A DNA stretch of 48,799 bases from Helicobacteraceae bacterium (GTDB lineage: Bacteria; Campylobacterota; Campylobacteria; Campylobacterales; Sulfurimonadaceae). The notes beneath the pieces are model-generated. The model saw only the letters and a list, made by a program, of their open reading frames with translations, searched no databases and was not told the DNA's origin. How positions within the stretch are numbered: position 1 is the first letter of the stretch; the number at the start of each line of letters is the position of its first letter. The translations under genes and the position numbers were made by a program. Below, piece after piece: positions 1 to 48,799 of this stretch. The stretch covers positions 1-48,799 of the forward strand of contig JALWGC010000004.1 of assembly GCA_027038835.1 (NCBI GenBank), read 5' to 3'.

Positions 1-160
1 GGCTGTCTGCAATCGCCATCCCTGAAGCGTCGTCTGCCGCTTTGTTGATACGAAGACCTGAAGAAAGTTTTTCAAGTGAGCTTGAAAGACCTCTGTTTGT
101 TACTTGTGCGTTTGCGTGTGCGTTGAGCGCACTTACGTTTGTATTTATTCTGAAACTCAT
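1..160 (-). CDS. Flagellin, N-terminal part (runs off the left edge)
   Basis: Partial gene: only the first 53 codons are in the window. The reverse strand reads [18 protein letters not shown] and later [20 protein letters not shown], the highly conserved D0/D1 start of bacterial flagellin, the protein that polymerises into the flagellar filament after export by the flagellar type III system. A good ribosome binding site (AAAGGA) precedes the ATG, and a sigma-28 promoter lies about 70 nt upstream. Which flagellin paralogue (FlaA or FlaB type) this is cannot be told from the N-terminus alone. Confidence 0.95.
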
Positions 161-231
161 GATAAATCCTTTTATCGTCCGGATGGTTCTCCGGGTTGTT
201 TTAGCCAACTTCCATGTTGACTTCATAAACT

Positions 232-259
232 ATATCGACCAAAAAAATAAAACTTTAAA
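232..259 (-). promoter_or_regulatory. Sigma-28 (FliA) promoter of the flagellin gene
   Basis: On the minus strand TAAAGTTT (257-250) is followed after a T-rich spacer by GTCGATAT (239-232). This fits the Campylobacter/Helicobacter sigma-28 pattern of a TAAAGTTT-like -35 and a CGATAT-like -10. It implies a leader of about 65 nt. The leader holds a small CCGG...CCGG hairpin (182-194) ahead of the ribosome binding site. Confidence 0.75.
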
Positions 260-299
260 TAGTTTCACTAAAATTTTTCGTTTCACCCGGATTTTGCAT

Positions 300-603
300 T
301 AGAGTTTGATAAAAGATACGCCGATGCTTTCTAAAGAAACATCCTTTCAGGAACGCTTCGCTTGTTTTGTGCAAGGGGCGTTTAGAGAATTTGCTTGACT
401 TTGCTTATGCTTTTAGCATATAAGCAAAGCTGTACGAAGCTAAAAATGCAAAGCAGTTTGCATTTTTTTAACGCTTCTCCCCTTTTTGGTAGTCCAAAAA
501 TTCTATGAATGTCCATTGTGCAAATGATCGATGTAGGTTTACAAATTTCTAATGCAAAATCCGGGTTTAAACTTTTTTCGCTACACTTTCGAAATCGAAA
601 CTC
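300..603. other. Intergenic region between flagellin and topA
   Basis: I see no convincing gene here; the open frames that cross it are the unused upstream extension of topA or shadows of it. It holds an imperfect 12-bp hairpin at 400-428 (TTTGCTTATGCT paired with AGCATATAAGCAAA), a terminator-like hairpin at 442-469, and the topA promoter at its right end. Confidence 0.6.
442..469. terminator. Bidirectional terminator-like hairpin
   Basis: ATGCAAA (446-452), loop GCAG, TTTGCAT (457-463), with A-rich and T-rich flanks extending the stem to about 11 pairs and leaving a T run to 469. It could act on either strand. No gene ends close by, so what it terminates is unclear; it may protect the divergent flagellin and topA promoters from outside transcription. 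Confidence 0.55.
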
Positions 604-609
604 TATAAT
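604..609 (+). promoter_or_regulatory. -10 box of the topA promoter
   Basis: TATAAT at 604-609 is followed closely by a TAGGA ribosome binding site (618-622) and the TTG start at 629. This arrangement gives a very short leader and supports the 629 start over longer forms of the frame that begin upstream of the promoter. Confidence 0.65.
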
Positions 610-628
610 AATGTATATAGGACTACAC

Positions 629-2860
629 TTGAACTTAATTATCGTCGAATCACCGGCAAAAGCCAGAACCATCAAAAACTTCCTTGGGCGCGGATACGAA
701 GTGATCGCTTCCAAAGGGCATATTCGCGACTTGCCAAAAAGCCGCTTCGGTATTACCATAGATGAGGAGAAAGGGGAGATCGTTCCTACCTATTCCATCG
801 CCAAAGAGAACCAGCCAACGGTCAAAGAGATCAAACAAAAAGCGGACAAAGCCGAGACCGTTTACATCGCGACCGATGAGGACCGCGAAGGGGAAGCGAT
901 AGGATGGCATATAGCCCATGCGATCAAACGTGACCCAGAAGAGCTACCGCGTATCGTTTTTCACGAAATCACTAAAACCGCCATCAAACACGCGCTCGAT
1001 TCTGCGCGCCATATAGATATGAATATGGTAAACGCCCAACAAGCAAGGCGGCTGCTTGACAGAATCGTGGGGTACAAGCTCTCCCCGCTTCTTAGCTCCA
1101 AAATCCAAAAAGGGCTAAGTGGAGGACGTGTACAAAGCTCTACACTCAAACTTATCGTCGATAGAGAACGGGAAATCAAAGCGTTCGTTCCGCAAGAATA
1201 CTGGAGTATCGACACCAAGTTCGAAAAAGATATAGACGCTTCTTTGGTCAAGTTCGCCGGGAAAAAAATGGACAAACTCTCGATCAAAAACGAGCAAGAA
1301 GCCTCGCAGATAGTGCAAACGATCCAAAACGAAAGCTTCACCATAGCCAAAATCGAGACCAGAGAGCGAAAAACCTCCACACCACCGCCGTTTATGACCT
1401 CGACTTTGCAACAAAACGCTTCAAGCAGACTCGGATTTACCCCTAAAAGAACGATGAGCATCGCCCAGAAACTCTACGAAGGGGTGCAGACACCTAAAGG
1501 GGTGAGCGGGGTTATCACCTACATGAGAACCGACTCGCTCAACCTCGCTGCCGAAGCCATAAGCGCGGTTCGCTCCACCATAGAAGAGCGCTATGGCAGC
1601 AAGTACCTCCCGCCAAAACCAAAATACTACACCAAAAAAGCAAAAGGCGCACAAGAAGCGCATGAGGCTATCCGCCCAACTATGCTCGATTTCACGCCCG
1701 AACTCGCCGCGCAGTACCTAAAACCCGAAGAAGCGAAACTCTACAAACTCATCTACGAACGCTTTATGGCTTGCCAAATGGCAGATGCGCTTTTCGAGCA
1801 ACAAAGCATCACGTTTAGCTCCAAGACCGCCGAGTTCAAAGCAACGGGAAGAAAGCTCCTTTTTGACGGTTTCTACCGTGTCATGGGCAACGAAGACAAA
1901 GACAAACTCCTCCCTTCACTCAAAGAAGGAGAAAACGCGCAAATACAAAGCATACAACCGACACAGCACTTCACCGAACCTCCTGCGCGCTACAGCGAAG
2001 CGAGTCTTATCAAAAAGATGGAAGCCGAGGGGATAGGACGCCCTTCAACTTACGCGCCGACTATCGCTACGCTTATGAGTCGAACCTACGTAGAGGTGGA
2101 GAAAAAACAGCTTATTCCAACCGAAGTCGCTTTTACCGTCATCGAGATTTTGGAGCAGAACTTCGCCAATATCGTCGATGCCCAATTCACCGCCAAAATG
2201 GAGGAAAAACTCGACGAAATAGCCGAAGGGAAAATCGATTGGAAAAAACTTCTGCTTGATTTTTACAAAGAGTTCATGGAAAAAATCGAAGAGGGCAAAA
2301 AGAACATCAAAAGCCAAAAAAGCGCCAAACCGATAGGGCGGAACTGCCCCGAATGCGGTAGCGAACTCTTGCTACGAAAAGGGAGGTTCGGCGAATTCAT
2401 TGCTTGTAGCGGATTTCCAAAATGTAAATACACCGAACAGGTAAACGAAGACGGCACAAGCAGCCCGAACAAGAAAGAGGAAGAACTCGCAGGTGAGAAA
2501 TGTGAAAAATGTGGCGCTGAGATGGTCGTCAAACAAGGCAGAAACGGAAAATTCCTCGCTTGTAGCGCATACCCAAAATGTAAAAATACCAAAAGCTTGC
2601 AAAGCGAGCAGAAAGTCTCACAAACACCATGCCCGGAGTGTGGCGGGAAGCTTATATACCGCACCAGCAGAAGGGGTGCTTTTTGGGGGTGTGAAAACTA
2701 CCCTAAATGTAAGTTCATCTCCAAGTTCGAGCCCACCACCATCAAATGTAAAGAGGAAGGGTGCGACGGTGTTTTAGCCAAACGAACCTACAGAAACAAA
2801 GAGGTGTACGAGTGTACCAAATGCAAAACGAGGACTCCTGCGGAGGAGATAGAAAAGTAA
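629..2860 (+). CDS. topA: DNA topoisomerase I (type IA)
   Basis: Type IA topoisomerase that relaxes negative supercoils by cutting and resealing one DNA strand. The Toprim domain at the N-terminus shows IIVESPAKARTI and the acidic DEDREGE motif; the catalytic tyrosine is Tyr298 in GVITYMRTDSL. The C-terminus has four zinc-ribbon repeats of the kind CPECG...GFPKC, CEKCG...AYPKC and CPECG...NYPKC plus a last CxxC pair. Length 743 aa is normal for the family. I choose the TTG at 629 because the protein then starts MNLIIVES as in homologues and has TAGGA at the right spacing; an in-frame ATG at 611 lacks a ribosome binding site, and the frame open from 509 starts before the promoter. Confidence 0.97.
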   Translation: MNLIIVESPAKARTIKNFLGRGYEVIASKGHIRDLPKSRFGITIDEEKGEIVPTYSIAKENQPTVKEIKQKADKAETVYIATDEDREGEAIGWHIAHAIKRDPEELPRIVFHEITKTAIKHALDSARHIDMNMVNAQQARRLLDRIVGYKLSPLLSSKIQKGLSGGRVQSSTLKLIVDREREIKAFVPQEYWSIDTKFEKDIDASLVKFAGKKMDKLSIKNEQEASQIVQTIQNESFTIAKIETRERKTSTPPPFMTSTLQQNASSRLGFTPKRTMSIAQKLYEGVQTPKGVSGVITYMRTDSLNLAAEAISAVRSTIEERYGSKYLPPKPKYYTKKAKGAQEAHEAIRPTMLDFTPELAAQYLKPEEAKLYKLIYERFMACQMADALFEQQSITFSSKTAEFKATGRKLLFDGFYRVMGNEDKDKLLPSLKEGENAQIQSIQPTQHFTEPPARYSEASLIKKMEAEGIGRPSTYAPTIATLMSRTYVEVEKKQLIPTEVAFTVIEILEQNFANIVDAQFTAKMEEKLDEIAEGKIDWKKLLLDFYKEFMEKIEEGKKNIKSQKSAKPIGRNCPECGSELLLRKGRFGEFIACSGFPKCKYTEQVNEDGTSSPNKKEEELAGEKCEKCGAEMVVKQGRNGKFLACSAYPKCKNTKSLQSEQKVSQTPCPECGGKLIYRTSRRGAFWGCENYPKCKFISKFEPTTIKCKEEGCDGVLAKRTYRNKEVYECTKCKTRTPAEEIEK

Positions 2861-2868
2861 ATCTATGC

Positions 2869-2874
2869 TATAAT
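2869..2874 (+). promoter_or_regulatory. -10 box of the toxin-antitoxin promoter
   Basis: TATAAT, preceded by TGC (extended -10), lies 9 nt after the topA stop. Transcription would start near 2881, only a few bases ahead of the antitoxin ribosome binding site. Antitoxins of this class usually repress such a promoter. Confidence 0.55.
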
Positions 2875-2896
2875 AAGTGCTAAAAAAGGTATGAAA

Positions 2897-3148
2897 ATGA
2901 ATGCTATCTTTTCCAATTATACCGCAAGTATTACGGAACTGAAAAAATCGCCCACCAAACTTTTGGAAGAAGCAGGCGATGAAACCATAGCGATTCTCAA
3001 TCATAACATTCCAAGCGCTTATCTCGTTCCAAGCAAACAATACGAACGGATGATGGAGATAATAGAGGATTATTATCTCGCAAAAGAGGTAGAAAAAAGA
3101 CTTACAGACGACGAAGATGCCATAGAGGTTTCTTTAGATGAACTATAA
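2897..3148 (+). CDS. Antitoxin, Phd/YefM or StbD-like
   Basis: An 83-residue protein beginning MNAIFSNYTASITELKKSP, a pattern typical of Phd/YefM and StbD antitoxins: N-terminal DNA-binding strand and helix with a KxPTKLLEEA stretch, then SAYLVPSKQYERMMEI, and an acidic C-terminal tail that would wrap the toxin. It is followed by, and overlaps by 11 nt, a RelE-type toxin gene, the standard antitoxin-first order. An ATG six bases earlier (2891) is in frame, but the AAAAGG sequence touches it; the spacing fits 2897 better. Expected role: neutralise the toxin and repress the operon. Confidence 0.82.
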   Translation: MNAIFSNYTASITELKKSPTKLLEEAGDETIAILNHNIPSAYLVPSKQYERMMEIIEDYYLAKEVEKRLTDDEDAIEVSLDEL

Positions 3149-3404
3149 ACTCGCTTTCCATCCAAAAGCGTTAAAAGAATGGAAAAAACTCGATAAAACT
3201 GTCGCCAAGCACTTCAAAAAGAAACTCGAAGAAAGGCTACAAAACCCAAAAGTTCCAAAAGACAAACTCAGCGGTTTTGAAAATGTATATAAAATAAAAC
3301 TCAAAACTTCAGGTTTTCGACTCGCTTACAAGGTGGAAGAGGAGAAAATAACCATTTTGGTTTTAGCTATAGGAAAACGGGACAAGTTTTACAAAAAATT
3401 ATAA
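3138..3404 (+). CDS. RelE/ParE-superfamily toxin (mRNA interferase type)
   Basis: An 88-residue basic protein: MNYKLAFHPKALKEWKKLD at the start, then the central GFENVYKIKLKTSGFRLAYKV and the C-terminal ILVLAIGKRDKFYKKL. These match RelE/StbE toxins, which cleave mRNA in the ribosomal A site. The arginine in SGFRLAYKV and the GKRD...FY tail correspond to functional positions of the family. It overlaps the antitoxin gene by 11 nt, so the two are translationally coupled. Both genes are full length and look intact. The pair sits between topA and the phosphoesterase gene. Confidence 0.85.
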   Translation: MNYKLAFHPKALKEWKKLDKTVAKHFKKKLEERLQNPKVPKDKLSGFENVYKIKLKTSGFRLAYKVEEEKITILVLAIGKRDKFYKKL

Positions 3405-3416
3405 AAAGTGATACAT

Positions 3417-3929
3417 ATGAAAATAGCGCTCATTTCCGATACCCACAGAAAGTTCTCTCTTGCCAAAGACGCGATAGACCGCCTCATCTCATACGGTGCA
3501 CGCTACATCGTTCATGCGGGGGATATTTGCCAGTACGACACTATCGAGTACATCAAAAACACCGGCTTGCCCTATGTGGCGGTCTACGGCAACAACGACG
3601 CGCATATGGTGCAGTACCACAACGACTTCAATCTCGTCAAAGAACCCTACTACTTCAAAATCGAAGATATCAAATTCAAACTGATGCACCTGCCTTACTA
3701 CCTTAGCCCCGACAGCGACATCGTGATATACGGACACACCCACATCTTCGAAGCAAAAAAGGTGCAAAACACCCTCTTTCTCAATCCCGGCGAAGTATGC
3801 GCAAGGGAAAAACCAAAAAGTGAATCGGTACTTTTAGAGATAGATACAAAGCAATTTTTGGTACAATACTTCGCTAAAGATATACAAACGAACGAAATTT
3901 CAACAAAAGAGTATAGATTTGAAAGATAA
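3417..3929 (+). CDS. YfcE/MJ0936-family metallophosphoesterase
   Basis: A 170-residue calcineurin-like phosphoesterase. The metal-binding motifs appear in order: ISDTH near the start, HAGDICQ, YGNNDAH, and the closing YGHTH, followed by NPGE. Family members hydrolyse phosphodiesters with two metal ions; the physiological substrate is not known. A GTG at 3408 is in frame, but the ATG at 3417 gives the usual MKIALISDTH start. It overlaps bioB by 11 nt and is probably cotranscribed with it. Confidence 0.88.
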   Translation: MKIALISDTHRKFSLAKDAIDRLISYGARYIVHAGDICQYDTIEYIKNTGLPYVAVYGNNDAHMVQYHNDFNLVKEPYYFKIEDIKFKLMHLPYYLSPDSDIVIYGHTHIFEAKKVQNTLFLNPGEVCAREKPKSESVLLEIDTKQFLVQYFAKDIQTNEISTKEYRFER

Positions 3930-4764
3930 AACGATTTTTTTATGCGCTATATGCAACATCAACAGCGGTACTTGCAACGAAGATTGTAAATTTTGCTCCC
4001 AAAGCGTACGCTACAAAGCCGATATCGAGCGCTACAAACAAAAACCGATTGGGGATATTCTTGAAGAAGCACGTGCCGCGCGTAAAAACGGCGCGCTTGG
4101 TTTTTGTCTGGTCACTTCCAACAAAGGGCTGGATGACAAAGTTCTTGAATTTGTCAGCGAAGTCGCCTACACCATCGAAAAAGAAAAACTTGGGCTTCGG
4201 CTTATCGCCTGTAACGGTACCGCAACCAAAGAACAGCTTTTGGAGCTGAAAAAAAACGGTATCAAAGCGTACAACCACAACTTGGAAACTTCGCGCGAAT
4301 TTTACCCCAAAATCTGCTCTACCCATTCATGGGAAGAGCGCTTCGCGACATGCCAAAACGTGAACGAAGCGGGGCTGGTACTCATCTCAGGCGGCATCTT
4401 CGGACTTGGAGAAACACACACAGACCGTTTGAGTATGTTGAACTCGCTAAAAGAGCTTGACCCGACAAGCGTACCGATAAACTTCTACCACCACAACCCC
4501 GCCCTTCATCTACAGCCAAATCCGCTAACAAGAGAAGAAGCGCTCCAACTCGTTCGCCTAACACGCCAAACTCTTCCAAACGCACAGCGCATCATGGTAG
4601 CTGGAGGGCGGGAGTTGATGTTTGGAGAAAACTGGAGCGAAATATTCGACTACGGAGCCAACTCTATCGTTATTGGCAACTACCTCACCACACCGGGCGC
4701 CAAACCGGAAAAAGACAAAGAGGTTATCGAAAAACTAGGACTGAAGATAGCGACGAAGGTGTAA
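3919..4764 (+). CDS. bioB: Biotin synthase
   Basis: Radical SAM enzyme that inserts sulfur into dethiobiotin in the last step of biotin synthesis. The SAM-cluster cysteines are in CNEDCKFCSQS (CxxxCxxC) near residue 19. Later conserved pieces include NHNLETSREFYPKIC, GGIFGLGE, the FYHHNPALHLQPNPLT segment and VAGGRE. The length of 281 aa matches the short BioB of Campylobacterota. The start is a TTG at 3919, the only start codon that keeps the conserved N-terminus; it overlaps the phosphoesterase gene, which suggests translational coupling. Confidence 0.93.
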   Translation: MKDKTIFLCAICNINSGTCNEDCKFCSQSVRYKADIERYKQKPIGDILEEARAARKNGALGFCLVTSNKGLDDKVLEFVSEVAYTIEKEKLGLRLIACNGTATKEQLLELKKNGIKAYNHNLETSREFYPKICSTHSWEERFATCQNVNEAGLVLISGGIFGLGETHTDRLSMLNSLKELDPTSVPINFYHHNPALHLQPNPLTREEALQLVRLTRQTLPNAQRIMVAGGRELMFGENWSEIFDYGANSIVIGNYLTTPGAKPEKDKEVIEKLGLKIATKV

Positions 4765-4768
4765 AAAG

Positions 4769-5932
4769 ATGGAGGATACCGGCTCAAGCATCACCCTTAT
4801 CGTCTCGGTCGCGCTGGTTATACTGCTAAGTCCGTTCTTTGCGAAGATTTTCCGTTTACCGACAACCCCCATAGAGATCGTGCTTGGTTCTCTTCTTGGA
4901 TATTACGGCTTTATCCATGACGAAGAGATTTTCAAGGTTTTAAGTGAATTCGGTTTTTTGTATTTGATGTTCATCGCCGGTACCGAAATCGATTTGAAAA
5001 AATTTATCAAAATCCCGAACACGATTTTAAAAAGGGTCGTTTTCTACCTTGTTATTCTCTATATCCTCTCTGTAGCCTTTAGCCTCTATTTCAATCTCGG
5101 CAAAGTGTTTATGGTGCTTTTACCGCTTATCTCCGTCGGGCTTGTAGCCGGCCTTTCGAAAGAGTACGGCAAAACCCCTTGGCTCGAAATTTCGATGATA
5201 GCGGGCGGCATCGGCGAAGTCGCCAGTATCGGTATCTTGACCCTCACTTCGGCCGCCTTGCAAAACGGGTTTGGTTTCGAGTTCGCAAAAACCATCTTTT
5301 TGCTCGGTGCTTTCTTGGCGGTGATGTTTTTCATATTCAAAAGCATGACGATTCTGTTTTGGTGGTTTCCAAAACTCTCCGTTATCTTGATGCCCCACAA
5401 AGACAACCAAGAACAAGATATCCGTCTCTCTATGGCGATTTTCTTTCTTCTTGTCGCGGCTATGATGTATTTACATCTCGAGCTTGCTTTTGGAGCGTTT
5501 TTGGCGGGTATTTTCATCCCTACTTTCTTCGAGCACAAACACGACCTCGAACAAAAACTCTCCTCTTTCGGATTTGGGTTTTTGATCCCCGTTTTTTTCA
5601 TCTACATCGGTTACAGTTTCGATCTCAACGCTCTTGTCATGGACGGTCTTATCTACACGGCGTTCGTCATCTCCATCGTAATGATAGCGATGCGTATCTT
5701 CGCATCGTTCGTGTTTATCAAAAAACTCGGAACGCTCGATTCGATTTTACTCGGGCTCTCCCACTCGATGCCCCTTACGCTCCTTATCGCGATGGCGACA
5801 CTGGCATACAGCGCCGACTCGATAGACAAACTTCACTACTACGCGTTCATCTTGGCGGCTCTTTTCGAAGTGATAGTGGTTATGATATGTATAAAACTGC
5901 TTGTACTTTATGGAAAAAAAGAAACCGCTTAA
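4769..5932 (+). CDS. KefB-like cation:proton antiporter (CPA2 family)
   Basis: A 387-residue inner-membrane protein with about 12 hydrophobic segments and no large soluble domain. The fold is that of the sodium/hydrogen exchanger domain; residues [13 protein letters not shown] and [12 protein letters not shown] are typical of CPA2 transporters (KefB, GerN). It lacks the C-terminal TrkA-N (RCK) domain of true KefB/KefC, so glutathione-gated potassium efflux cannot be assumed. The gene begins 4 nt after bioB and its stop overlaps that of the convergent sodium channel gene by 4 nt. Confidence 0.85.
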
Positions 5933-6708
5933 AGTTTTTTCTCAAGCAACGTTTTGAGTTCGGCTATCTCTTTGCGTAAGCTGTGTATCTCTTTTTTCGA
6001 AACGATCTCCACCTCATCGTCATCATGGCTTCCAAGGTCCTTCATGACATCGACAACCACCGCGACGATCAAGTTGATGATGATAAACGTCGCTATGAAA
6101 ATAAACGGGATGAAAAACAACCAAGCATAAGGGTGCGTTTGCATAACCGGACGCGCTATTCCCATCGACCACGACTCCAGCGTCATCACCTGAAAAAGGG
6201 TATAAAGCGATTTTCCAAGATCACCGAACCACTGAGGAAACTCATGCCCAAACAGCCAGCTTGCAAGAACCGCGGAAACATAGAATATCACGCTCATCAA
6301 AGCGACAATCGACGCCATTCCGGGTATCACTCCAAAAAGCGCTTTGACAATCTTTCGCATCTGCGGCACGACGGTAACGATTCGAAAGAGTCGAAAAACT
6401 CTTAAAATTCGAAGTACCGAAACCGCTTCGGTCGCAGGAACGACCGATATAAGCACTATGAAAAGATCGAACAAACTCCAGCCGTTTTTGAAAAAAGCGA
6501 ATCTGTGCGCATAGATGCGAAGAGCTATCTCCACGACGAAAACAGCGACGATGATTTCATCGACAAGTAAAAGTGTATCACCGTAACTTCGCTGGATAGA
6601 CGGATAAGTCTCAAGCCCCATCGTGATACCGTTGAATATAATGACACTTAAAATGAAATTCTTGAACCAGCTCGATTCGACTAAATTATATACCCTTTCT
6701 CTATTCAC
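5929..6708 (-). CDS. Bacterial voltage-gated sodium channel (NavAb/NaChBac type)
   Basis: 259 residues: six transmembrane segments of the ion-transport domain followed by a C-terminal helix. The voltage sensor S4 is visible as [12 protein letters not shown] with arginines every third residue. The selectivity filter reads TLESWSM, the sodium-selective filter of NavAb from Arcobacter, and is followed by GIARPVM and a S6 ending in [12 protein letters not shown]. The C-terminal [25 protein letters not shown] forms the tetrameric coiled coil of these channels. Expected role: homotetrameric sodium channel, possibly linked to motility or pH homeostasis. It overlaps the next gene upstream by 8 nt. 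Confidence 0.93.
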
Positions 6709-7531
6709 TCTTTTCGCTCCCCTTTCTTTGAAAATATAGATTGAATATATGACACAACTTCAACCCGTATATAAAAAGTATCCATGATATATATATCCAT
6801 AGAAACAAAAAGATAAGTATCGCGAAGCTGCCATACATCGTAGTGTAGGATTTGTTCATAACGACATAGAACACGAAACCGTTTTTGGCTACGTTGAAAA
6901 CCAAAGCACTAAGCAACGAACTCAGCGCCGAGGCTTTTGGGTCTATCTTCGTGTTTGCGGAAGTTTGAAAGATGATAAAGAACAACCCCCAAGTGATAAG
7001 ATAGGGGATGAGCGGTAGAATGTTTATGCCCGAAGTGTAGCTGTTTTGCGCCATCATCGCCGCAATCTTCGCAGTTACGTAAAAGCTCGCCCCCATCGCT
7101 ATAGGCGTGAGTGTAATCAGCGTCCAGTAGGTAGTGACACTCTCCCACAAAGAGCGCTTTTGCGCATGGAAGATTTTGTTGGCGATATATTCGAAATTTT
7201 GAAAAAACAGCATCGAAGCGACGATGACAGAAACCGTTCCGATCACTCCAAGCTTGGAGGAATTTGCCAAAAAACCGTTTATCTGTTTCATCACTATCTC
7301 GGAATTGACCGGCATAAGATTGGAAAATATATACTCTTGCAACTTCAGATAGATATCCCCAAACGAAGGTAAAGAGGTTACCAGCGACATCACTATCATA
7401 AGCAACGGGATTATCGTAAAGATAGTGTAAAAGCTCAAGCTGGCGGCAAAAAGCGTCAACTCTTTATCGAAAAATCCTTTGATAAAAAACCGTACATGGC
7501 GATAAACATGGAATATCTGCTCTTTTTTCAT
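6701..7531 (-). CDS. YihY/BrkB family inner-membrane protein
   Basis: 276 residues with about six hydrophobic segments. The start [27 protein letters not shown] and the later [18 protein letters not shown] and [29 protein letters not shown] are typical of the YihY/UPF0761 family, sometimes called ribonuclease BN in old annotations, which is a misnomer. The molecular function is unknown. The start at 7531 gives [12 protein letters not shown]; a longer form from 7549 adds six residues, and neither has a strong ribosome binding site. It is cotranscribed with the overlapping sodium channel gene. Confidence 0.85.
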
Positions 7532-7575
7532 ACCATAAGAATAGCACATTAAGCTTAAACTTACACTTTTTTTGG

Positions 7576-7581
7576 TATAAT
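7576..7581 (+). promoter_or_regulatory. -10 box of the rpmI-rplT promoter
   Basis: TATAAT after a T-rich stretch (TTTTTTTGG), as usual for Campylobacterota vegetative promoters, which depend on the -10. Transcription would start near 7588, giving a leader of about 65 nt before rpmI. Confidence 0.65.
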
Positions 7582-7590
7582 TTCGCCCTT

Positions 7591-7625
7591 AAAGTCCGTC
7601 GAAAGCTTATCTTTTTGACGACTTT
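7591..7625 (+). promoter_or_regulatory. Leader hairpin ahead of rpmI
   Basis: AAAGTC-c-GTC (7591-7600) pairs with GACGACTTT (7617-7625), nine base pairs with a single bulged C. It lies in the leader of an L35-L20 operon. In other bacteria ribosomal protein L20 represses this operon by binding leader RNA, so this hairpin is a candidate for such control; I cannot match it to a known L20-leader structure. Confidence 0.4.
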
Positions 7626-7651
7626 AGAGAATTTTTTATGGGAGCAACTCG

Positions 7652-7843
7652 ATGCCAAAGATGAAATCGGTAAAAGGCGCTGTCAAAAGATTTAAAGTGA
7701 AAAAAAGCGGTAAAATCAAAAGAGGAACCGCATTTAGAAGCCACATCTTGACAAAACAAGACGCCAAAACAAGAAGAGTGCAACATCAGCCAAAACATGT
7801 ACACCAAGCTGACGTAGCGCACGTAAAAGAGATGATCTGCTAG
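7652..7843 (+). CDS. rpmI: 50S ribosomal protein L35
   Basis: A 63-residue very basic protein beginning [16 protein letters not shown] with [16 protein letters not shown] and a C-terminal histidine-rich part, the standard L35 sequence and length. It is part of the large ribosomal subunit. A GGGAG ribosome binding site lies at 7640-7644. Followed by rplT, the conserved pairing. Confidence 0.97.
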
Positions 7844-7858
7844 GGAAACCTAGTTTTT
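7840..7858 (+). terminator. Weak hairpin with T run between rpmI and rplT
   Basis: CTAGG, loop GAAA, CCTAG overlapping the rpmI stop, followed by TTTTT. Only five base pairs, so more likely an attenuator or an mRNA processing/stability element than a full terminator. Two further small CCAC...GTGG hairpins follow at about 7871-7883 and 7889-7903 before rplT. Confidence 0.35.
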
Positions 7859-7945
7859 AGATTCAACCCTCCACATCATGTGGGCAAGTCCACCAAAGTA
7901 GTGGCACCTACAGCAAAACGCAAATAGGTAAAGAAAGGAAAAAAT

Positions 7946-8302
7946 ATGCCAAGAGTAAAAACAGGCGTTGTAAGACGCAGAAGACACAAAAAGATCCTCA
8001 AACTCGCTAAAGGTTTCTATAGCGGTAGAAGAAAACACTTCAGAAAAGCGAAAGAACAGCTTGAGCGAAGTATGTACTACGCTTTCCGTGATAGAAAGCA
8101 GAAAAAAAGAGAGTTCAGAAAACTCTGGATCATCAGAATCAACGCAGCTTGCAGACTCAACGATATCAGCTACTCACGCTTTATCAACGGTCTTAAAAAA
8201 GCAGGCATCGAGCTTGACAGAAAGATTCTCGCCGATATGGCTATGAACGACGCTAACGCTTTTAGCGCAGTAGTCGCCGAGGCAAAAGAAGCACTCAAGT
8301 AA
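7946..8302 (+). CDS. rplT: 50S ribosomal protein L20
   Basis: 118 residues: [38 protein letters not shown] is split over the typical arginine-rich N-terminal extension, and the globular end contains [31 protein letters not shown]20 is an early assembly protein of the large subunit and the usual autogenous regulator of its operon. The ribosome binding site is AAAGAAAGGA upstream of the ATG. Confidence 0.97.
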
Positions 8303-8310
8303 GTCGCTTC

Positions 8311-8333
8311 GCAAACCCCTTTTGGGCGTTTGC
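8311..8333. terminator. Hairpin between convergent rplT and rarA
   Basis: GCAAAC CCC, loop TTTT, GGG-c-GTTTGC: a nine-pair stem with one bulge, in the 36-nt gap between the convergent ends of rplT and rarA. There is no clean T run next to it, but its position suits a shared stop or 3'-end barrier. Confidence 0.45.
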
Positions 8334-8338
8334 ACCAA

Positions 8339-9517
8339 CTACAACTTTTTTATTTGCTCGAACCACTCTTTTATCTTTTTTTCATATCCGTTTTCTTTGA
8401 ATTGCACGAAACTTCTTCGTTGTGTCATGTAGTTTTGTTTTACATACCCTCCAAAATCGTGTGGATACAGATACCCTTCGTTGTTGTGCGTAATATTTGG
8501 CGGAATTTGGAGCAAATCACCGTTTCGTACCGCTTTTTGCGCTGCGTTTATGGCGTTGTAGGCGGTGTTGGATTTTGGTGAAGCGGCAAGATAGAGGGTA
8601 CATTCGGCCAAAACGATACGCGCTTCGGGAAATCCGATGGAGGAAACCGCCGTTAAAGTGGAAGCGGCGAGATTGAGCGCTTGAGGGTTGGCAAGCCCTA
8701 TATCTTCGCTTGCAAGTATCACAAGGCGTCTTGCTATAAAGTCGGCACTCTCCCCCTCTTCTATCATTCTGGCAAGATAATAGATGCTTGCATCGACATC
8801 GCTTCCGCGAACCGACTTGATAAAGGCTGAAATCAAGTCGTAATGCTCATCCGCTTCGCTCGTTCCCCGTCCAAGGGAAGTGGGGCGCAAAGAACGAAGC
8901 AATGTAGCGTCTATCGTTTGGTTCACATTTGCAGCGAACTCCAAAAGTTTGAGCATCGCTCTGGCATCACCGCCGCTGCTTTTGACAAGATAGCGTTTCG
9001 CTTCCCCCTCTACCACGCACTCACACGCCGCAAGCGCTTTGTCAAGTAGGCTGTTTAGCTCCTCTTCACTCAAAGCTCGAAGCTCGAACAGCATACTGCG
9101 CGAACGGATGGCGGAGGTGAGCGAATAGTAAGGGTTGGAGGTAGAAGCACCCAAAATCAACGCCTCGTTCTTTTCCATAACCGGCAATAGCACCTCTTGC
9201 TGATTTTTCGAAAGGCGATGCACCTCATCGATAAACACGACCGGTTTGAGTAGTGCGTTTTGGTAACGCGAAAACACTTTTCGAAGCTCTTCGACCTTGA
9301 GTGAAGTGGCGTTGAATTCGTAAAAATCGACCCCCATCTCTTTGGCGACAACCCGAGCCAAAGAGGTCTTGCCTACACCCGCAGGTCCATAGAAGAAGCT
9401 ATGCCCAAGGGCGTTTTTCTCTACAAGCGTGCGAAACGGAGCATCTTTGGCTACAAGATGGGTCTGCCCTACAAAGTCGTCAAGACTTTTCGGGCGCAAT
9501 AAAGCGCTAAAATCCAT
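8339..9517 (-). CDS. rarA: Replication-associated recombination protein RarA (MgsA), AAA+ ATPase
   Basis: 392 residues. The start MDFSALLRPKSLDDFVGQTHL is the family signature; Walker A is GPAGVGKT, Walker B VVFIDEVHRL, and sensor-type SATTSNP is replaced here by GASTSNPYYSL. The C-terminal tetramerisation part includes GSDVDASIYYLARMIEEGE and LPHDFGGYVKQ-like YLYPHDFGGYVKQNYM. RarA acts at stalled replication forks together with SSB and recombination proteins. The start abuts the yjbQ stop, so they form one operon. Confidence 0.93.
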   Translation of the reverse strand: MDFSALLRPKSLDDFVGQTHLVAKDAPFRTLVEKNALGHSFFYGPAGVGKTSLARVVAKEMGVDFYEFNATSLKVEELRKVFSRYQNALLKPVVFIDEVHRLSKNQQEVLLPVMEKNEALILGASTSNPYYSLTSAIRSRSMLFELRALSEEELNSLLDKALAACECVVEGEAKRYLVKSSGGDARAMLKLLEFAANVNQTIDATLLRSLRPTSLGRGTSEADEHYDLISAFIKSVRGSDVDASIYYLARMIEEGESADFIARRLVILASEDIGLANPQALNLAASTLTAVSSIGFPEARIVLAECTLYLAASPKSNTAYNAINAAQKAVRNGDLLQIPPNITHNNEGYLYPHDFGGYVKQNYMTQRRSFVQFKENGYEKKIKEWFEQIKKL

Positions 9518-9916
9518 CTATCCCGCTATCACCTTGACATACACTTCGCGCTCTTGTCTTGGACCGTCGAACTCGGCAAAAAACACCCCTTGCCATTTTC
9601 CAAGCTGTAACTTCGCTTCCTCCAACGGTATCGTTACGGAGTTGCCCATGCGGGAACTCTTTAGGTGTGCCGCCGCGTTTTCCCCTTTGTGAAAGTACTC
9701 TCCATCCGTCGGCGCCACACGGTTGAGCGCATTGAGCAGGTCTCGTCTTAGTGCCGGGTCTTGGTTTTCGAACAAAAATACGCTTGAGGTGGTGTGTGGT
9801 GTCGTTACGACACAAAGTCCGTCTTTGACACCCGATTTTATAACCATCTCTTCGACCTCTTTCGTTATATCCATCACCTGCGTTTTATGGCTTGTTGGAA
9901 ATTTCAATTTTTGCAT
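9518..9916 (-). CDS. yjbQ: YjbQ family protein (UPF0047)
   Basis: 132 residues with the family motifs TPHTTSSVFLFENQDPALRRDLL, HLKSSRMGNSVTIPL and LGKWQGVFFAEFDGPRQ-like GVFFAEFDGPRQEREVYVKV. Members form a trimer and have been described with weak thiamin-phosphate synthase activity; the in vivo role is unsettled. It overlaps the pseudouridine synthase gene upstream by one nucleotide and touches rarA downstream. Confidence 0.9.
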   Translation of the reverse strand: MQKLKFPTSHKTQVMDITKEVEEMVIKSGVKDGLCVVTTPHTTSSVFLFENQDPALRRDLLNALNRVAPTDGEYFHKGENAAAHLKSSRMGNSVTIPLEEAKLQLGKWQGVFFAEFDGPRQEREVYVKVIAG

Positions 9917-10680
9917 TATTTGACTCCTTGTGTTTTTAAGAATGTATGTAGGGCGTTGTACTCGCTTCGCTCCAGATAGCGGGTTTTCCCGCTTGGCAGA
10001 TTGTTGAGCTTTATCTCCGCGAACTCCAACCGTTTCAAATCTACCACTTCGGTACCGAAAGAGGCGAAAAAACGGCGAAGTTCTCGGTTTTTCCCCTCTG
10101 CTATGGCGACTTTCAAAATGGAGTAGTTGGGCTGATTTTTAACGATGGTATAGCCCAAAAACGGCTTGAAAGTCATAGAGGTGATTTTACTTTTTTTATG
10201 CGCACCTTTCGTGGCATCTTCAAGCACCAACCCCTCAAGCATCGCTTTTTCCATCTGCGGGGTTATCTCCCCTTTTATCTTGATTTTATACACCCGTTGC
10301 AAATCGGACTCCATAAGTGCCGTAGCGATGGCGGAGCTATCGGTAAGCAGTAACAACCCCTCACTGGCAAAATCGAGCCGACCGACGGGTTTGAAGTGTT
10401 TGAACTCTTTTGGAAGCGAATCGTAGATGGTGCGTCTGCCTTTTGGGTCTTTTTTCGTAACAAGCTCCCCTTTTGGTTTGTTGTACACGATAACGGTAAA
10501 TTTGTTTTTCGGACTTACCTTCTTACCGCTAATATACACGACGTCTCTTTTTTCATCGATGTCGCGCGCCGGGTTGGTCTCTGTTTCACCGTTTACTTTC
10601 ACATACCCCTCTTGCACTGCTTTGTCCGCTTCGCGGCGCGAAAAAGTGGAGTAATGCGCTATAAATTTGTTAAGTCTCAT
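9916..10680 (-). CDS. rluB: Pseudouridine synthase of the RsuA/RluB family
   Basis: 254 residues. An S4 RNA-binding domain comes first (MRLNKFIAHYSTFSRREADKAV...VKVNG), then the catalytic domain with YNKPKG and the active-site GRLDFASEGLLLLT (catalytic aspartate). ELRRFF near the C-terminus is also conserved. The family converts specific uridines of 16S or 23S rRNA to pseudouridine. The RluB/RluE/RsuA subclasses are hard to separate by eye, so the symbol is provisional. Confidence 0.85.
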   Translation of the reverse strand: MRLNKFIAHYSTFSRREADKAVQEGYVKVNGETETNPARDIDEKRDVVYISGKKVSPKNKFTVIVYNKPKGELVTKKDPKGRRTIYDSLPKEFKHFKPVGRLDFASEGLLLLTDSSAIATALMESDLQRVYKIKIKGEITPQMEKAMLEGLVLEDATKGAHKKSKITSMTFKPFLGYTIVKNQPNYSILKVAIAEGKNRELRRFFASFGTEVVDLKRLEFAEIKLNNLPSGKTRYLERSEYNALHTFLKTQGVK

Positions 10681-10713
10681 AATCTCTCTTTGGTAGTTGT
10701 ATCTTCTCTTTTG

Positions 10714-11676
10714 TCACGATATCCCCTCCTCTATCAAGGTATGCAAGTGCAAGACACCCTTGATGTGGCGCTCTTTGTCGGTGATGACGAGCAGTTGAAT
10801 CTTTTTGCTCTCAATCAACACCAACGCATCACTTGCAAGCATCGTTTCATCGTCGATAGTCGTTGGATTTTTCGTCGCGTACATAAGCGCGTTTTTCTTT
10901 AGCTCGAACCCCTCTTGCAAAAGCGCTCGGCGTACGTCCCCATCGCTTAATAGCGCTTGCAATCTTCCCTCTTCATCGACAATCAGCACCGTTCCAAGTC
11001 GCCCCTCGCTCATCTTCACTATCGCATCTTGCATCGTGGCGTCTTTGGAAACTATCGGCAAGTCACGTGTGCGCATAAGGTCTTTGACCTTGACAAAAAG
11101 GCGCTTGCCAAGTGCGCCTCCGGGGTGATAGGAGGCGAAATCCTCGGTTTTGAAATCTCTGGCTTTCATCAAGCAAACCGCAAGTGCGTCCCCAAGAGCC
11201 AACGTCAGCGTCGTCGAACTTGTCGGCGCAGCCCCTAGCGGGCAGGCTTCTTTTTGTACTATTATGGGGATGTGAATGTCGCTATATCTGCCAAGAGTGG
11301 AGTTTTTGTTTTTGCTCATCCCTATCAGCGGTATATCGAATCTTTTGATATGGGGCAGTATCGAGCTTAGTTCTCCACTCTCTCCACTGTAGCTAATAGC
11401 CAAAACGATGTCATCACTCCCTATCATCCCAAGGTCGCCGTGAAGCGCTTCGGTCGGATGGAGGAAAAAACTCGGCGTGCCCGTACTTGCAAGTGTGGCG
11501 GCGATTTTAGCACCGATAAGCCCGCTTTTTCCAACTCCCGTAACGATAAGTTTCCCCCTACATGAAAGAATCAATTCGACCGCTTTGTCGAACTCATCGA
11601 AAATATGTTCTTTAGCTTCTAAAAGCGTATCGGCTTCTATCTGTAATGTCTCTTGTGCTATTTCTCTGTAATTCAT
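10714..11676 (-). CDS. kdsD: Arabinose-5-phosphate isomerase (KdsD/KpsF)
   Basis: 320 residues: an N-terminal SIS sugar-isomerase domain (GKLIVTGVGKSGLIGAKIAATLASTGTP read in two parts, then HPTEALHGDLGMI and SYSGESGEL) and two CBS domains from about residue 205. It converts ribulose-5-phosphate to arabinose-5-phosphate, the first step of Kdo synthesis for LPS or capsule. KdsD and KpsF cannot be told apart by sequence alone; no capsule genes are nearby, favouring the LPS role. Confidence 0.88.
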   Translation of the reverse strand: MNYREIAQETLQIEADTLLEAKEHIFDEFDKAVELILSCRGKLIVTGVGKSGLIGAKIAATLASTGTPSFFLHPTEALHGDLGMIGSDDIVLAISYSGESGELSSILPHIKRFDIPLIGMSKNKNSTLGRYSDIHIPIIVQKEACPLGAAPTSSTTLTLALGDALAVCLMKARDFKTEDFASYHPGGALGKRLFVKVKDLMRTRDLPIVSKDATMQDAIVKMSEGRLGTVLIVDEEGRLQALLSDGDVRRALLQEGFELKKNALMYATKNPTTIDDETMLASDALVLIESKKIQLLVITDKERHIKGVLHLHTLIEEGIS

Positions 11677-11705
11677 AACGATGATTATACACTATTTTAG
11701 TGTAT

Positions 11706-13220
11706 CTATCTCTTCTCCCTTTTTCGATAACTCAACGCTTCGAGCATATCCTCTTTGCGTATCACTTCGCTTTGTGCCAAATCGGCAATCGTTCTTGCCA
11801 CTTTTTGCAGCGATTTGATGGAACGAAACGAAAGCGCGAAACGCTCTGTCGCAGTTTGCAAAACCCGTTTCGCTTCTTCATCCATAACACAAAACCGCTC
11901 ACACTCGCTATCGCTTAGTGACGCGTTGAAACGCTCCTGAGCCCGTTTCTTCGCAAACACAAACGCCTCTATAACCTTTTGGTGCAACTCTTTGGAGTCA
12001 ACTGTCGGTTTATCCTTGGCATCGACTTTTTGCATCGTCACATGAAGGTCGATACGGTCCAAAAACGGTTCTGAAAGGCGGTTTTTGTAGCGCTGTATCT
12101 CCAAATCACTGCACCGACACTCTTTGGCTTCATCCAAAAGATTGCCGCATGGGCACGGGTTCATCGCACCGACGAAGAGAAAATCGCTTGCGTACTCCAC
12201 TTTCGCGTTCACTCTGGAGATGCGTATCACCCTATCTTGCATAGGCTCACGAAGCGCTTCGAGAACGTTTTTGCTAAAATGGGGCAACTCATCGAAGAAC
12301 AACTCTCCTAAATGCGCCATCCCGACTTCCCCGATTTTCGCGTTTTTACTCCCCCCTCCAAAGATACTTGCCGGAGTCGCCGTATGGTGCGGCGCACTAA
12401 AAGGTCGCCTTGGGAGGAAGTCCGGTTCTTTGGAGCTAAGTACCTTGATTTTGCTTATTTCCAAAATCTCCTCTAAACTCAGCGGCGGTAGAATCTCCAC
12501 CAATCTTTGCGCTATCATACTCTTTCCACACCCCGGACTACCTTCTAAAAGGAGGTTGTGAAAGCCCGCTGCAGAAATGAGTGCTGCTCTTTTGGCGACC
12601 TCTTGCCCCTTGATGTCAAAAAAATCGTTTTTGTACTCTTGGAGAAAATAGTAACGCTTCCCTTCAACTTCGATACTTGGCGCATCGAGCGGTTTTTGGT
12701 CGCCGTTTTTCACAAACGCATCGTTTTCAAATGCATCGACCACTTCAGCGAGTTTTTCAAAACCGTACAGCTCGATATTTGGGATTTTAGAAAGCTTTTT
12801 TAACGATTCTTTGGGGACTATCGCTTTTTTGAGCAGTTGCGCGTTAGCTAAAGAAAGCACAATCGGGTAGATGGCGGAACTCTCTTTGATGCTTCCATCA
12901 AGCCCCAACTCACCAAAGACGAACCACTCTTTCGATTCTCTCTCAAGCTGCTCCAAGACTATCGAAAGCGCAATCGCAAGGTCGAAATGGCTACCACTTT
13001 TGGAAAGTTCGCTTGGAGAAAGGTTGATGGTTATCCGCTTAGGGGGAAACTTGAAACCGTTTGAGAGAAGAGCCGATTTGACCCTCTCGCCGGCTTCTTT
13101 GATCGCTTGGCTGACCATCCCTATTATGTTGAAGGAGGGAAGCCCCTTCGTCAGCGTCGATTCGACGACAACCTCTCTCGCTTCGACACCCACCAATGTA
13201 GCGCAACGAAGAGATCGCAT
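11706..13220 (-). CDS. comM: ComM / YifB family Mg-chelatase-like AAA+ ATPase
   Basis: 504 residues. The N-terminal domain (LVGVEAREVVVESTLTKGLPSFNIIG) and the AAA+ part with Walker A GSPGCGKS, then FSAPHHTATPASIFGGG and GELFFDELPHFSKNVLEALREP-type motifs, and MNPCPCG, are the family hallmarks. ComM is a branch-migration helicase that promotes integration of DNA during natural transformation, so its presence hints at competence. The stop is followed within a few bases by the kdsD promoter region; the start lies 3 nt after def. Confidence 0.92.
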   Translation of the reverse strand: MRSLRCATLVGVEAREVVVESTLTKGLPSFNIIGMVSQAIKEAGERVKSALLSNGFKFPPKRITINLSPSELSKSGSHFDLAIALSIVLEQLERESKEWFVFGELGLDGSIKESSAIYPIVLSLANAQLLKKAIVPKESLKKLSKIPNIELYGFEKLAEVVDAFENDAFVKNGDQKPLDAPSIEVEGKRYYFLQEYKNDFFDIKGQEVAKRAALISAAGFHNLLLEGSPGCGKSMIAQRLVEILPPLSLEEILEISKIKVLSSKEPDFLPRRPFSAPHHTATPASIFGGGSKNAKIGEVGMAHLGELFFDELPHFSKNVLEALREPMQDRVIRISRVNAKVEYASDFLFVGAMNPCPCGNLLDEAKECRCSDLEIQRYKNRLSEPFLDRIDLHVTMQKVDAKDKPTVDSKELHQKVIEAFVFAKKRAQERFNASLSDSECERFCVMDEEAKRVLQTATERFALSFRSIKSLQKVARTIADLAQSEVIRKEDMLEALSYRKREKR

Positions 13221-13222
13221 CG

Positions 13223-13762
13223 TTATGCACTTTTTTTCGTATTTTTCTGCTTCCGTTCCCGCTGGAACTTTTTATACTCTTTTTCGAACTTCTTTCTTCG
13301 CGCATAAGAAAGTTTGTCTATGAAGAGTATCCCCTCGAGATGGTCCATTTCATGCTGAATGGCGATAGCGAGCAACTCTTCGGCTTCGAGAGTTTTGGTA
13401 TTTCCTTCTCTGTCTTGATAGTTCACCACCACTTTTTCGAACCGCTTGATATCTTCATAAAAGTTCGGAACCGACAAACACCCCTCTTGGTAGAAAATCT
13501 CCCCCTCTTTTTCCACTATGACGGGATTGATAATCTCCAAAAGATTCTCTTTGTCCTGATTTCCCTCCTCGTCGGGAAGGTTGATGATAAGTGCGCGAAT
13601 CGGTTTTGCGACTTGAATGGCGGCAAGCCCTATACCGCTCTCACTCATCATAGTTTCGTACATATCGTCTAACAAAGTATGCAGCTCGCTATCGAAACTC
13701 TTCACTTCTTTCGATTTTTCTCTGAGCCTTTTGTCGGGATATTCTACAATATCTAAAACCAT
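13223..13762 (-). CDS. def: Peptide deformylase
   Basis: 179 residues with the three metal-site motifs: [16 protein letters not shown] and QHEMDHLEG. It removes the formyl group from the first methionine of new proteins, using a metal held by the cysteine of EGCLS and the two histidines of HEMDH. The C-terminal tail is lysine-rich. The def, clpP, tig neighbourhood is characteristic of Campylobacterota. Confidence 0.96.
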
Positions 13763-13768
13763 AGTACT

Positions 13769-14839
13769 CTACTCACTTTTTTTTGCTTCTTTTATCTTGA
13801 CCGCATAACATGCACCCGATTCGTACGCGGCATCGATGGCGTCCATCGCAGCGACTATCGTCTCTTCGACGGAGTTTGCAGGGTCTATTTTGGTTATACC
13901 GATAGCGACTTTGAGCGGTATCTCCTTATCGGCAAGGAAAAAGTTGGAGTTTGCGACCAAATCACACAGTCTCTCGCTCGCTTTTTTCGCACTCTCTATG
14001 TCGGTATGCTTCAAAAGCATCACGAAAATCCCTTTGCCGTAATGGGCGATGATATCGCTTCGTCTGGAAGTTTTAAGCAACAACCTCGCAATGGTGCGAG
14101 TCATCAGCATGATTATCTTGGAATTGTGGATGGAACTTCTTAACTCTTTGGAAAGTTCGAGCATTATAAGCGAACTGTCGTGTTTGAACTCTTTGATGAG
14201 TTCGCTTTCTTTCTCGATTTTTGCAAAAAGATAACGCTTGTTGTACACTCCGAATTGATTATCGAAAATGCTTTCCTCTTCCACCTTTTTGATAACGCTG
14301 CCGGTTTCCTCATAAAGCTCTTTCATCTGTACGCTTTGCTTTTTGAGAATCGTATTGAGTTTTCCTATGTCCCCCTCCAACGCTTCGGCTACGCTTTTGA
14401 CACCAAGGCTGTCCGAGACTTCCAAAAGTTCCCTTTTTCGCTTGTCGAGAATCTTCGAAACGATTGTGAGGTTCTTGTACAAACTTGCAGTGAGAGAAAG
14501 GATGTTCTTGATACTTGCAAACCCTTGTTTAAGGTTTTGCTCCAAGACGATGGTGTTTTCGGCATCGTTGCTCTCTTCGAGCTCGAAAATAGACAAAACT
14601 TGCTTTTTGAACGACTCGCTTTTTTTATCGAGCAACCGGTCGAAATAGAGGGAAAAATTGTTCGGAGTCGGAGGGAGATTGTCCCTTATAAGAGCGGCGA
14701 GCACCTCTTTGGCATACTGCTCCAAGTCGGCGTCTCTCTCCTCTTTTTGGGCGCTTTGCTCCTCTTCCAAAGTAAGCTCTTCATCCGATTCGACAGCAGC
14801 GATGTTTCTTCTGCTTTTTCCTCTAAAAACCGGCGGCAT
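13769..14839 (-). CDS. Protein with degenerate GGDEF domain
   Basis: 356 residues. An N-terminal acidic and helical half (residues 1-190) contains NNFSLYFDRLL and coiled-coil stretches; the C-terminal 165 residues resemble a diguanylate cyclase domain (FDNQFGVYNKRYLFAKIEKE...SSLIMLELSK...IIAHYGKGIFVMLLKHT...IPLKVAIGITKI). The active-site GGDEF is replaced by YGKGIF, so cyclic-di-GMP synthesis is not expected; a sensor or scaffold role is more likely. It sits in the def-clpP-tig run, 11 nt after clpP, so it is cotranscribed with protein-maturation genes. Confidence 0.75.
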   Translation of the reverse strand: MPPVFRGKSRRNIAAVESDEELTLEEEQSAQKEERDADLEQYAKEVLAALIRDNLPPTPNNFSLYFDRLLDKKSESFKKQVLSIFELEESNDAENTIVLEQNLKQGFASIKNILSLTASLYKNLTIVSKILDKRKRELLEVSDSLGVKSVAEALEGDIGKLNTILKKQSVQMKELYEETGSVIKKVEEESIFDNQFGVYNKRYLFAKIEKESELIKEFKHDSSLIMLELSKELRSSIHNSKIIMLMTRTIARLLLKTSRRSDIIAHYGKGIFVMLLKHTDIESAKKASERLCDLVANSNFFLADKEIPLKVAIGITKIDPANSVEETIVAAMDAIDAAYESGACYAVKIKEAKKSE

Positions 14840-14850
14840 GACGGCTCCTT

Positions 14851-15444
14851 TTACTCTTTTATCGTGTTTTTGGAGAGAACTTGGTCTATAAGCCCATACT
14901 CCACCGCCTCTTTGGCGCTCATAAAGTTGTCACGGTCGGTATCTTTTTCCACCGTTTCTATATCTTGACCGCTGTTCTTTGCCAAAATCTCATTGAGTTC
15001 GCGTTTCATGCGCAAAATCTCTTCCGCTTGGATGGCGATGTCGGTCGCCTGCCCCTGCGCACCCCCTAAGGGTTGGTGAATCATTATACGCGCATGCTCG
15101 AGTGCATAACGCTTCCCTTTCGCACCGCTTGAGAGCAAAAACGCACCCATCGAAGCGGCTTGACCGATGCAGATGGTACTTACATCGGGGCGGATGTAGT
15201 TCATGGTATCGTATATAGCCATCCCCGAAGTGACTACGCCGCCCGGTGAATTGATATAGAAATAGATATCTTTTTCCGGGTCTTCAGCCTCCAAAAAAAG
15301 AAGCTGCGCTACTATCGAAGAAGCCACGGCGTCGTTGACTTCACCGCTAAGCATAACGATGCGGTCTTTAAGAAGTCTGGAGTAGATGTCGTAACTTCTC
15401 TCTCCACGACCCGTCTTTTCGATAACGTAAGGAACGTAGCTCAT
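14851..15444 (-). CDS. clpP: ATP-dependent Clp protease proteolytic subunit
   Basis: 197 residues starting [22 protein letters not shown] in two parts, the usual ClpP start. Catalytic serine is in [10 protein letters not shown], histidine in [11 protein letters not shown], and the aspartate in [12 protein letters not shown]. The tetradecamer degrades proteins fed by ClpX or ClpA. I use the ATG at 15444 because an AGAGGA ribosome binding site precedes it and the longer frame would run into tig; it starts 1 nt after the tig stop. Confidence 0.95.
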
Positions 15445-15445
15445 C

Positions 15446-16753
15446 TTAGTCCTCTTTTTTGAGCTTCGAATCAAGGATAGCCGTAAGCACTTTATCTTCG
15501 GTCATCGCCATCTGGATAGCCGGAAGGTAACCCGATTTTTGGTACTGCTCGTAGATTTTTTGCGGGTCTTGACCGCTTTGGAGCGCTTCCATGTAGATAG
15601 TTTGCATCACTTCTTGTTCACCTACTTGGATTCCCATATCTTTTGCGAGCGCATCGATGATGAAAGTCGCTTTGACGCTTTTTTTCGCATCTTCTCTGAA
15701 CTGCTCTCTGAACTCTTTGAGTTTTTCCGGATTTTCTTGGAGCTCTTTGATCTCCTCTTCTTTCATATCGCGTGCGGCGTTGTTCACAGCCAAGTCGATC
15801 TCTTGTTCCACAACGAACTCAGGAAGATCGAACTCGATCGTCTCGACAAGTTTTTCCAAAAGAGCCGGTTTTTTCTCTTCGTTGTAAAGTTTGGCTATTT
15901 TCTCGTTTTCAAGCTGACTTTTTAGCAACTCTTTGAGTTTTTCAAGGTTCGCATCTTCTTGTCCCGGAAGAAGTTTTTTCGCCAAATCGTCATCGATTTT
16001 CGCTTCTCCCTTGTCTTTGATAGCGTTGAGTTTGATTTTGAATTCGGTTTCTTTACCGGCGAGTTTCTCGCTGCCGTAATCTTGCGGGAACGTTACTTTG
16101 ATGGTTTTCTCTTCATCTTTTTTCATCCCCAAAATTTGTTCTTCGAATCCCGGAATGAACTGTTTGGAACCGAGTTTGAGGTCGTACCCTTCAGCTTTTC
16201 CACCTTCAAACGGCTCACCGTCAAGGAAACCTTCGAAGTCGATATTTACGACATGCCCCTCTTTTGCGACACGGTTTTTAGGAAGCTCTTTGAGTTCCGC
16301 GTTTTGTTCCGCAAGCTCTTTGAGCTGCTCTTCGAGCTCTTCTTCACTTACTGTCGGTTTTTCGAACTCTTCGACAAGCTCTTTGTACTCGCCAAGTTCG
16401 ATGTTGGGGCGAATCGCGATTTTGACTTCCGTTTCGATATCGCCGTTTTCTTTTTTGTCGAATTTCGTGATGGTAGGCTCGCCGATTAACTCGCCGTTAT
16501 CGACTCCAAGCTCTTTCAAACCGCTATTGAGCACTTCTCTTAGCGCTTCACTCTCGGCATCTTGAAGAAGTTTTTCTCCGTACATCTTTTTGATGATGGC
16601 TACAGGAACTTTCCCTTTTCTAAACCCTTGAACATTCGCCGTTTTTGAAAGCTGTTTCGCTATTTTGTTAATGTTCGCTTCTATTTCGTCGGCTTTTATA
16701 ACCGCACTTATCTCGGCATTCGCATTGTCTATCTTGTTGACATTGATTTCCAT
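15446..16753 (-). CDS. tig: Trigger factor
   Basis: 435 residues. The ribosome-binding domain contains [10 protein letters not shown] (signature FRxGKxP near residue 41), then the FKBP-type isomerase domain ([24 protein letters not shown] read in parts, and [15 protein letters not shown]), then the helical C-terminal chaperone arms. It folds nascent chains at the ribosome exit. The upstream gap to lspA is 67 nt and carries a small TCCCC/GGGGA hairpin at 16776-16788. Confidence 0.95.
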
Positions 16754-16820
16754 CTATATCCTTTGGTGAATATTCTCCCCTTTGGGGATTATTTTTGGCA
16801 ATATTACCTAAATTCTGCTT

Positions 16821-17273
16821 TTATTTCCCTTTACATAAATTTGGTTTAAAGTTCAAAACCAAAAACCAAACCACCGCAAAATCTATCATCACGTCGGCGA
16901 AATTGAACACCGCGAAATCGAATCCGCAATGCCAATAGACCATATCGACCACACCTTCATGTACGAACCGGTCGTAGATGTTCGAAAGTGCCGCTCCAAG
17001 CAGTATGCCAGAAGGCAAAGCGTAACAAAGCTTGCCAAGGTAGAAAATATACAAAAACACACCGCTTACAAGCAGCAACTGGATATACTTGAGGTTTTCT
17101 TCCAAAAACGCGAACATCGAAAACGCCACCCCTTTGTTGAATACCAAAGTAAGGTCGATGCACTCTCCGAAATAGCGATATCCATCCAAAAAAATCTGTT
17201 TGATGTTTTGATCGACGATGAACACCCCGACAAGCGGCAACAGCAATACCGCGAAAAAACGTGCACGTTCCAC
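16821..17273 (-). CDS. lspA: Lipoprotein signal peptidase (signal peptidase II)
   Basis: 150 residues, four transmembrane helices. The catalytic aspartates are in SNIYDRFVHEGVVDM and FNFADVMID, which match the family motifs NxxDR and FNxAD. It cleaves signal peptides of lipidated prolipoproteins in the inner membrane. The start codon overlaps the glmM stop by one base. Confidence 0.94.
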   Translation of the reverse strand: MERARFFAVLLLPLVGVFIVDQNIKQIFLDGYRYFGECIDLTLVFNKGVAFSMFAFLEENLKYIQLLLVSGVFLYIFYLGKLCYALPSGILLGAALSNIYDRFVHEGVVDMVYWHCGFDFAVFNFADVMIDFAVVWFLVLNFKPNLCKGK

Positions 17274-18610
17274 TAACTCAGCGCCTTTTGAAAAAACTCT
17301 CTTAGTTTTTCCATATATTCGTTCATCATTTTCGCATCGCGCCCTTCCAAAAGGATACGCAACTTGTTTTCCGTTCCCGAATAACGGATAAGATGGCGCA
17401 TACCGCGCTGTTTGATCTCTTCGACCATCTCCCCTATCCCATCGATCGTCTCAAGAGGCTTTTTCTCTTTGACGTTGAGGTTGACAAGCTGTTGCGGATA
17501 GAGCGCAAAAGGGCGCAGTGCCGTTGAAGCTTTTTGATTGGTATCGACCAAGTATGCAAGCACCGCCAAAGCGGTCGCGAGTCCATCACCCGTTTTGGCA
17601 AAATCGTGCATAATCACATGACCGCTTTGCTCTCCACCGAAGTTGATCCCCTCTTTTTTCATCACCTCCAGCACGTTCTTGTCGCCGACATCGCTACGAT
17701 ACAGTTTGATAGCGAAATTCCCAAGATAGTCTTCGAGCGCTTGGTTGCTCATAACCGTAGTGACGACACCTCCCCCTTTGAGCTCCCCTTTGTCATGCAT
17801 ATATTTCGCCAACGCACCGATGAGATGATCGCCATCAACCACTTCCCCATTTTCATCGACAATCACTACTCTATCGGCGTCTCCATCAAAGGCTATCCCG
17901 ATATCGGCGCGGTATTTGACGACGTTTTTACACAGTTCGTTCGTATGTAACGCTCCGCAGTTTTCGTTGATGTTGAAGCCGTCTGGTTTGTCGTTTATCA
18001 CAATCACTTCCGCTCCAAGCTCCTCCAAAACGGTTGGACCTACTTTGTACGCCGCACCGTTGGCGGTATCGAGCACTATGCGCATGGAGCTTAGACTCAG
18101 CTCTTTTGGGAAACTGTTTTTCAAATGCACGATGTAGCGACCTATCACATCGTCTATCCGCTTGGCTTTACCTATCGACTTTCCGGTCGCTTGCGATTCC
18201 TCTATGAGCTTCTCATCGAAATAGATAGCTTCGATTTTCTCCTCTACGTTTGCGGCGAACTTATCCCCACGATCGTCGAAAAACTTGATGCCGTTATCCT
18301 CGAACGAGTTGTGCGAAGCACTTATCATTATCCCCGCATCGCATCGCATATCCTCTGTCAAAAACGCGATTGCCGGGGTCGGCATAGGTCCTATCTGCAC
18401 CACGTCGTACCCCATTGCCGTAAGTCCGCTTACAATCGCGTTTTCTATCATGTAGCCGCTTCTGCGAGTATCTTTACCGACTAAAATTTTATTCGTTTTC
18501 GCTTTGTCCCTGAAGTACACCGCAGCCGCCATAGCCACACGCATAGCCAAAGAAGCGCTTAGAAAACTTCCCGCTTCCCCTCTCACTCCATCTGTTCCAA
18601 ATAGTTTCAT
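17273..18610 (-). CDS. glmM: Phosphoglucosamine mutase
   Basis: 445 residues beginning [14 protein letters not shown]. The phosphoserine loop is [12 protein letters not shown], the metal loop [11 protein letters not shown], the sugar loop GGEQSGHVI and the phosphate loop [11 protein letters not shown]. It converts glucosamine-6-phosphate to glucosamine-1-phosphate for UDP-GlcNAc and cell-wall synthesis. The start at 18610 has AAGGCGGA upstream and gives the conserved N-terminus; the frame is open 14 codons further. Confidence 0.96.
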
Positions 18611-18659
18611 TTCTATCCGCCTTTTTTTAGACTTAATGCATAATTCTAACATATTTTGA

Positions 18660-18665
18660 TATAAT
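18660..18665 (+). promoter_or_regulatory. -10 box of the yajQ promoter
   Basis: TATAAT following an AT-rich stretch (ATATTTTG), 24 nt before yajQ, in the gap shared with the divergent glmM gene. Confidence 0.6.
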
Positions 18666-18689
18666 CGACTAAAAATTCAGGAGTTATGA

Positions 18690-19187
18690 ATGGCAAAGGA
18701 GCATTCATTCGACATCAGCGCAAAGATAAACTTGCAACTACTGAAAAACGCACTCAACCTTGTCGAAAGAGAGGTCGCCAACCGCTACGACTTCAAAGGA
18801 ACTCCCTATGAGATCAACTACAGAGAAAAAGAAAAAGTCCTAACCCTCGTAGCCGCAAGCGATAACAAGCTTGACGCTTTGAAAGATATCCTCATAGCCA
18901 AACTGCTCAAACAGGGGCTTTCCTCGAAAGTCCTCGACGAACTCAAAGTCGAAGACGCAAGCGGAGGGACACGCAAAGCGACATTCAAGATAGTCGATTA
19001 TATCGAAGCCAAAGAAGCGAAAAAAATCGTCGCGGAAATAAAAAAGTTGAAGCTAAAAGTAACCGCGCAGATAGAAGGGGACTCCATCCGCGTCAAAGGG
19101 AAACAGATAGACGATTTACAAAAAGTCATACGCCATATCCGCTCCCAAGAGTGGGACGCTCCGCTTGTATATGAAAATATGAGGTAG
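18690..19187 (+). CDS. yajQ: YajQ family nucleotide-binding protein
   Basis: 165 residues: MAKEHSFDISAKINLQ, then EVANRYDFKGT, DNKLDALKDIL and the C-terminal IRVKGKQIDDLQKVI. UPF0234/YajQ proteins have two RNA-binding-like domains; in Xanthomonas a member binds cyclic-di-GMP, elsewhere the role is undefined. A clear CAGGAG ribosome binding site precedes the ATG. Confidence 0.93.
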   Translation: MAKEHSFDISAKINLQLLKNALNLVEREVANRYDFKGTPYEINYREKEKVLTLVAASDNKLDALKDILIAKLLKQGLSSKVLDELKVEDASGGTRKATFKIVDYIEAKEAKKIVAEIKKLKLKVTAQIEGDSIRVKGKQIDDLQKVIRHIRSQEWDAPLVYENMR

Positions 19188-19190
19188 TGA

Positions 19191-19805
19191 ATGAAAAAGA
19201 TGACCATAGAGGAAGCGGCGAAACATTTCGGTATCTCCAAAGAAGCTATCCACAACCGCATACGCAGAGGCACGCTTCAAGCCGTCGTCGAAGGTGCTAC
19301 GAAATTCGTTCTGCTCGATCCTTCGGCAAAAACAAGGCACCCATCCACACCAAAAAGTACCAACCCCTACGCCGACAAGCTCTATAGTGTTTTGGAAGAA
19401 CAGAACAAAGAGCTAAGAGAAAAAATCGAAAAGCTCGAAAACGAAACAAAAACGTTACGTCAAGAAAAAGAACGGCTTCTTATAGAGGAGCGAAAACGGA
19501 TAGAGCAGATATACAAAGAAAAAGACGAACAGCTAAAAAGCATCCTCTCAAGCATCTCTTCCCGTTTTCTTCTCGAAGCCAAGCCGGTAGAAGAGGAACA
19601 TTTCGAAGCGCAAATCGAAGAGACACCGACTCCAAATCCCGTCCCTTTGAAAAAATATCTCAAAAATTTCCAACCAAGCAAGAAAAAAAGGGAAAAACTA
19701 CTTCGAAAAATCACCAAGTTAACAAAAACCCAAGAGCGCTTCATCCTTAAAAAAGATAAAATCTATATCGACCCAAATCTTTACGATTATTCGGACCTTT
19801 TTTAA
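19191..19805 (+). CDS. Helix-turn-helix plus coiled-coil protein (possibly DUF3972)
   Basis: 204 residues. The first 45 residues form a MerR/excisionase-like helix-turn-helix (TIEEAAKHFGISKEAIHNRI followed by RRGTLQAVVEG). Residues about 65-125 are a long charged coiled coil, and the basic C-terminus (KKKREKLLRKITKL...YDYSDLF) is unlike known enzymes. Conserved proteins of this layout occur in Campylobacterota; function unknown, probably DNA binding. It starts 3 nt after yajQ and its stop overlaps the next gene (opposite strand) by 4 nt. The alternative start at 19200 would give MTIEEA. Confidence 0.7.
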   Translation: MKKMTIEEAAKHFGISKEAIHNRIRRGTLQAVVEGATKFVLLDPSAKTRHPSTPKSTNPYADKLYSVLEEQNKELREKIEKLENETKTLRQEKERLLIEERKRIEQIYKEKDEQLKSILSSISSRFLLEAKPVEEEHFEAQIEETPTPNPVPLKKYLKNFQPSKKKREKLLRKITKLTKTQERFILKKDKIYIDPNLYDYSDLF

Positions 19806-20257
19806 ATCCCCCTTGAGTTGAGCGCTTTGGTCAGTGTGTCGTTAAGCTCGGCTCTGTATTGTGGATTGTTCTTCGTAAGCGCTTTGTCGAGCTTGAGTAT
19901 CAAATCTTTGTTGGTGTTGCGATGGCGCACCAGATACATCATAATTTCGACGTACTTGTCGAAATCGGGGTGAGAGCGGATCCCCATTTTCGGAGTAATC
20001 GTCGCATAATGTTTCACCAATTGATCCACGGCCAACGCCAAATCTTCGCTTGAGGAGTTTTTATTCTTGATGATGGAGCGAATCTGCTCGAATGTCAATT
20101 TTTGCTCTTGCGGCTTGTCTGGTTTTGGTTTTTGGTGTTTCGTCTTTGGCGATTCCTTTTTCGAACCGAGTTTCATAGGGAGCAAAAACACCATGATCAA
20201 AATCGCCAAAATGACAACCAGTCCGACGACACTTTTAATAACTAATTCAATATCCAT
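19802..20257 (-). CDS. Conserved membrane-anchored protein of unknown function
   Basis: 151 residues: one N-terminal transmembrane helix (VVGLVVILAILIMVFLL) with a basic loop after it, a Pro/Lys-rich linker (PKTKHQKPKPDKPQ) and a helical soluble domain of about 95 residues (LTFEQIRSIIKN...LVKHYATITPKMG...YPVM absent). No enzyme motif is visible. The topology suggests a cytoplasmic domain held at the membrane. I do not recognise a function. Confidence 0.7.
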   Translation of the reverse strand: MDIELVIKSVVGLVVILAILIMVFLLPMKLGSKKESPKTKHQKPKPDKPQEQKLTFEQIRSIIKNKNSSSEDLALAVDQLVKHYATITPKMGIRSHPDFDKYVEIMMYLVRHRNTNKDLILKLDKALTKNNPQYRAELNDTLTKALNSRGI

Positions 20258-20360
20258 AACTTAACACCTAATACCAGCCCCGATTCTACTCGCAGCTCCT
20301 GCAGACTTTCGCCTTGTACCATGCTTTCATATCAACTTCCATTAGTATTTAGTCGGGTTT

Positions 20361-20384
20361 GGTATAATTTTCAATAACTATACC
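20361..20384. promoter_or_regulatory. Inverted repeat GGTATA...TATACC, possible operator or divergent promoter pair
   Basis: GGTATA at 20361-20366 and TATACC at 20379-20384 separated by 12 nt. Each arm is also part of a TATAAT-like -10 on one strand. It lies between the minus-strand membrane protein gene and tRNA-Ser. No nearby regulator is known to bind it. Confidence 0.35.
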
Positions 20385-20415
20385 ATATCTAAGCTAAAAG
20401 AAAACAAACTCAAGA

Positions 20416-20421
20416 TATAAT
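20416..20421 (+). promoter_or_regulatory. -10 box of the tRNA-Ser promoter
   Basis: TATAAT 18 nt ahead of the first base of the tRNA, preceded by AAGA and an AT-rich region. Confidence 0.6.
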
Positions 20422-20439
20422 TGCAATCTCAAAAGTTAC

Positions 20440-20527
20440 GGACAGGTGAGAGAGTGGTCGAATCTGCTCGCCTGGAACGCGAGTGTGCTTCACGGCACCG
20501 TGGGTTCGAATCCCACCCTGTCCACCA
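20440..20527 (+). tRNA. tRNA-Ser (anticodon GGA)
   Basis: Acceptor stem GGACAGG pairs with CCTGTCC. The anticodon arm CTCGC-CTGGAAC-GCGAG carries GGA (reads UCC/UCU serine codons). The long variable arm (TGTGCTTCACGGCACC) is typical of class II tRNA-Ser, and the T arm GTGGGTTCGAATCCCAC is perfect. CCA is encoded at 20525-20527. The discriminator base appears to be A (20524), whereas bacterial tRNA-Ser normally has G. The integrase gene follows 221 nt downstream, so this 3' end is the likely phage attachment site. Confidence 0.95.
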
Positions 20528-20588
20528 GAACCACCTCCCAACACTTGCTTTTCAATCATTTTTTTAACTTTTTAATACGCTTCAAAAC

Positions 20589-20605
20589 CCCTAAAATAGG
20601 GCTTT
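20589..20605 (+). terminator. Short hairpin after the tRNA
   Basis: CCCTA, loop AAA, TAGGG, then CTTTAT. Only five pairs and a poor T tract, so a weak candidate for the tRNA terminator. The segment 20528-20676 otherwise holds no gene I can support. Confidence 0.35.
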
Positions 20606-20676
20606 ATCCGACTTATTTGCCTACTAAACCGCACTAAATTACACTTTGTCATATTATTTGCAATCAATTATTTTTT

Positions 20677-20748
20677 GTAGTAGTATAGCAGTAGAAATAT
20701 GCAGTAGAAAACACTATTGCAGTAGATTGGCAATTTTAGGAGTAGAAA
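20677..20748 (+). repeat. Tandem GCAGTAGAAA-type repeats ahead of the integrase
   Basis: GCAGTAGAAA-like units at 20688-20697, 20701-20710, 20719-20728 (GCAGTAGATT) and 20739-20748 (GGAGTAGAAA), with a related TAGTAGTAT at 20678-20686. Starts are 13, 18 and 20 nt apart. The last copy also supplies the AGGAG ribosome binding site of the integrase. They resemble arm-type integrase sites or an operator. Confidence 0.6.
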
Positions 20749-21939
20749 ATGGCAAGAGTTGTTGTACCTCTTACGGATGCGAAAATCAAAAAAGCGAAAC
20801 CCAAAAATAAAGTATTTTATCTTCGAGACGGAGGTGGGCTAAATCTTCAAGTCAATCCAAGCGGAAGCAAAATTTGGATGATAGACTATGTAAACCCTAT
20901 CACGAAAAAAAGAAGCACTAAAACGATAGGGCATTATCCATATGTATCTCTAAAGGAAGCAAGAGAAGAGAGAGATGCTTTTAAGGCAAGCGCAAAAGAC
21001 AAGCGCACTTTTACAAAAGCAAAAAATAAAAACATAACCTTTGGAGAAGTGGCAAACCTATTTTTTGAAAAAATGGCTAAAGAGAAGTCGGAGCGATATA
21101 CAGTAACGGAAAAAGGCAGATACAATATGCACTTAAAAAGCATAGCGAAGCTGCCTATCGCAGAAGTAGATAAAAATGCAGTGCTCGACATAGCGAAGCT
21201 TATACAAGCAAAAGGAAACATAGAGCAAGGTCATAGAGTATTTGCACTGGCAAGACGCATACTCGACTTTGCAGTAGCGAACGACATCGTCGAGACAAAT
21301 GTTTTGTTTGGAGTGCAAACACGAGTAGTGCTGCAAACGCCAAGCAAGAAGAACAACTATGCTCACATTACAGACAAAAAAGAGTTTGCTCAACTGCTTC
21401 GAGACATAGACAACTACTATGGCTCTATTCTTGTTAAAATAGCTTTACAGATAGCCCCTTATGTGTTTGTTCGACCTGCCAACTTGCGTATGATGGAGTG
21501 GAGCGAGATAGACTTCGAGGAGCGCACTTGGACGATACCGGCAGAAAAGATGAAGATGGATAACGCCCACATAGTACCGCTTACGGATAGAGTGATAGAA
21601 CTGCTCAAACAAACGGAAGAGTTCAAGCAGAGTAAATACGTTTTTTACTCTCCAACTACTACCTTGAAGCCTTTGAGTGAAAATGCAGTCAACCAAGCGC
21701 TTCAAAGATTAGGTTACAAAGATAAAATGACCGGACACGGCTTTAGACATACCGCATCGACACTACTGCACGAAAACATACACATTCACGGCATACCAAG
21801 CGAAGTAATAGAGTTGCAGCTTGCACATACCGATAGAAACAGCATTAGAGCGGTTTACAACAAAGCAAAATTTCTTGACTTGAGATTTAAGCTTATGGAG
21901 TGGTGGAGTGATTATGTTGATGAGTTGCGAAAACCTTAA
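20749..21939 (+). CDS. int: Tyrosine integrase, P4 type
   Basis: 396 residues. The N-terminal arm-binding domain (DUF4102: LTDAKIKKAKPKNKVFYLRDGGGLNLQV read in two parts, then WMIDYVNP and GHYPYVSLKEAR) is followed by a core-binding domain and the catalytic domain. Catalytic residues: arginine in YVFVRPANLRMMEWSEIDF, HGFRHTAST (H-x-x-R), the histidine in LQLAHTDRNSIRAVYNKA and the tyrosine in the same segment. It would carry out integration and excision at the adjacent tRNA-Ser. The AGGAG site sits 6 nt before the ATG. Confidence 0.95.
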   Translation: MARVVVPLTDAKIKKAKPKNKVFYLRDGGGLNLQVNPSGSKIWMIDYVNPITKKRSTKTIGHYPYVSLKEAREERDAFKASAKDKRTFTKAKNKNITFGEVANLFFEKMAKEKSERYTVTEKGRYNMHLKSIAKLPIAEVDKNAVLDIAKLIQAKGNIEQGHRVFALARRILDFAVANDIVETNVLFGVQTRVVLQTPSKKNNYAHITDKKEFAQLLRDIDNYYGSILVKIALQIAPYVFVRPANLRMMEWSEIDFEERTWTIPAEKMKMDNAHIVPLTDRVIELLKQTEEFKQSKYVFYSPTTTLKPLSENAVNQALQRLGYKDKMTGHGFRHTASTLLHENIHIHGIPSEVIELQLAHTDRNSIRAVYNKAKFLDLRFKLMEWWSDYVDELRKP

Positions 21940-21950
21940 TGTGCTATAAT
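21940..21950 (+). promoter_or_regulatory. Promoter TGTGCTATAAT at the end of int
   Basis: The string TGTGCTATAAT overlaps the last bases after the int stop and ends 5 nt before the ATG of the next gene. The predicted transcription start is at or next to that ATG, so the mRNA may be leaderless. The same 11-mer occurs at 42704-42714 before the small RNA. Confidence 0.6.
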
Positions 21951-21955
21951 GTCGT

Positions 21956-22210
21956 ATGGGAAAAAAAGAGAAGTTGCAAAAAGAGATAGATAGATTAGAG
22001 AGATATGCTAAATTCTATCTTAATATCCTGTTAGCTCTTTTGACTGGATTGACGGGCATTGTTTACTCTATAATTGTAAAGCAAACAACAAATGTTGGTC
22101 TTGTTGCAATAGGAATAGCAGGTGTTGTAGTTGTCGTTTTTGTAGCAATAAGAATTAAAAAAATAGACAAAAACGAAAACGAACTTTTAAAACAGCTTGA
22201 AAAGGAATAA
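21956..22210 (+). CDS. Small two-helix membrane protein next to the integrase
   Basis: 84 residues: a charged N-terminal helix (KKEKLQKEIDRLERYAKF), two transmembrane segments (YLNILLALLTGLTGIVYSII and LVAIGIAGVVVVVFVAIRI) and a charged tail (KKIDKNENELLKQLEKE). There is no signal or enzymatic motif. The gene has its own promoter and is on the same strand as int, opposite to the lytic genes, so it is likely made in the lysogen. Possible roles are superinfection exclusion or a membrane effector; not recognised. Confidence 0.75.
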   Translation: MGKKEKLQKEIDRLERYAKFYLNILLALLTGLTGIVYSIIVKQTTNVGLVAIGIAGVVVVVFVAIRIKKIDKNENELLKQLEKE

Positions 22211-22212
22211 AA

Positions 22213-22308
22213 ATGAGTTCGCTTATAGGTTACGGATTTTTACTATTTGTCGCAGGCACTATACTTTACACACTTACATTCCCAGACTTACGCTCTAAAG
22301 AGCAATAG
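22213..22308 (+). CDS. 31-residue single-helix membrane peptide
   Basis: The frame reads MSSLIGYGFLLFVAGTILYT and ends FPDLRSKEQ: one hydrophobic helix and a short polar tail. An AAAAGGAATAAAA sequence gives a good ribosome binding site that overlaps the end of the gene before it, so the two are coupled. Its end overlaps the convergent endolysin gene by 21 nt; a small GCTCT-AA-AGAGC hairpin (22292-22303) lies in the overlap. Function unknown. Confidence 0.55.
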   Translation: MSSLIGYGFLLFVAGTILYTLTFPDLRSKEQ

Positions 22309-22698
22309 ATCGTCCCGCTCTCTTGTGTCTATATGCAGCCAGCTCACATCGAGTTCTATCCCTTTGATGTGAGGAAACTCGTGCTGATTGTCGATGATAT
22401 ATTGCCTAACCTCATCTACATTATATTGAGTGAAAATCATATCCACCGCTTTGCCGAGTGAGTGTTGAGAAGTTTCGCTGTAGTATTTGCTTTTTCTCGT
22501 TCTAAGCCCGCTCCAGTTTCTATCCCCGTTCCAATAGTAATTGTTTATAATGATAGAGCCTTTAGGAAACTTCCTTTTTATCGCATCTATCGTCTCGATA
22601 AGTTTTGAATCGAACATTCTCCATAGCACGTCCTCGTGCATCGTCTTGAAAAGCTCCATAGGAACAAGCTCGTATATTTTGAACTTTTCACTTTTCAT
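22288..22698 (-). CDS. Phage endolysin, M15-type D,D-/L,D-peptidase
   Basis: 136 residues. The zinc-binding pattern of M15 peptidases is visible: SQHSLGKAVDM (His and Asp ligands) and DVSWLHIDTR (second His). NNYYWNGDRNWSGLRT matches the substrate-side region of phage peptidases of this kind. It would cut peptide cross-links in host peptidoglycan at lysis. No signal peptide is present, so it needs the holin. Its ATG overlaps the holin stop (ATGA). Confidence 0.88.
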   Translation of the reverse strand: MKSEKFKIYELVPMELFKTMHEDVLWRMFDSKLIETIDAIKRKFPKGSIIINNYYWNGDRNWSGLRTRKSKYYSETSQHSLGKAVDMIFTQYNVDEVRQYIIDNQHEFPHIKGIELDVSWLHIDTRERDDLLLFRA

Positions 22699-23045
22699 TT
22701 TTTTATACCTTTTACGGTATTTATGACACCGCCTGTGAAGTAGAACGAAACTATCGCAAGCATTATCCAGCCCAAATCATACGCTTTTACCAGCCCAAGA
22801 AAACCGCTTGCAAGATTTGGAAACCAAACGAAAAAGACGACGCCAACCCAAAACGCGACGATAAAATTTATAGCGAATATAAGTGAGAGCAGTCTTTGCG
22901 CAAGCTTGAACGGCTCATAATGCTTTAGAAGCTCAAGCTTCATTTTCGCTTTTTCTTCGTCAGTGAAGAAGATTGCATCGCCTGTATCTATAACCGCATC
23001 CGCGAGTTTTTCAGGATTGAAGATTTTTCCTATCGTTTCAAACAT
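22695..23045 (-). CDS. Phage holin, 3TM family
   Basis: 116 residues. The N-terminus (FETIGKIFNPEKLADAVIDTGDAIFFTDEEKAK) and the three hydrophobic segments in the second half (LSLIFAINFIVAFWVGVVFF, LGWIMLAIVSFYFTGG) follow the 3TM holin family also seen in gene transfer agents. Holins form holes in the inner membrane and set the time of lysis. It lies directly before the endolysin gene. Confidence 0.85.
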   Translation of the reverse strand: MFETIGKIFNPEKLADAVIDTGDAIFFTDEEKAKMKLELLKHYEPFKLAQRLLSLIFAINFIVAFWVGVVFFVWFPNLASGFLGLVKAYDLGWIMLAIVSFYFTGGVINTVKGIKK

Positions 23046-23047
23046 TT

Positions 23048-23365
23048 TTACCCTCCAATCTTCAAAAGATGCAGCGAGTTAAGCATTTGAAACACAACTC
23101 CTGCACCTATGCCCATATAGAGCACTTTTTCAAGTCTTGCCAAACGTTTGTCGATACTGTTGTACTTCTCCATCTCTTTTTCATCGTGTTTCTCGAACGT
23201 ATCCCTATGCTGCTCCATTTTCGAACTTATTACGCCGAGCTTGTCGAAAATGTTGTTATCGACCATCTCCATTCTTGCTATCGAGTTTTTCATTTCGTAA
23301 AACTCGTCTTTTGCCTTTTCAAGCCCTGTGACTCTCACTTCAAGCAAAGCTATTCTTTCTTCCAT
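23048..23365 (-). CDS. XhlA-like coiled-coil membrane protein
   Basis: 105 residues: an 80-residue charged coiled coil (MEERIALLEVRVTGLEKAKD...RLARLEKVLYMG) and one C-terminal transmembrane helix (IGAGVVFQMLNSLHLL). Phage XhlA/hemolysin proteins have this layout and work with holins in lysis; the same gene group order supports that. First gene of the lysis cluster, with a copy of the 21-nt repeat element about 45 nt upstream. Confidence 0.65.
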   Translation of the reverse strand: MEERIALLEVRVTGLEKAKDEFYEMKNSIARMEMVDNNIFDKLGVISSKMEQHRDTFEKHDEKEMEKYNSIDKRLARLEKVLYMGIGAGVVFQMLNSLHLLKIGG

Positions 23366-23410
23366 CGTTTCACTCTTTTTTTTATAAAAATGCTATCGCA
23401 TATAGCAAAC

Positions 23411-23431
23411 CTTTAAAAGTCATTTTTGTCG
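23411..23431 (-). promoter_or_regulatory. 21-nt repeat element, copy C (lysis genes)
   Basis: On the minus strand CGACAAAAATGACTTTTAAA then G, upstream of the XhlA-like gene and overlapping the stop of the ejection protein gene. It matches copy A at 42626-42646 at 19 of 21 positions. Followed by GCTATATGCGATAGC (23388-23402), which holds a TATATG -10-like box. Confidence 0.5.
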
Positions 23432-26400
23432 CCTCTGCTCATTTTTGAGCGCTCTTTTGTTGTACGTTATCGTATTTATCCCAAGAAGCTTTGCGACGCT
23501 TTGTGGTATCGTCCTCGCTTCGGTAACGCTGTCGCTTTTTCTTCTTCTTTTACTTCTTGCGTTTGCATCAATCAAATCCCACACATTATAGGCTTCCTGC
23601 GGGAGAGGCACGAAGTTTGTGATGTAGTGCTTGGCGTAGTCGTATGCTTTGTCTCCTGTGCTTTTTTTCGCATAGGTTATCGGTCTGCCGTTGTAGAGTT
23701 TCTTCTGCATTGCAAGACTGACAAAGAGATTTTGAGGTACACCGCTTCCCAAGTCTCTTATGTAGTTTAGAGGCTGCATCATCTGTAGTTGCGGTATAAA
23801 GCGATCCACTTTCAGGGTTGTTACCTCATCCCCTTGTCTGCCTATAGGGAGGTATTTCCCTTTCATCCACTCCGGCATATCGGTATCGGCAAACGGCAAC
23901 TGCTCTGTTGGCGACATACCGCTCATAACATAGGAGAAAAAGCCGAGTGCGCCAAGCACCTGCGCCGTTCTAAACGCTCCCTCTTTTGTTTTCATAAGTT
24001 TGAGTATTTTTGGCACGGTGTAGTAGTTCCAAGCGATAAACGGACTTATCCCCGTATCCCTTGCAAGCTGCCACCCTCTTGGAAGCGGTTGCGTGTAGTC
24101 TGGCATTATGCTCTCGACTCCCGCTTTTGCCTCCTCTTTGCTCCAGCCGTTTTCTCTTAGTATTCTGTAGGCATTTACTCTGTTTATCGCATCTTCTGAC
24201 TGATAGAGTTTCGAGACGAAATCATCAGCTTTTCTAAGCACTCCATCGGCACCCTTGAAGCCTCGTACACTGTTTTGCATAATTTCATTGAGCCTGCTTT
24301 GGTTAAGCATCCCTAAGTTTTCCGCCTCAAGGACATATTTCAGTTCTTTTTGCATCTTCGCCAAATGCTGCAACTCCTCTTGGCTCGCTCTGCCTATCAT
24401 AGATTTTTTTGCAAGCATTTTGTATGTGCTAAGATTTTTTAATGTGTTTTCTATTCCAAAAAGCGCTTTTATTGCATCTGCAAAAGTTTCCCCTATACCT
24501 TTGTATCCTACTCCCGCCAACTGCATCAAAAAGAGGTTCGAAAGGAAGTTGTTCACGTGTGCCGGTGCGTTCCAAACAGTCTTGGACTTCTTCCATAGGG
24601 TTAGGTAGTCGTTGTACTTTTCAGCCAAAACGCTGCCGTTTTCCCCAAGCATTGCATCTATAAAGTGCTTGTTCATAGCGTCGATGTCGTCCGCTACGTC
24701 TTTGCGCACCCATTTACCGGCAAGCACGCCGTACTTCGCGTTGTTTGGCAGTTTTGTATAGCCTGCGTTCGCAAGCTCCGCGTGGCTCAAACCTTTTGCC
24801 AACTCTTCATTGACGACCGCTCCGTCTATGTGTTCTACATCCCGCAAAAATTTCGCGTGCTCTGCAAGGATGCCAAGCTTCATTATGGTTTCAGGTACGG
24901 TTATGGCAGCGTCTCGTATCTCCTCCATCTCGCTGCGCTCTTTGAAAGTATAGTCGCGCTTTACCTTGTACTTGCCGTTTGGCAGTTTCGTTATGCGCAC
25001 GCCGCCCTCACGCATAGGGCGCTTCAAAAGCTCCTCGTTTTGCGCCATAAACTCATCTATGCTCTTGTACCCGCTTGCATCCACGCCAAGAGGCTCTAAA
25101 AGCTCATTTAACCCCGCTACGTCTTTATTGCCAAGCTCTTTTACAGCTCCTCTCTCGTGCAGCTTCTCCAATGTCTTTCCGCCAAAGATGCCTCTGATGC
25201 CGTTCTCTTTCGTATAGTGCTTCTTGTAGAGTCGTTTAAGATAGTATTTGCCCCACTCATCGACCGCTTCCCTGCTCATTATGCCGGCTTCCACTATCTG
25301 GTCTGTCAGCTCGCTTACACTCTTTCGCATATTCTCGCCGACTGCGCGTATATTCTCCGGTACTTGGCTTGGAGGCACATCGCCTACTATGTACTTATGC
25401 AACAGCTCTCTGTCCGCTTGTGGCAACTGCTTCAAACTCTCGTGCAGATAGATAGCATCGTTTTCAAGTTTTGTCTTTACCGCATTTACCGCATCACGTC
25501 TATAGAGATACTTCCCGCTTAGTGTGTTGGTAAAGAGGCGTTTAAACTCTCCTTTTATCCCGTGCGATATGTCGCTCCACTCCTTGTTTATGCGTTCATA
25601 GGCTATGCGTTTGAGGTGGGCGGCGTACTCTTTTGGTTTTTCCGGAGCGCCTTTTGGTGCGTCGCCTGCGAACATACCGAGTTTGACACTTCCGTTGTTT
25701 TGTGGTATAGTTTCAGGAGTATTCCCGTTGTCCCAACCTTTTGTTGCGGATGTTTTGCCAGATTCGGCGACGCTATTTCCGGCGTTGCGGGAATACTTAA
25801 AATACATCAAATTTCCATCTGTAGATTTAATCATATTCTTTATTTGTCCTATACCTCTATCGAAAGATGTTATATACTTCAATTTTCCATCATCTCCCTT
25901 TGCGATACCAATATAATGAACAGCTCCGTTTTTGTCTTTAAACGGTTTGTAAAATTCAATTTGTTTTTTCATTGGGTTTTTTACTACAAACAAAGGGTCT
26001 TCAAGCAAGCTTTTGAAAGCACCTGTAAGCCACATTCTGTCTTGATAATGCGTGTTATCCATAAAATGCTCGTATGTTTGCTTGACATTCAACTTTACAT
26101 TACCTACTGGAGTTTCTACTTTAGTCCAGCCGTAAGTGCCAAAATCTTTTGCAAACTCATCAAAACTTTTTGGTCTTGGAAGTTGCTTTGCTTCCTTTAA
26201 AAGTTCATTCTCCAAAACCCTATCGCTTCGCTTGTTTAGATACTTCTCTTCAAGCTCTTTAGCGTGTAATGCTATACCGCTATTATCATACTGCACTATC
26301 GGCTCTTTGTACTCTCCCTCCTCTCTTGCAAGCGTTTGCGTCCAGTCTTCGCTCATTCGCTCCTGTGGTGTCATATCTTTTCTGTACTGCGTGGCTCTTG

Positions 26401-28495
26401 CTTGTTGCTCTCCCCAAAGGCGTTGGTACTTATCAAACGCCAGCTCTTTGTCTTTACCGCTTTTTGCAAGTTGCTCTATCTCCTCAAGCTCTTTGAGCTT
26501 TTTATCTCTTATGAAGTCGTCAGGCTCGAACTCAAGCTCGTATCGTAAAAGGTTGAGTTTGTTTTTGAAATCGTTGTAGAACTGCTGTGCGCTTCCGCCA
26601 GTAGCCCATCCCTCTTTGTTCTGGATTGCGTGCTGCAATTCGTGCAGCAGGGAGCTTTTTATTTCGTCTTTGCTCATATTTGCGTTGAGCACTATTTCGT
26701 TTGTATTTCGGTCGAAGTAGCCGTTGCTTCCCTCTTTCATCTCTTTGAGAGTCACTTTTGTATCTTTTAGCTGCGGATACTTCTCGAAAAGTTCCTCGTG
26801 CTTGAGTATGTCGCTAAGAGCGTGTGAACCTCTATGGATGTTCTCTATCTTCGCCCCACTATCATCAATCTCCCGCATTGTAGCACCGGTAGTGACATCG
26901 CTAAAGCTTCCCATCTCTTTTGGATGTGAGCCGACGAACATACCAATTCTTACACCCCCCTTAGCCGTACCGTCAGGGTTGAAGTTTTGGAGTATGTAGC
27001 TTCTTACTTTTTCATAAGCTTTCGGGTTGGTATGTCTAAGCACTTTGATAGCTCCCACACCAAGCGTACCGGCTAAGAAGCCGTGTATAAACTTGTCCTC
27101 AAGCTCATCGCCCGTTAGCAACCCGTCCCCGTTTTCATCCGCGCTTTTTGGGTCGAGTATCGCATTTGAAGCGTTGAGCGTACCCACACCAACACCGCCG
27201 GCAAGTGAGTGCCCTATACTGCTTCCGCCATTTGAAAAAATAGTATTGAACTCTGCCCAATCATCCCAATCCATATCGTCTGGTTTTTCGTTTATAAAGT
27301 TGTTTTCAGGTTTCTTGCTCCACTCTGGACTGTTGTCAAGCATACCCAAATCTGTCTCTATCTTGCTCAAGAGTTCATCGTCTATCCTGCCGCTCTCAAG
27401 CTTCTTTATATCCGCTTTTGTCAGCATAAAATCGTGGTCGTAATTCTTTTCGTAGATTGCAGGCGTTACTTCGTTTTCCCACCCTTTGCCATAGTTTACA
27501 CCTCGTATATCTCTTGGAGAGACAAGCTTTTGAGGGGCATAGGTATCTTTTGCCGCTACATCACGACGCATATCTATAAGCTCTTTGTATCGTTGATGCT
27601 TCTTGGCATCTGCCATTCTTTGCCAAAGGTCGTTTTTGTATGGAAGCACATTACCTTGATTGCCTTGATGCTCTACTATCTGCTCCGGCTCATACTCAAA
27701 AGGTCGCTCCGTTTTATACTGCGGCTCTACTTTGAAGCGGTTTTGCACTTCCTGCGCTATCGCATCGCCCTCCGCTTTGCTCAGCCCAAAGGCTTCGGGT
27801 CTTGTTGCAAGGTCGTCAAGCACCGTATCTACTTTGCTGTGGTCGATGTCCTCTTTGACAAGGTTTTTCACTCTTCCTTTTGTAATTGTGGCTATCACGC
27901 CGTTGATGACCGCTCCAACACCTCCGCCAAAGGCGCGCTCCTCTTGCTTTTGCTCGTCTGTTTTACTTTGGTCGCCATAGTTTTTAAACGCCATCGTTCC
28001 ATAGCCGACGCCAGCACCTCCAGCCATACTTTTAACAATTCTTCCGGCTTTTGCACCTTTGGTAAAGACACCGCCGGGGGCTAAGTTTATAGGGTCGAGT
28101 ATCACTTCACCGGCAGTCCTTGCCCACGGGTGCTTATAGGTTTCAAGCTCGTTGAGATGCTTCTGTCTGTTCCAGTAATCCTGATTAGCCTTAAAGAACT
28201 CTCCCTCTTTGCCGAAGATGCTTTTATGCAGTTTGTTCATACCGGCATTGAACGAAGCCGCATATTCATCGAAATTGTGGGTAAAGCCTTGCAGGAAACT
28301 TTTTTCTGTTGAGCTGTCTGTGTTGAGCGATTTGAGTATTTCTGGGTCGGTGACCCTTTTTAGTCGCGGTGTTGGCTTGTTCAACTCTTTAAGGATATTT
28401 GGATCGGTGACTCTTTTTAGTTTTTGTTGTGCTTGAGATTGGTTGTTTGAGCTGTTTAGCTCTTTGAGGATATTCGGGTCTGTAACACGTTGCAT
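23420..28495 (-). CDS. Giant polyvalent protein, probably ejected with phage DNA
   Basis: 1691 residues. In order: three N-terminal RVTDPxILKxLN repeats (first 60 residues); a glycine-rich hydrophobic stretch (about 140-215); an EF-hand-like loop DENGDGLLTGDELE (near 455); a zincin-type peptidase with SSLLHELQHAIQNKEG (near 612); a domain resembling phage Barnase-EndoU-ColicinE5/D-RelE nucleases (about 770-890, VETPVGNVKLN, SLLEDPLFVVKNP, YKPFKDKNGAVHYIGIAK); then long helical polyvalent-protein domains, with a C-terminus seen in internal virion proteins. Such proteins are carried in the virion and enter the host with the DNA. The ATG at 28495 follows AAAAAAGG; the GTG three codons earlier does not fit. 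Confidence 0.75.
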   Translation of the reverse strand: MQRVTDPNILKELNSSNNQSQAQQKLKRVTDPNILKELNKPTPRLKRVTDPEILKSLNTDSSTEKSFLQGFTHNFDEYAASFNAGMNKLHKSIFGKEGEFFKANQDYWNRQKHLNELETYKHPWARTAGEVILDPINLAPGGVFTKGAKAGRIVKSMAGGAGVGYGTMAFKNYGDQSKTDEQKQEERAFGGGVGAVINGVIATITKGRVKNLVKEDIDHSKVDTVLDDLATRPEAFGLSKAEGDAIAQEVQNRFKVEPQYKTERPFEYEPEQIVEHQGNQGNVLPYKNDLWQRMADAKKHQRYKELIDMRRDVAAKDTYAPQKLVSPRDIRGVNYGKGWENEVTPAIYEKNYDHDFMLTKADIKKLESGRIDDELLSKIETDLGMLDNSPEWSKKPENNFINEKPDDMDWDDWAEFNTIFSNGGSSIGHSLAGGVGVGTLNASNAILDPKSADENGDGLLTGDELEDKFIHGFLAGTLGVGAIKVLRHTNPKAYEKVRSYILQNFNPDGTAKGGVRIGMFVGSHPKEMGSFSDVTTGATMREIDDSGAKIENIHRGSHALSDILKHEELFEKYPQLKDTKVTLKEMKEGSNGYFDRNTNEIVLNANMSKDEIKSSLLHELQHAIQNKEGWATGGSAQQFYNDFKNKLNLLRYELEFEPDDFIRDKKLKELEEIEQLAKSGKDKELAFDKYQRLWGEQQARATQYRKDMTPQERMSEDWTQTLAREEGEYKEPIVQYDNSGIALHAKELEEKYLNKRSDRVLENELLKEAKQLPRPKSFDEFAKDFGTYGWTKVETPVGNVKLNVKQTYEHFMDNTHYQDRMWLTGAFKSLLEDPLFVVKNPMKKQIEFYKPFKDKNGAVHYIGIAKGDDGKLKYITSFDRGIGQIKNMIKSTDGNLMYFKYSRNAGNSVAESGKTSATKGWDNGNTPETIPQNNGSVKLGMFAGDAPKGAPEKPKEYAAHLKRIAYERINKEWSDISHGIKGEFKRLFTNTLSGKYLYRRDAVNAVKTKLENDAIYLHESLKQLPQADRELLHKYIVGDVPPSQVPENIRAVGENMRKSVSELTDQIVEAGIMSREAVDEWGKYYLKRLYKKHYTKENGIRGIFGGKTLEKLHERGAVKELGNKDVAGLNELLEPLGVDASGYKSIDEFMAQNEELLKRPMREGGVRITKLPNGKYKVKRDYTFKERSEMEEIRDAAITVPETIMKLGILAEHAKFLRDVEHIDGAVVNEELAKGLSHAELANAGYTKLPNNAKYGVLAGKWVRKDVADDIDAMNKHFIDAMLGENGSVLAEKYNDYLTLWKKSKTVWNAPAHVNNFLSNLFLMQLAGVGYKGIGETFADAIKALFGIENTLKNLSTYKMLAKKSMIGRASQEELQHLAKMQKELKYVLEAENLGMLNQSRLNEIMQNSVRGFKGADGVLRKADDFVSKLYQSEDAINRVNAYRILRENGWSKEEAKAGVESIMPDYTQPLPRGWQLARDTGISPFIAWNYYTVPKILKLMKTKEGAFRTAQVLGALGFFSYVMSGMSPTEQLPFADTDMPEWMKGKYLPIGRQGDEVTTLKVDRFIPQLQMMQPLNYIRDLGSGVPQNLFVSLAMQKKLYNGRPITYAKKSTGDKAYDYAKHYITNFVPLPQEAYNVWDLIDANARSKRRRKSDSVTEARTIPQSVAKLLGINTITYNKRALKNEQRRQK

Positions 28496-28539
28496 AAATA
28501 GCACCTTTTTTAAGTGCTATCTTTGCAAAATTTGAAGTT

Positions 28540-28560
28540 TTTTTACAGTCGTTTTTGTCG
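28540..28560 (-). promoter_or_regulatory. 21-nt repeat element, copy B (ejection protein gene)
   Basis: On the minus strand CGACAAAAACGACTGTAAAA then A, 45-65 nt upstream of the ejection protein start. It matches copy A at 17 of 21 positions, keeping both GAC triplets ten bases apart. Confidence 0.45.
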
Positions 28561-28561
28561 T

Positions 28562-29467
28562 TTATTCAGCGTACCAGTGCCCATCTTTGCCTAAAAAGTA
28601 TTTTCTTCCGTCTCCTCCGACTTTTACATCTACCATACCTTGCGGTAGTTGTGTAGTCGTTTGGCTGTCGTTTGGCTGTGCGATTTGCTGCTGTTCATAA
28701 CCGTCGTCAAAAACTACTCTTGGGTCGCCATCACCCCATCCTGTTCCATACACCTTTGGAGCTTTTCCTGTTCTCACATAGTAGTTTATAGCCATAGACT
28801 GCTGTTCTTTAGGCAAACCACTTATCCCCGGAATAACACTTGCAGGATTCTTCGCCACAATCTCCCAACGCTTGTTGTAAACCTTTTGCATATCCGCTTC
28901 GTTTGGAGCTGTTCTTGCATTCGCTTTTTGGGTCGCTGCCTGCCCAAGCGCACCGTAGTATTTGCCCATCACATCGTGCCAGCGCTTCGTTTCTTGAAGT
29001 TCGTTCGCTCTGTTTTGGCTTCGCATATTGGCTATGTTCACATTCGCCTGTGTCGCTGCGTTTTGCGCTTGATTTCGCATCATAGAGCCGACAACTCCTC
29101 CAAGAACACGCCTGCGCTCCATATCCATCTGCTGTCGTTTGCGCGTCATCAAGTTTCCAAGAGCTTCGTTGAACCATTCTGCGCTTGTCGCGTCCTTAGC
29201 CTTGTGCGCAAACGGATTGTAAACTCCTCTTTGTGCTATGTCGCTTACAAGCGTATTCACACCCTGTTTGTTGTTCTTCACGATGCCGCCTATGTACCCA
29301 ATAGCACCATTGTTCACACCGTTGTATCCTTGAACGCTCGGCTTGCCAAACTGATGTGGTCTTGTCTCGTACCGTTTTGGAGCGAACTCCATATTTATAA
29401 CGTTCCCGCTTTTCCAAGTTTTCCCGATTGTCGTGCCGTCATTTCGTTTCATATAATCGTAATTCAT
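28562..29467 (-). CDS. Putative internal virion protein
   Basis: 301 residues. The middle (about 110-200) is a glutamine-, asparagine- and alanine-rich helical region (QQMDMERRRVLGGVVGSMMRN and AATQANVNIANMRSQNRAN in parts), as in internal virion or ejection proteins of short-tailed phages. No enzyme motif. Start at 29467 (MNYDYMKRNDG) follows a GGAGG site; the frame is open 17 codons further up without a better site. It precedes the giant ejection protein, which supports the role. Confidence 0.55.
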   Translation of the reverse strand: MNYDYMKRNDGTTIGKTWKSGNVINMEFAPKRYETRPHQFGKPSVQGYNGVNNGAIGYIGGIVKNNKQGVNTLVSDIAQRGVYNPFAHKAKDATSAEWFNEALGNLMTRKRQQMDMERRRVLGGVVGSMMRNQAQNAATQANVNIANMRSQNRANELQETKRWHDVMGKYYGALGQAATQKANARTAPNEADMQKVYNKRWEIVAKNPASVIPGISGLPKEQQSMAINYYVRTGKAPKVYGTGWGDGDPRVVFDDGYEQQQIAQPNDSQTTTQLPQGMVDVKVGGDGRKYFLGKDGHWYAE

Positions 29468-29483
29468 AAACAAACCTCCAACT

Positions 29484-30854
29484 TCATCTTCTTTCCGTAG
29501 CGATAATATCGCCGACACCGTTTTTCAATCCCGATTTTATCATCGTTTCAGCCACGTCCGAACGTGGCGCTTTGTAAGCCCATCCGTTTACCTTGAATAC
29601 TTTGACGTGTATATTTCCGACGTAGATGTAGTCGTGCGTGATGTATGCGTAGTTTATACCCCTGACATCGACTTTGACGCCTGTATCTGTAAAATGTATA
29701 AAATCTTTTGAGTATGCAAGCGTATCGTTTTTCGATATCGCGACATAGCCCTCTTTGACATCTCCAAGATAATTGAAAAAAGTTACGTTTTCTATCCTTG
29801 GGTATTCGTGCGTTATACCGTATCTGTCGTTGTAGTTGCATCTATTTGGCGCAGTATAGGAAAGTATATAGTCAAATCTCGACACTCCTGTCGCTTTTTT
29901 TATACACCCGTCTATCTTGTGCAAGCCTGTATCGTCAATCTCGAAAGCAGCCAAATCGTAGTGAAATACATTTCTCGCAAACGCTGTAAATGCGTACCCG
30001 TTTACATTACTTTTGTAACCTGAGTGAAACTTCTTCCCTGTGTGGATGTTGAGAACATATACGCCATCGTTGTCTTCGCAGGGGATAAAAAGTTCGCCGT
30101 TGTATTCCACCAAAAATCTTGCATAATCGTTATCCATAACAAGCAAGTCCGTTTTGGCAAGCGTGCTCAAATTGAGCTTTAGCAGATGTACTTTCGAATC
30201 GCTATCGAGTAGCGCCGTGTAGTAAAGCTCGTTGCCATAGGAGAAAATACTATGAATATATCCGTAATCGTCCGATTTCAGCGTAAATAGCGCTTCTGTC
30301 TGTGTTCCGTATGTAGAATAGAACGTGAACTCGTTTCCTTTTATCTCGTACGGGTCTCCATTGTCTTTCGTCTTTTTGTAAGATATAATCGAATCGTCTA
30401 TAAACCCAAGTCCGTGCGAACCGACCGAATTGTATGAAAAAACCAAGTCTGTTTCTCCAACATAGTCAAGTCCTTGAGGACACATAGCGCCCGAGATTAT
30501 CTGAGGCGGCGTAGAACCGGCTTTGCGTTTGGCAGGCAAGACGGAAAGCTCTTTAATTTTGTCGATATCGTACGTTTCAACCTCTTTGTCGAACTCCCTT
30601 GCGTCTTTGGCGTTTAGCTCCCGTGAAGCTTGCGCATCATCTATAATGTCTGGGCTATCGGGCACTGCTACATATCGCTCCTCGCCTGTTTTTGTATTCT
30701 TTATCATCATTTGTATAGAAGCTAAGTAGGTTCCGTTTACTATCTCTTTTGCTATCAAGTCCTCATCGTATCGAGGGTGTGGATAGGGTATGCTAACCTC
30801 TTGCGCCATAGCTACACTCCATATCACAAAGAAGAACGACAACACCGCTTTCAT
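29484..30854 (-). CDS. Exported phage-encoded protein, beta-propeller-like
   Basis: 456 residues with a clear Sec signal peptide: MKAVLSFFFVIWSVAMA, predicted cleavage before QEVSIPYPHP. The rest is beta-rich with repeated Y-x-G-x-L-Y-type blades (GYIHSIFSYGNELYYTALL, YARFLVEYNGELFIP, DGVYVLNIHTGKKF), and a CPQGLDYVG segment. It is unusual for a virion operon to carry an exported protein; it may be a surface or periplasmic factor made by the host for the phage, or an adsorption modifier. The ATG at 30854 follows AAAAAGGAAAAAGT. A TATAAT box lies at 30891-30886 on the minus strand. Confidence 0.6.
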   Translation of the reverse strand: MKAVLSFFFVIWSVAMAQEVSIPYPHPRYDEDLIAKEIVNGTYLASIQMMIKNTKTGEERYVAVPDSPDIIDDAQASRELNAKDAREFDKEVETYDIDKIKELSVLPAKRKAGSTPPQIISGAMCPQGLDYVGETDLVFSYNSVGSHGLGFIDDSIISYKKTKDNGDPYEIKGNEFTFYSTYGTQTEALFTLKSDDYGYIHSIFSYGNELYYTALLDSDSKVHLLKLNLSTLAKTDLLVMDNDYARFLVEYNGELFIPCEDNDGVYVLNIHTGKKFHSGYKSNVNGYAFTAFARNVFHYDLAAFEIDDTGLHKIDGCIKKATGVSRFDYILSYTAPNRCNYNDRYGITHEYPRIENVTFFNYLGDVKEGYVAISKNDTLAYSKDFIHFTDTGVKVDVRGINYAYITHDYIYVGNIHVKVFKVNGWAYKAPRSDVAETMIKSGLKNGVGDIIATERR

Positions 30855-30885
30855 ACTTTTTCCTTTTTCTTGAAACATTTTCACA

Positions 30886-30891
30886 ATTATA
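30886..30891 (-). promoter_or_regulatory. -10-like box before the exported phage protein
   Basis: TATAAT on the minus strand in GTTATAATTGTG, 31 nt ahead of the start at 30854. It would allow this gene to be expressed separately from the long late transcript. Confidence 0.45.
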
Positions 30892-30898
30892 ACGATTT

Positions 30899-31969
30899 TT
30901 ATACATATTTATTATTAGATAACACATAGATATCCCATTCGTCATAAACTATTTGTAAAATATTTGTGGAGTCTGCATCGAGCGTAGTGTCGCCATAGGC
31001 ATCGAAATTTATCGTTACGGTATTGCCATTTGGAAATATTTGCAAAGTGTAGATTCTTCCAACTTCCATATCGTAATTTTCTCCATCCGCTTTTGAAATG
31101 TCAAGTGTTCCGTCAGCGGTGAAATTCACATAGTGAAACGCCCTGTTTCCATTTGCGTACGATAAATCGATAACGACATCACCTTGTGCATCCTCAGTAC
31201 CTGTCATATTGTCGAAGTCTGGGTTCGCTCCACCATTCCCACTTGGAGCATCTATAAATTCAAGCGCACTTCCATCACTATTTACCGCAACTATTTTCGA
31301 CGCTTCGTATGAAGCAGGCGTGTCGTTCAAATCCAAAAACGTGGAAGCGCCGCCTGACTCGCCTCCAGCTTCACCGTCTTTGCCTACAAACCGTATCGCT
31401 TTGCTCCATACTCCATCACCTTGTTTGAAAGAGATGTATATGTCGCCATCGACAAAGTTGTCGTGCCACGAAATGCCATCGGGAGAGTATCTGAAATGGA
31501 TTTGTGTTTCGTCTGTATTGTCGCTATCTTCGATAAACAAAAAGTAGTCTCGCATAGCATCTTTGTAGTTTGCATAGATAGCGTTGGCTTTTGTCTCGTA
31601 GTTTGCGTATCCTTTCCATAAATACGTCAACGCTTTGTACAGTACAGCATATACCAAGCCCTCGTCCATGTCGAGATTGTTCCCTATTGCTGGATATGCC
31701 GGTACCTTTATATACCGAGAACCATCAAGCGGTCTAAATTCGTCCGCAGTGCTTCCGTTCGTTTCTATGAGCGTTACAGGTATTACGTTTAGAGCCGCTT
31801 CTCTCAAGCCAAAGTAGATAGCGTCGAATTTTTCGTCGTCAGTTTTGTTTTCGAGTGGATGCGTGATATAATTTCCATCTGCATCTTTACTCTCTTTGGT
31901 ATTTTTATATTCCGCTACCGTTTCGTCTATCTTGATGTTTATCATTTCGATTATTTTATCTACTAACAT
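30899..31969 (-). CDS. Tail fibre or adaptor-like protein
   Basis: 356 residues. The first 120 residues are helical and head/tail-adaptor-like (LVDKIIEMINIKIDETVAEYK...). The middle holds FRYSPDGISWHD, FKQGDGVWSKAIRFVGKDG and the collagen-like GKDGEAGGESGG, followed by TFLDLNDTPASYEASKIVAV and ALEFIDAPSG, a motif common in phage tail fibres. The rest is a beta-rich, probably trimeric, tip. Ribosome binding site GAGG is 8 nt upstream. Role inferred: receptor-binding or baseplate component. Confidence 0.55.
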   Translation of the reverse strand: MLVDKIIEMINIKIDETVAEYKNTKESKDADGNYITHPLENKTDDEKFDAIYFGLREAALNVIPVTLIETNGSTADEFRPLDGSRYIKVPAYPAIGNNLDMDEGLVYAVLYKALTYLWKGYANYETKANAIYANYKDAMRDYFLFIEDSDNTDETQIHFRYSPDGISWHDNFVDGDIYISFKQGDGVWSKAIRFVGKDGEAGGESGGASTFLDLNDTPASYEASKIVAVNSDGSALEFIDAPSGNGGANPDFDNMTGTEDAQGDVVIDLSYANGNRAFHYVNFTADGTLDISKADGENYDMEVGRIYTLQIFPNGNTVTINFDAYGDTTLDADSTNILQIVYDEWDIYVLSNNKYV

Positions 31970-31974
31970 TTTTT

Positions 31975-32775
31975 TTACCTCAGCGCATAAAGTTCCGCTA
32001 TTTTCAGCTGTGTTTCGTTTTTCTCGTGCTCTATTTCCTTATTTAACTGTGCCGCATCTTGAATAGCTTTAATCTGTGCAAGTTTGTACTGCACTTCCAT
32101 AGCTGCAACGCCTATCTGCTGTTTTGTAAGTTGCGTTCTTATACGTTCGTTTTCAGCTTGATAGCGCATAAGCGGAACCTTTTCGGCTTCGACTTGCGCC
32201 ATTATGTCTTTGATGCCGATTTCTTTATCTTTCAGCGCCTGTTCCTTGCGCTTCAAGTTTATATCTTCGGTCATCATCTCGGTTCTTTTGTTTTCTGTCG
32301 CTACCTGCGCAGGCAGGAGCGTCTCTATCTCGTATTTCGTCCTTGCGACCTTTGCCGCTACTTCGTTAACCCTCGCTCTATCTTCGTTCTGCATAGAAGA
32401 TATCTTTTGGTTATCAACCGCTATTTGAGCGTCTTTTACCTGTAAATCTTTAGCAGATTGCGCCTCTTTTATCGCGTCCTCTTTTTGCATAGAAACGACT
32501 CTTTGCATCTCTGTCGCTATCTGAGCGTTTTTTAGCGGCGCATCGCCTGCAATAGTTATAGCCTGTGCAACTACACTCGTTATCGTGTTTGTAAGAAACT
32601 CCGCATACCGCCTTGCCTTTTCATCATCGGTTATGCTCGTTTGTTCTTCAAGATACTCTTTCAAATTCGATTGCGCTTTTGAAAGTATCGATGTCTCTTC
32701 ACCGTTTTCATCTTTTTTGAAAGCGATTTCATCGAGTGTAACCGCAAGTGTTTCTCTCAAAATATCAAAATTCAT
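31975..32775 (-). CDS. Coiled-coil phage protein
   Basis: 266 residues, almost fully helical. From about residue 90 on it is a charged coiled coil with imperfect repeats (AQIATEMQRVVSMQKEDAIKEA and AQIAVDNQKISSMQNEDRARV share the pattern AQIA...NQ..SMQxED). No known motif. It lies between two structural genes in the late operon; likely a virion component such as a tail or fibre rod, or a chaperone for one. Start follows GAGGGATAGA. Confidence 0.5.
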   Translation of the reverse strand: MNFDILRETLAVTLDEIAFKKDENGEETSILSKAQSNLKEYLEEQTSITDDEKARRYAEFLTNTITSVVAQAITIAGDAPLKNAQIATEMQRVVSMQKEDAIKEAQSAKDLQVKDAQIAVDNQKISSMQNEDRARVNEVAAKVARTKYEIETLLPAQVATENKRTEMMTEDINLKRKEQALKDKEIGIKDIMAQVEAEKVPLMRYQAENERIRTQLTKQQIGVAAMEVQYKLAQIKAIQDAAQLNKEIEHEKNETQLKIAELYALR

Positions 32776-32776
32776 T

Positions 32777-33382
32777 CTATCCCTCTATCGTAGAATCCCC
32801 AAACGTCACATCGAGCGTATAGCCATCGAGGCTCACATCACCAAGGCGAACATCGCCAAGCATTGCATCGAGAGCGTAGTCGTCAAGCACTACGTTCCCG
32901 AAATTCGATTCTCCAAGAGCTACATCGTACTCAAGCTTCGTCTGCATAGTTGCAAGCGATATCCTCTGCTTCAACATTTCAATATACCCAGCATCATAGT
33001 CGGTAAAGCAGTAGTAGAAGCCATCGATAGCTTCATTTAACACGCCACTGTTTTTTAAAGACCCGTCCGTACTATACAGTTTATACTCTATCGTATAGCC
33101 ACGCTTGTATCCCATCATAAAAGTCGGTATTATGTTTCCGACCTTTTTTACAACGTTATACTTTCCGTTTATTTTAGCCAACAAGAACCCGTCTTTAAAA
33201 GGCAGTTTTGTCGCTGCTTTATAAAAAGTGCCGTTTTGCTCCAAAGTGTAATCGAGCGTTTCGTATGTTTCTTTTGCCGTATCGAAAAAGTAGATATCAA
33301 CTGTAGGCTTATCGTAGGTAAAGATAGCGATAGTCGTATCGCTACCTCGTGTAAGACCGGAGGTGTCTATGCGCTTTATCAT
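32777..33382 (-). CDS. Phage structural protein of unknown function
   Basis: 201 residues, beta-rich first half (SDTTIAIFTYDKPTVDIYFFD), ending in a string of short similar units (LGDVRLGDVSLDGYTLDVTFGD), which looks like a small beta-solenoid. No recognised domain. Translation is likely coupled to the gene upstream (4-nt gap). Confidence 0.5.
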   Translation of the reverse strand: MIKRIDTSGLTRGSDTTIAIFTYDKPTVDIYFFDTAKETYETLDYTLEQNGTFYKAATKLPFKDGFLLAKINGKYNVVKKVGNIIPTFMMGYKRGYTIEYKLYSTDGSLKNSGVLNEAIDGFYYCFTDYDAGYIEMLKQRISLATMQTKLEYDVALGESNFGNVVLDDYALDAMLGDVRLGDVSLDGYTLDVTFGDSTIEG

Positions 33383-33386
33383 AGCA

Positions 33387-33953
33387 TCAGTACGCTATGG
33401 CTATCTCGCTGTAAACTGGAGCGTCCGTATCTGCAACAGGTGCAGTAGTCGTGTCGTAGATGCGTATTCTATCCTCGACAACTATCCCATACTCCGGCGC
33501 TTCGATAGTGACAAGATACTCTCCCTCGCTTGCGATAGAGATATCAGCAGTCTCGTAAACACCCGTGTTACCCTTTTGAGTCAAAGTAGCACCGTCTGCT
33601 ATCGCAGCTCTAACCGGCGTTCTCAAATAGAGTTTCGTTGCAGTAACTTTTGTTACATAAGCGTAAAGACCGGTTGCGTACTCGATGACATCGCCAGCAA
33701 CAACATTATGACCGCTATCGACAACTATCACTCTTGCTCCATACGAAACAGCACCGCTTACAGTTGCAGTATGGGCAGTAGCACTATCGACTGTCTCTAC
33801 GATTTCACTCACTCCCCCAGCGACTGCAGTCTTGTTAAGGAGGTCGTCGATAGGTGCATACGATACAGTAAATTTCGATGTATCGCCGCCTATCAACGTC
33901 TTTTTTGTAGAAACCACCACCTGAAAATTTTGACTTGGCTCGTAAATCTTCAT
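33387..33953 (-). CDS. Phage structural protein of unknown function, Ig-like content
   Basis: 188 residues, beta-rich, with blocks VVVSTKKTLIGGDTSKFTVS, IVVDSGHNVVAGDVIEYAT and YLVTIEAPEYGIVVEDRIRI. The last pair resembles Ig-like or adhesin domains of virion surface proteins. Ribosome binding site GGGAG. A minus-strand GTCG-gagg-CGAC hairpin at 33987-33998 lies upstream, just after the preceding gene's stop. Confidence 0.5.
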   Translation of the reverse strand: MKIYEPSQNFQVVVSTKKTLIGGDTSKFTVSYAPIDDLLNKTAVAGGVSEIVETVDSATAHTATVSGAVSYGARVIVVDSGHNVVAGDVIEYATGLYAYVTKVTATKLYLRTPVRAAIADGATLTQKGNTGVYETADISIASEGEYLVTIEAPEYGIVVEDRIRIYDTTTAPVADTDAPVYSEIAIAY

Positions 33954-34001
33954 AAAATCTCCCTTTTGAGTTTTTTAGGTGTTTAAAGTCGCCTCCGACA
34001 C

Positions 34002-35066
34002 TTAGTACATAACACCGACTTCATCGTTGTAGAAAAATGGACTGATATCGGCAAATCTTTTTGTTGTATCAGGTGTATCTACTGCGATTATGCTGTCTTT
34101 CGTACCGCTTTGCTCATAGAACGCCTTGAACCCGTTCGCGCCGCCGTCGGTTACAATTTGCTCTTGAGCGTTTTCATCGTAAAGCTTCCCGTCGCTCTTT
34201 ATATAAACAAGTTTCGTTACATATTTTTTCCCGTTTATTGTATCGTACGTGTGAATACACGGTGAAAGCGACAATGTTTTTCCGGTTTGTGTTCCAGCCC
34301 CTGCCCACATACATCCGGGGTGTTGCGCAAAATTGTCCATAAAACGTTCGTATTCCGCTATCCAGTCAGAGGAAGCACCGTTTTGTGCAAGTAGTCTTTT
34401 CGTTTCGTTTTTCACGACGAAATTCCAATCCATCGGATTGTCCGCATTAGGAAAATTTCCAGATACATAACCGTAACTTTCCGTCTGTCTGAACACACTC
34501 ATATCCACCACGTCGTTAGCTATAACTTTATCGTCTTTTTTTAACGTTCCGTGCATATCGAGTTCGTAAACACTGCCGTCAAACGTCATCTTTTTTCTAA
34601 TCTCGCTTGTGTCGTCTTTTATGTAAACAACATCGTCTAAATTTTTCTTAGCGACCGAAAGGCGGCTTGCTCTTGCGTTTGGATACGGTATCATATCGAT
34701 ACTTCCATCGGATGCAAGAGGAATGAATCCATCGTCCGATACGGCATAATTACCGTTTGTTTTCAGTATTTTTCCACCGGCTACTCTAAATACACCGAAC
34801 TCGATATCACCGTAAACTGGAGTTTTGTTGACGAACGTAACCGTTCTTGCCGCACCGTCCGCATTTCTGACGATTATAGATTTTTTACCGGATATCGTGA
34901 ACTCTACGACATCTCTGCTATCGCCGACAACATCCCCCATATCGACATCGTAGAACTCTTTTCCGAAGCTGACATACACTTTTCCGTTTGAGAGAAAAGC
35001 TATTTTGTCGCCCATAGCGACTACCTGCTTTACTACCGAAGTGATTCCCCTATACGGAACTACCAT
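34002..35066 (-). CDS. Phage virion protein of unknown function, propeller-like
   Basis: 354 residues rich in short strand pairs (KIAFLSNGKVYVSFGKEFYD, YGDIEFGVFRVAGGKILKTN, DDVVYIKDDTSEIRKKM). The C-terminal part contains two cysteines (PGCMWAGAGT and SLSPCIHTYDT). No catalytic motif. Position in the fibre region suggests an adsorption structure. It overlaps the gene upstream by 7 nt with a GGAGG site. Confidence 0.5.
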   Translation of the reverse strand: MVVPYRGITSVVKQVVAMGDKIAFLSNGKVYVSFGKEFYDVDMGDVVGDSRDVVEFTISGKKSIIVRNADGAARTVTFVNKTPVYGDIEFGVFRVAGGKILKTNGNYAVSDDGFIPLASDGSIDMIPYPNARASRLSVAKKNLDDVVYIKDDTSEIRKKMTFDGSVYELDMHGTLKKDDKVIANDVVDMSVFRQTESYGYVSGNFPNADNPMDWNFVVKNETKRLLAQNGASSDWIAEYERFMDNFAQHPGCMWAGAGTQTGKTLSLSPCIHTYDTINGKKYVTKLVYIKSDGKLYDENAQEQIVTDGGANGFKAFYEQSGTKDSIIAVDTPDTTKRFADISPFFYNDEVGVMY

Positions 35067-35476
35067 TGTAAAATCCTCCTATCGTGTGTATCGTTCGGTA
35101 TATCTGCCGTAAGTAGGCACTTTGCTTTGCTGTCTTTTTTCTTGCTTGTATCTACAAACCCGTCCAGCTTTTTTACCGTAAGCGTTTTGCCTTTTATACT
35201 TACTGTTTTTTGAGTTGCCGACGTGTAGTTTTTAACCCCTCTTGAATAGTTGAAATCAAGAGGAGCTATATATGTTCCATCTGCGTCATCCGTTATCAAA
35301 GCACGCATAAACACGGTCTGCTTTTTGCGCAAAACAGATGGGTCTATCGTTATCGTCGCATTGCCGACTCCTATCGTAATCCTCTTGCTGTTTCCTCTCG
35401 TAGATGGGTAAATTTTTATTAAACCTCTTCTCGCTTTTATCGCATATCCGCTATCGAGTGGTATTACTTTTGACAT
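35060..35476 (-). CDS. Small phage protein of unknown function
   Basis: 138 residues, mostly strands (SVLRKKQTVFMRALITDDAD, NYTSATQKTVSIKGKTLTV). The end is basic, with KKKDSKAKCLLTADIPND. Ribosome binding site GAGGAG. Likely a small structural protein that acts with the propeller-like protein encoded next. Confidence 0.5.
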   Translation of the reverse strand: MSKVIPLDSGYAIKARRGLIKIYPSTRGNSKRITIGVGNATITIDPSVLRKKQTVFMRALITDDADGTYIAPLDFNYSRGVKNYTSATQKTVSIKGKTLTVKKLDGFVDTSKKKDSKAKCLLTADIPNDTHDRRILQW

Positions 35477-35480
35477 ATTC

Positions 35481-38060
35481 TTACTCCTCTTCCGGTATTT
35501 CCGTTATGTATTTCCCTATCGAAAAGAAATTCGGCTCGATACTCGAATTGTTCACATAAGCAACCTCTATACTTCCATCTTCGTTTTGCGTAATGGTATA
35601 ATCTATATACGCGTTTTCCTCGTTCTCTTTTTCACACGCTTGTATCTGCGTTGCGATATCGTACCCGCTATATTCTTTTGGTGGAAAAACGTTCCCGTCG
35701 CCGACAAAAGTGTATCCGTCATCTTGTTGTTTTATTTCGACGCTTCCTATTGCATTTTCGTTTTCTTCCAAAGCGATAAAATACGATACTATACGCTCAC
35801 CGGAAGCGTTCTCCTCGTCTGAAAGGCAGAAATATACTTTTTCCCCTTTTTCGACAACGTGATAGAACACGTTTTCAAGATGCGCAACTGCTCTGTCGCC
35901 GTTTTCTTGTTCGTTGTAAAACGACACGAAATCTTTAACGGCATTTAAAAAACTTTTATCTATCTCTTCCAGATAATCGGGTAACTCTGATGGGTTTTCC
36001 TTTACTTTAGGCATATATCTCAAAGGCTCGTCGCTATCGTCGGCGCATCTGAAATCGAACATCTCTTTGTAGTATTCCATCAAGCCGTCTTTATTTTCAA
36101 AAAGATCGTGTACATTGTTTTCTATACACGACTTCAAAAGCCCTTTTTTCTTGATGTCGTCGAGTATTGAAGTATCGCCGTTTATCGTTTCTACATTGTA
36201 TAAACCACTTGGGTACCCCATCACGTTTCCTATGCCACCGGATATTTTGCTTCTACCGAAAAAATTTTCTACGTTCGTGTCGGATGATACGATATGCTTT
36301 ATCGTATCACCTATACTACCGACTATATCGCCAAGACCGATTTCATCTCCTACGTTGATTGTAACAACGTCGAGCGCATCCATAATTTCATTCGGTAAAG
36401 GCTTGTGAAACGTAGCGTAGTTCTTCTCTTTGTATTCCAAGAACAACGTAGTGTTATCTTCGATTTTCAAGTCGAATCCGTTCTTTATTGCATCAACTAT
36501 AAGCCCGCACGGAGGAACTATATCTATGTTGATAGTTTTTTTTCCGGTTTCTTCTTCGAGTGCTTCATAGAAATCGGTTATCGCTTCCTCTTCACTTTCA
36601 TCTTTTTTTATATCGTAGGTTTTTGGAGCTTGCGTGTCAACCGACGGATTTGCGCACCCTTTACCGTATTTATCTATAGTATATTCAATTTCAACGCTTG
36701 AAAAACTTGCAAGTTCTAAAGAATCTACGTATTTTTTCGTCATCGTACTGTTGTACGACACTATTTTCGTAAAACTTTTTGTAGGAACGACGTTTCTTTT
36801 CTCGCCAAAGAGTTTCGGAAAATTACCTAAAATGTTTTTCAATCCGTATAAAGTTTCTTCACTTCCGTCCGAATGTTTCAATACCGTTTCGCTCCATTTG
36901 TCGGTAAACAAAGCATCGCAAAGCGCCAAAAGCAGCGAAAATTCTTTCCCATCAATCTCTTTGCAATTAAAATCATCTTCAGTTCCAAGAGCATTTAATG
37001 TCGGGTTCGTTTTTAGGTTCTCTATCGAAACGTAACTCATACCGTAATCGTGCATAGCCTCAAGAGCACCTGCGATATCACCGCTTTTTATCTTTTTAAT
37101 CACTTGCAAGTTCGAATCTGTAGCGACAAACGTGTCGAGATTCGGCATTTGTGCGGCATACTGCATAGCATCGACGAAAGCTTCATCGAGATAGCCGGCT
37201 GTTATGAACAGACTTTTTATCCTCTTCATAAGATTGTAATCGAGATAGTCTATTCTACTACCTCTTGTATTTTCGTATCCAGCAATACGCTGCCTAAAAG
37301 TGTTTGTAAAATACCTATCACCGATAAGCTCAAGTTTTACGCCGAGTTCGTAGCTTTCCGCTATATAGTTTGCGACACTTGTGAAAAAAACTACTTCTGC
37401 ATCGTTTATAGCACAATATCGAAGTGTTCCATCTGTGTCAATTTTCATCGAAGAGAGTTCTTTCCCATCGTGCCTACATACGATACAAAAACTCCCCGGT
37501 ATTGGACTGTTGCTGGATGGAAATACTGGATTGTCTATTGCAAAACCGAACAAAGTATCGATTATTTTCTTTATTTTATCCAACTTTGCACTAAGCGCTG
37601 TTATCGTTTCCGCAATATCGGTTGGATTGTATTCGATAGTTATACCGAAGTCTCTACAAAAATCCGATTCAAAAACTTCATCGGCGCATTCAGGACATCC
37701 GTTTTCAAAATCATAGAATTGATAAAAATCTTCATCTGTACAATAATACTGAAGCCAACCGCCACGCATCGCGTCTCTTAAAACAGGACCTGTTCTGATA
37801 GCTACTTCTTCTGGACGAGAGTACTTGTGCTTCTCGTATATAGACAATTTCTTAGGAACTATTTTTTCAAAAACTCCTTCATTACAGATATTCCCTATCT
37901 CAACCTTTCCGTTTTCAATATCTACCTTTATATCGAGCTTATGTTCTTTATAGTGCCTACCTATGGCTTTTATTTGCAATTCTGCCGTTTCGTTGACAAG
38001 TTCTTTTTCATCTATAACGAACTCGTTACCCTGCATATCTCTTATTTTTATTTTTGCCAC
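35481..38060 (-). CDS. Large phage protein of unknown function (859 aa)
   Basis: The start is GTG after GGGAGTTCATA. The first 110 residues are a beta-rich domain; then GWLQYYCTDEDFYQFYDFENG and a cysteine pair CPECADEVFESDFC that could bind a metal. The rest is acidic and mixed, with DGSEETLYGLKNILGN and AKLDKIKKIIDTLFGF. I recognise no family. Its size and place between short beta-rich genes fit a large tail or fibre-associated protein. The cysteines are unusual for a virion surface protein. Confidence 0.55.
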   Translation of the reverse strand: MAKIKIRDMQGNEFVIDEKELVNETAELQIKAIGRHYKEHKLDIKVDIENGKVEIGNICNEGVFEKIVPKKLSIYEKHKYSRPEEVAIRTGPVLRDAMRGGWLQYYCTDEDFYQFYDFENGCPECADEVFESDFCRDFGITIEYNPTDIAETITALSAKLDKIKKIIDTLFGFAIDNPVFPSSNSPIPGSFCIVCRHDGKELSSMKIDTDGTLRYCAINDAEVVFFTSVANYIAESYELGVKLELIGDRYFTNTFRQRIAGYENTRGSRIDYLDYNLMKRIKSLFITAGYLDEAFVDAMQYAAQMPNLDTFVATDSNLQVIKKIKSGDIAGALEAMHDYGMSYVSIENLKTNPTLNALGTEDDFNCKEIDGKEFSLLLALCDALFTDKWSETVLKHSDGSEETLYGLKNILGNFPKLFGEKRNVVPTKSFTKIVSYNSTMTKKYVDSLELASFSSVEIEYTIDKYGKGCANPSVDTQAPKTYDIKKDESEEEAITDFYEALEEETGKKTINIDIVPPCGLIVDAIKNGFDLKIEDNTTLFLEYKEKNYATFHKPLPNEIMDALDVVTINVGDEIGLGDIVGSIGDTIKHIVSSDTNVENFFGRSKISGGIGNVMGYPSGLYNVETINGDTSILDDIKKKGLLKSCIENNVHDLFENKDGLMEYYKEMFDFRCADDSDEPLRYMPKVKENPSELPDYLEEIDKSFLNAVKDFVSFYNEQENGDRAVAHLENVFYHVVEKGEKVYFCLSDEENASGERIVSYFIALEENENAIGSVEIKQQDDGYTFVGDGNVFPPKEYSGYDIATQIQACEKENEENAYIDYTITQNEDGSIEVAYVNNSSIEPNFFSIGKYITEIPEEE

Positions 38061-38070
38061 TATGAACTCC

Positions 38071-38631
38071 CTAAAGAATATTGATGATTATTTCGTAGTC
38101 CGTTCCATCGAGTAATGAAGTGTCGTAATCAAGCTTGTATGAATTTGTGTCGCTATCGTACACAAGCGAACTCGCTAACTCGTCACCGTTTTTCGCAACG
38201 ATTCTTACATTCAATCGTCCAAGAATCAAATCAGCCACATTGTCTATAAAGCTTCTTTCAGACGCAATCGTTCTTGCTATACTAAAAATGAAATCTTCCA
38301 TTTGCAACAACGAATCCGCCGTTTCTTCCGTAGTGGGGATGCGGCTTGCAATTTTATCTATATCCGCTTCTTTCAATCTGCCGGCAATCTCTTTCACTTC
38401 AAATTCATCGTTTATCTTTTCCGCGACTTTCAAAGAATCTCCGAGGATAACCGTTATATTGTCCTTATAGCTTTCTCCGATTTTTTTCTCCAAAATATTC
38501 TGTATCGAACTTGACGAAAGTCCTTGATTGTCAACGACGAAATGTACTTTTTTCGTCTTTATAGAATCAAAATCGACATCCCCATCAACATAACCACTTT
38601 CAACATAACCACTTTCTACATAACGGCTCAT
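38071..38631 (-). CDS. Phage protein with N-terminal YVESG repeats
   Basis: 186 residues. It starts MSRYVESGYVESGYVDGDVD, a short tandem repeat that may be an attachment tag of a fibre or chaperone. The rest is mixed helical and beta without known motif. Stop 10 nt before the 859-residue protein, start overlapping the glycosyltransferase stop by 4 nt. Confidence 0.5.
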   Translation of the reverse strand: MSRYVESGYVESGYVDGDVDFDSIKTKKVHFVVDNQGLSSSSIQNILEKKIGESYKDNITVILGDSLKVAEKINDEFEVKEIAGRLKEADIDKIASRIPTTEETADSLLQMEDFIFSIARTIASERSFIDNVADLILGRLNVRIVAKNGDELASSLVYDSDTNSYKLDYDTSLLDGTDYEIIINIL

Positions 38632-39236
38632 ACTCTTTTCTCCTCCAATAGTTTCATAGCAAATTCTCTTGCTCTCTTTATGTCTCTTTGCCTCTCGTTG
38701 AATGGACGACGAGTGATTGTCCTGTGTTTTTTGTCATATACATACAAGCACTCGTCGTTCATCTTGCAACGATAATTAAGAATAAGCTTTACGTAAACGA
38801 CAAGGTCTCCGGCACCCCTTAGTCCAGTAAACCACACGTCTTTAAGCACATCGGTCTTTACCGTTATTCCGTTTAGTGCAGCGTATGGTCTTGCTATCAT
38901 CTCCTCTGCGTCAAGCGAAACTCTGTTGTCCACATTGTTTATATAAGCGTCAAACCCGCTTGAAATATCGGGAACACCCGTTATGTAGTCGTCAGAATCA
39001 ATTCGCATAACGTATTCGGTTTCAATAAGCTCAAGACCGGCGCGAAACGCCTTGTAATGCCCGATGTTCTTTGGAAGTAGAAGCAGTTCACACCCAAGCG
39101 AGTGCAAAAACGCACGCTCCTTGCTTCCATCATCTACCAAAATGCAGTGCAATCCGGCACTCTTGATGCTGTCTATGCAGCGTCTCACTATCGCTTCTGG
39201 CTTATTGTAGTTCGTTACGAGTGCCGTTATTTTCAT
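38628..39236 (-). CDS. Glycosyltransferase family 2 (short form)
   Basis: 202 residues. The GT-A fold is visible: MKITALVTNYNKPEAIVRRC, HCILVDDGSKERAF (first DDG), YVMRIDSDDYITGV (DxDD metal motif). The C-terminal acceptor part is short. It is encoded in the middle of the fibre genes, so a role in sugar decoration of virion proteins or of the host surface is possible. The ATG overlaps the stop of the gene before it. Confidence 0.85.
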   Translation of the reverse strand: MKITALVTNYNKPEAIVRRCIDSIKSAGLHCILVDDGSKERAFLHSLGCELLLLPKNIGHYKAFRAGLELIETEYVMRIDSDDYITGVPDISSGFDAYINNVDNRVSLDAEEMIARPYAALNGITVKTDVLKDVWFTGLRGAGDLVVYVKLILNYRCKMNDECLYVYDKKHRTITRRPFNERQRDIKRAREFAMKLLEEKRV

Positions 39237-39781
39237 TATGGTAAAACTTTCGCACCAAGCTCGTAAATATCGACGAACTCCAAAGTAGATACAGTGATAG
39301 TACCTACCGCAAGTTTTCCATCCTCAACCGGTTTTACTCCAAAAAGTCCATCTTCGATTTCAACAAACTCGAGATTCGACATATAACCCAAACCTGCATC
39401 ATCGCTCGCGATAGTCGCCTTTCCGTCAGCGTCGATATGGAAAAGTATCGCGAGCTTCTTGTCATCAAAAACGGACGGAGTTTCCGCGCTGTAATATCCG
39501 TCGCTCCAACCAAAGCCGGTATATGAGCTTGCTTCGATATCCTCGGTAGAGTCTGTCGCTTTTGTTATCTCTAAACCCTCGATTTTTATAAACAAAAGAG
39601 CAAGGTTTTTTGTCCCATCGGACGGCGCTTGAACATCTCTTGCGTCCAAAAGCGGTATGACACCGTTTTCGTTTTGAACAATAGGTTTTACAATCAAGCC
39701 TCTTTCAAGCGTTCTAAAGTTCGCATCCATTTCCTCGTGAGTAAGCTCACTCCCTTTTTCCAATCTGTATGTCATTGGCAT
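39236..39781 (-). CDS. Fibre-associated phage protein
   Basis: 181 residues. The N-terminus MPMTYRLEKGSELTHEEMDA followed by NFRTLE is a common phage motif (KGSxLTxxEMDxNF) in tail fibre and baseplate proteins. The remainder is beta-rich. Start follows AAAAGGAGAG. Confidence 0.6.
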   Translation of the reverse strand: MPMTYRLEKGSELTHEEMDANFRTLERGLIVKPIVQNENGVIPLLDARDVQAPSDGTKNLALLFIKIEGLEITKATDSTEDIEASSYTGFGWSDGYYSAETPSVFDDKKLAILFHIDADGKATIASDDAGLGYMSNLEFVEIEDGLFGVKPVEDGKLAVGTITVSTLEFVDIYELGAKVLP

Positions 39782-39808
39782 TTTCTCTCCTTTTGTTTGA
39801 TTTTAATG

Positions 39809-40111
39809 TTAGATGACCGTCGCTTCCACATCGTTTTCGATATAAGTAGGCTCTTTCGTTATGATGCCAAATTGCGTTACATCCATATCATATTTCGCTT
39901 TACAGGCATCTGTATAAACTCTCAAGATTTCACTTGTTCTTGAGTCGAAAATGTCGGCGAAGAAGTAGTCTTTGTAGCTTCCGTCGTCGTTCTTGTTTTC
40001 ATCAACTTCTTGGAAAGTGTTATCCAGCCAGTTTTTAGTCCAGTCGATTGCACCTTCTTGTGTGATTGTAGAGTTCGGTCTGATAAGCACCTCTTTTTTA
40101 TACAACCCCAT
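39809..40111 (-). CDS. Small phage protein of unknown function (100 aa)
   Basis: MGLYKKEVLIRPNSTITQEG and then AIDWTKNWLDNTFQEVDEN. The start at 40111 has AAAGGAGACGAG before it; the frame runs 16 codons further up without a site. No known motif. A short virion or assembly protein is likely. Confidence 0.55.
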   Translation of the reverse strand: MGLYKKEVLIRPNSTITQEGAIDWTKNWLDNTFQEVDENKNDDGSYKDYFFADIFDSRTSEILRVYTDACKAKYDMDVTQFGIITKEPTYIENDVEATVI

Positions 40112-40180
40112 CTCGTCTCCTTTACATTTTAGAGCTTCGCTCTGTAAGCTCCCCCGCAAGAGAGCCTAAGAGAGAAGCGC

Positions 40181-41062
40181 TTAGATAACAGCTCCATCGC
40201 CACTCTCTCCGTTTCCGCCACAAGTAGCGTCCGCAAGTCCGAGCGCCGATCTAAACTTGTTTCCGATACCGCAGATATCCATAGAAGAAGCTTTTATCAT
40301 CTTCGAGTCCGTGTACGCTTTGGCTTCGACAAGTACCGCTTCCGCTCTTGCTTCCACATCGCTTAGACGGCTTTTTATACCTTTTACCAGATTGCCGTTT
40401 TCATCCGTAGTGTCGTTGATTGCGTTTTCAAGTTCGCTTACTCTATCGCCAAGACCGGATACGTCGCTTCCGACTTTTTCATCGACGTACGATTTCGCTT
40501 CGTCGATAGCTTCTTGTTTCGCAGTCGCGATTGCGACGTTCGTTCTTGCCGCTTCATCGGCTATCTGTTTCTTGATGGAACCATCTACGGATTCATCACC
40601 CGTGAGAGTCGTAAGCGTAGCTTCAGAGGCATCCACTCTGCTTTTTACACCGGTGATTTCACTTGCATTTGTCGCGATAGCTGTTTCGTTGCTGTTAGCT
40701 TTGTTTTGAACAGCTGTCACCTGCGCCTGAAGTGCCGCTTCCGCATCTGTAGCTCTTGTAGTTTCGTCTTCGATAGCCTGTTTATTCTCTTGGATAAGCG
40801 AGAAAATGGACTGGACTACGCCCTCGTCGTTGGAAAGAACCTCTTTGATTTTTTCGATTTTTTCAGCCAAAGAAACGTGGTCGTTGTCCTCCATCTCCGT
40901 AATAGCCGTAATCTGACCCTGTAGATTCGCGATAGCCGTCTGCAGATCCGCATCTTTGGCAAAACCTTGCCCCTCTACATATTCTTTTGTGGATTGACCA
41001 AGCGAAGTGGCTAAATCCTGCAATGCCTGTTCGAGTTCGTCTGTTGTAACATTATCTGCCAT
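40181..41062 (-). CDS. Coiled-coil virion protein (fibre/adaptor type)
   Basis: 293 residues made of heptad-rich helices with repeats of the kind TDAEAALQAQVTAVQNKANS and ASEITGVKSRVDASEATLTTL, then EARAEAVLVEAKAYTDSKMI, the pattern of trimeric phage neck, fibre or collar proteins. The C-terminus is globular and glycine-rich, with two cysteines. It has a strong ribosome binding site (AAAAAGGGAGAG). Confidence 0.6.
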   Translation of the reverse strand: MADNVTTDELEQALQDLATSLGQSTKEYVEGQGFAKDADLQTAIANLQGQITAITEMEDNDHVSLAEKIEKIKEVLSNDEGVVQSIFSLIQENKQAIEDETTRATDAEAALQAQVTAVQNKANSNETAIATNASEITGVKSRVDASEATLTTLTGDESVDGSIKKQIADEAARTNVAIATAKQEAIDEAKSYVDEKVGSDVSGLGDRVSELENAINDTTDENGNLVKGIKSRLSDVEARAEAVLVEAKAYTDSKMIKASSMDICGIGNKFRSALGLADATCGGNGESGDGAVI

Positions 41063-41137
41063 AATGTCTCTCCCTTTTTATTGTTTTTTTCGAGCATATA
41101 GGCTCTGTTTCAACAACCAAGATTGCCAAAAAAGAGG

Positions 41138-41272
41138 CTACTTGCGTTTTTTTCTTTTACTCTTTTTTCTTTTTCTGCATTTTGCGCAGTATATTGCAAG
41201 CTCTTTTTGTATTTTTTCATTTATCGTTTCAGCCATAAGCTGCGCAAGAGCTTCCATCTCTTCTTGTGTCAT
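41138..41272 (-). CDS. 44-residue basic peptide after the connector gene
   Basis: Reads MTQEEMEALAQLMAETINEK, then IQKELAIYCAKCRKRKKSKR and ends KKRK: an acidic helix joined to a very basic tail with a CxxC pair. Its ATG lies two bases after the stop of the connector gene, so it is translated by coupling. It could be a nucleic-acid-binding or decoration peptide. Not recognised. Confidence 0.5.
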   Translation of the reverse strand: MTQEEMEALAQLMAETINEKIQKELAIYCAKCRKRKKSKRKKRK

Positions 41273-41274
41273 AC

Positions 41275-41646
41275 TCAGCTCACGTTCAGATTGTTCGTTT
41301 TGTAGATGGAGATGACCTTTTCAGCCTTTTTCTCGTAGTAGTCCTTGTTCTTGAACGACAAATAGGCGCAGATAAAGAACACGACCGCCGTTTGCAAGTC
41401 GGTATCTATGTCGAGTTCGTCATCGTCGCCGCCGATATTTGGCTTGCGTACATAAAGTGTGTCGTCAAGAAGCTTGCGAAACACATCCGTCGCACTATCA
41501 TCAACTTCGTTTAGAAGTTTCAGCGGCTCACATCGTGTAGCCACTTCGTAGATAGCGGACTTCACGATGAGGTCGTCTATCTCCGCTTTGGAGTTGTCGC
41601 CTTGTAGGAACACCCCAGCAAGGGTTTTCACCTCACCAAGCGTCAT
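41275..41646 (-). CDS. Head-tail connector-like protein
   Basis: 123 residues: MTLGEVKTLAGVFLQGDNSK, then helices KAEIDDLIVKSAIYEVATRC and LDIDTDLQTAVVFFICAYLS, the size and helical make-up of gp6/gp11-type connectors encoded just after capsid genes. The start at 41646 shares TAATG with the capsid stop, so it is coupled to it. Confidence 0.55.
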   Translation of the reverse strand: MTLGEVKTLAGVFLQGDNSKAEIDDLIVKSAIYEVATRCEPLKLLNEVDDSATDVFRKLLDDTLYVRKPNIGGDDDELDIDTDLQTAVVFFICAYLSFKNKDYYEKKAEKVISIYKTNNLNVS

Positions 41647-42572
41647 TACTTGATACCCTCTCCGCAAGCGAAGTAGTCGGCGTTTTGCACCTCGAGCGTA
41701 AGGTCGGTGTAGTAGCGACCGAACCTCGCCGTTTTGGAGGTTGGAGGCTCTGTGAACTCCGTATCCGTATAGAACATAATGCGCGCTTCGTTGAGCTTGC
41801 CGACAAGCACTTTGTCCGAGAGCTTGGACGTGTTGAAGAGTCTGTGCATCTTGACCTTGATTGCACCGAAGTCCGTCTCGAGTTCATAAAGCGTCGGATC
41901 GAACCCGTTGTCGTTTTTGAGATTTCTAAAATACTGGTCTCCGGCAAACTTGTTGATAGCCTTTTTCACATTCGTACCGCATACAAGCATAAAGCTCTCA
42001 TCCTCTATGCCGCCGCGCTCCCAAACAGGCTGTAGGATTTCGCTCAGTTTGTCGTAAGTGAACTCTGTAGCGTTGCCGTTGCCGTCTTTGAAGTCCTGTC
42101 TGTGCGCAGTCGGTATATACTTGAAGATTCCAGCCATTTTTGAAGCCTGTGTGTCGCTTCCGACTGTGTAGTTATCGAAAACACTTGCGTTATGCAGTCC
42201 AAGCAGCGCATACTCAAGGTCTTTGGCGTGTTCCGCTCCGACTTTTCCGACGCGGTACTCCCACTCTTTTTTACCGTAACGTGCGTTGTCAAGCTCTTTA
42301 CGAGACAAACCAAACTCATTTTTGATGATTTGTGTAACGTTATCGACCATCTGTTTCGTATCGACCGTGTTTTCGGCGATGTCGGTTATCTCGAGGTTCG
42401 CGTTTTCCTGCGCGTCTCTGTATCTGTCGATAAACCAACTATGCTTCGGTGCGTTCACTTTCCCGCGTCCAAACCACTCCAAAAAAGGTGTTTTCTTGGC
42501 ACCTTGCAAGATGATGGCGTCGAGTATCGAGGGCTTCTGATTGACCTTGTTGTTGTAGGTTGTCAATGCCAT
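41646..42572 (-). CDS. Major capsid protein, SU10/DUF5309 type
   Basis: 308 residues. The start MALTTYNNKVNQKPSILDAI, the TPFLEWFGRGKVNAPKHSWF segment, then NVTQIIKNEFGLSRKELDNA with YGKKEWEYRVGKVGAEHAKDLEYALL in the following helix are typical of HK97-fold capsid proteins of the SU10 group. Later VCGTNVKKAINKFAG and FGRYYTDLTLEVQN. A GGGAG site lies upstream, and the 21-nt element (copy A) at 42626-42646 is the likely control point. It is preceded by a plus-strand insertion that separates it from the scaffold gene. Confidence 0.85.
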   Translation of the reverse strand: MALTTYNNKVNQKPSILDAIILQGAKKTPFLEWFGRGKVNAPKHSWFIDRYRDAQENANLEITDIAENTVDTKQMVDNVTQIIKNEFGLSRKELDNARYGKKEWEYRVGKVGAEHAKDLEYALLGLHNASVFDNYTVGSDTQASKMAGIFKYIPTAHRQDFKDGNGNATEFTYDKLSEILQPVWERGGIEDESFMLVCGTNVKKAINKFAGDQYFRNLKNDNGFDPTLYELETDFGAIKVKMHRLFNTSKLSDKVLVGKLNEARIMFYTDTEFTEPPTSKTARFGRYYTDLTLEVQNADYFACGEGIK

Positions 42573-42625
42573 TTGCTTCTCCCATTTTTTTATTGTCTAA
42601 CGAAATTATGATATTTTCAAGAGTG

Positions 42626-42646
42626 TTTTAAAAGTCAGTTTTGTCG
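42626..42646 (-). promoter_or_regulatory. 21-nt repeat element, copy A (capsid gene)
   Basis: On the minus strand CGACAAAACTGACTTTTAAA then A, about 55-75 nt upstream of the capsid start. Two more copies stand before the ejection protein and lysis genes. The arrangement GAC-N7-GAC suggests a direct-repeat binding site. Confidence 0.5.
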
Positions 42647-42703
42647 TATTTTGAGTTTTTTTTGAAGTTGTTGTAAAGTTTGCGTTACTCATCGTGTAAC
42701 TTC

Positions 42704-42714
42704 TGTGCTATAAT
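42704..42714 (+). promoter_or_regulatory. Promoter of the small RNA (TGTGCTATAAT)
   Basis: Extended -10 TGTGCTATAAT, identical over 11 bases to the promoter at 21940-21950. Start predicted near 42721, matching the first base before hairpin 1 of the small RNA. Divergent from the capsid gene element. Confidence 0.65.
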
Positions 42715-42720
42715 TACATT

Positions 42721-42823
42721 ATCAAGACTTGGCGGTCTTGTGTGTGTATGTCTAAAGTATGCGGGAACATAACCTTTAGGCGTCCAAGCCCCATCAGCCG
42801 TTGTGGTTGGTGGGGCTTTTTTT
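42721..42823 (+). ncRNA. Small RNA, candidate antitoxin RNA to the 26-residue peptide gene
   Basis: About 103 nt with three hairpins. Hairpin 1: CAAGAC-ttggcg-GTCTTG (42723-42740). Hairpin 2: GTCTAAAG (42750-42757) with CTTTAGGC (42774-42781), continued by TATG/CATA so that CGGGAA is the apical loop. Hairpin 3 is the terminator (42786-42823). The sequence ATGCGGGAACAT (42759-42770) is the exact reverse complement of the peptide gene's first 12 bases (42888-42899); AACCTTT (42771-42777), GGC and GTC continue the pairing to AAAGGTT, GCC and GAC upstream of that start. Total about 25 pairs covering ribosome binding site and start codon. No open frame of note. Confidence 0.7.
42786..42823 (+). 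terminator. Strong intrinsic terminator of the small RNA
   Basis: AAGCCCCATCAGCC (42786-42799), loop GTTGT, GGTTGGTGGGGCTT (42805-42818): 14 pairs with two G-U, then T run to 42823. Any read-through would produce the peptide mRNA. The ATGGGG at 42858-42863 downstream could pair with CCCCAT of the first arm, giving a weak alternative fold. Confidence 0.85.
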
Positions 42824-42887
42824 CGTTATGGTCTATGCTTTTGTAGATGGGTGGGGTATGGGGTCAGACTGCCAAAAAGGTTGAAAA

Positions 42888-42968
42888 ATGTTCCCGCATT
42901 TGGATATCCACACCGTAGGTTATCTTGTAATTGCGTTGATCTACTTGATTTTCGCACTCAAGCACTAA
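42888..42968 (+). CDS. 26-residue membrane peptide, candidate type I toxin
   Basis: Begins MFPHLDIHTVGYLVIALIYL and ends IFALKH: one hydrophobic helix of about 16 residues bounded by a short polar N-terminus and a basic tail, the layout of type I toxins (TisB, Ibs, Fst, ZorO) that depolarise membranes. AAAAAGG at 42874-42880 gives a good ribosome binding site 7 nt before the ATG. The site and the start codon are the region matched by the upstream small RNA. A TATGCT at 42834-42839 could be its own -10; otherwise it is read by terminator read-through. No homologue recognised. Confidence 0.6.
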   Translation: MFPHLDIHTVGYLVIALIYLIFALKH

Positions 42969-42973
42969 CCTAC

Positions 42974-43001
42974 ACTCGGGGAGCTTAGCCAACTCCCTGA
43001 G
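42974..43001. terminator. Hairpin between the peptide gene and the scaffold gene
   Basis: ACTCGGGGAG, loop CTTAGCCAA-type, CTCCCTGAGT: ten pairs with one G-U. It lies 5 nt after the peptide stop on the plus strand and directly after the scaffold stop on the minus strand. No T run on either strand, so it may stabilise a 3' end rather than terminate transcription. Confidence 0.45.
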
Positions 43002-43003
43002 TT

Positions 43004-43576
43004 CTACGAGATGCTTGAGAGTATGAAGCTTCCAAGCTCCGCTTCGTTTGCCTGACCTTTTTTTATCCTCTCTTCGAGTTCACTGTTTTGGTCGGCATCC
43101 CCGTTGCCATCGCCGTCGGTTATCTTGTCAGGTTCTTCCTGCGGTTTTATCGAAGCCTGCACCGCTTTGTAGGCTATCTCCATAGCGTCCGGGTTTGTCA
43201 GCATCGCATCGGCAAGCTGCGGATTGATCGCTTTGACCTTTTCTATCTCTTTCTCCACCGCATCGAAAGGGATGTCCGGGTATTTCGCACCTACTGCCGA
43301 TTTTGTCTTTTCGATTTCAAGCTCTTTCATCTTCTCCTGCATCTGCGCAAGCGCCTCTTGCGTCTGGTCGATGCCGAGCATCTTTTTCGCCTCTTCTATA
43401 TCAGGCTCTCCTTGCGGTTCTGGCTGCTGCGGTTGTTGCGGCTGTGTAGGCATAGGCTGCTGTGGCGGCATCATTTGTTGCTGCTGCATTGCCATCATCT
43501 GCTCCGGCGTCATCTGCGGCTCTTGTCCGCCCTCGATTTCCTGATATAGTGTCGGGTCTATTTGTGGCTGTGGCAT
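43004..43576 (-). CDS. Scaffold-like head assembly protein
   Basis: 190 residues beginning MPQPQIDPTLYQEIEGGQEP, then glutamine/proline/methionine-rich (MMAMQQQQMMPPQQPMPT), then a charged helical part (LAQMQEKMKELEIEKTKSAV, EKEIEKVKAINPQLADAM) and an acidic end. Location between portal and capsid genes, disorder and charged coiled coils fit a scaffold. The ATG at 43576 follows GGAGGAAAAG and overlaps the stop upstream. Confidence 0.6.
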   Translation of the reverse strand: MPQPQIDPTLYQEIEGGQEPQMTPEQMMAMQQQQMMPPQQPMPTQPQQPQQPEPQGEPDIEEAKKMLGIDQTQEALAQMQEKMKELEIEKTKSAVGAKYPDIPFDAVEKEIEKVKAINPQLADAMLTNPDAMEIAYKAVQASIKPQEEPDKITDGDGNGDADQNSELEERIKKGQANEAELGSFILSSIS

Positions 43577-43577
43577 T

Positions 43578-43937
43578 TTACTTTTCCTCCTCTTGTGCGA
43601 TTTCATACCAATCCGCAGTTACCGCGTCGTCGTGCGACGGCGTGTACGGGATGGTGATTTTTCCTTTTACAAGCGAGAGCTTGGTCTCCCCGCGAAGTAC
43701 CGTAACATACACTTCGCCAATCTGCTTGCTCCAACCTCTGCGTCTGAACTTCGCGCCTCTTTGCGCTTTTTCGTAAACCTCGACGATTGATAGGTCGTGT
43801 TGAACCTGCTCTTTACTTTCATCTCTGTTTGTAGTTTCATCTTTTGGCACTCCATCCTCTTCTTTTACTTCCGGTGTTTGTGTTTCCATGACTTTTTCCT
43901 CTTCTTTTACTTCATTCTGCGTTTTTACTTTAGCCAT
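43578..43937 (-). CDS. Phage protein with Tad2-like (DUF2829-like) C-terminal domain
   Basis: 119 residues. The first 50 are charged and disordered. From about residue 50: LSIVEVYEKAQRGAKFRRRG, W, then VYVTVLRGETKLSLV and IPYTPSHDDAVTADWYEI. The pattern of a helix ending in GxKxRRxGW and a closing DDxxxxDWYEI is that of the DUF2829/Tad2 fold, where Tad2 proteins bind the cyclic nucleotide made by Thoeris defence. Similar domains may also serve other functions, and the placement among head genes is unusual. Start at 43937 follows AAAGGAGGAGAACG. Confidence 0.5.
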   Translation of the reverse strand: MAKVKTQNEVKEEEKVMETQTPEVKEEDGVPKDETTNRDESKEQVQHDLSIVEVYEKAQRGAKFRRRGWSKQIGEVYVTVLRGETKLSLVKGKITIPYTPSHDDAVTADWYEIAQEEEK

Positions 43938-44223
43938 CGTTCTCCTCCTTTGTCGTTTCAATCTGCATTTTCAAAAACTCTTCACTCGATTTCATCCAGT
44001 CGAGTACATACGCGAACGCCTTGTGCTGTTCAAGCCTCGCTATTCGCACCTCAGGAGAGTAGTCGCCGTTTAACGCCTCATTGTAGAGGCTGTTGAACCT
44101 GTCCGTCATCTCCGCCGTAAACCATTTCCAAGCCTTGTTGGTCTTGAGTTTCTCCAGCTCCTCCAAAAGCTCCGAAAGCTCCTGAAGTTGCGTCGTCTGT
44201 GTCTGCATCTCTGTCTCTTCCAT
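43930..44223 (-). CDS. Small helical phage protein overlapping the portal gene end
   Basis: 97 residues, mostly helical (LQELSELLEELEKLKTNKAW, then AEMTDRFNSLYNEALNGDYS). A very strong ribosome binding site AAAGGAGGATACAG sits before its ATG although that stretch also codes for the portal C-terminus in another frame. The two genes share 146 nt. Ordered sequence with hydrophobic positions indicates it is real. Function unknown; perhaps a head assembly cofactor. Confidence 0.65.
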   Translation of the reverse strand: MEETEMQTQTTQLQELSELLEELEKLKTNKAWKWFTAEMTDRFNSLYNEALNGDYSPEVRIARLEQHKAFAYVLDWMKSSEEFLKMQIETTKEENDG

Positions 44224-45745
44224 CTGTATCCTCCTTTAGTGTTTTCGCAACGTTTCTCAGCCCGATTGTCGCAAGCTTCTGCGCATAAAGCTCATCGAGC
44301 ACCTCAAGGTATTTTTTCGCCTTTTCTATATCACCAAGCTGTGCGCTTACATTGACGATTTGCAGCGCAGTCTGCTCCGCTGTCGTTATATTGTTTAGTT
44401 TCACCTCCTTGTTTGTCGCTCCAGCTCCAGCGTCGATAAAAACTTTGAAACGTATGCTCTTTTTTCTATCGACGCCGTAAAGCAGCGGGTTTTCGTCATA
44501 CTTGTATATCAGCTTCACCATACGCGCTATGAGCGGCTCGAAGAAACTCTCGTTGAGACTTCGTATGATGTCGGCTATGACTTCGTTGCCCTCTTGAGTG
44601 AGGATGCTCATACCCGTAGCGGTCTGATTGAGGCTTTTATCGTGCATCCCCTGATTGAACTTCGTAACGCCGCTTACCTCCTGCATCTCCGTATCAAGTC
44701 TGTCGGCGTTGAAGATGGATTGATTGATATTTGGCTGTGGCAGCTCTCTTACTTGATTGAGGTCGTTTGCGGTTATGACCTTTTTGTTCGAGAGTATGTC
44801 TTTGTAGTTCAGACCTGCCATCTTCGTAGCCATAAACTTGACGTTGAGCTGTTCGTTTGTCGCGTCTATCTGCTGGTTGCGAAGCACCGTATATTCGTCT
44901 TGGAGCGGTATCATAGGCTCTACCAAAGAGCTGCCGTACGCCTCGACGATGTTTTTCTCCGCTATCGTAGTGAACTGCGGATCGATAATGCCAAATACAA
45001 ACGGAAGCCCGTCCTTTAGAGGCTCGTCGGTGCGCAAGAACGTGTTTTCACCGATGATGGTCGAGACGTACCATTTGCCGTCTTGCAGTCTGTACACATC
45101 GTGCACCAAAACACGCGTCGCATCTCCTATGAACTCTGTCGATATCTTGCTCACACCGCCGAAGCTGTCGCTTGTATTGCCAGCATTTTGCTCTATAAGC
45201 TTCTTTTTTCCAAACTGTCTTGTCAGCTTGCCGACTGTGGAAAACGTGCGGTGGACGACATACTGCAAATCGAAAACGCTCTCGGCGTTGGGGTCTAAGA
45301 AGATGTCGCGTATCTTCACTCTGTTTATCTTCATCGTCTTGTTCACCCAGTAAATCTTCGCGCAGCAAAGACCGTATATGCAGGCATCGTACATCATAGG
45401 TTTTATGCGGCTGTAGAGGTTTATACGCTTGTCTATCCAGTGGTCGAGCGCCTCTTGAAGCTTCGGTACATCTTCGCTCTCGTCGTCGAAGATGCTTTTT
45501 AGCTGTGCGAAGCGGTCGTTCTCGAAGTATGTCTTGAGTATCCCTATGACTATGCGCCGTATCTTCGCTTTTACTATCTTCGGCGTGAGCGCGCTTTTTC
45601 CTCGCTCCTCGAGCTTGGCTGTAAGTTCGTCGCTAAGAACGTTCAAAAAGCCGTTTTCCAGTATGGCGAACTCTTTTTTGTACTTATCGAAGCCCTTTTT
45701 GGACTCGTCCATCATCTTCATTATAAGCTGCTGTTTCTTGTTCAC
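44078..45745 (-). CDS. Portal protein
   Basis: 555 residues, GTG start coupled to the helix-turn-helix gene (TGA/GTG overlap). The clip and stem features are seen in ARLDHWIDKRINLYSRIKPM-type text, YDACIYGLCCAKIYWVNKTM, IRDIFLDPNAESVFDLQYVV, and the long helix region with SGVTKFNQGMHDKSLNQTAT. It resembles portals of short-tailed phages, which form the dodecameric DNA gate. The last 49 residues (Gly/Asp/Gln-rich, AFGAFGGAGETQDQQGLEMV) overlap another gene. Confidence 0.8.
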   Translation of the reverse strand: MNKKQQLIMKMMDESKKGFDKYKKEFAILENGFLNVLSDELTAKLEERGKSALTPKIVKAKIRRIVIGILKTYFENDRFAQLKSIFDDESEDVPKLQEALDHWIDKRINLYSRIKPMMYDACIYGLCCAKIYWVNKTMKINRVKIRDIFLDPNAESVFDLQYVVHRTFSTVGKLTRQFGKKKLIEQNAGNTSDSFGGVSKISTEFIGDATRVLVHDVYRLQDGKWYVSTIIGENTFLRTDEPLKDGLPFVFGIIDPQFTTIAEKNIVEAYGSSLVEPMIPLQDEYTVLRNQQIDATNEQLNVKFMATKMAGLNYKDILSNKKVITANDLNQVRELPQPNINQSIFNADRLDTEMQEVSGVTKFNQGMHDKSLNQTATGMSILTQEGNEVIADIIRSLNESFFEPLIARMVKLIYKYDENPLLYGVDRKKSIRFKVFIDAGAGATNKEVKLNNITTAEQTALQIVNVSAQLGDIEKAKKYLEVLDELYAQKLATIGLRNVAKTLKEDTDGRDRDADTDDATSGAFGAFGGAGETQDQQGLEMVYGGDDGQVQQPLQ

Positions 45746-46200
45746 AATCCCATCTCCCTCTTTATTCTCTGTGAGCTTCTTTGGCTTATCCCAATCGCGC
45801 CTGCGACCTTTTTCGTCTCCATCCCAGAGCGCAGAAGCTCTTTTGCAAGCAGTCTCTTTATCTCGCTTTTATGCACGACAAGATTGCGCGGCATCTCGTC
45901 GCAGTAACGCTTTATATCTTCGTATGGAAGATATTTGAACGTGTTATTGATACCCCGTGTGAGTCTCGCTTTTATCTTCTGCTTGACGACACCGCGTCGA
46001 AGCGTAGTCATCTCGCATATCTCGTCTATCGTGTAGCCGTTTTTGTGCAGAAGCTGTATAAGGTATAAAGATGCTTTCTTCTTGTTGAAAGAGAGCGGTA
46101 TCTTGTCGCTCTTCTCTTTTTTCAGCATCGCTATAAAGCTTGCAGGCATCTCCTTTACAAGCTTCGAGACAAAAAACTTATTGACACTTTTTAGCTCCAC
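45742..46200 (-). CDS. Helix-turn-helix protein between terminase and portal
   Basis: 152 residues, GTG start with GGAGG upstream, overlapping the terminase stop by 10 nt. Two helix-turn-helix-like parts: NGYTIDEICEMTTLRRGVVK in the middle and METKKVAGAIGISQRSSQRI at the C-terminus. Candidate for the small terminase subunit placed after the large one, or a late-gene regulator. I cannot decide between these. Confidence 0.6.
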   Translation of the reverse strand: MELKSVNKFFVSKLVKEMPASFIAMLKKEKSDKIPLSFNKKKASLYLIQLLHKNGYTIDEICEMTTLRRGVVKQKIKARLTRGINNTFKYLPYEDIKRYCDEMPRNLVVHKSEIKRLLAKELLRSGMETKKVAGAIGISQRSSQRIKREMGL

Positions 46201-48581
46201 GCCGCACCTCCGTATGTTCTTGCCGTCGTATCGTCTCCGTATGGAGTTTCGTCATACTCATCGTCGTACTCATCCTGCACATAGAAAAACTCCTCGCAAC
46301 TCATAGCCATAGCGTCCGCCACGTCGGGAGAGCGTCCAAGCTTGTTCTTTATCTCACGCTTCTTCGTGATAGCCATCTCCTGCTTTTCGGTGTAGTAGTA
46401 GGTGATGGCTCCAAGCTCTCCGACCATCTCGTCATCGTCTGGTATCTTCGCATCCTCGATAATCTGCTTGAGCTTGAAAAACCACTCCGCACGCTTTCGG
46501 TAGTAGATCTCTTTCTCTATGGCGTTGTAGGATGCTTTCACTCCAACTACCATATCGAGACCGACATTGTGGCAAGCGGAAACAAGCCCAGCACCGACAC
46601 CGACCGCATCGACGAAGATGTATTTTGGCTTGATTTTTGCATTGGAGTATTCAAGGAGGAGCATCCCTTTGAGCTGCTCTTGGTTGAAGCCTCTAAAGCG
46701 TTTGATAGAGTGAAAGTGTTTCCCAATTCGCTTCACGAGTACCGAAGTATCATCCCCCTCGTCCGCCACATCCAAAGCCCAGACCTCCGCACCGCTCGTA
46801 TCGACTTCGCCCAGCGGTCTGGCTATGGCATCCTCTATCTCAGCAACAGTAAAGACTGCATTGGAAGTAGCTCTTGGAAACTCTCCAAGCACACGCACAC
46901 GGTAAACGTCACTGTCTTCACCGTATTTTTTCTTGTACTGCTCTATCGCCTTTTTGCTGACGTTTTCGCTCTCTTCGGTATTGAACGTAAAGCGCGTCCA
47001 TTGCCAAGCGTTTTTGTGAAAAGCGTCGTAGAAATACCCCTCCGTCCTTGTCGGGTTTCCAGTAAGCATCGCAAAGGAGTTCTCCCCAGTCAAAGCCCCC
47101 TCGACGACTTCATAGATGGCAAGCGGCACACCCGAAGCCTCGTCTATCAAAAAGTAGAGATTCGTAGCGTGAAAGCCTTGAAGCGCGTCAGGATTTTCTC
47201 TCCTTGCCGTTCTTGCAACCGCAAACGCGTCTGTTTCGGTATTGACAACCTTTTCCGTCTGAACGACAATTCTATCTTTGAGTAAAGATGGCAAAGTATT
47301 CCACCATTTCCGCACCTCCGGTATAAGTATCTCGGTAAGCTGTGGAGCCGATGGCGCAGTCATAGGCACTTTACAATCCTTTTTGAAACTCAAAGCCCAA
47401 AGAATTATCCAAGACATAAGTGTCGATTTACCGCTGTTTCTCGTAACGATAAAATCTCCACTTAAAAACCGATGGTTTCCACTGATTGTAAAACCGTAAT
47501 ACTCATCGACTCCAAGAGGTTTTACGCTTTTTATTCCAAAATTTAGCTCTACTCTTTGCTCTTTTCCTGTCTTTTTAGCTTTTTTTCTCTCAACTCTGCA
47601 CGGTATTTGCCACACATTCCTCGTTATATTTACTCGATAGTAAATGCCTTTGCTTCCTGTATTCGTACAAACTTTTTCAACCTCTTTGATGTTTGCGTGA
47701 ATACCAAGTGAGCGGCATAGATGAACGATGTCGTTTGCAAGTGTTTTAGATTTTTGAATTATCTCATAGCTGTAACTCTCGTTTTTGCTTTTTAGATACC
47801 CGTCAGTATCGAGCAAACCGGCAAGGAGTTCCAATCTTTGCTCTTTTGAGGCTGTTTTGTATTCAAACGGTATATGCTTGTTCCCAAGTAGATTGTTTTT
47901 GCGTAAAGTTGCTTGAAGCTCCGTAATCGTGTATCTTGCGCAACTGCTTTTTTTCTCTCTTACATTTTTTACATCAAAATTTTCAACTATCAAGGCATCT
48001 TTGTCGGCAATAGTTAATTGCCCTGCATTCGTAGCTCCGTCTCCAAGCCAAACACCGAGCAAATAAGGGTCGATAGGCAGCTCTTTTTTTGGAAAATTTA
48101 CGCCTTTTTTGAATATTGCGTGAGTTCTTTTTTTTCTATCGCTCCAATTAAGCCAATCTTTTACTTCAACCTCGACAATATCACCTCTTTTTTGTCTGCC
48201 GTGTGTTTGAGTTGCCACCAAAACAAGCTTATGAGAAGCGTTGTAAATATGCGTATCGCCACTATTGAACTCAAATTCATACATCTCCTCTTTGCCTCTT
48301 TTGAGTTCAAGCACGGCGCGTGGAGCACCATCATCACCCATAAGAATATCGCCGACTTTTACATCTTCGACATTCACGATAGAGCCGTCATAACACATAA
48401 CCTTATGCCCTTTGGCAAAACAACCGTGACCGCTCTTGATAGCTATCTTATTAGCCCCCTCATCTATGGCAACCAAAACATCCATCTGCTGCTTTGTCGG
48501 CTTGGCACGAAGTATTCTGCGCACAAAAAACACGATGGACTTCGCGGCGGCACTAATGAGAATTGCGTCTTTTTCGGTCAT
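46191..48581 (-). CDS. Terminase large subunit, interrupted by an intein
   Basis: 796 residues with a 329-residue intein; the spliced product would have 467. N-terminal extein ends KSGHG and the C-terminal extein resumes SGKSTLMSWIILW, so splicing restores Walker A GHGSGKST. Walker B is LYFLIDEASGV; coupling motif TGNPTRTEG; RuvC-like nuclease residues in VWALDVADEGDDTSVL, YIFVDAVGVGAG and SPDVADAMAMS. It packages DNA into the head and cuts it. Start at 48581: TAGGA lies 6 nt upstream and the previous gene ends at 48583. Confidence 0.93.
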   Translation of the reverse strand: MTEKDAILISAAAKSIVFFVRRILRAKPTKQQMDVLVAIDEGANKIAIKSGHGCFAKGHKVMCYDGSIVNVEDVKVGDILMGDDGAPRAVLELKRGKEEMYEFEFNSGDTHIYNASHKLVLVATQTHGRQKRGDIVEVEVKDWLNWSDRKKRTHAIFKKGVNFPKKELPIDPYLLGVWLGDGATNAGQLTIADKDALIVENFDVKNVREKKSSCARYTITELQATLRKNNLLGNKHIPFEYKTASKEQRLELLAGLLDTDGYLKSKNESYSYEIIQKSKTLANDIVHLCRSLGIHANIKEVEKVCTNTGSKGIYYRVNITRNVWQIPCRVERKKAKKTGKEQRVELNFGIKSVKPLGVDEYYGFTISGNHRFLSGDFIVTRNSGKSTLMSWIILWALSFKKDCKVPMTAPSAPQLTEILIPEVRKWWNTLPSLLKDRIVVQTEKVVNTETDAFAVARTARRENPDALQGFHATNLYFLIDEASGVPLAIYEVVEGALTGENSFAMLTGNPTRTEGYFYDAFHKNAWQWTRFTFNTEESENVSKKAIEQYKKKYGEDSDVYRVRVLGEFPRATSNAVFTVAEIEDAIARPLGEVDTSGAEVWALDVADEGDDTSVLVKRIGKHFHSIKRFRGFNQEQLKGMLLLEYSNAKIKPKYIFVDAVGVGAGLVSACHNVGLDMVVGVKASYNAIEKEIYYRKRAEWFFKLKQIIEDAKIPDDDEMVGELGAITYYYTEKQEMAITKKREIKNKLGRSPDVADAMAMSCEEFFYVQDEYDDEYDETPYGDDTTARTYGGAAWS
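47436..48422 (-). mobile_element. Intein with LAGLIDADG homing endonuclease domain
   Basis: 329 residues. Block A begins with Cys1 (CFAKGHKVMCYDG, GDILMGDDG), block B is GDTHIYNASHKLVLV, and the C-terminal blocks are YYGFTISGNHRFLSGDF with IVTRN at the end; the next residue is Ser. Two LAGLIDADG helices are seen in LLGVWLGDGA and LELLAGLLDTDGYL. The asparagine is preceded by Arg rather than the usual His. The insertion is in the P-loop codons of the terminase, a conserved target for inteins. Confidence 0.92.
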
Positions 48582-48582
48582 T

Positions 48583-48799
48583 TCATATCCTACAAAAGCA
48601 GTCTTTAAGAGGCTCATCGGAAAAATCAAATAGCGTTCCTTGTCTATCCGCTTTTTCAAACTCTTTTTCCAAATCAGCGCAAGTTCGATGATTATTAAAC
48701 CAATATGGATTTTTTACGTTTCCAATCTCAAGCAATCTTTGCTCGATATTTTTCATATATTCCCAAGTTTTTGGAAAGTGTTTCCACACATTAAACCAA
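48583..48799 (-). CDS. C-terminal part of an unknown phage gene (runs off the right edge)
   Basis: The frame is open to the edge of the window: WFNVWKHFPKTWEYMKNIEQ and then NPYWFNNHRTCADLEKEFEK, ending FSDEPLKDCFCRI. I do not recognise the family from this piece. It ends 1 nt before the terminase ATG and its last codons contain the terminase ribosome binding site, so the genes are coupled. A GTG at 48789 exists, but there is no stop before it. Confidence 0.55.
   Translation of the reverse strand, partial: WFNVWKHFPKTWEYMKNIEQRLLEIGNVKNPYWFNNHRTCADLEKEFEKADRQGTLFDFSDEPLKDCFCRI

Follow-up and report, generated by a model that had tools for sequence, protein, structure and literature searches.

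The sequence analysed here is a 48,799-nt stretch of contig JALWGC010000004.1 from a Helicobacteraceae bacterium (GCA_027038835.1), referred to below as the window. A compact module is located at 42704-43001 on the + strand, within a 431-bp gap between an SU10-type major capsid gene (41646-42572, - strand) and the gene that follows in the head operon (43004-43606, - strand). The head genes are encoded on the strand opposite to the module. The original prediction, made from the sequence alone, had placed the module inside phage head genes, and this held on both sides of the gap. SU10-type portal and terminase genes are found farther along, beyond the 43004-43606 gene. The other end of the phage block carries a tRNA (20440-20524) followed by a tyrosine integrase (20749-21939), which mark the boundary of a prophage that extends to the contig end. 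As a separate observation, the gene for the large terminase subunit (46191-48659, - strand) is interrupted near the Walker A motif by an intein that consists of a Hint domain with a LAGLIDADG homing endonuclease.

The module has a one-strand order of promoter, three-hairpin RNA, terminator, G-rich spacer, ribosome binding site and short hydrophobic open reading frame (ORF). The RNA gene is upstream of the toxin-like gene on the same strand, and the two are 64 nt apart. Every element listed in the original prediction is present in the sequence where it had been placed, which confirms the underlying observation. The individual features are as follows.

42704-42714, + strand: promoter sequence TGTGCTATAAT (from sequence)
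42706-42714, + strand: extended -10 element TGC-TATAAT of the putative antitoxin RNA promoter (from sequence; equivalent in nearly all relatives)
42721-42823, + strand: putative antitoxin (antisense) RNA of ~103 nt, its start inferred 7 nt past the -10 (fold z, covariation)
42723-42740, + strand: hairpin 1, CAAGACTTGGCGGTCTTG (fold; stem double changes AU:15/GC:2 and GC:15/AU:2)
42745-42786, + strand: hairpin 2, presenting the antisense loop CGGGAA at 42762-42767 (fold, loop-loop test)
42759-42770, + strand: antisense segment A, complementary to the start codon region of the putative toxin (exact 12-nt complement; co-varies in relatives)
42771-42784, + strand: antisense segment B, AACCTTTAGGCGTC, complementary to the ribosome binding site region (sequence, pairing analysis)
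about 42786-42823, + strand: intrinsic terminator of the RNA, made up of hairpin 3 and a T-run (terminator prediction, fold, covariation)
42847-42868, + strand: G-rich spacer element ATGGGTGGGGTATGGGGTCAGA, common to both toxin classes (alignment, terminator-spacer model)
42867-42882, + strand: target of segment B, reaching through the ribosome binding site AAAGG (sequence, pairing analysis)
42888-42968, + strand: toxin-like peptide gene, 26 aa, MFPHLDIHTVGYLVIALIYLIFALKH, targeted by segment A over its first 12 nt (ORF, homologues, selection)
42975-43001, + strand: inverted repeat 3' of the ORF, a probable mRNA terminator (from sequence; equivalent hairpin kept and covarying in relatives)

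The RNA (42721-42823) is predicted to fold into three hairpins with an energy of -44.1 kcal/mol (z -4.87), and none of 200 shuffled sequences is equally stable. The 12-nt complement between 42759-42770 and 42888-42899 is the sole zero-mismatch match in the window, and an exact match of this length was absent from all 3,000 dinucleotide shuffles of both regions (mean 6.2). The full duplex between sRNA positions 42741-42785 and mRNA positions 42866-42914 has a predicted energy of about -47 to -48 kcal/mol. Shuffled duplexes average -24.8 (sd 4.0), and none of 1,000 reaches the energy of the real duplex. Further pairs proposed in the original prediction, at AAAGGTT (42876-42882), GCC (42871-42873) and GAC (42867-42869), were confirmed, as was the position of CGGGAA in the apical loop of hairpin 2. 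Its proposal that the gene start folds as an ATG-TTCCCG-CAT hairpin held in part: the hairpin is predicted in a 51-nt context, but a 40-nt context gives a different minimum-energy fold.

Cognate covariation among class-1 relatives

Related modules, which we term class 1, were identified in other genomes. A blastn search located the entire module at 79% identity in a genome of the same genus, adjoining an integrase. In this copy the end of the peptide is nearly unchanged (MHEFINIHTVGYLVIAMIYLIFAFKR) and the first codons are different, and the RNA loop has changed in a way that is complementary to those codons (TTCGTGCATAA vs TTATGCACGAA). Peptide searches gave more copies, mainly in Sulfurimonas and then in Sulfurospirillum, another epsilonproteobacterial genome and two more families of the order. 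The number of distinct peptide-bearing class-1 copies read is 26, drawn from several Campylobacterota genera and leaving out G211 (cut by a contig end) and G752. The parallel orientation is present in every copy read, and all copies read far enough upstream share the one-strand order, including the antisense hairpin and the terminal hairpin after the ORF. The terminator is strictly kept, with a 13-15 bp stem and a T-run, and the distance from terminator to ATG is about 55-70 nt. Nearly all relatives have a TATAAT-like -10 in the corresponding position, in most cases preceded by TGn; G458 has no clear -10.

We compared each RNA in silico with its own mRNA start and with every other mRNA start across 23 class-1 modules. 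The cognate duplexes sum to -952 kcal/mol, while re-paired sets have a mean of -549 (sd 27, best -675) and none of 20,000 reaches the cognate value. The longest exact complement averages 11.0 nt for cognate and 6.6 nt for non-cognate combinations. The re-pairing controls were not corrected for relatedness. They include close relatives and paralogues from the same genome, however, and the cognate signal should therefore be weakened by them rather than created. Three distinct members found later lie outside the 23-module test. Two rank their own mRNA first, and the third, G603b, pairs weakly (own mRNA rank 6/28).

The structure of the RNA is also conserved, and hairpins 1 and 3 show pair-keeping double changes at 10 of their 19 pairs across 18 relatives. 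Sequence complementarity with family-wide cognate covariation, together with conservation of RNA structure, is thus shown. The original prediction stated that it would be refuted if the complementary segments lacked compensatory change, or if homologous loci lacked a peptide frame; both segments change together across relatives, and the frame is present at those loci.

The same comparison bears on how pairing might begin. Complementarity between the loop of RNA hairpin 2 and the cognate mRNA start hairpin scores 89, against 54 (sd 4.4) for re-paired sets (0/20,000). The start-codon hairpin itself is only modestly stable across the family (mean z -1.06). A loop-loop kissing start, as had been suggested, is made plausible by this family-wide cognate complementarity; the mRNA hairpin of the window's own module is weak.

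The class-1 peptide frame is under purifying selection at the protein level. Its pN/pS is 0.26, compared with 0.89 and 1.59 when read one or two bases out of frame (16 codons, 76 informative pairs). Residues H8, Y12, I15, A16 and Y19 are invariant, and the mean hydropathy of the 26-aa peptide is 2.28 over residues 7-24. The peptide has no Pfam family above cut-off and no NCBIfam, PHROG or PDB match, and searches of INPHARED phage, plasmid records and viral contigs gave no match. An Rfam covariance-model search of the window at the gathering threshold returned only the tRNA and left the RNA of the module unmatched.

A covariance model of the class-1 RNA (R1) was used to search for copies that lack the peptide, and nine strong copies were found. 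Four of these bear deletion scars: in G239, G195 and G113 the last codons of the deleted peptide remain, and in G198 the spacer joins the terminal hairpin directly. All four scarred copies retain promoter, hairpins and terminator. Searches with class-1 peptides, whose scope excludes class-2 peptides, found no class-1 peptide without its RNA. The preferential loss of peptide over RNA is therefore shown, and the presence of RNA-only copies without peptide-only copies fits a harmful peptide with an RNA antidote. One-sided loss is the right kind of evidence for toxicity and falls short of proof, being indirect and unaccompanied by toxicity data.

Several class-1 loci depart from the standard arrangement. 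In G194a (L029, about 325-590) the spacer and the toxin start are split apart by a ~270-bp insert bounded by 25-bp inverted ends (TAAGAGAACACAAATAACTTCATAG), and despite the insert the RNA still matches the toxin start over 14 nt. The class-1 copy of G213 (L025, 1501-1570) has decayed to a remnant, with promoter and hairpin 1 joined to the terminator's 3' arm. In another genus, TATAATTACATAAACAAGACGTGGCGGTCGTG (L003, 1501-1534), upstream of a pyrB-like gene, resembles the module promoter and hairpin 1 (E 3.6e-5); the rest of the module is absent there.

A second peptide class and the shared spacer

Some weak R1 matches, together with a model of the terminator plus spacer (R2), revealed a second class of module. 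Class 2 comprises 32 loci with an identical order of elements and an unrelated hydrophobic peptide, mostly of 18-20 aa (e.g. MLLRVIILLLLLGYLTKLF), with a pN/pS of 0.27. The class-2 RNA is unlike that of class 1 in its 5' half, yet it too pairs with its own mRNA around the ribosome binding site and start. Over 29 testable loci, which were cut out automatically, the cognate sum is -1110 compared with -833 (sd 22) after re-pairing, and none of 20,000 re-pairings reaches it. A few members, such as G153:C132 and G167:C232, rank low in cognate pairing.

The spacer element (consensus ATGGTTGGGTTATGGGGTTAGA) is nearly invariant in the class-1 modules and the four class-2 modules that make up alignment A5, and other class-2 loci carry a related G-rich spacer. 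This near-invariance is unexplained: the element is non-coding and has no obvious partner, yet the modules that share it carry different toxins. A G-quadruplex was considered and set aside, with just three G-runs present. A strong spacer promoter for the putative toxin was likewise rejected, as the best -10-like hexamers score 4-6 and their position is not constant. The promoter of the RNA is near consensus, with an extended -10 in most copies, and the spacer holds only weaker -10-like hexamers.

Comparison with known toxin-antitoxin systems

The module meets two features of type I systems, namely an RNA complementary to the toxin mRNA and a short hydrophobic peptide that is truly encoded. The ZorO-OrzO, ShoB-OhsC and TisB-IstR-1 systems of E. 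coli likewise combine a short hydrophobic membrane peptide with a separate sRNA gene that is adjacent and non-overlapping. In these systems the sRNA is divergent from the toxin gene (PMC3919570, PMC8309996). OrzO has limited complementarity of 18 nt to its toxin mRNA, and paralogues differ in a short specificity segment (PMC3919570). OrzO pairs within the 5' UTR, ahead of the ribosome binding site (PMC3919570, PMC8309996). The RNA described here is instead parallel and upstream, with a terminator ahead of the gene, and its two pairing blocks span the ribosome binding site and the start codon. No relation in sequence to ZorO-OrzO, ShoB-OhsC or TisB-IstR-1 was found.

AapA/IsoA is a known type I system of Campylobacterota. 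As described for Helicobacter pylori, it resembles the present modules in its phylum, its small membrane peptide, its structured RNAs and its several loci per genome. IsoA is encoded antisense to the AapA gene and overlaps it, whereas the present RNA gene does not overlap the toxin gene. The AapA mRNA contains a 5'-3' long-distance interaction (PMC6733600). A simple test for an equivalent interaction, between the spacer and the 3' hairpin, gave no signal (mean z 0.06 over 20 loci), and only this one pairing was examined. Class-2 peptides resemble Ibs of the Ibs-Sib system of E. coli in length and hydrophobicity, a likeness that does not rest on an alignment. Sib is antisense-overlapping, and the present layout is parallel instead.

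The layout contrast with AapA/IsoA drawn in the original prediction held, but the closer layout parallel, with type III toxin-antitoxin systems, had been missed. ToxIN, CptIN, TenpIN and AbiQ share the one-strand layout of promoter, RNA antitoxin, intrinsic terminator and toxin gene, and in ToxIN a read-through of about 10% sets the RNA excess (PMC4147584). Their RNA is a repeat array that binds an RNase toxin protein, whereas the present RNA has three different hairpins, pairs with mRNA and is coupled to a 26-aa helix. The module works like type I and matches type III in layout but not in chemistry or toxin, and we therefore regard it as a variant of type I. A review lists 'divergent, convergent or parallel' as possible orientations of adjacent type I antitoxins (PMC8167048). 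A parallel orientation is therefore already allowed for, and the layout is rare rather than unheard of. No described parallel type I family was found in the literature searched, which did not include the T1TAdb paper.

Proposed mechanism, rival explanations and candidate roles

Overall, the module most likely represents a type I toxin-antitoxin family that is new and has an unusual, parallel layout. The original reading of a same-strand tandem of antitoxin RNA and toxin is supported to this extent, with transcription, action in trans, the block of translation and toxicity all inferred. In the proposed mechanism, a strong promoter would produce an RNA of ~103 nt that stops at its own terminator. 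Through the loop of hairpin 2 and the segment after it, this RNA would pair with the adjacent mRNA over the ribosome binding site and start codon and block its translation, with a first contact that is probably loop to loop. The product of the mRNA would be a 26-aa single-helix membrane peptide. Rare read-through past the terminator, a weak promoter in the spacer, or the two together would supply the toxin mRNA, leaving the RNA in excess of the mRNA. Since the RNA promoter is strong and the spacer hexamers are weak, read-through may be the source, as in ToxIN (PMC4147584). Loss of the prophage, or a drop in the RNA, would then allow the peptide to be made and to damage the membrane. A role in maintaining the prophage is inferred.

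As a rival explanation, the RNA could be merely the 5' leader of one long mRNA, sequestering the ribosome binding site in cis with the terminator as an attenuator, in which case a separate antitoxin RNA would be irrelevant. The same strand and order, the single clear promoter and the lack of a strong spacer -10 are consistent with such a leader, and pairing in cis would yield identical covariation. We nevertheless consider it unlikely. With so strong and strictly kept a terminator (13-15 bp stem, T-run) most transcripts should stop before the gene, and a pure leader does not explain why promoter-RNA-terminator units persist after the gene has been deleted. A 5' hairpin and a loop presenting antisense sequence are, moreover, typical of trans-acting RNAs. 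It is similarly doubtful that the peptide is a non-toxic small membrane protein under tight antisense control, for instance one that modulates a host membrane complex or acts in phage exclusion. Regulatory roles are common among small single-helix proteins, and the invariant H, Y, I, A, Y pattern is more specific than hydrophobicity alone requires. Against this stand the nine RNA-only remnants with no peptide-only locus, the very tight antisense cover of the start, and the presence of another, unrelated peptide at the equivalent position, which is more in keeping with interchangeable toxins than with one regulator.

The remaining alternatives are weaker. A type III system, with an RNA that binds protein rather than mRNA, would match the gene order of RNA, terminator and toxin (PMC4147584, PMC8167048). 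It is very improbable, as the RNA has no tandem repeats, the product is a 26-aa membrane-helix peptide and not an RNase, and the feature that co-varies is base complementarity to the mRNA start. Chance complementarity next to a random short ORF can be all but dismissed. Any two regions of this kind will often show complementarity over stretches of up to 7 nt, but the shuffles of both regions (0/3,000 and 0/1,000) argue against chance, and covariation and coding selection in relatives refute it.

Within the favoured type I reading, a read-through transcript would contain both pairing partners, which counts against that reading, and this would add silencing in cis. How the toxin is translated from such a transcript would then need explaining, processing being one option. 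A bolder reading, which we could as readily see fail as hold, is that these modules form a Campylobacterota superfamily joining type I chemistry (RNA-mRNA pairing) to a type III operon design. Such a superfamily would have a chassis of terminator and G-rich spacer common to its members, two or more unrelated toxin peptides, an RNA:toxin ratio set by read-through from one promoter, and a locus-specific lock-and-key antisense code.

The genomic settings of the modules are varied. Copies elsewhere adjoin head-connector genes of another phage (G168), an integrase (G002) or an anti-repressor gene (G547). A small phage-type HTH gene is often present near class-1 modules, in at least five genomes (flanks of L026, L032, L056, L031 and L066), and belongs to phrog_8898 in both cases tested (G002, G124). 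Many copies are chromosomal, some of them between housekeeping genes, and prophage maintenance is therefore not a general role. Prophage stabilisation, exclusion of other phages and selfish spread are all possible, and the present data discriminate none of them.

The analysis adds two toxin-like peptide families and one putative RNA antitoxin family that are absent from the databases searched. The parallel, terminator-separated layout is a conserved design and no mere curiosity, and the RNA-only remnants allow toxicity to be assayed through evolution. Natural cognate pairs number in the dozens, frequently with several in one genome, and provide a ready set for studying how antisense pairs diverge without cross-talk.

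One class-2 locus has an arrangement of its own. In G158:C10 (L127, 26659-27387), three class-2 modules are arranged head to tail in about 700 bp.
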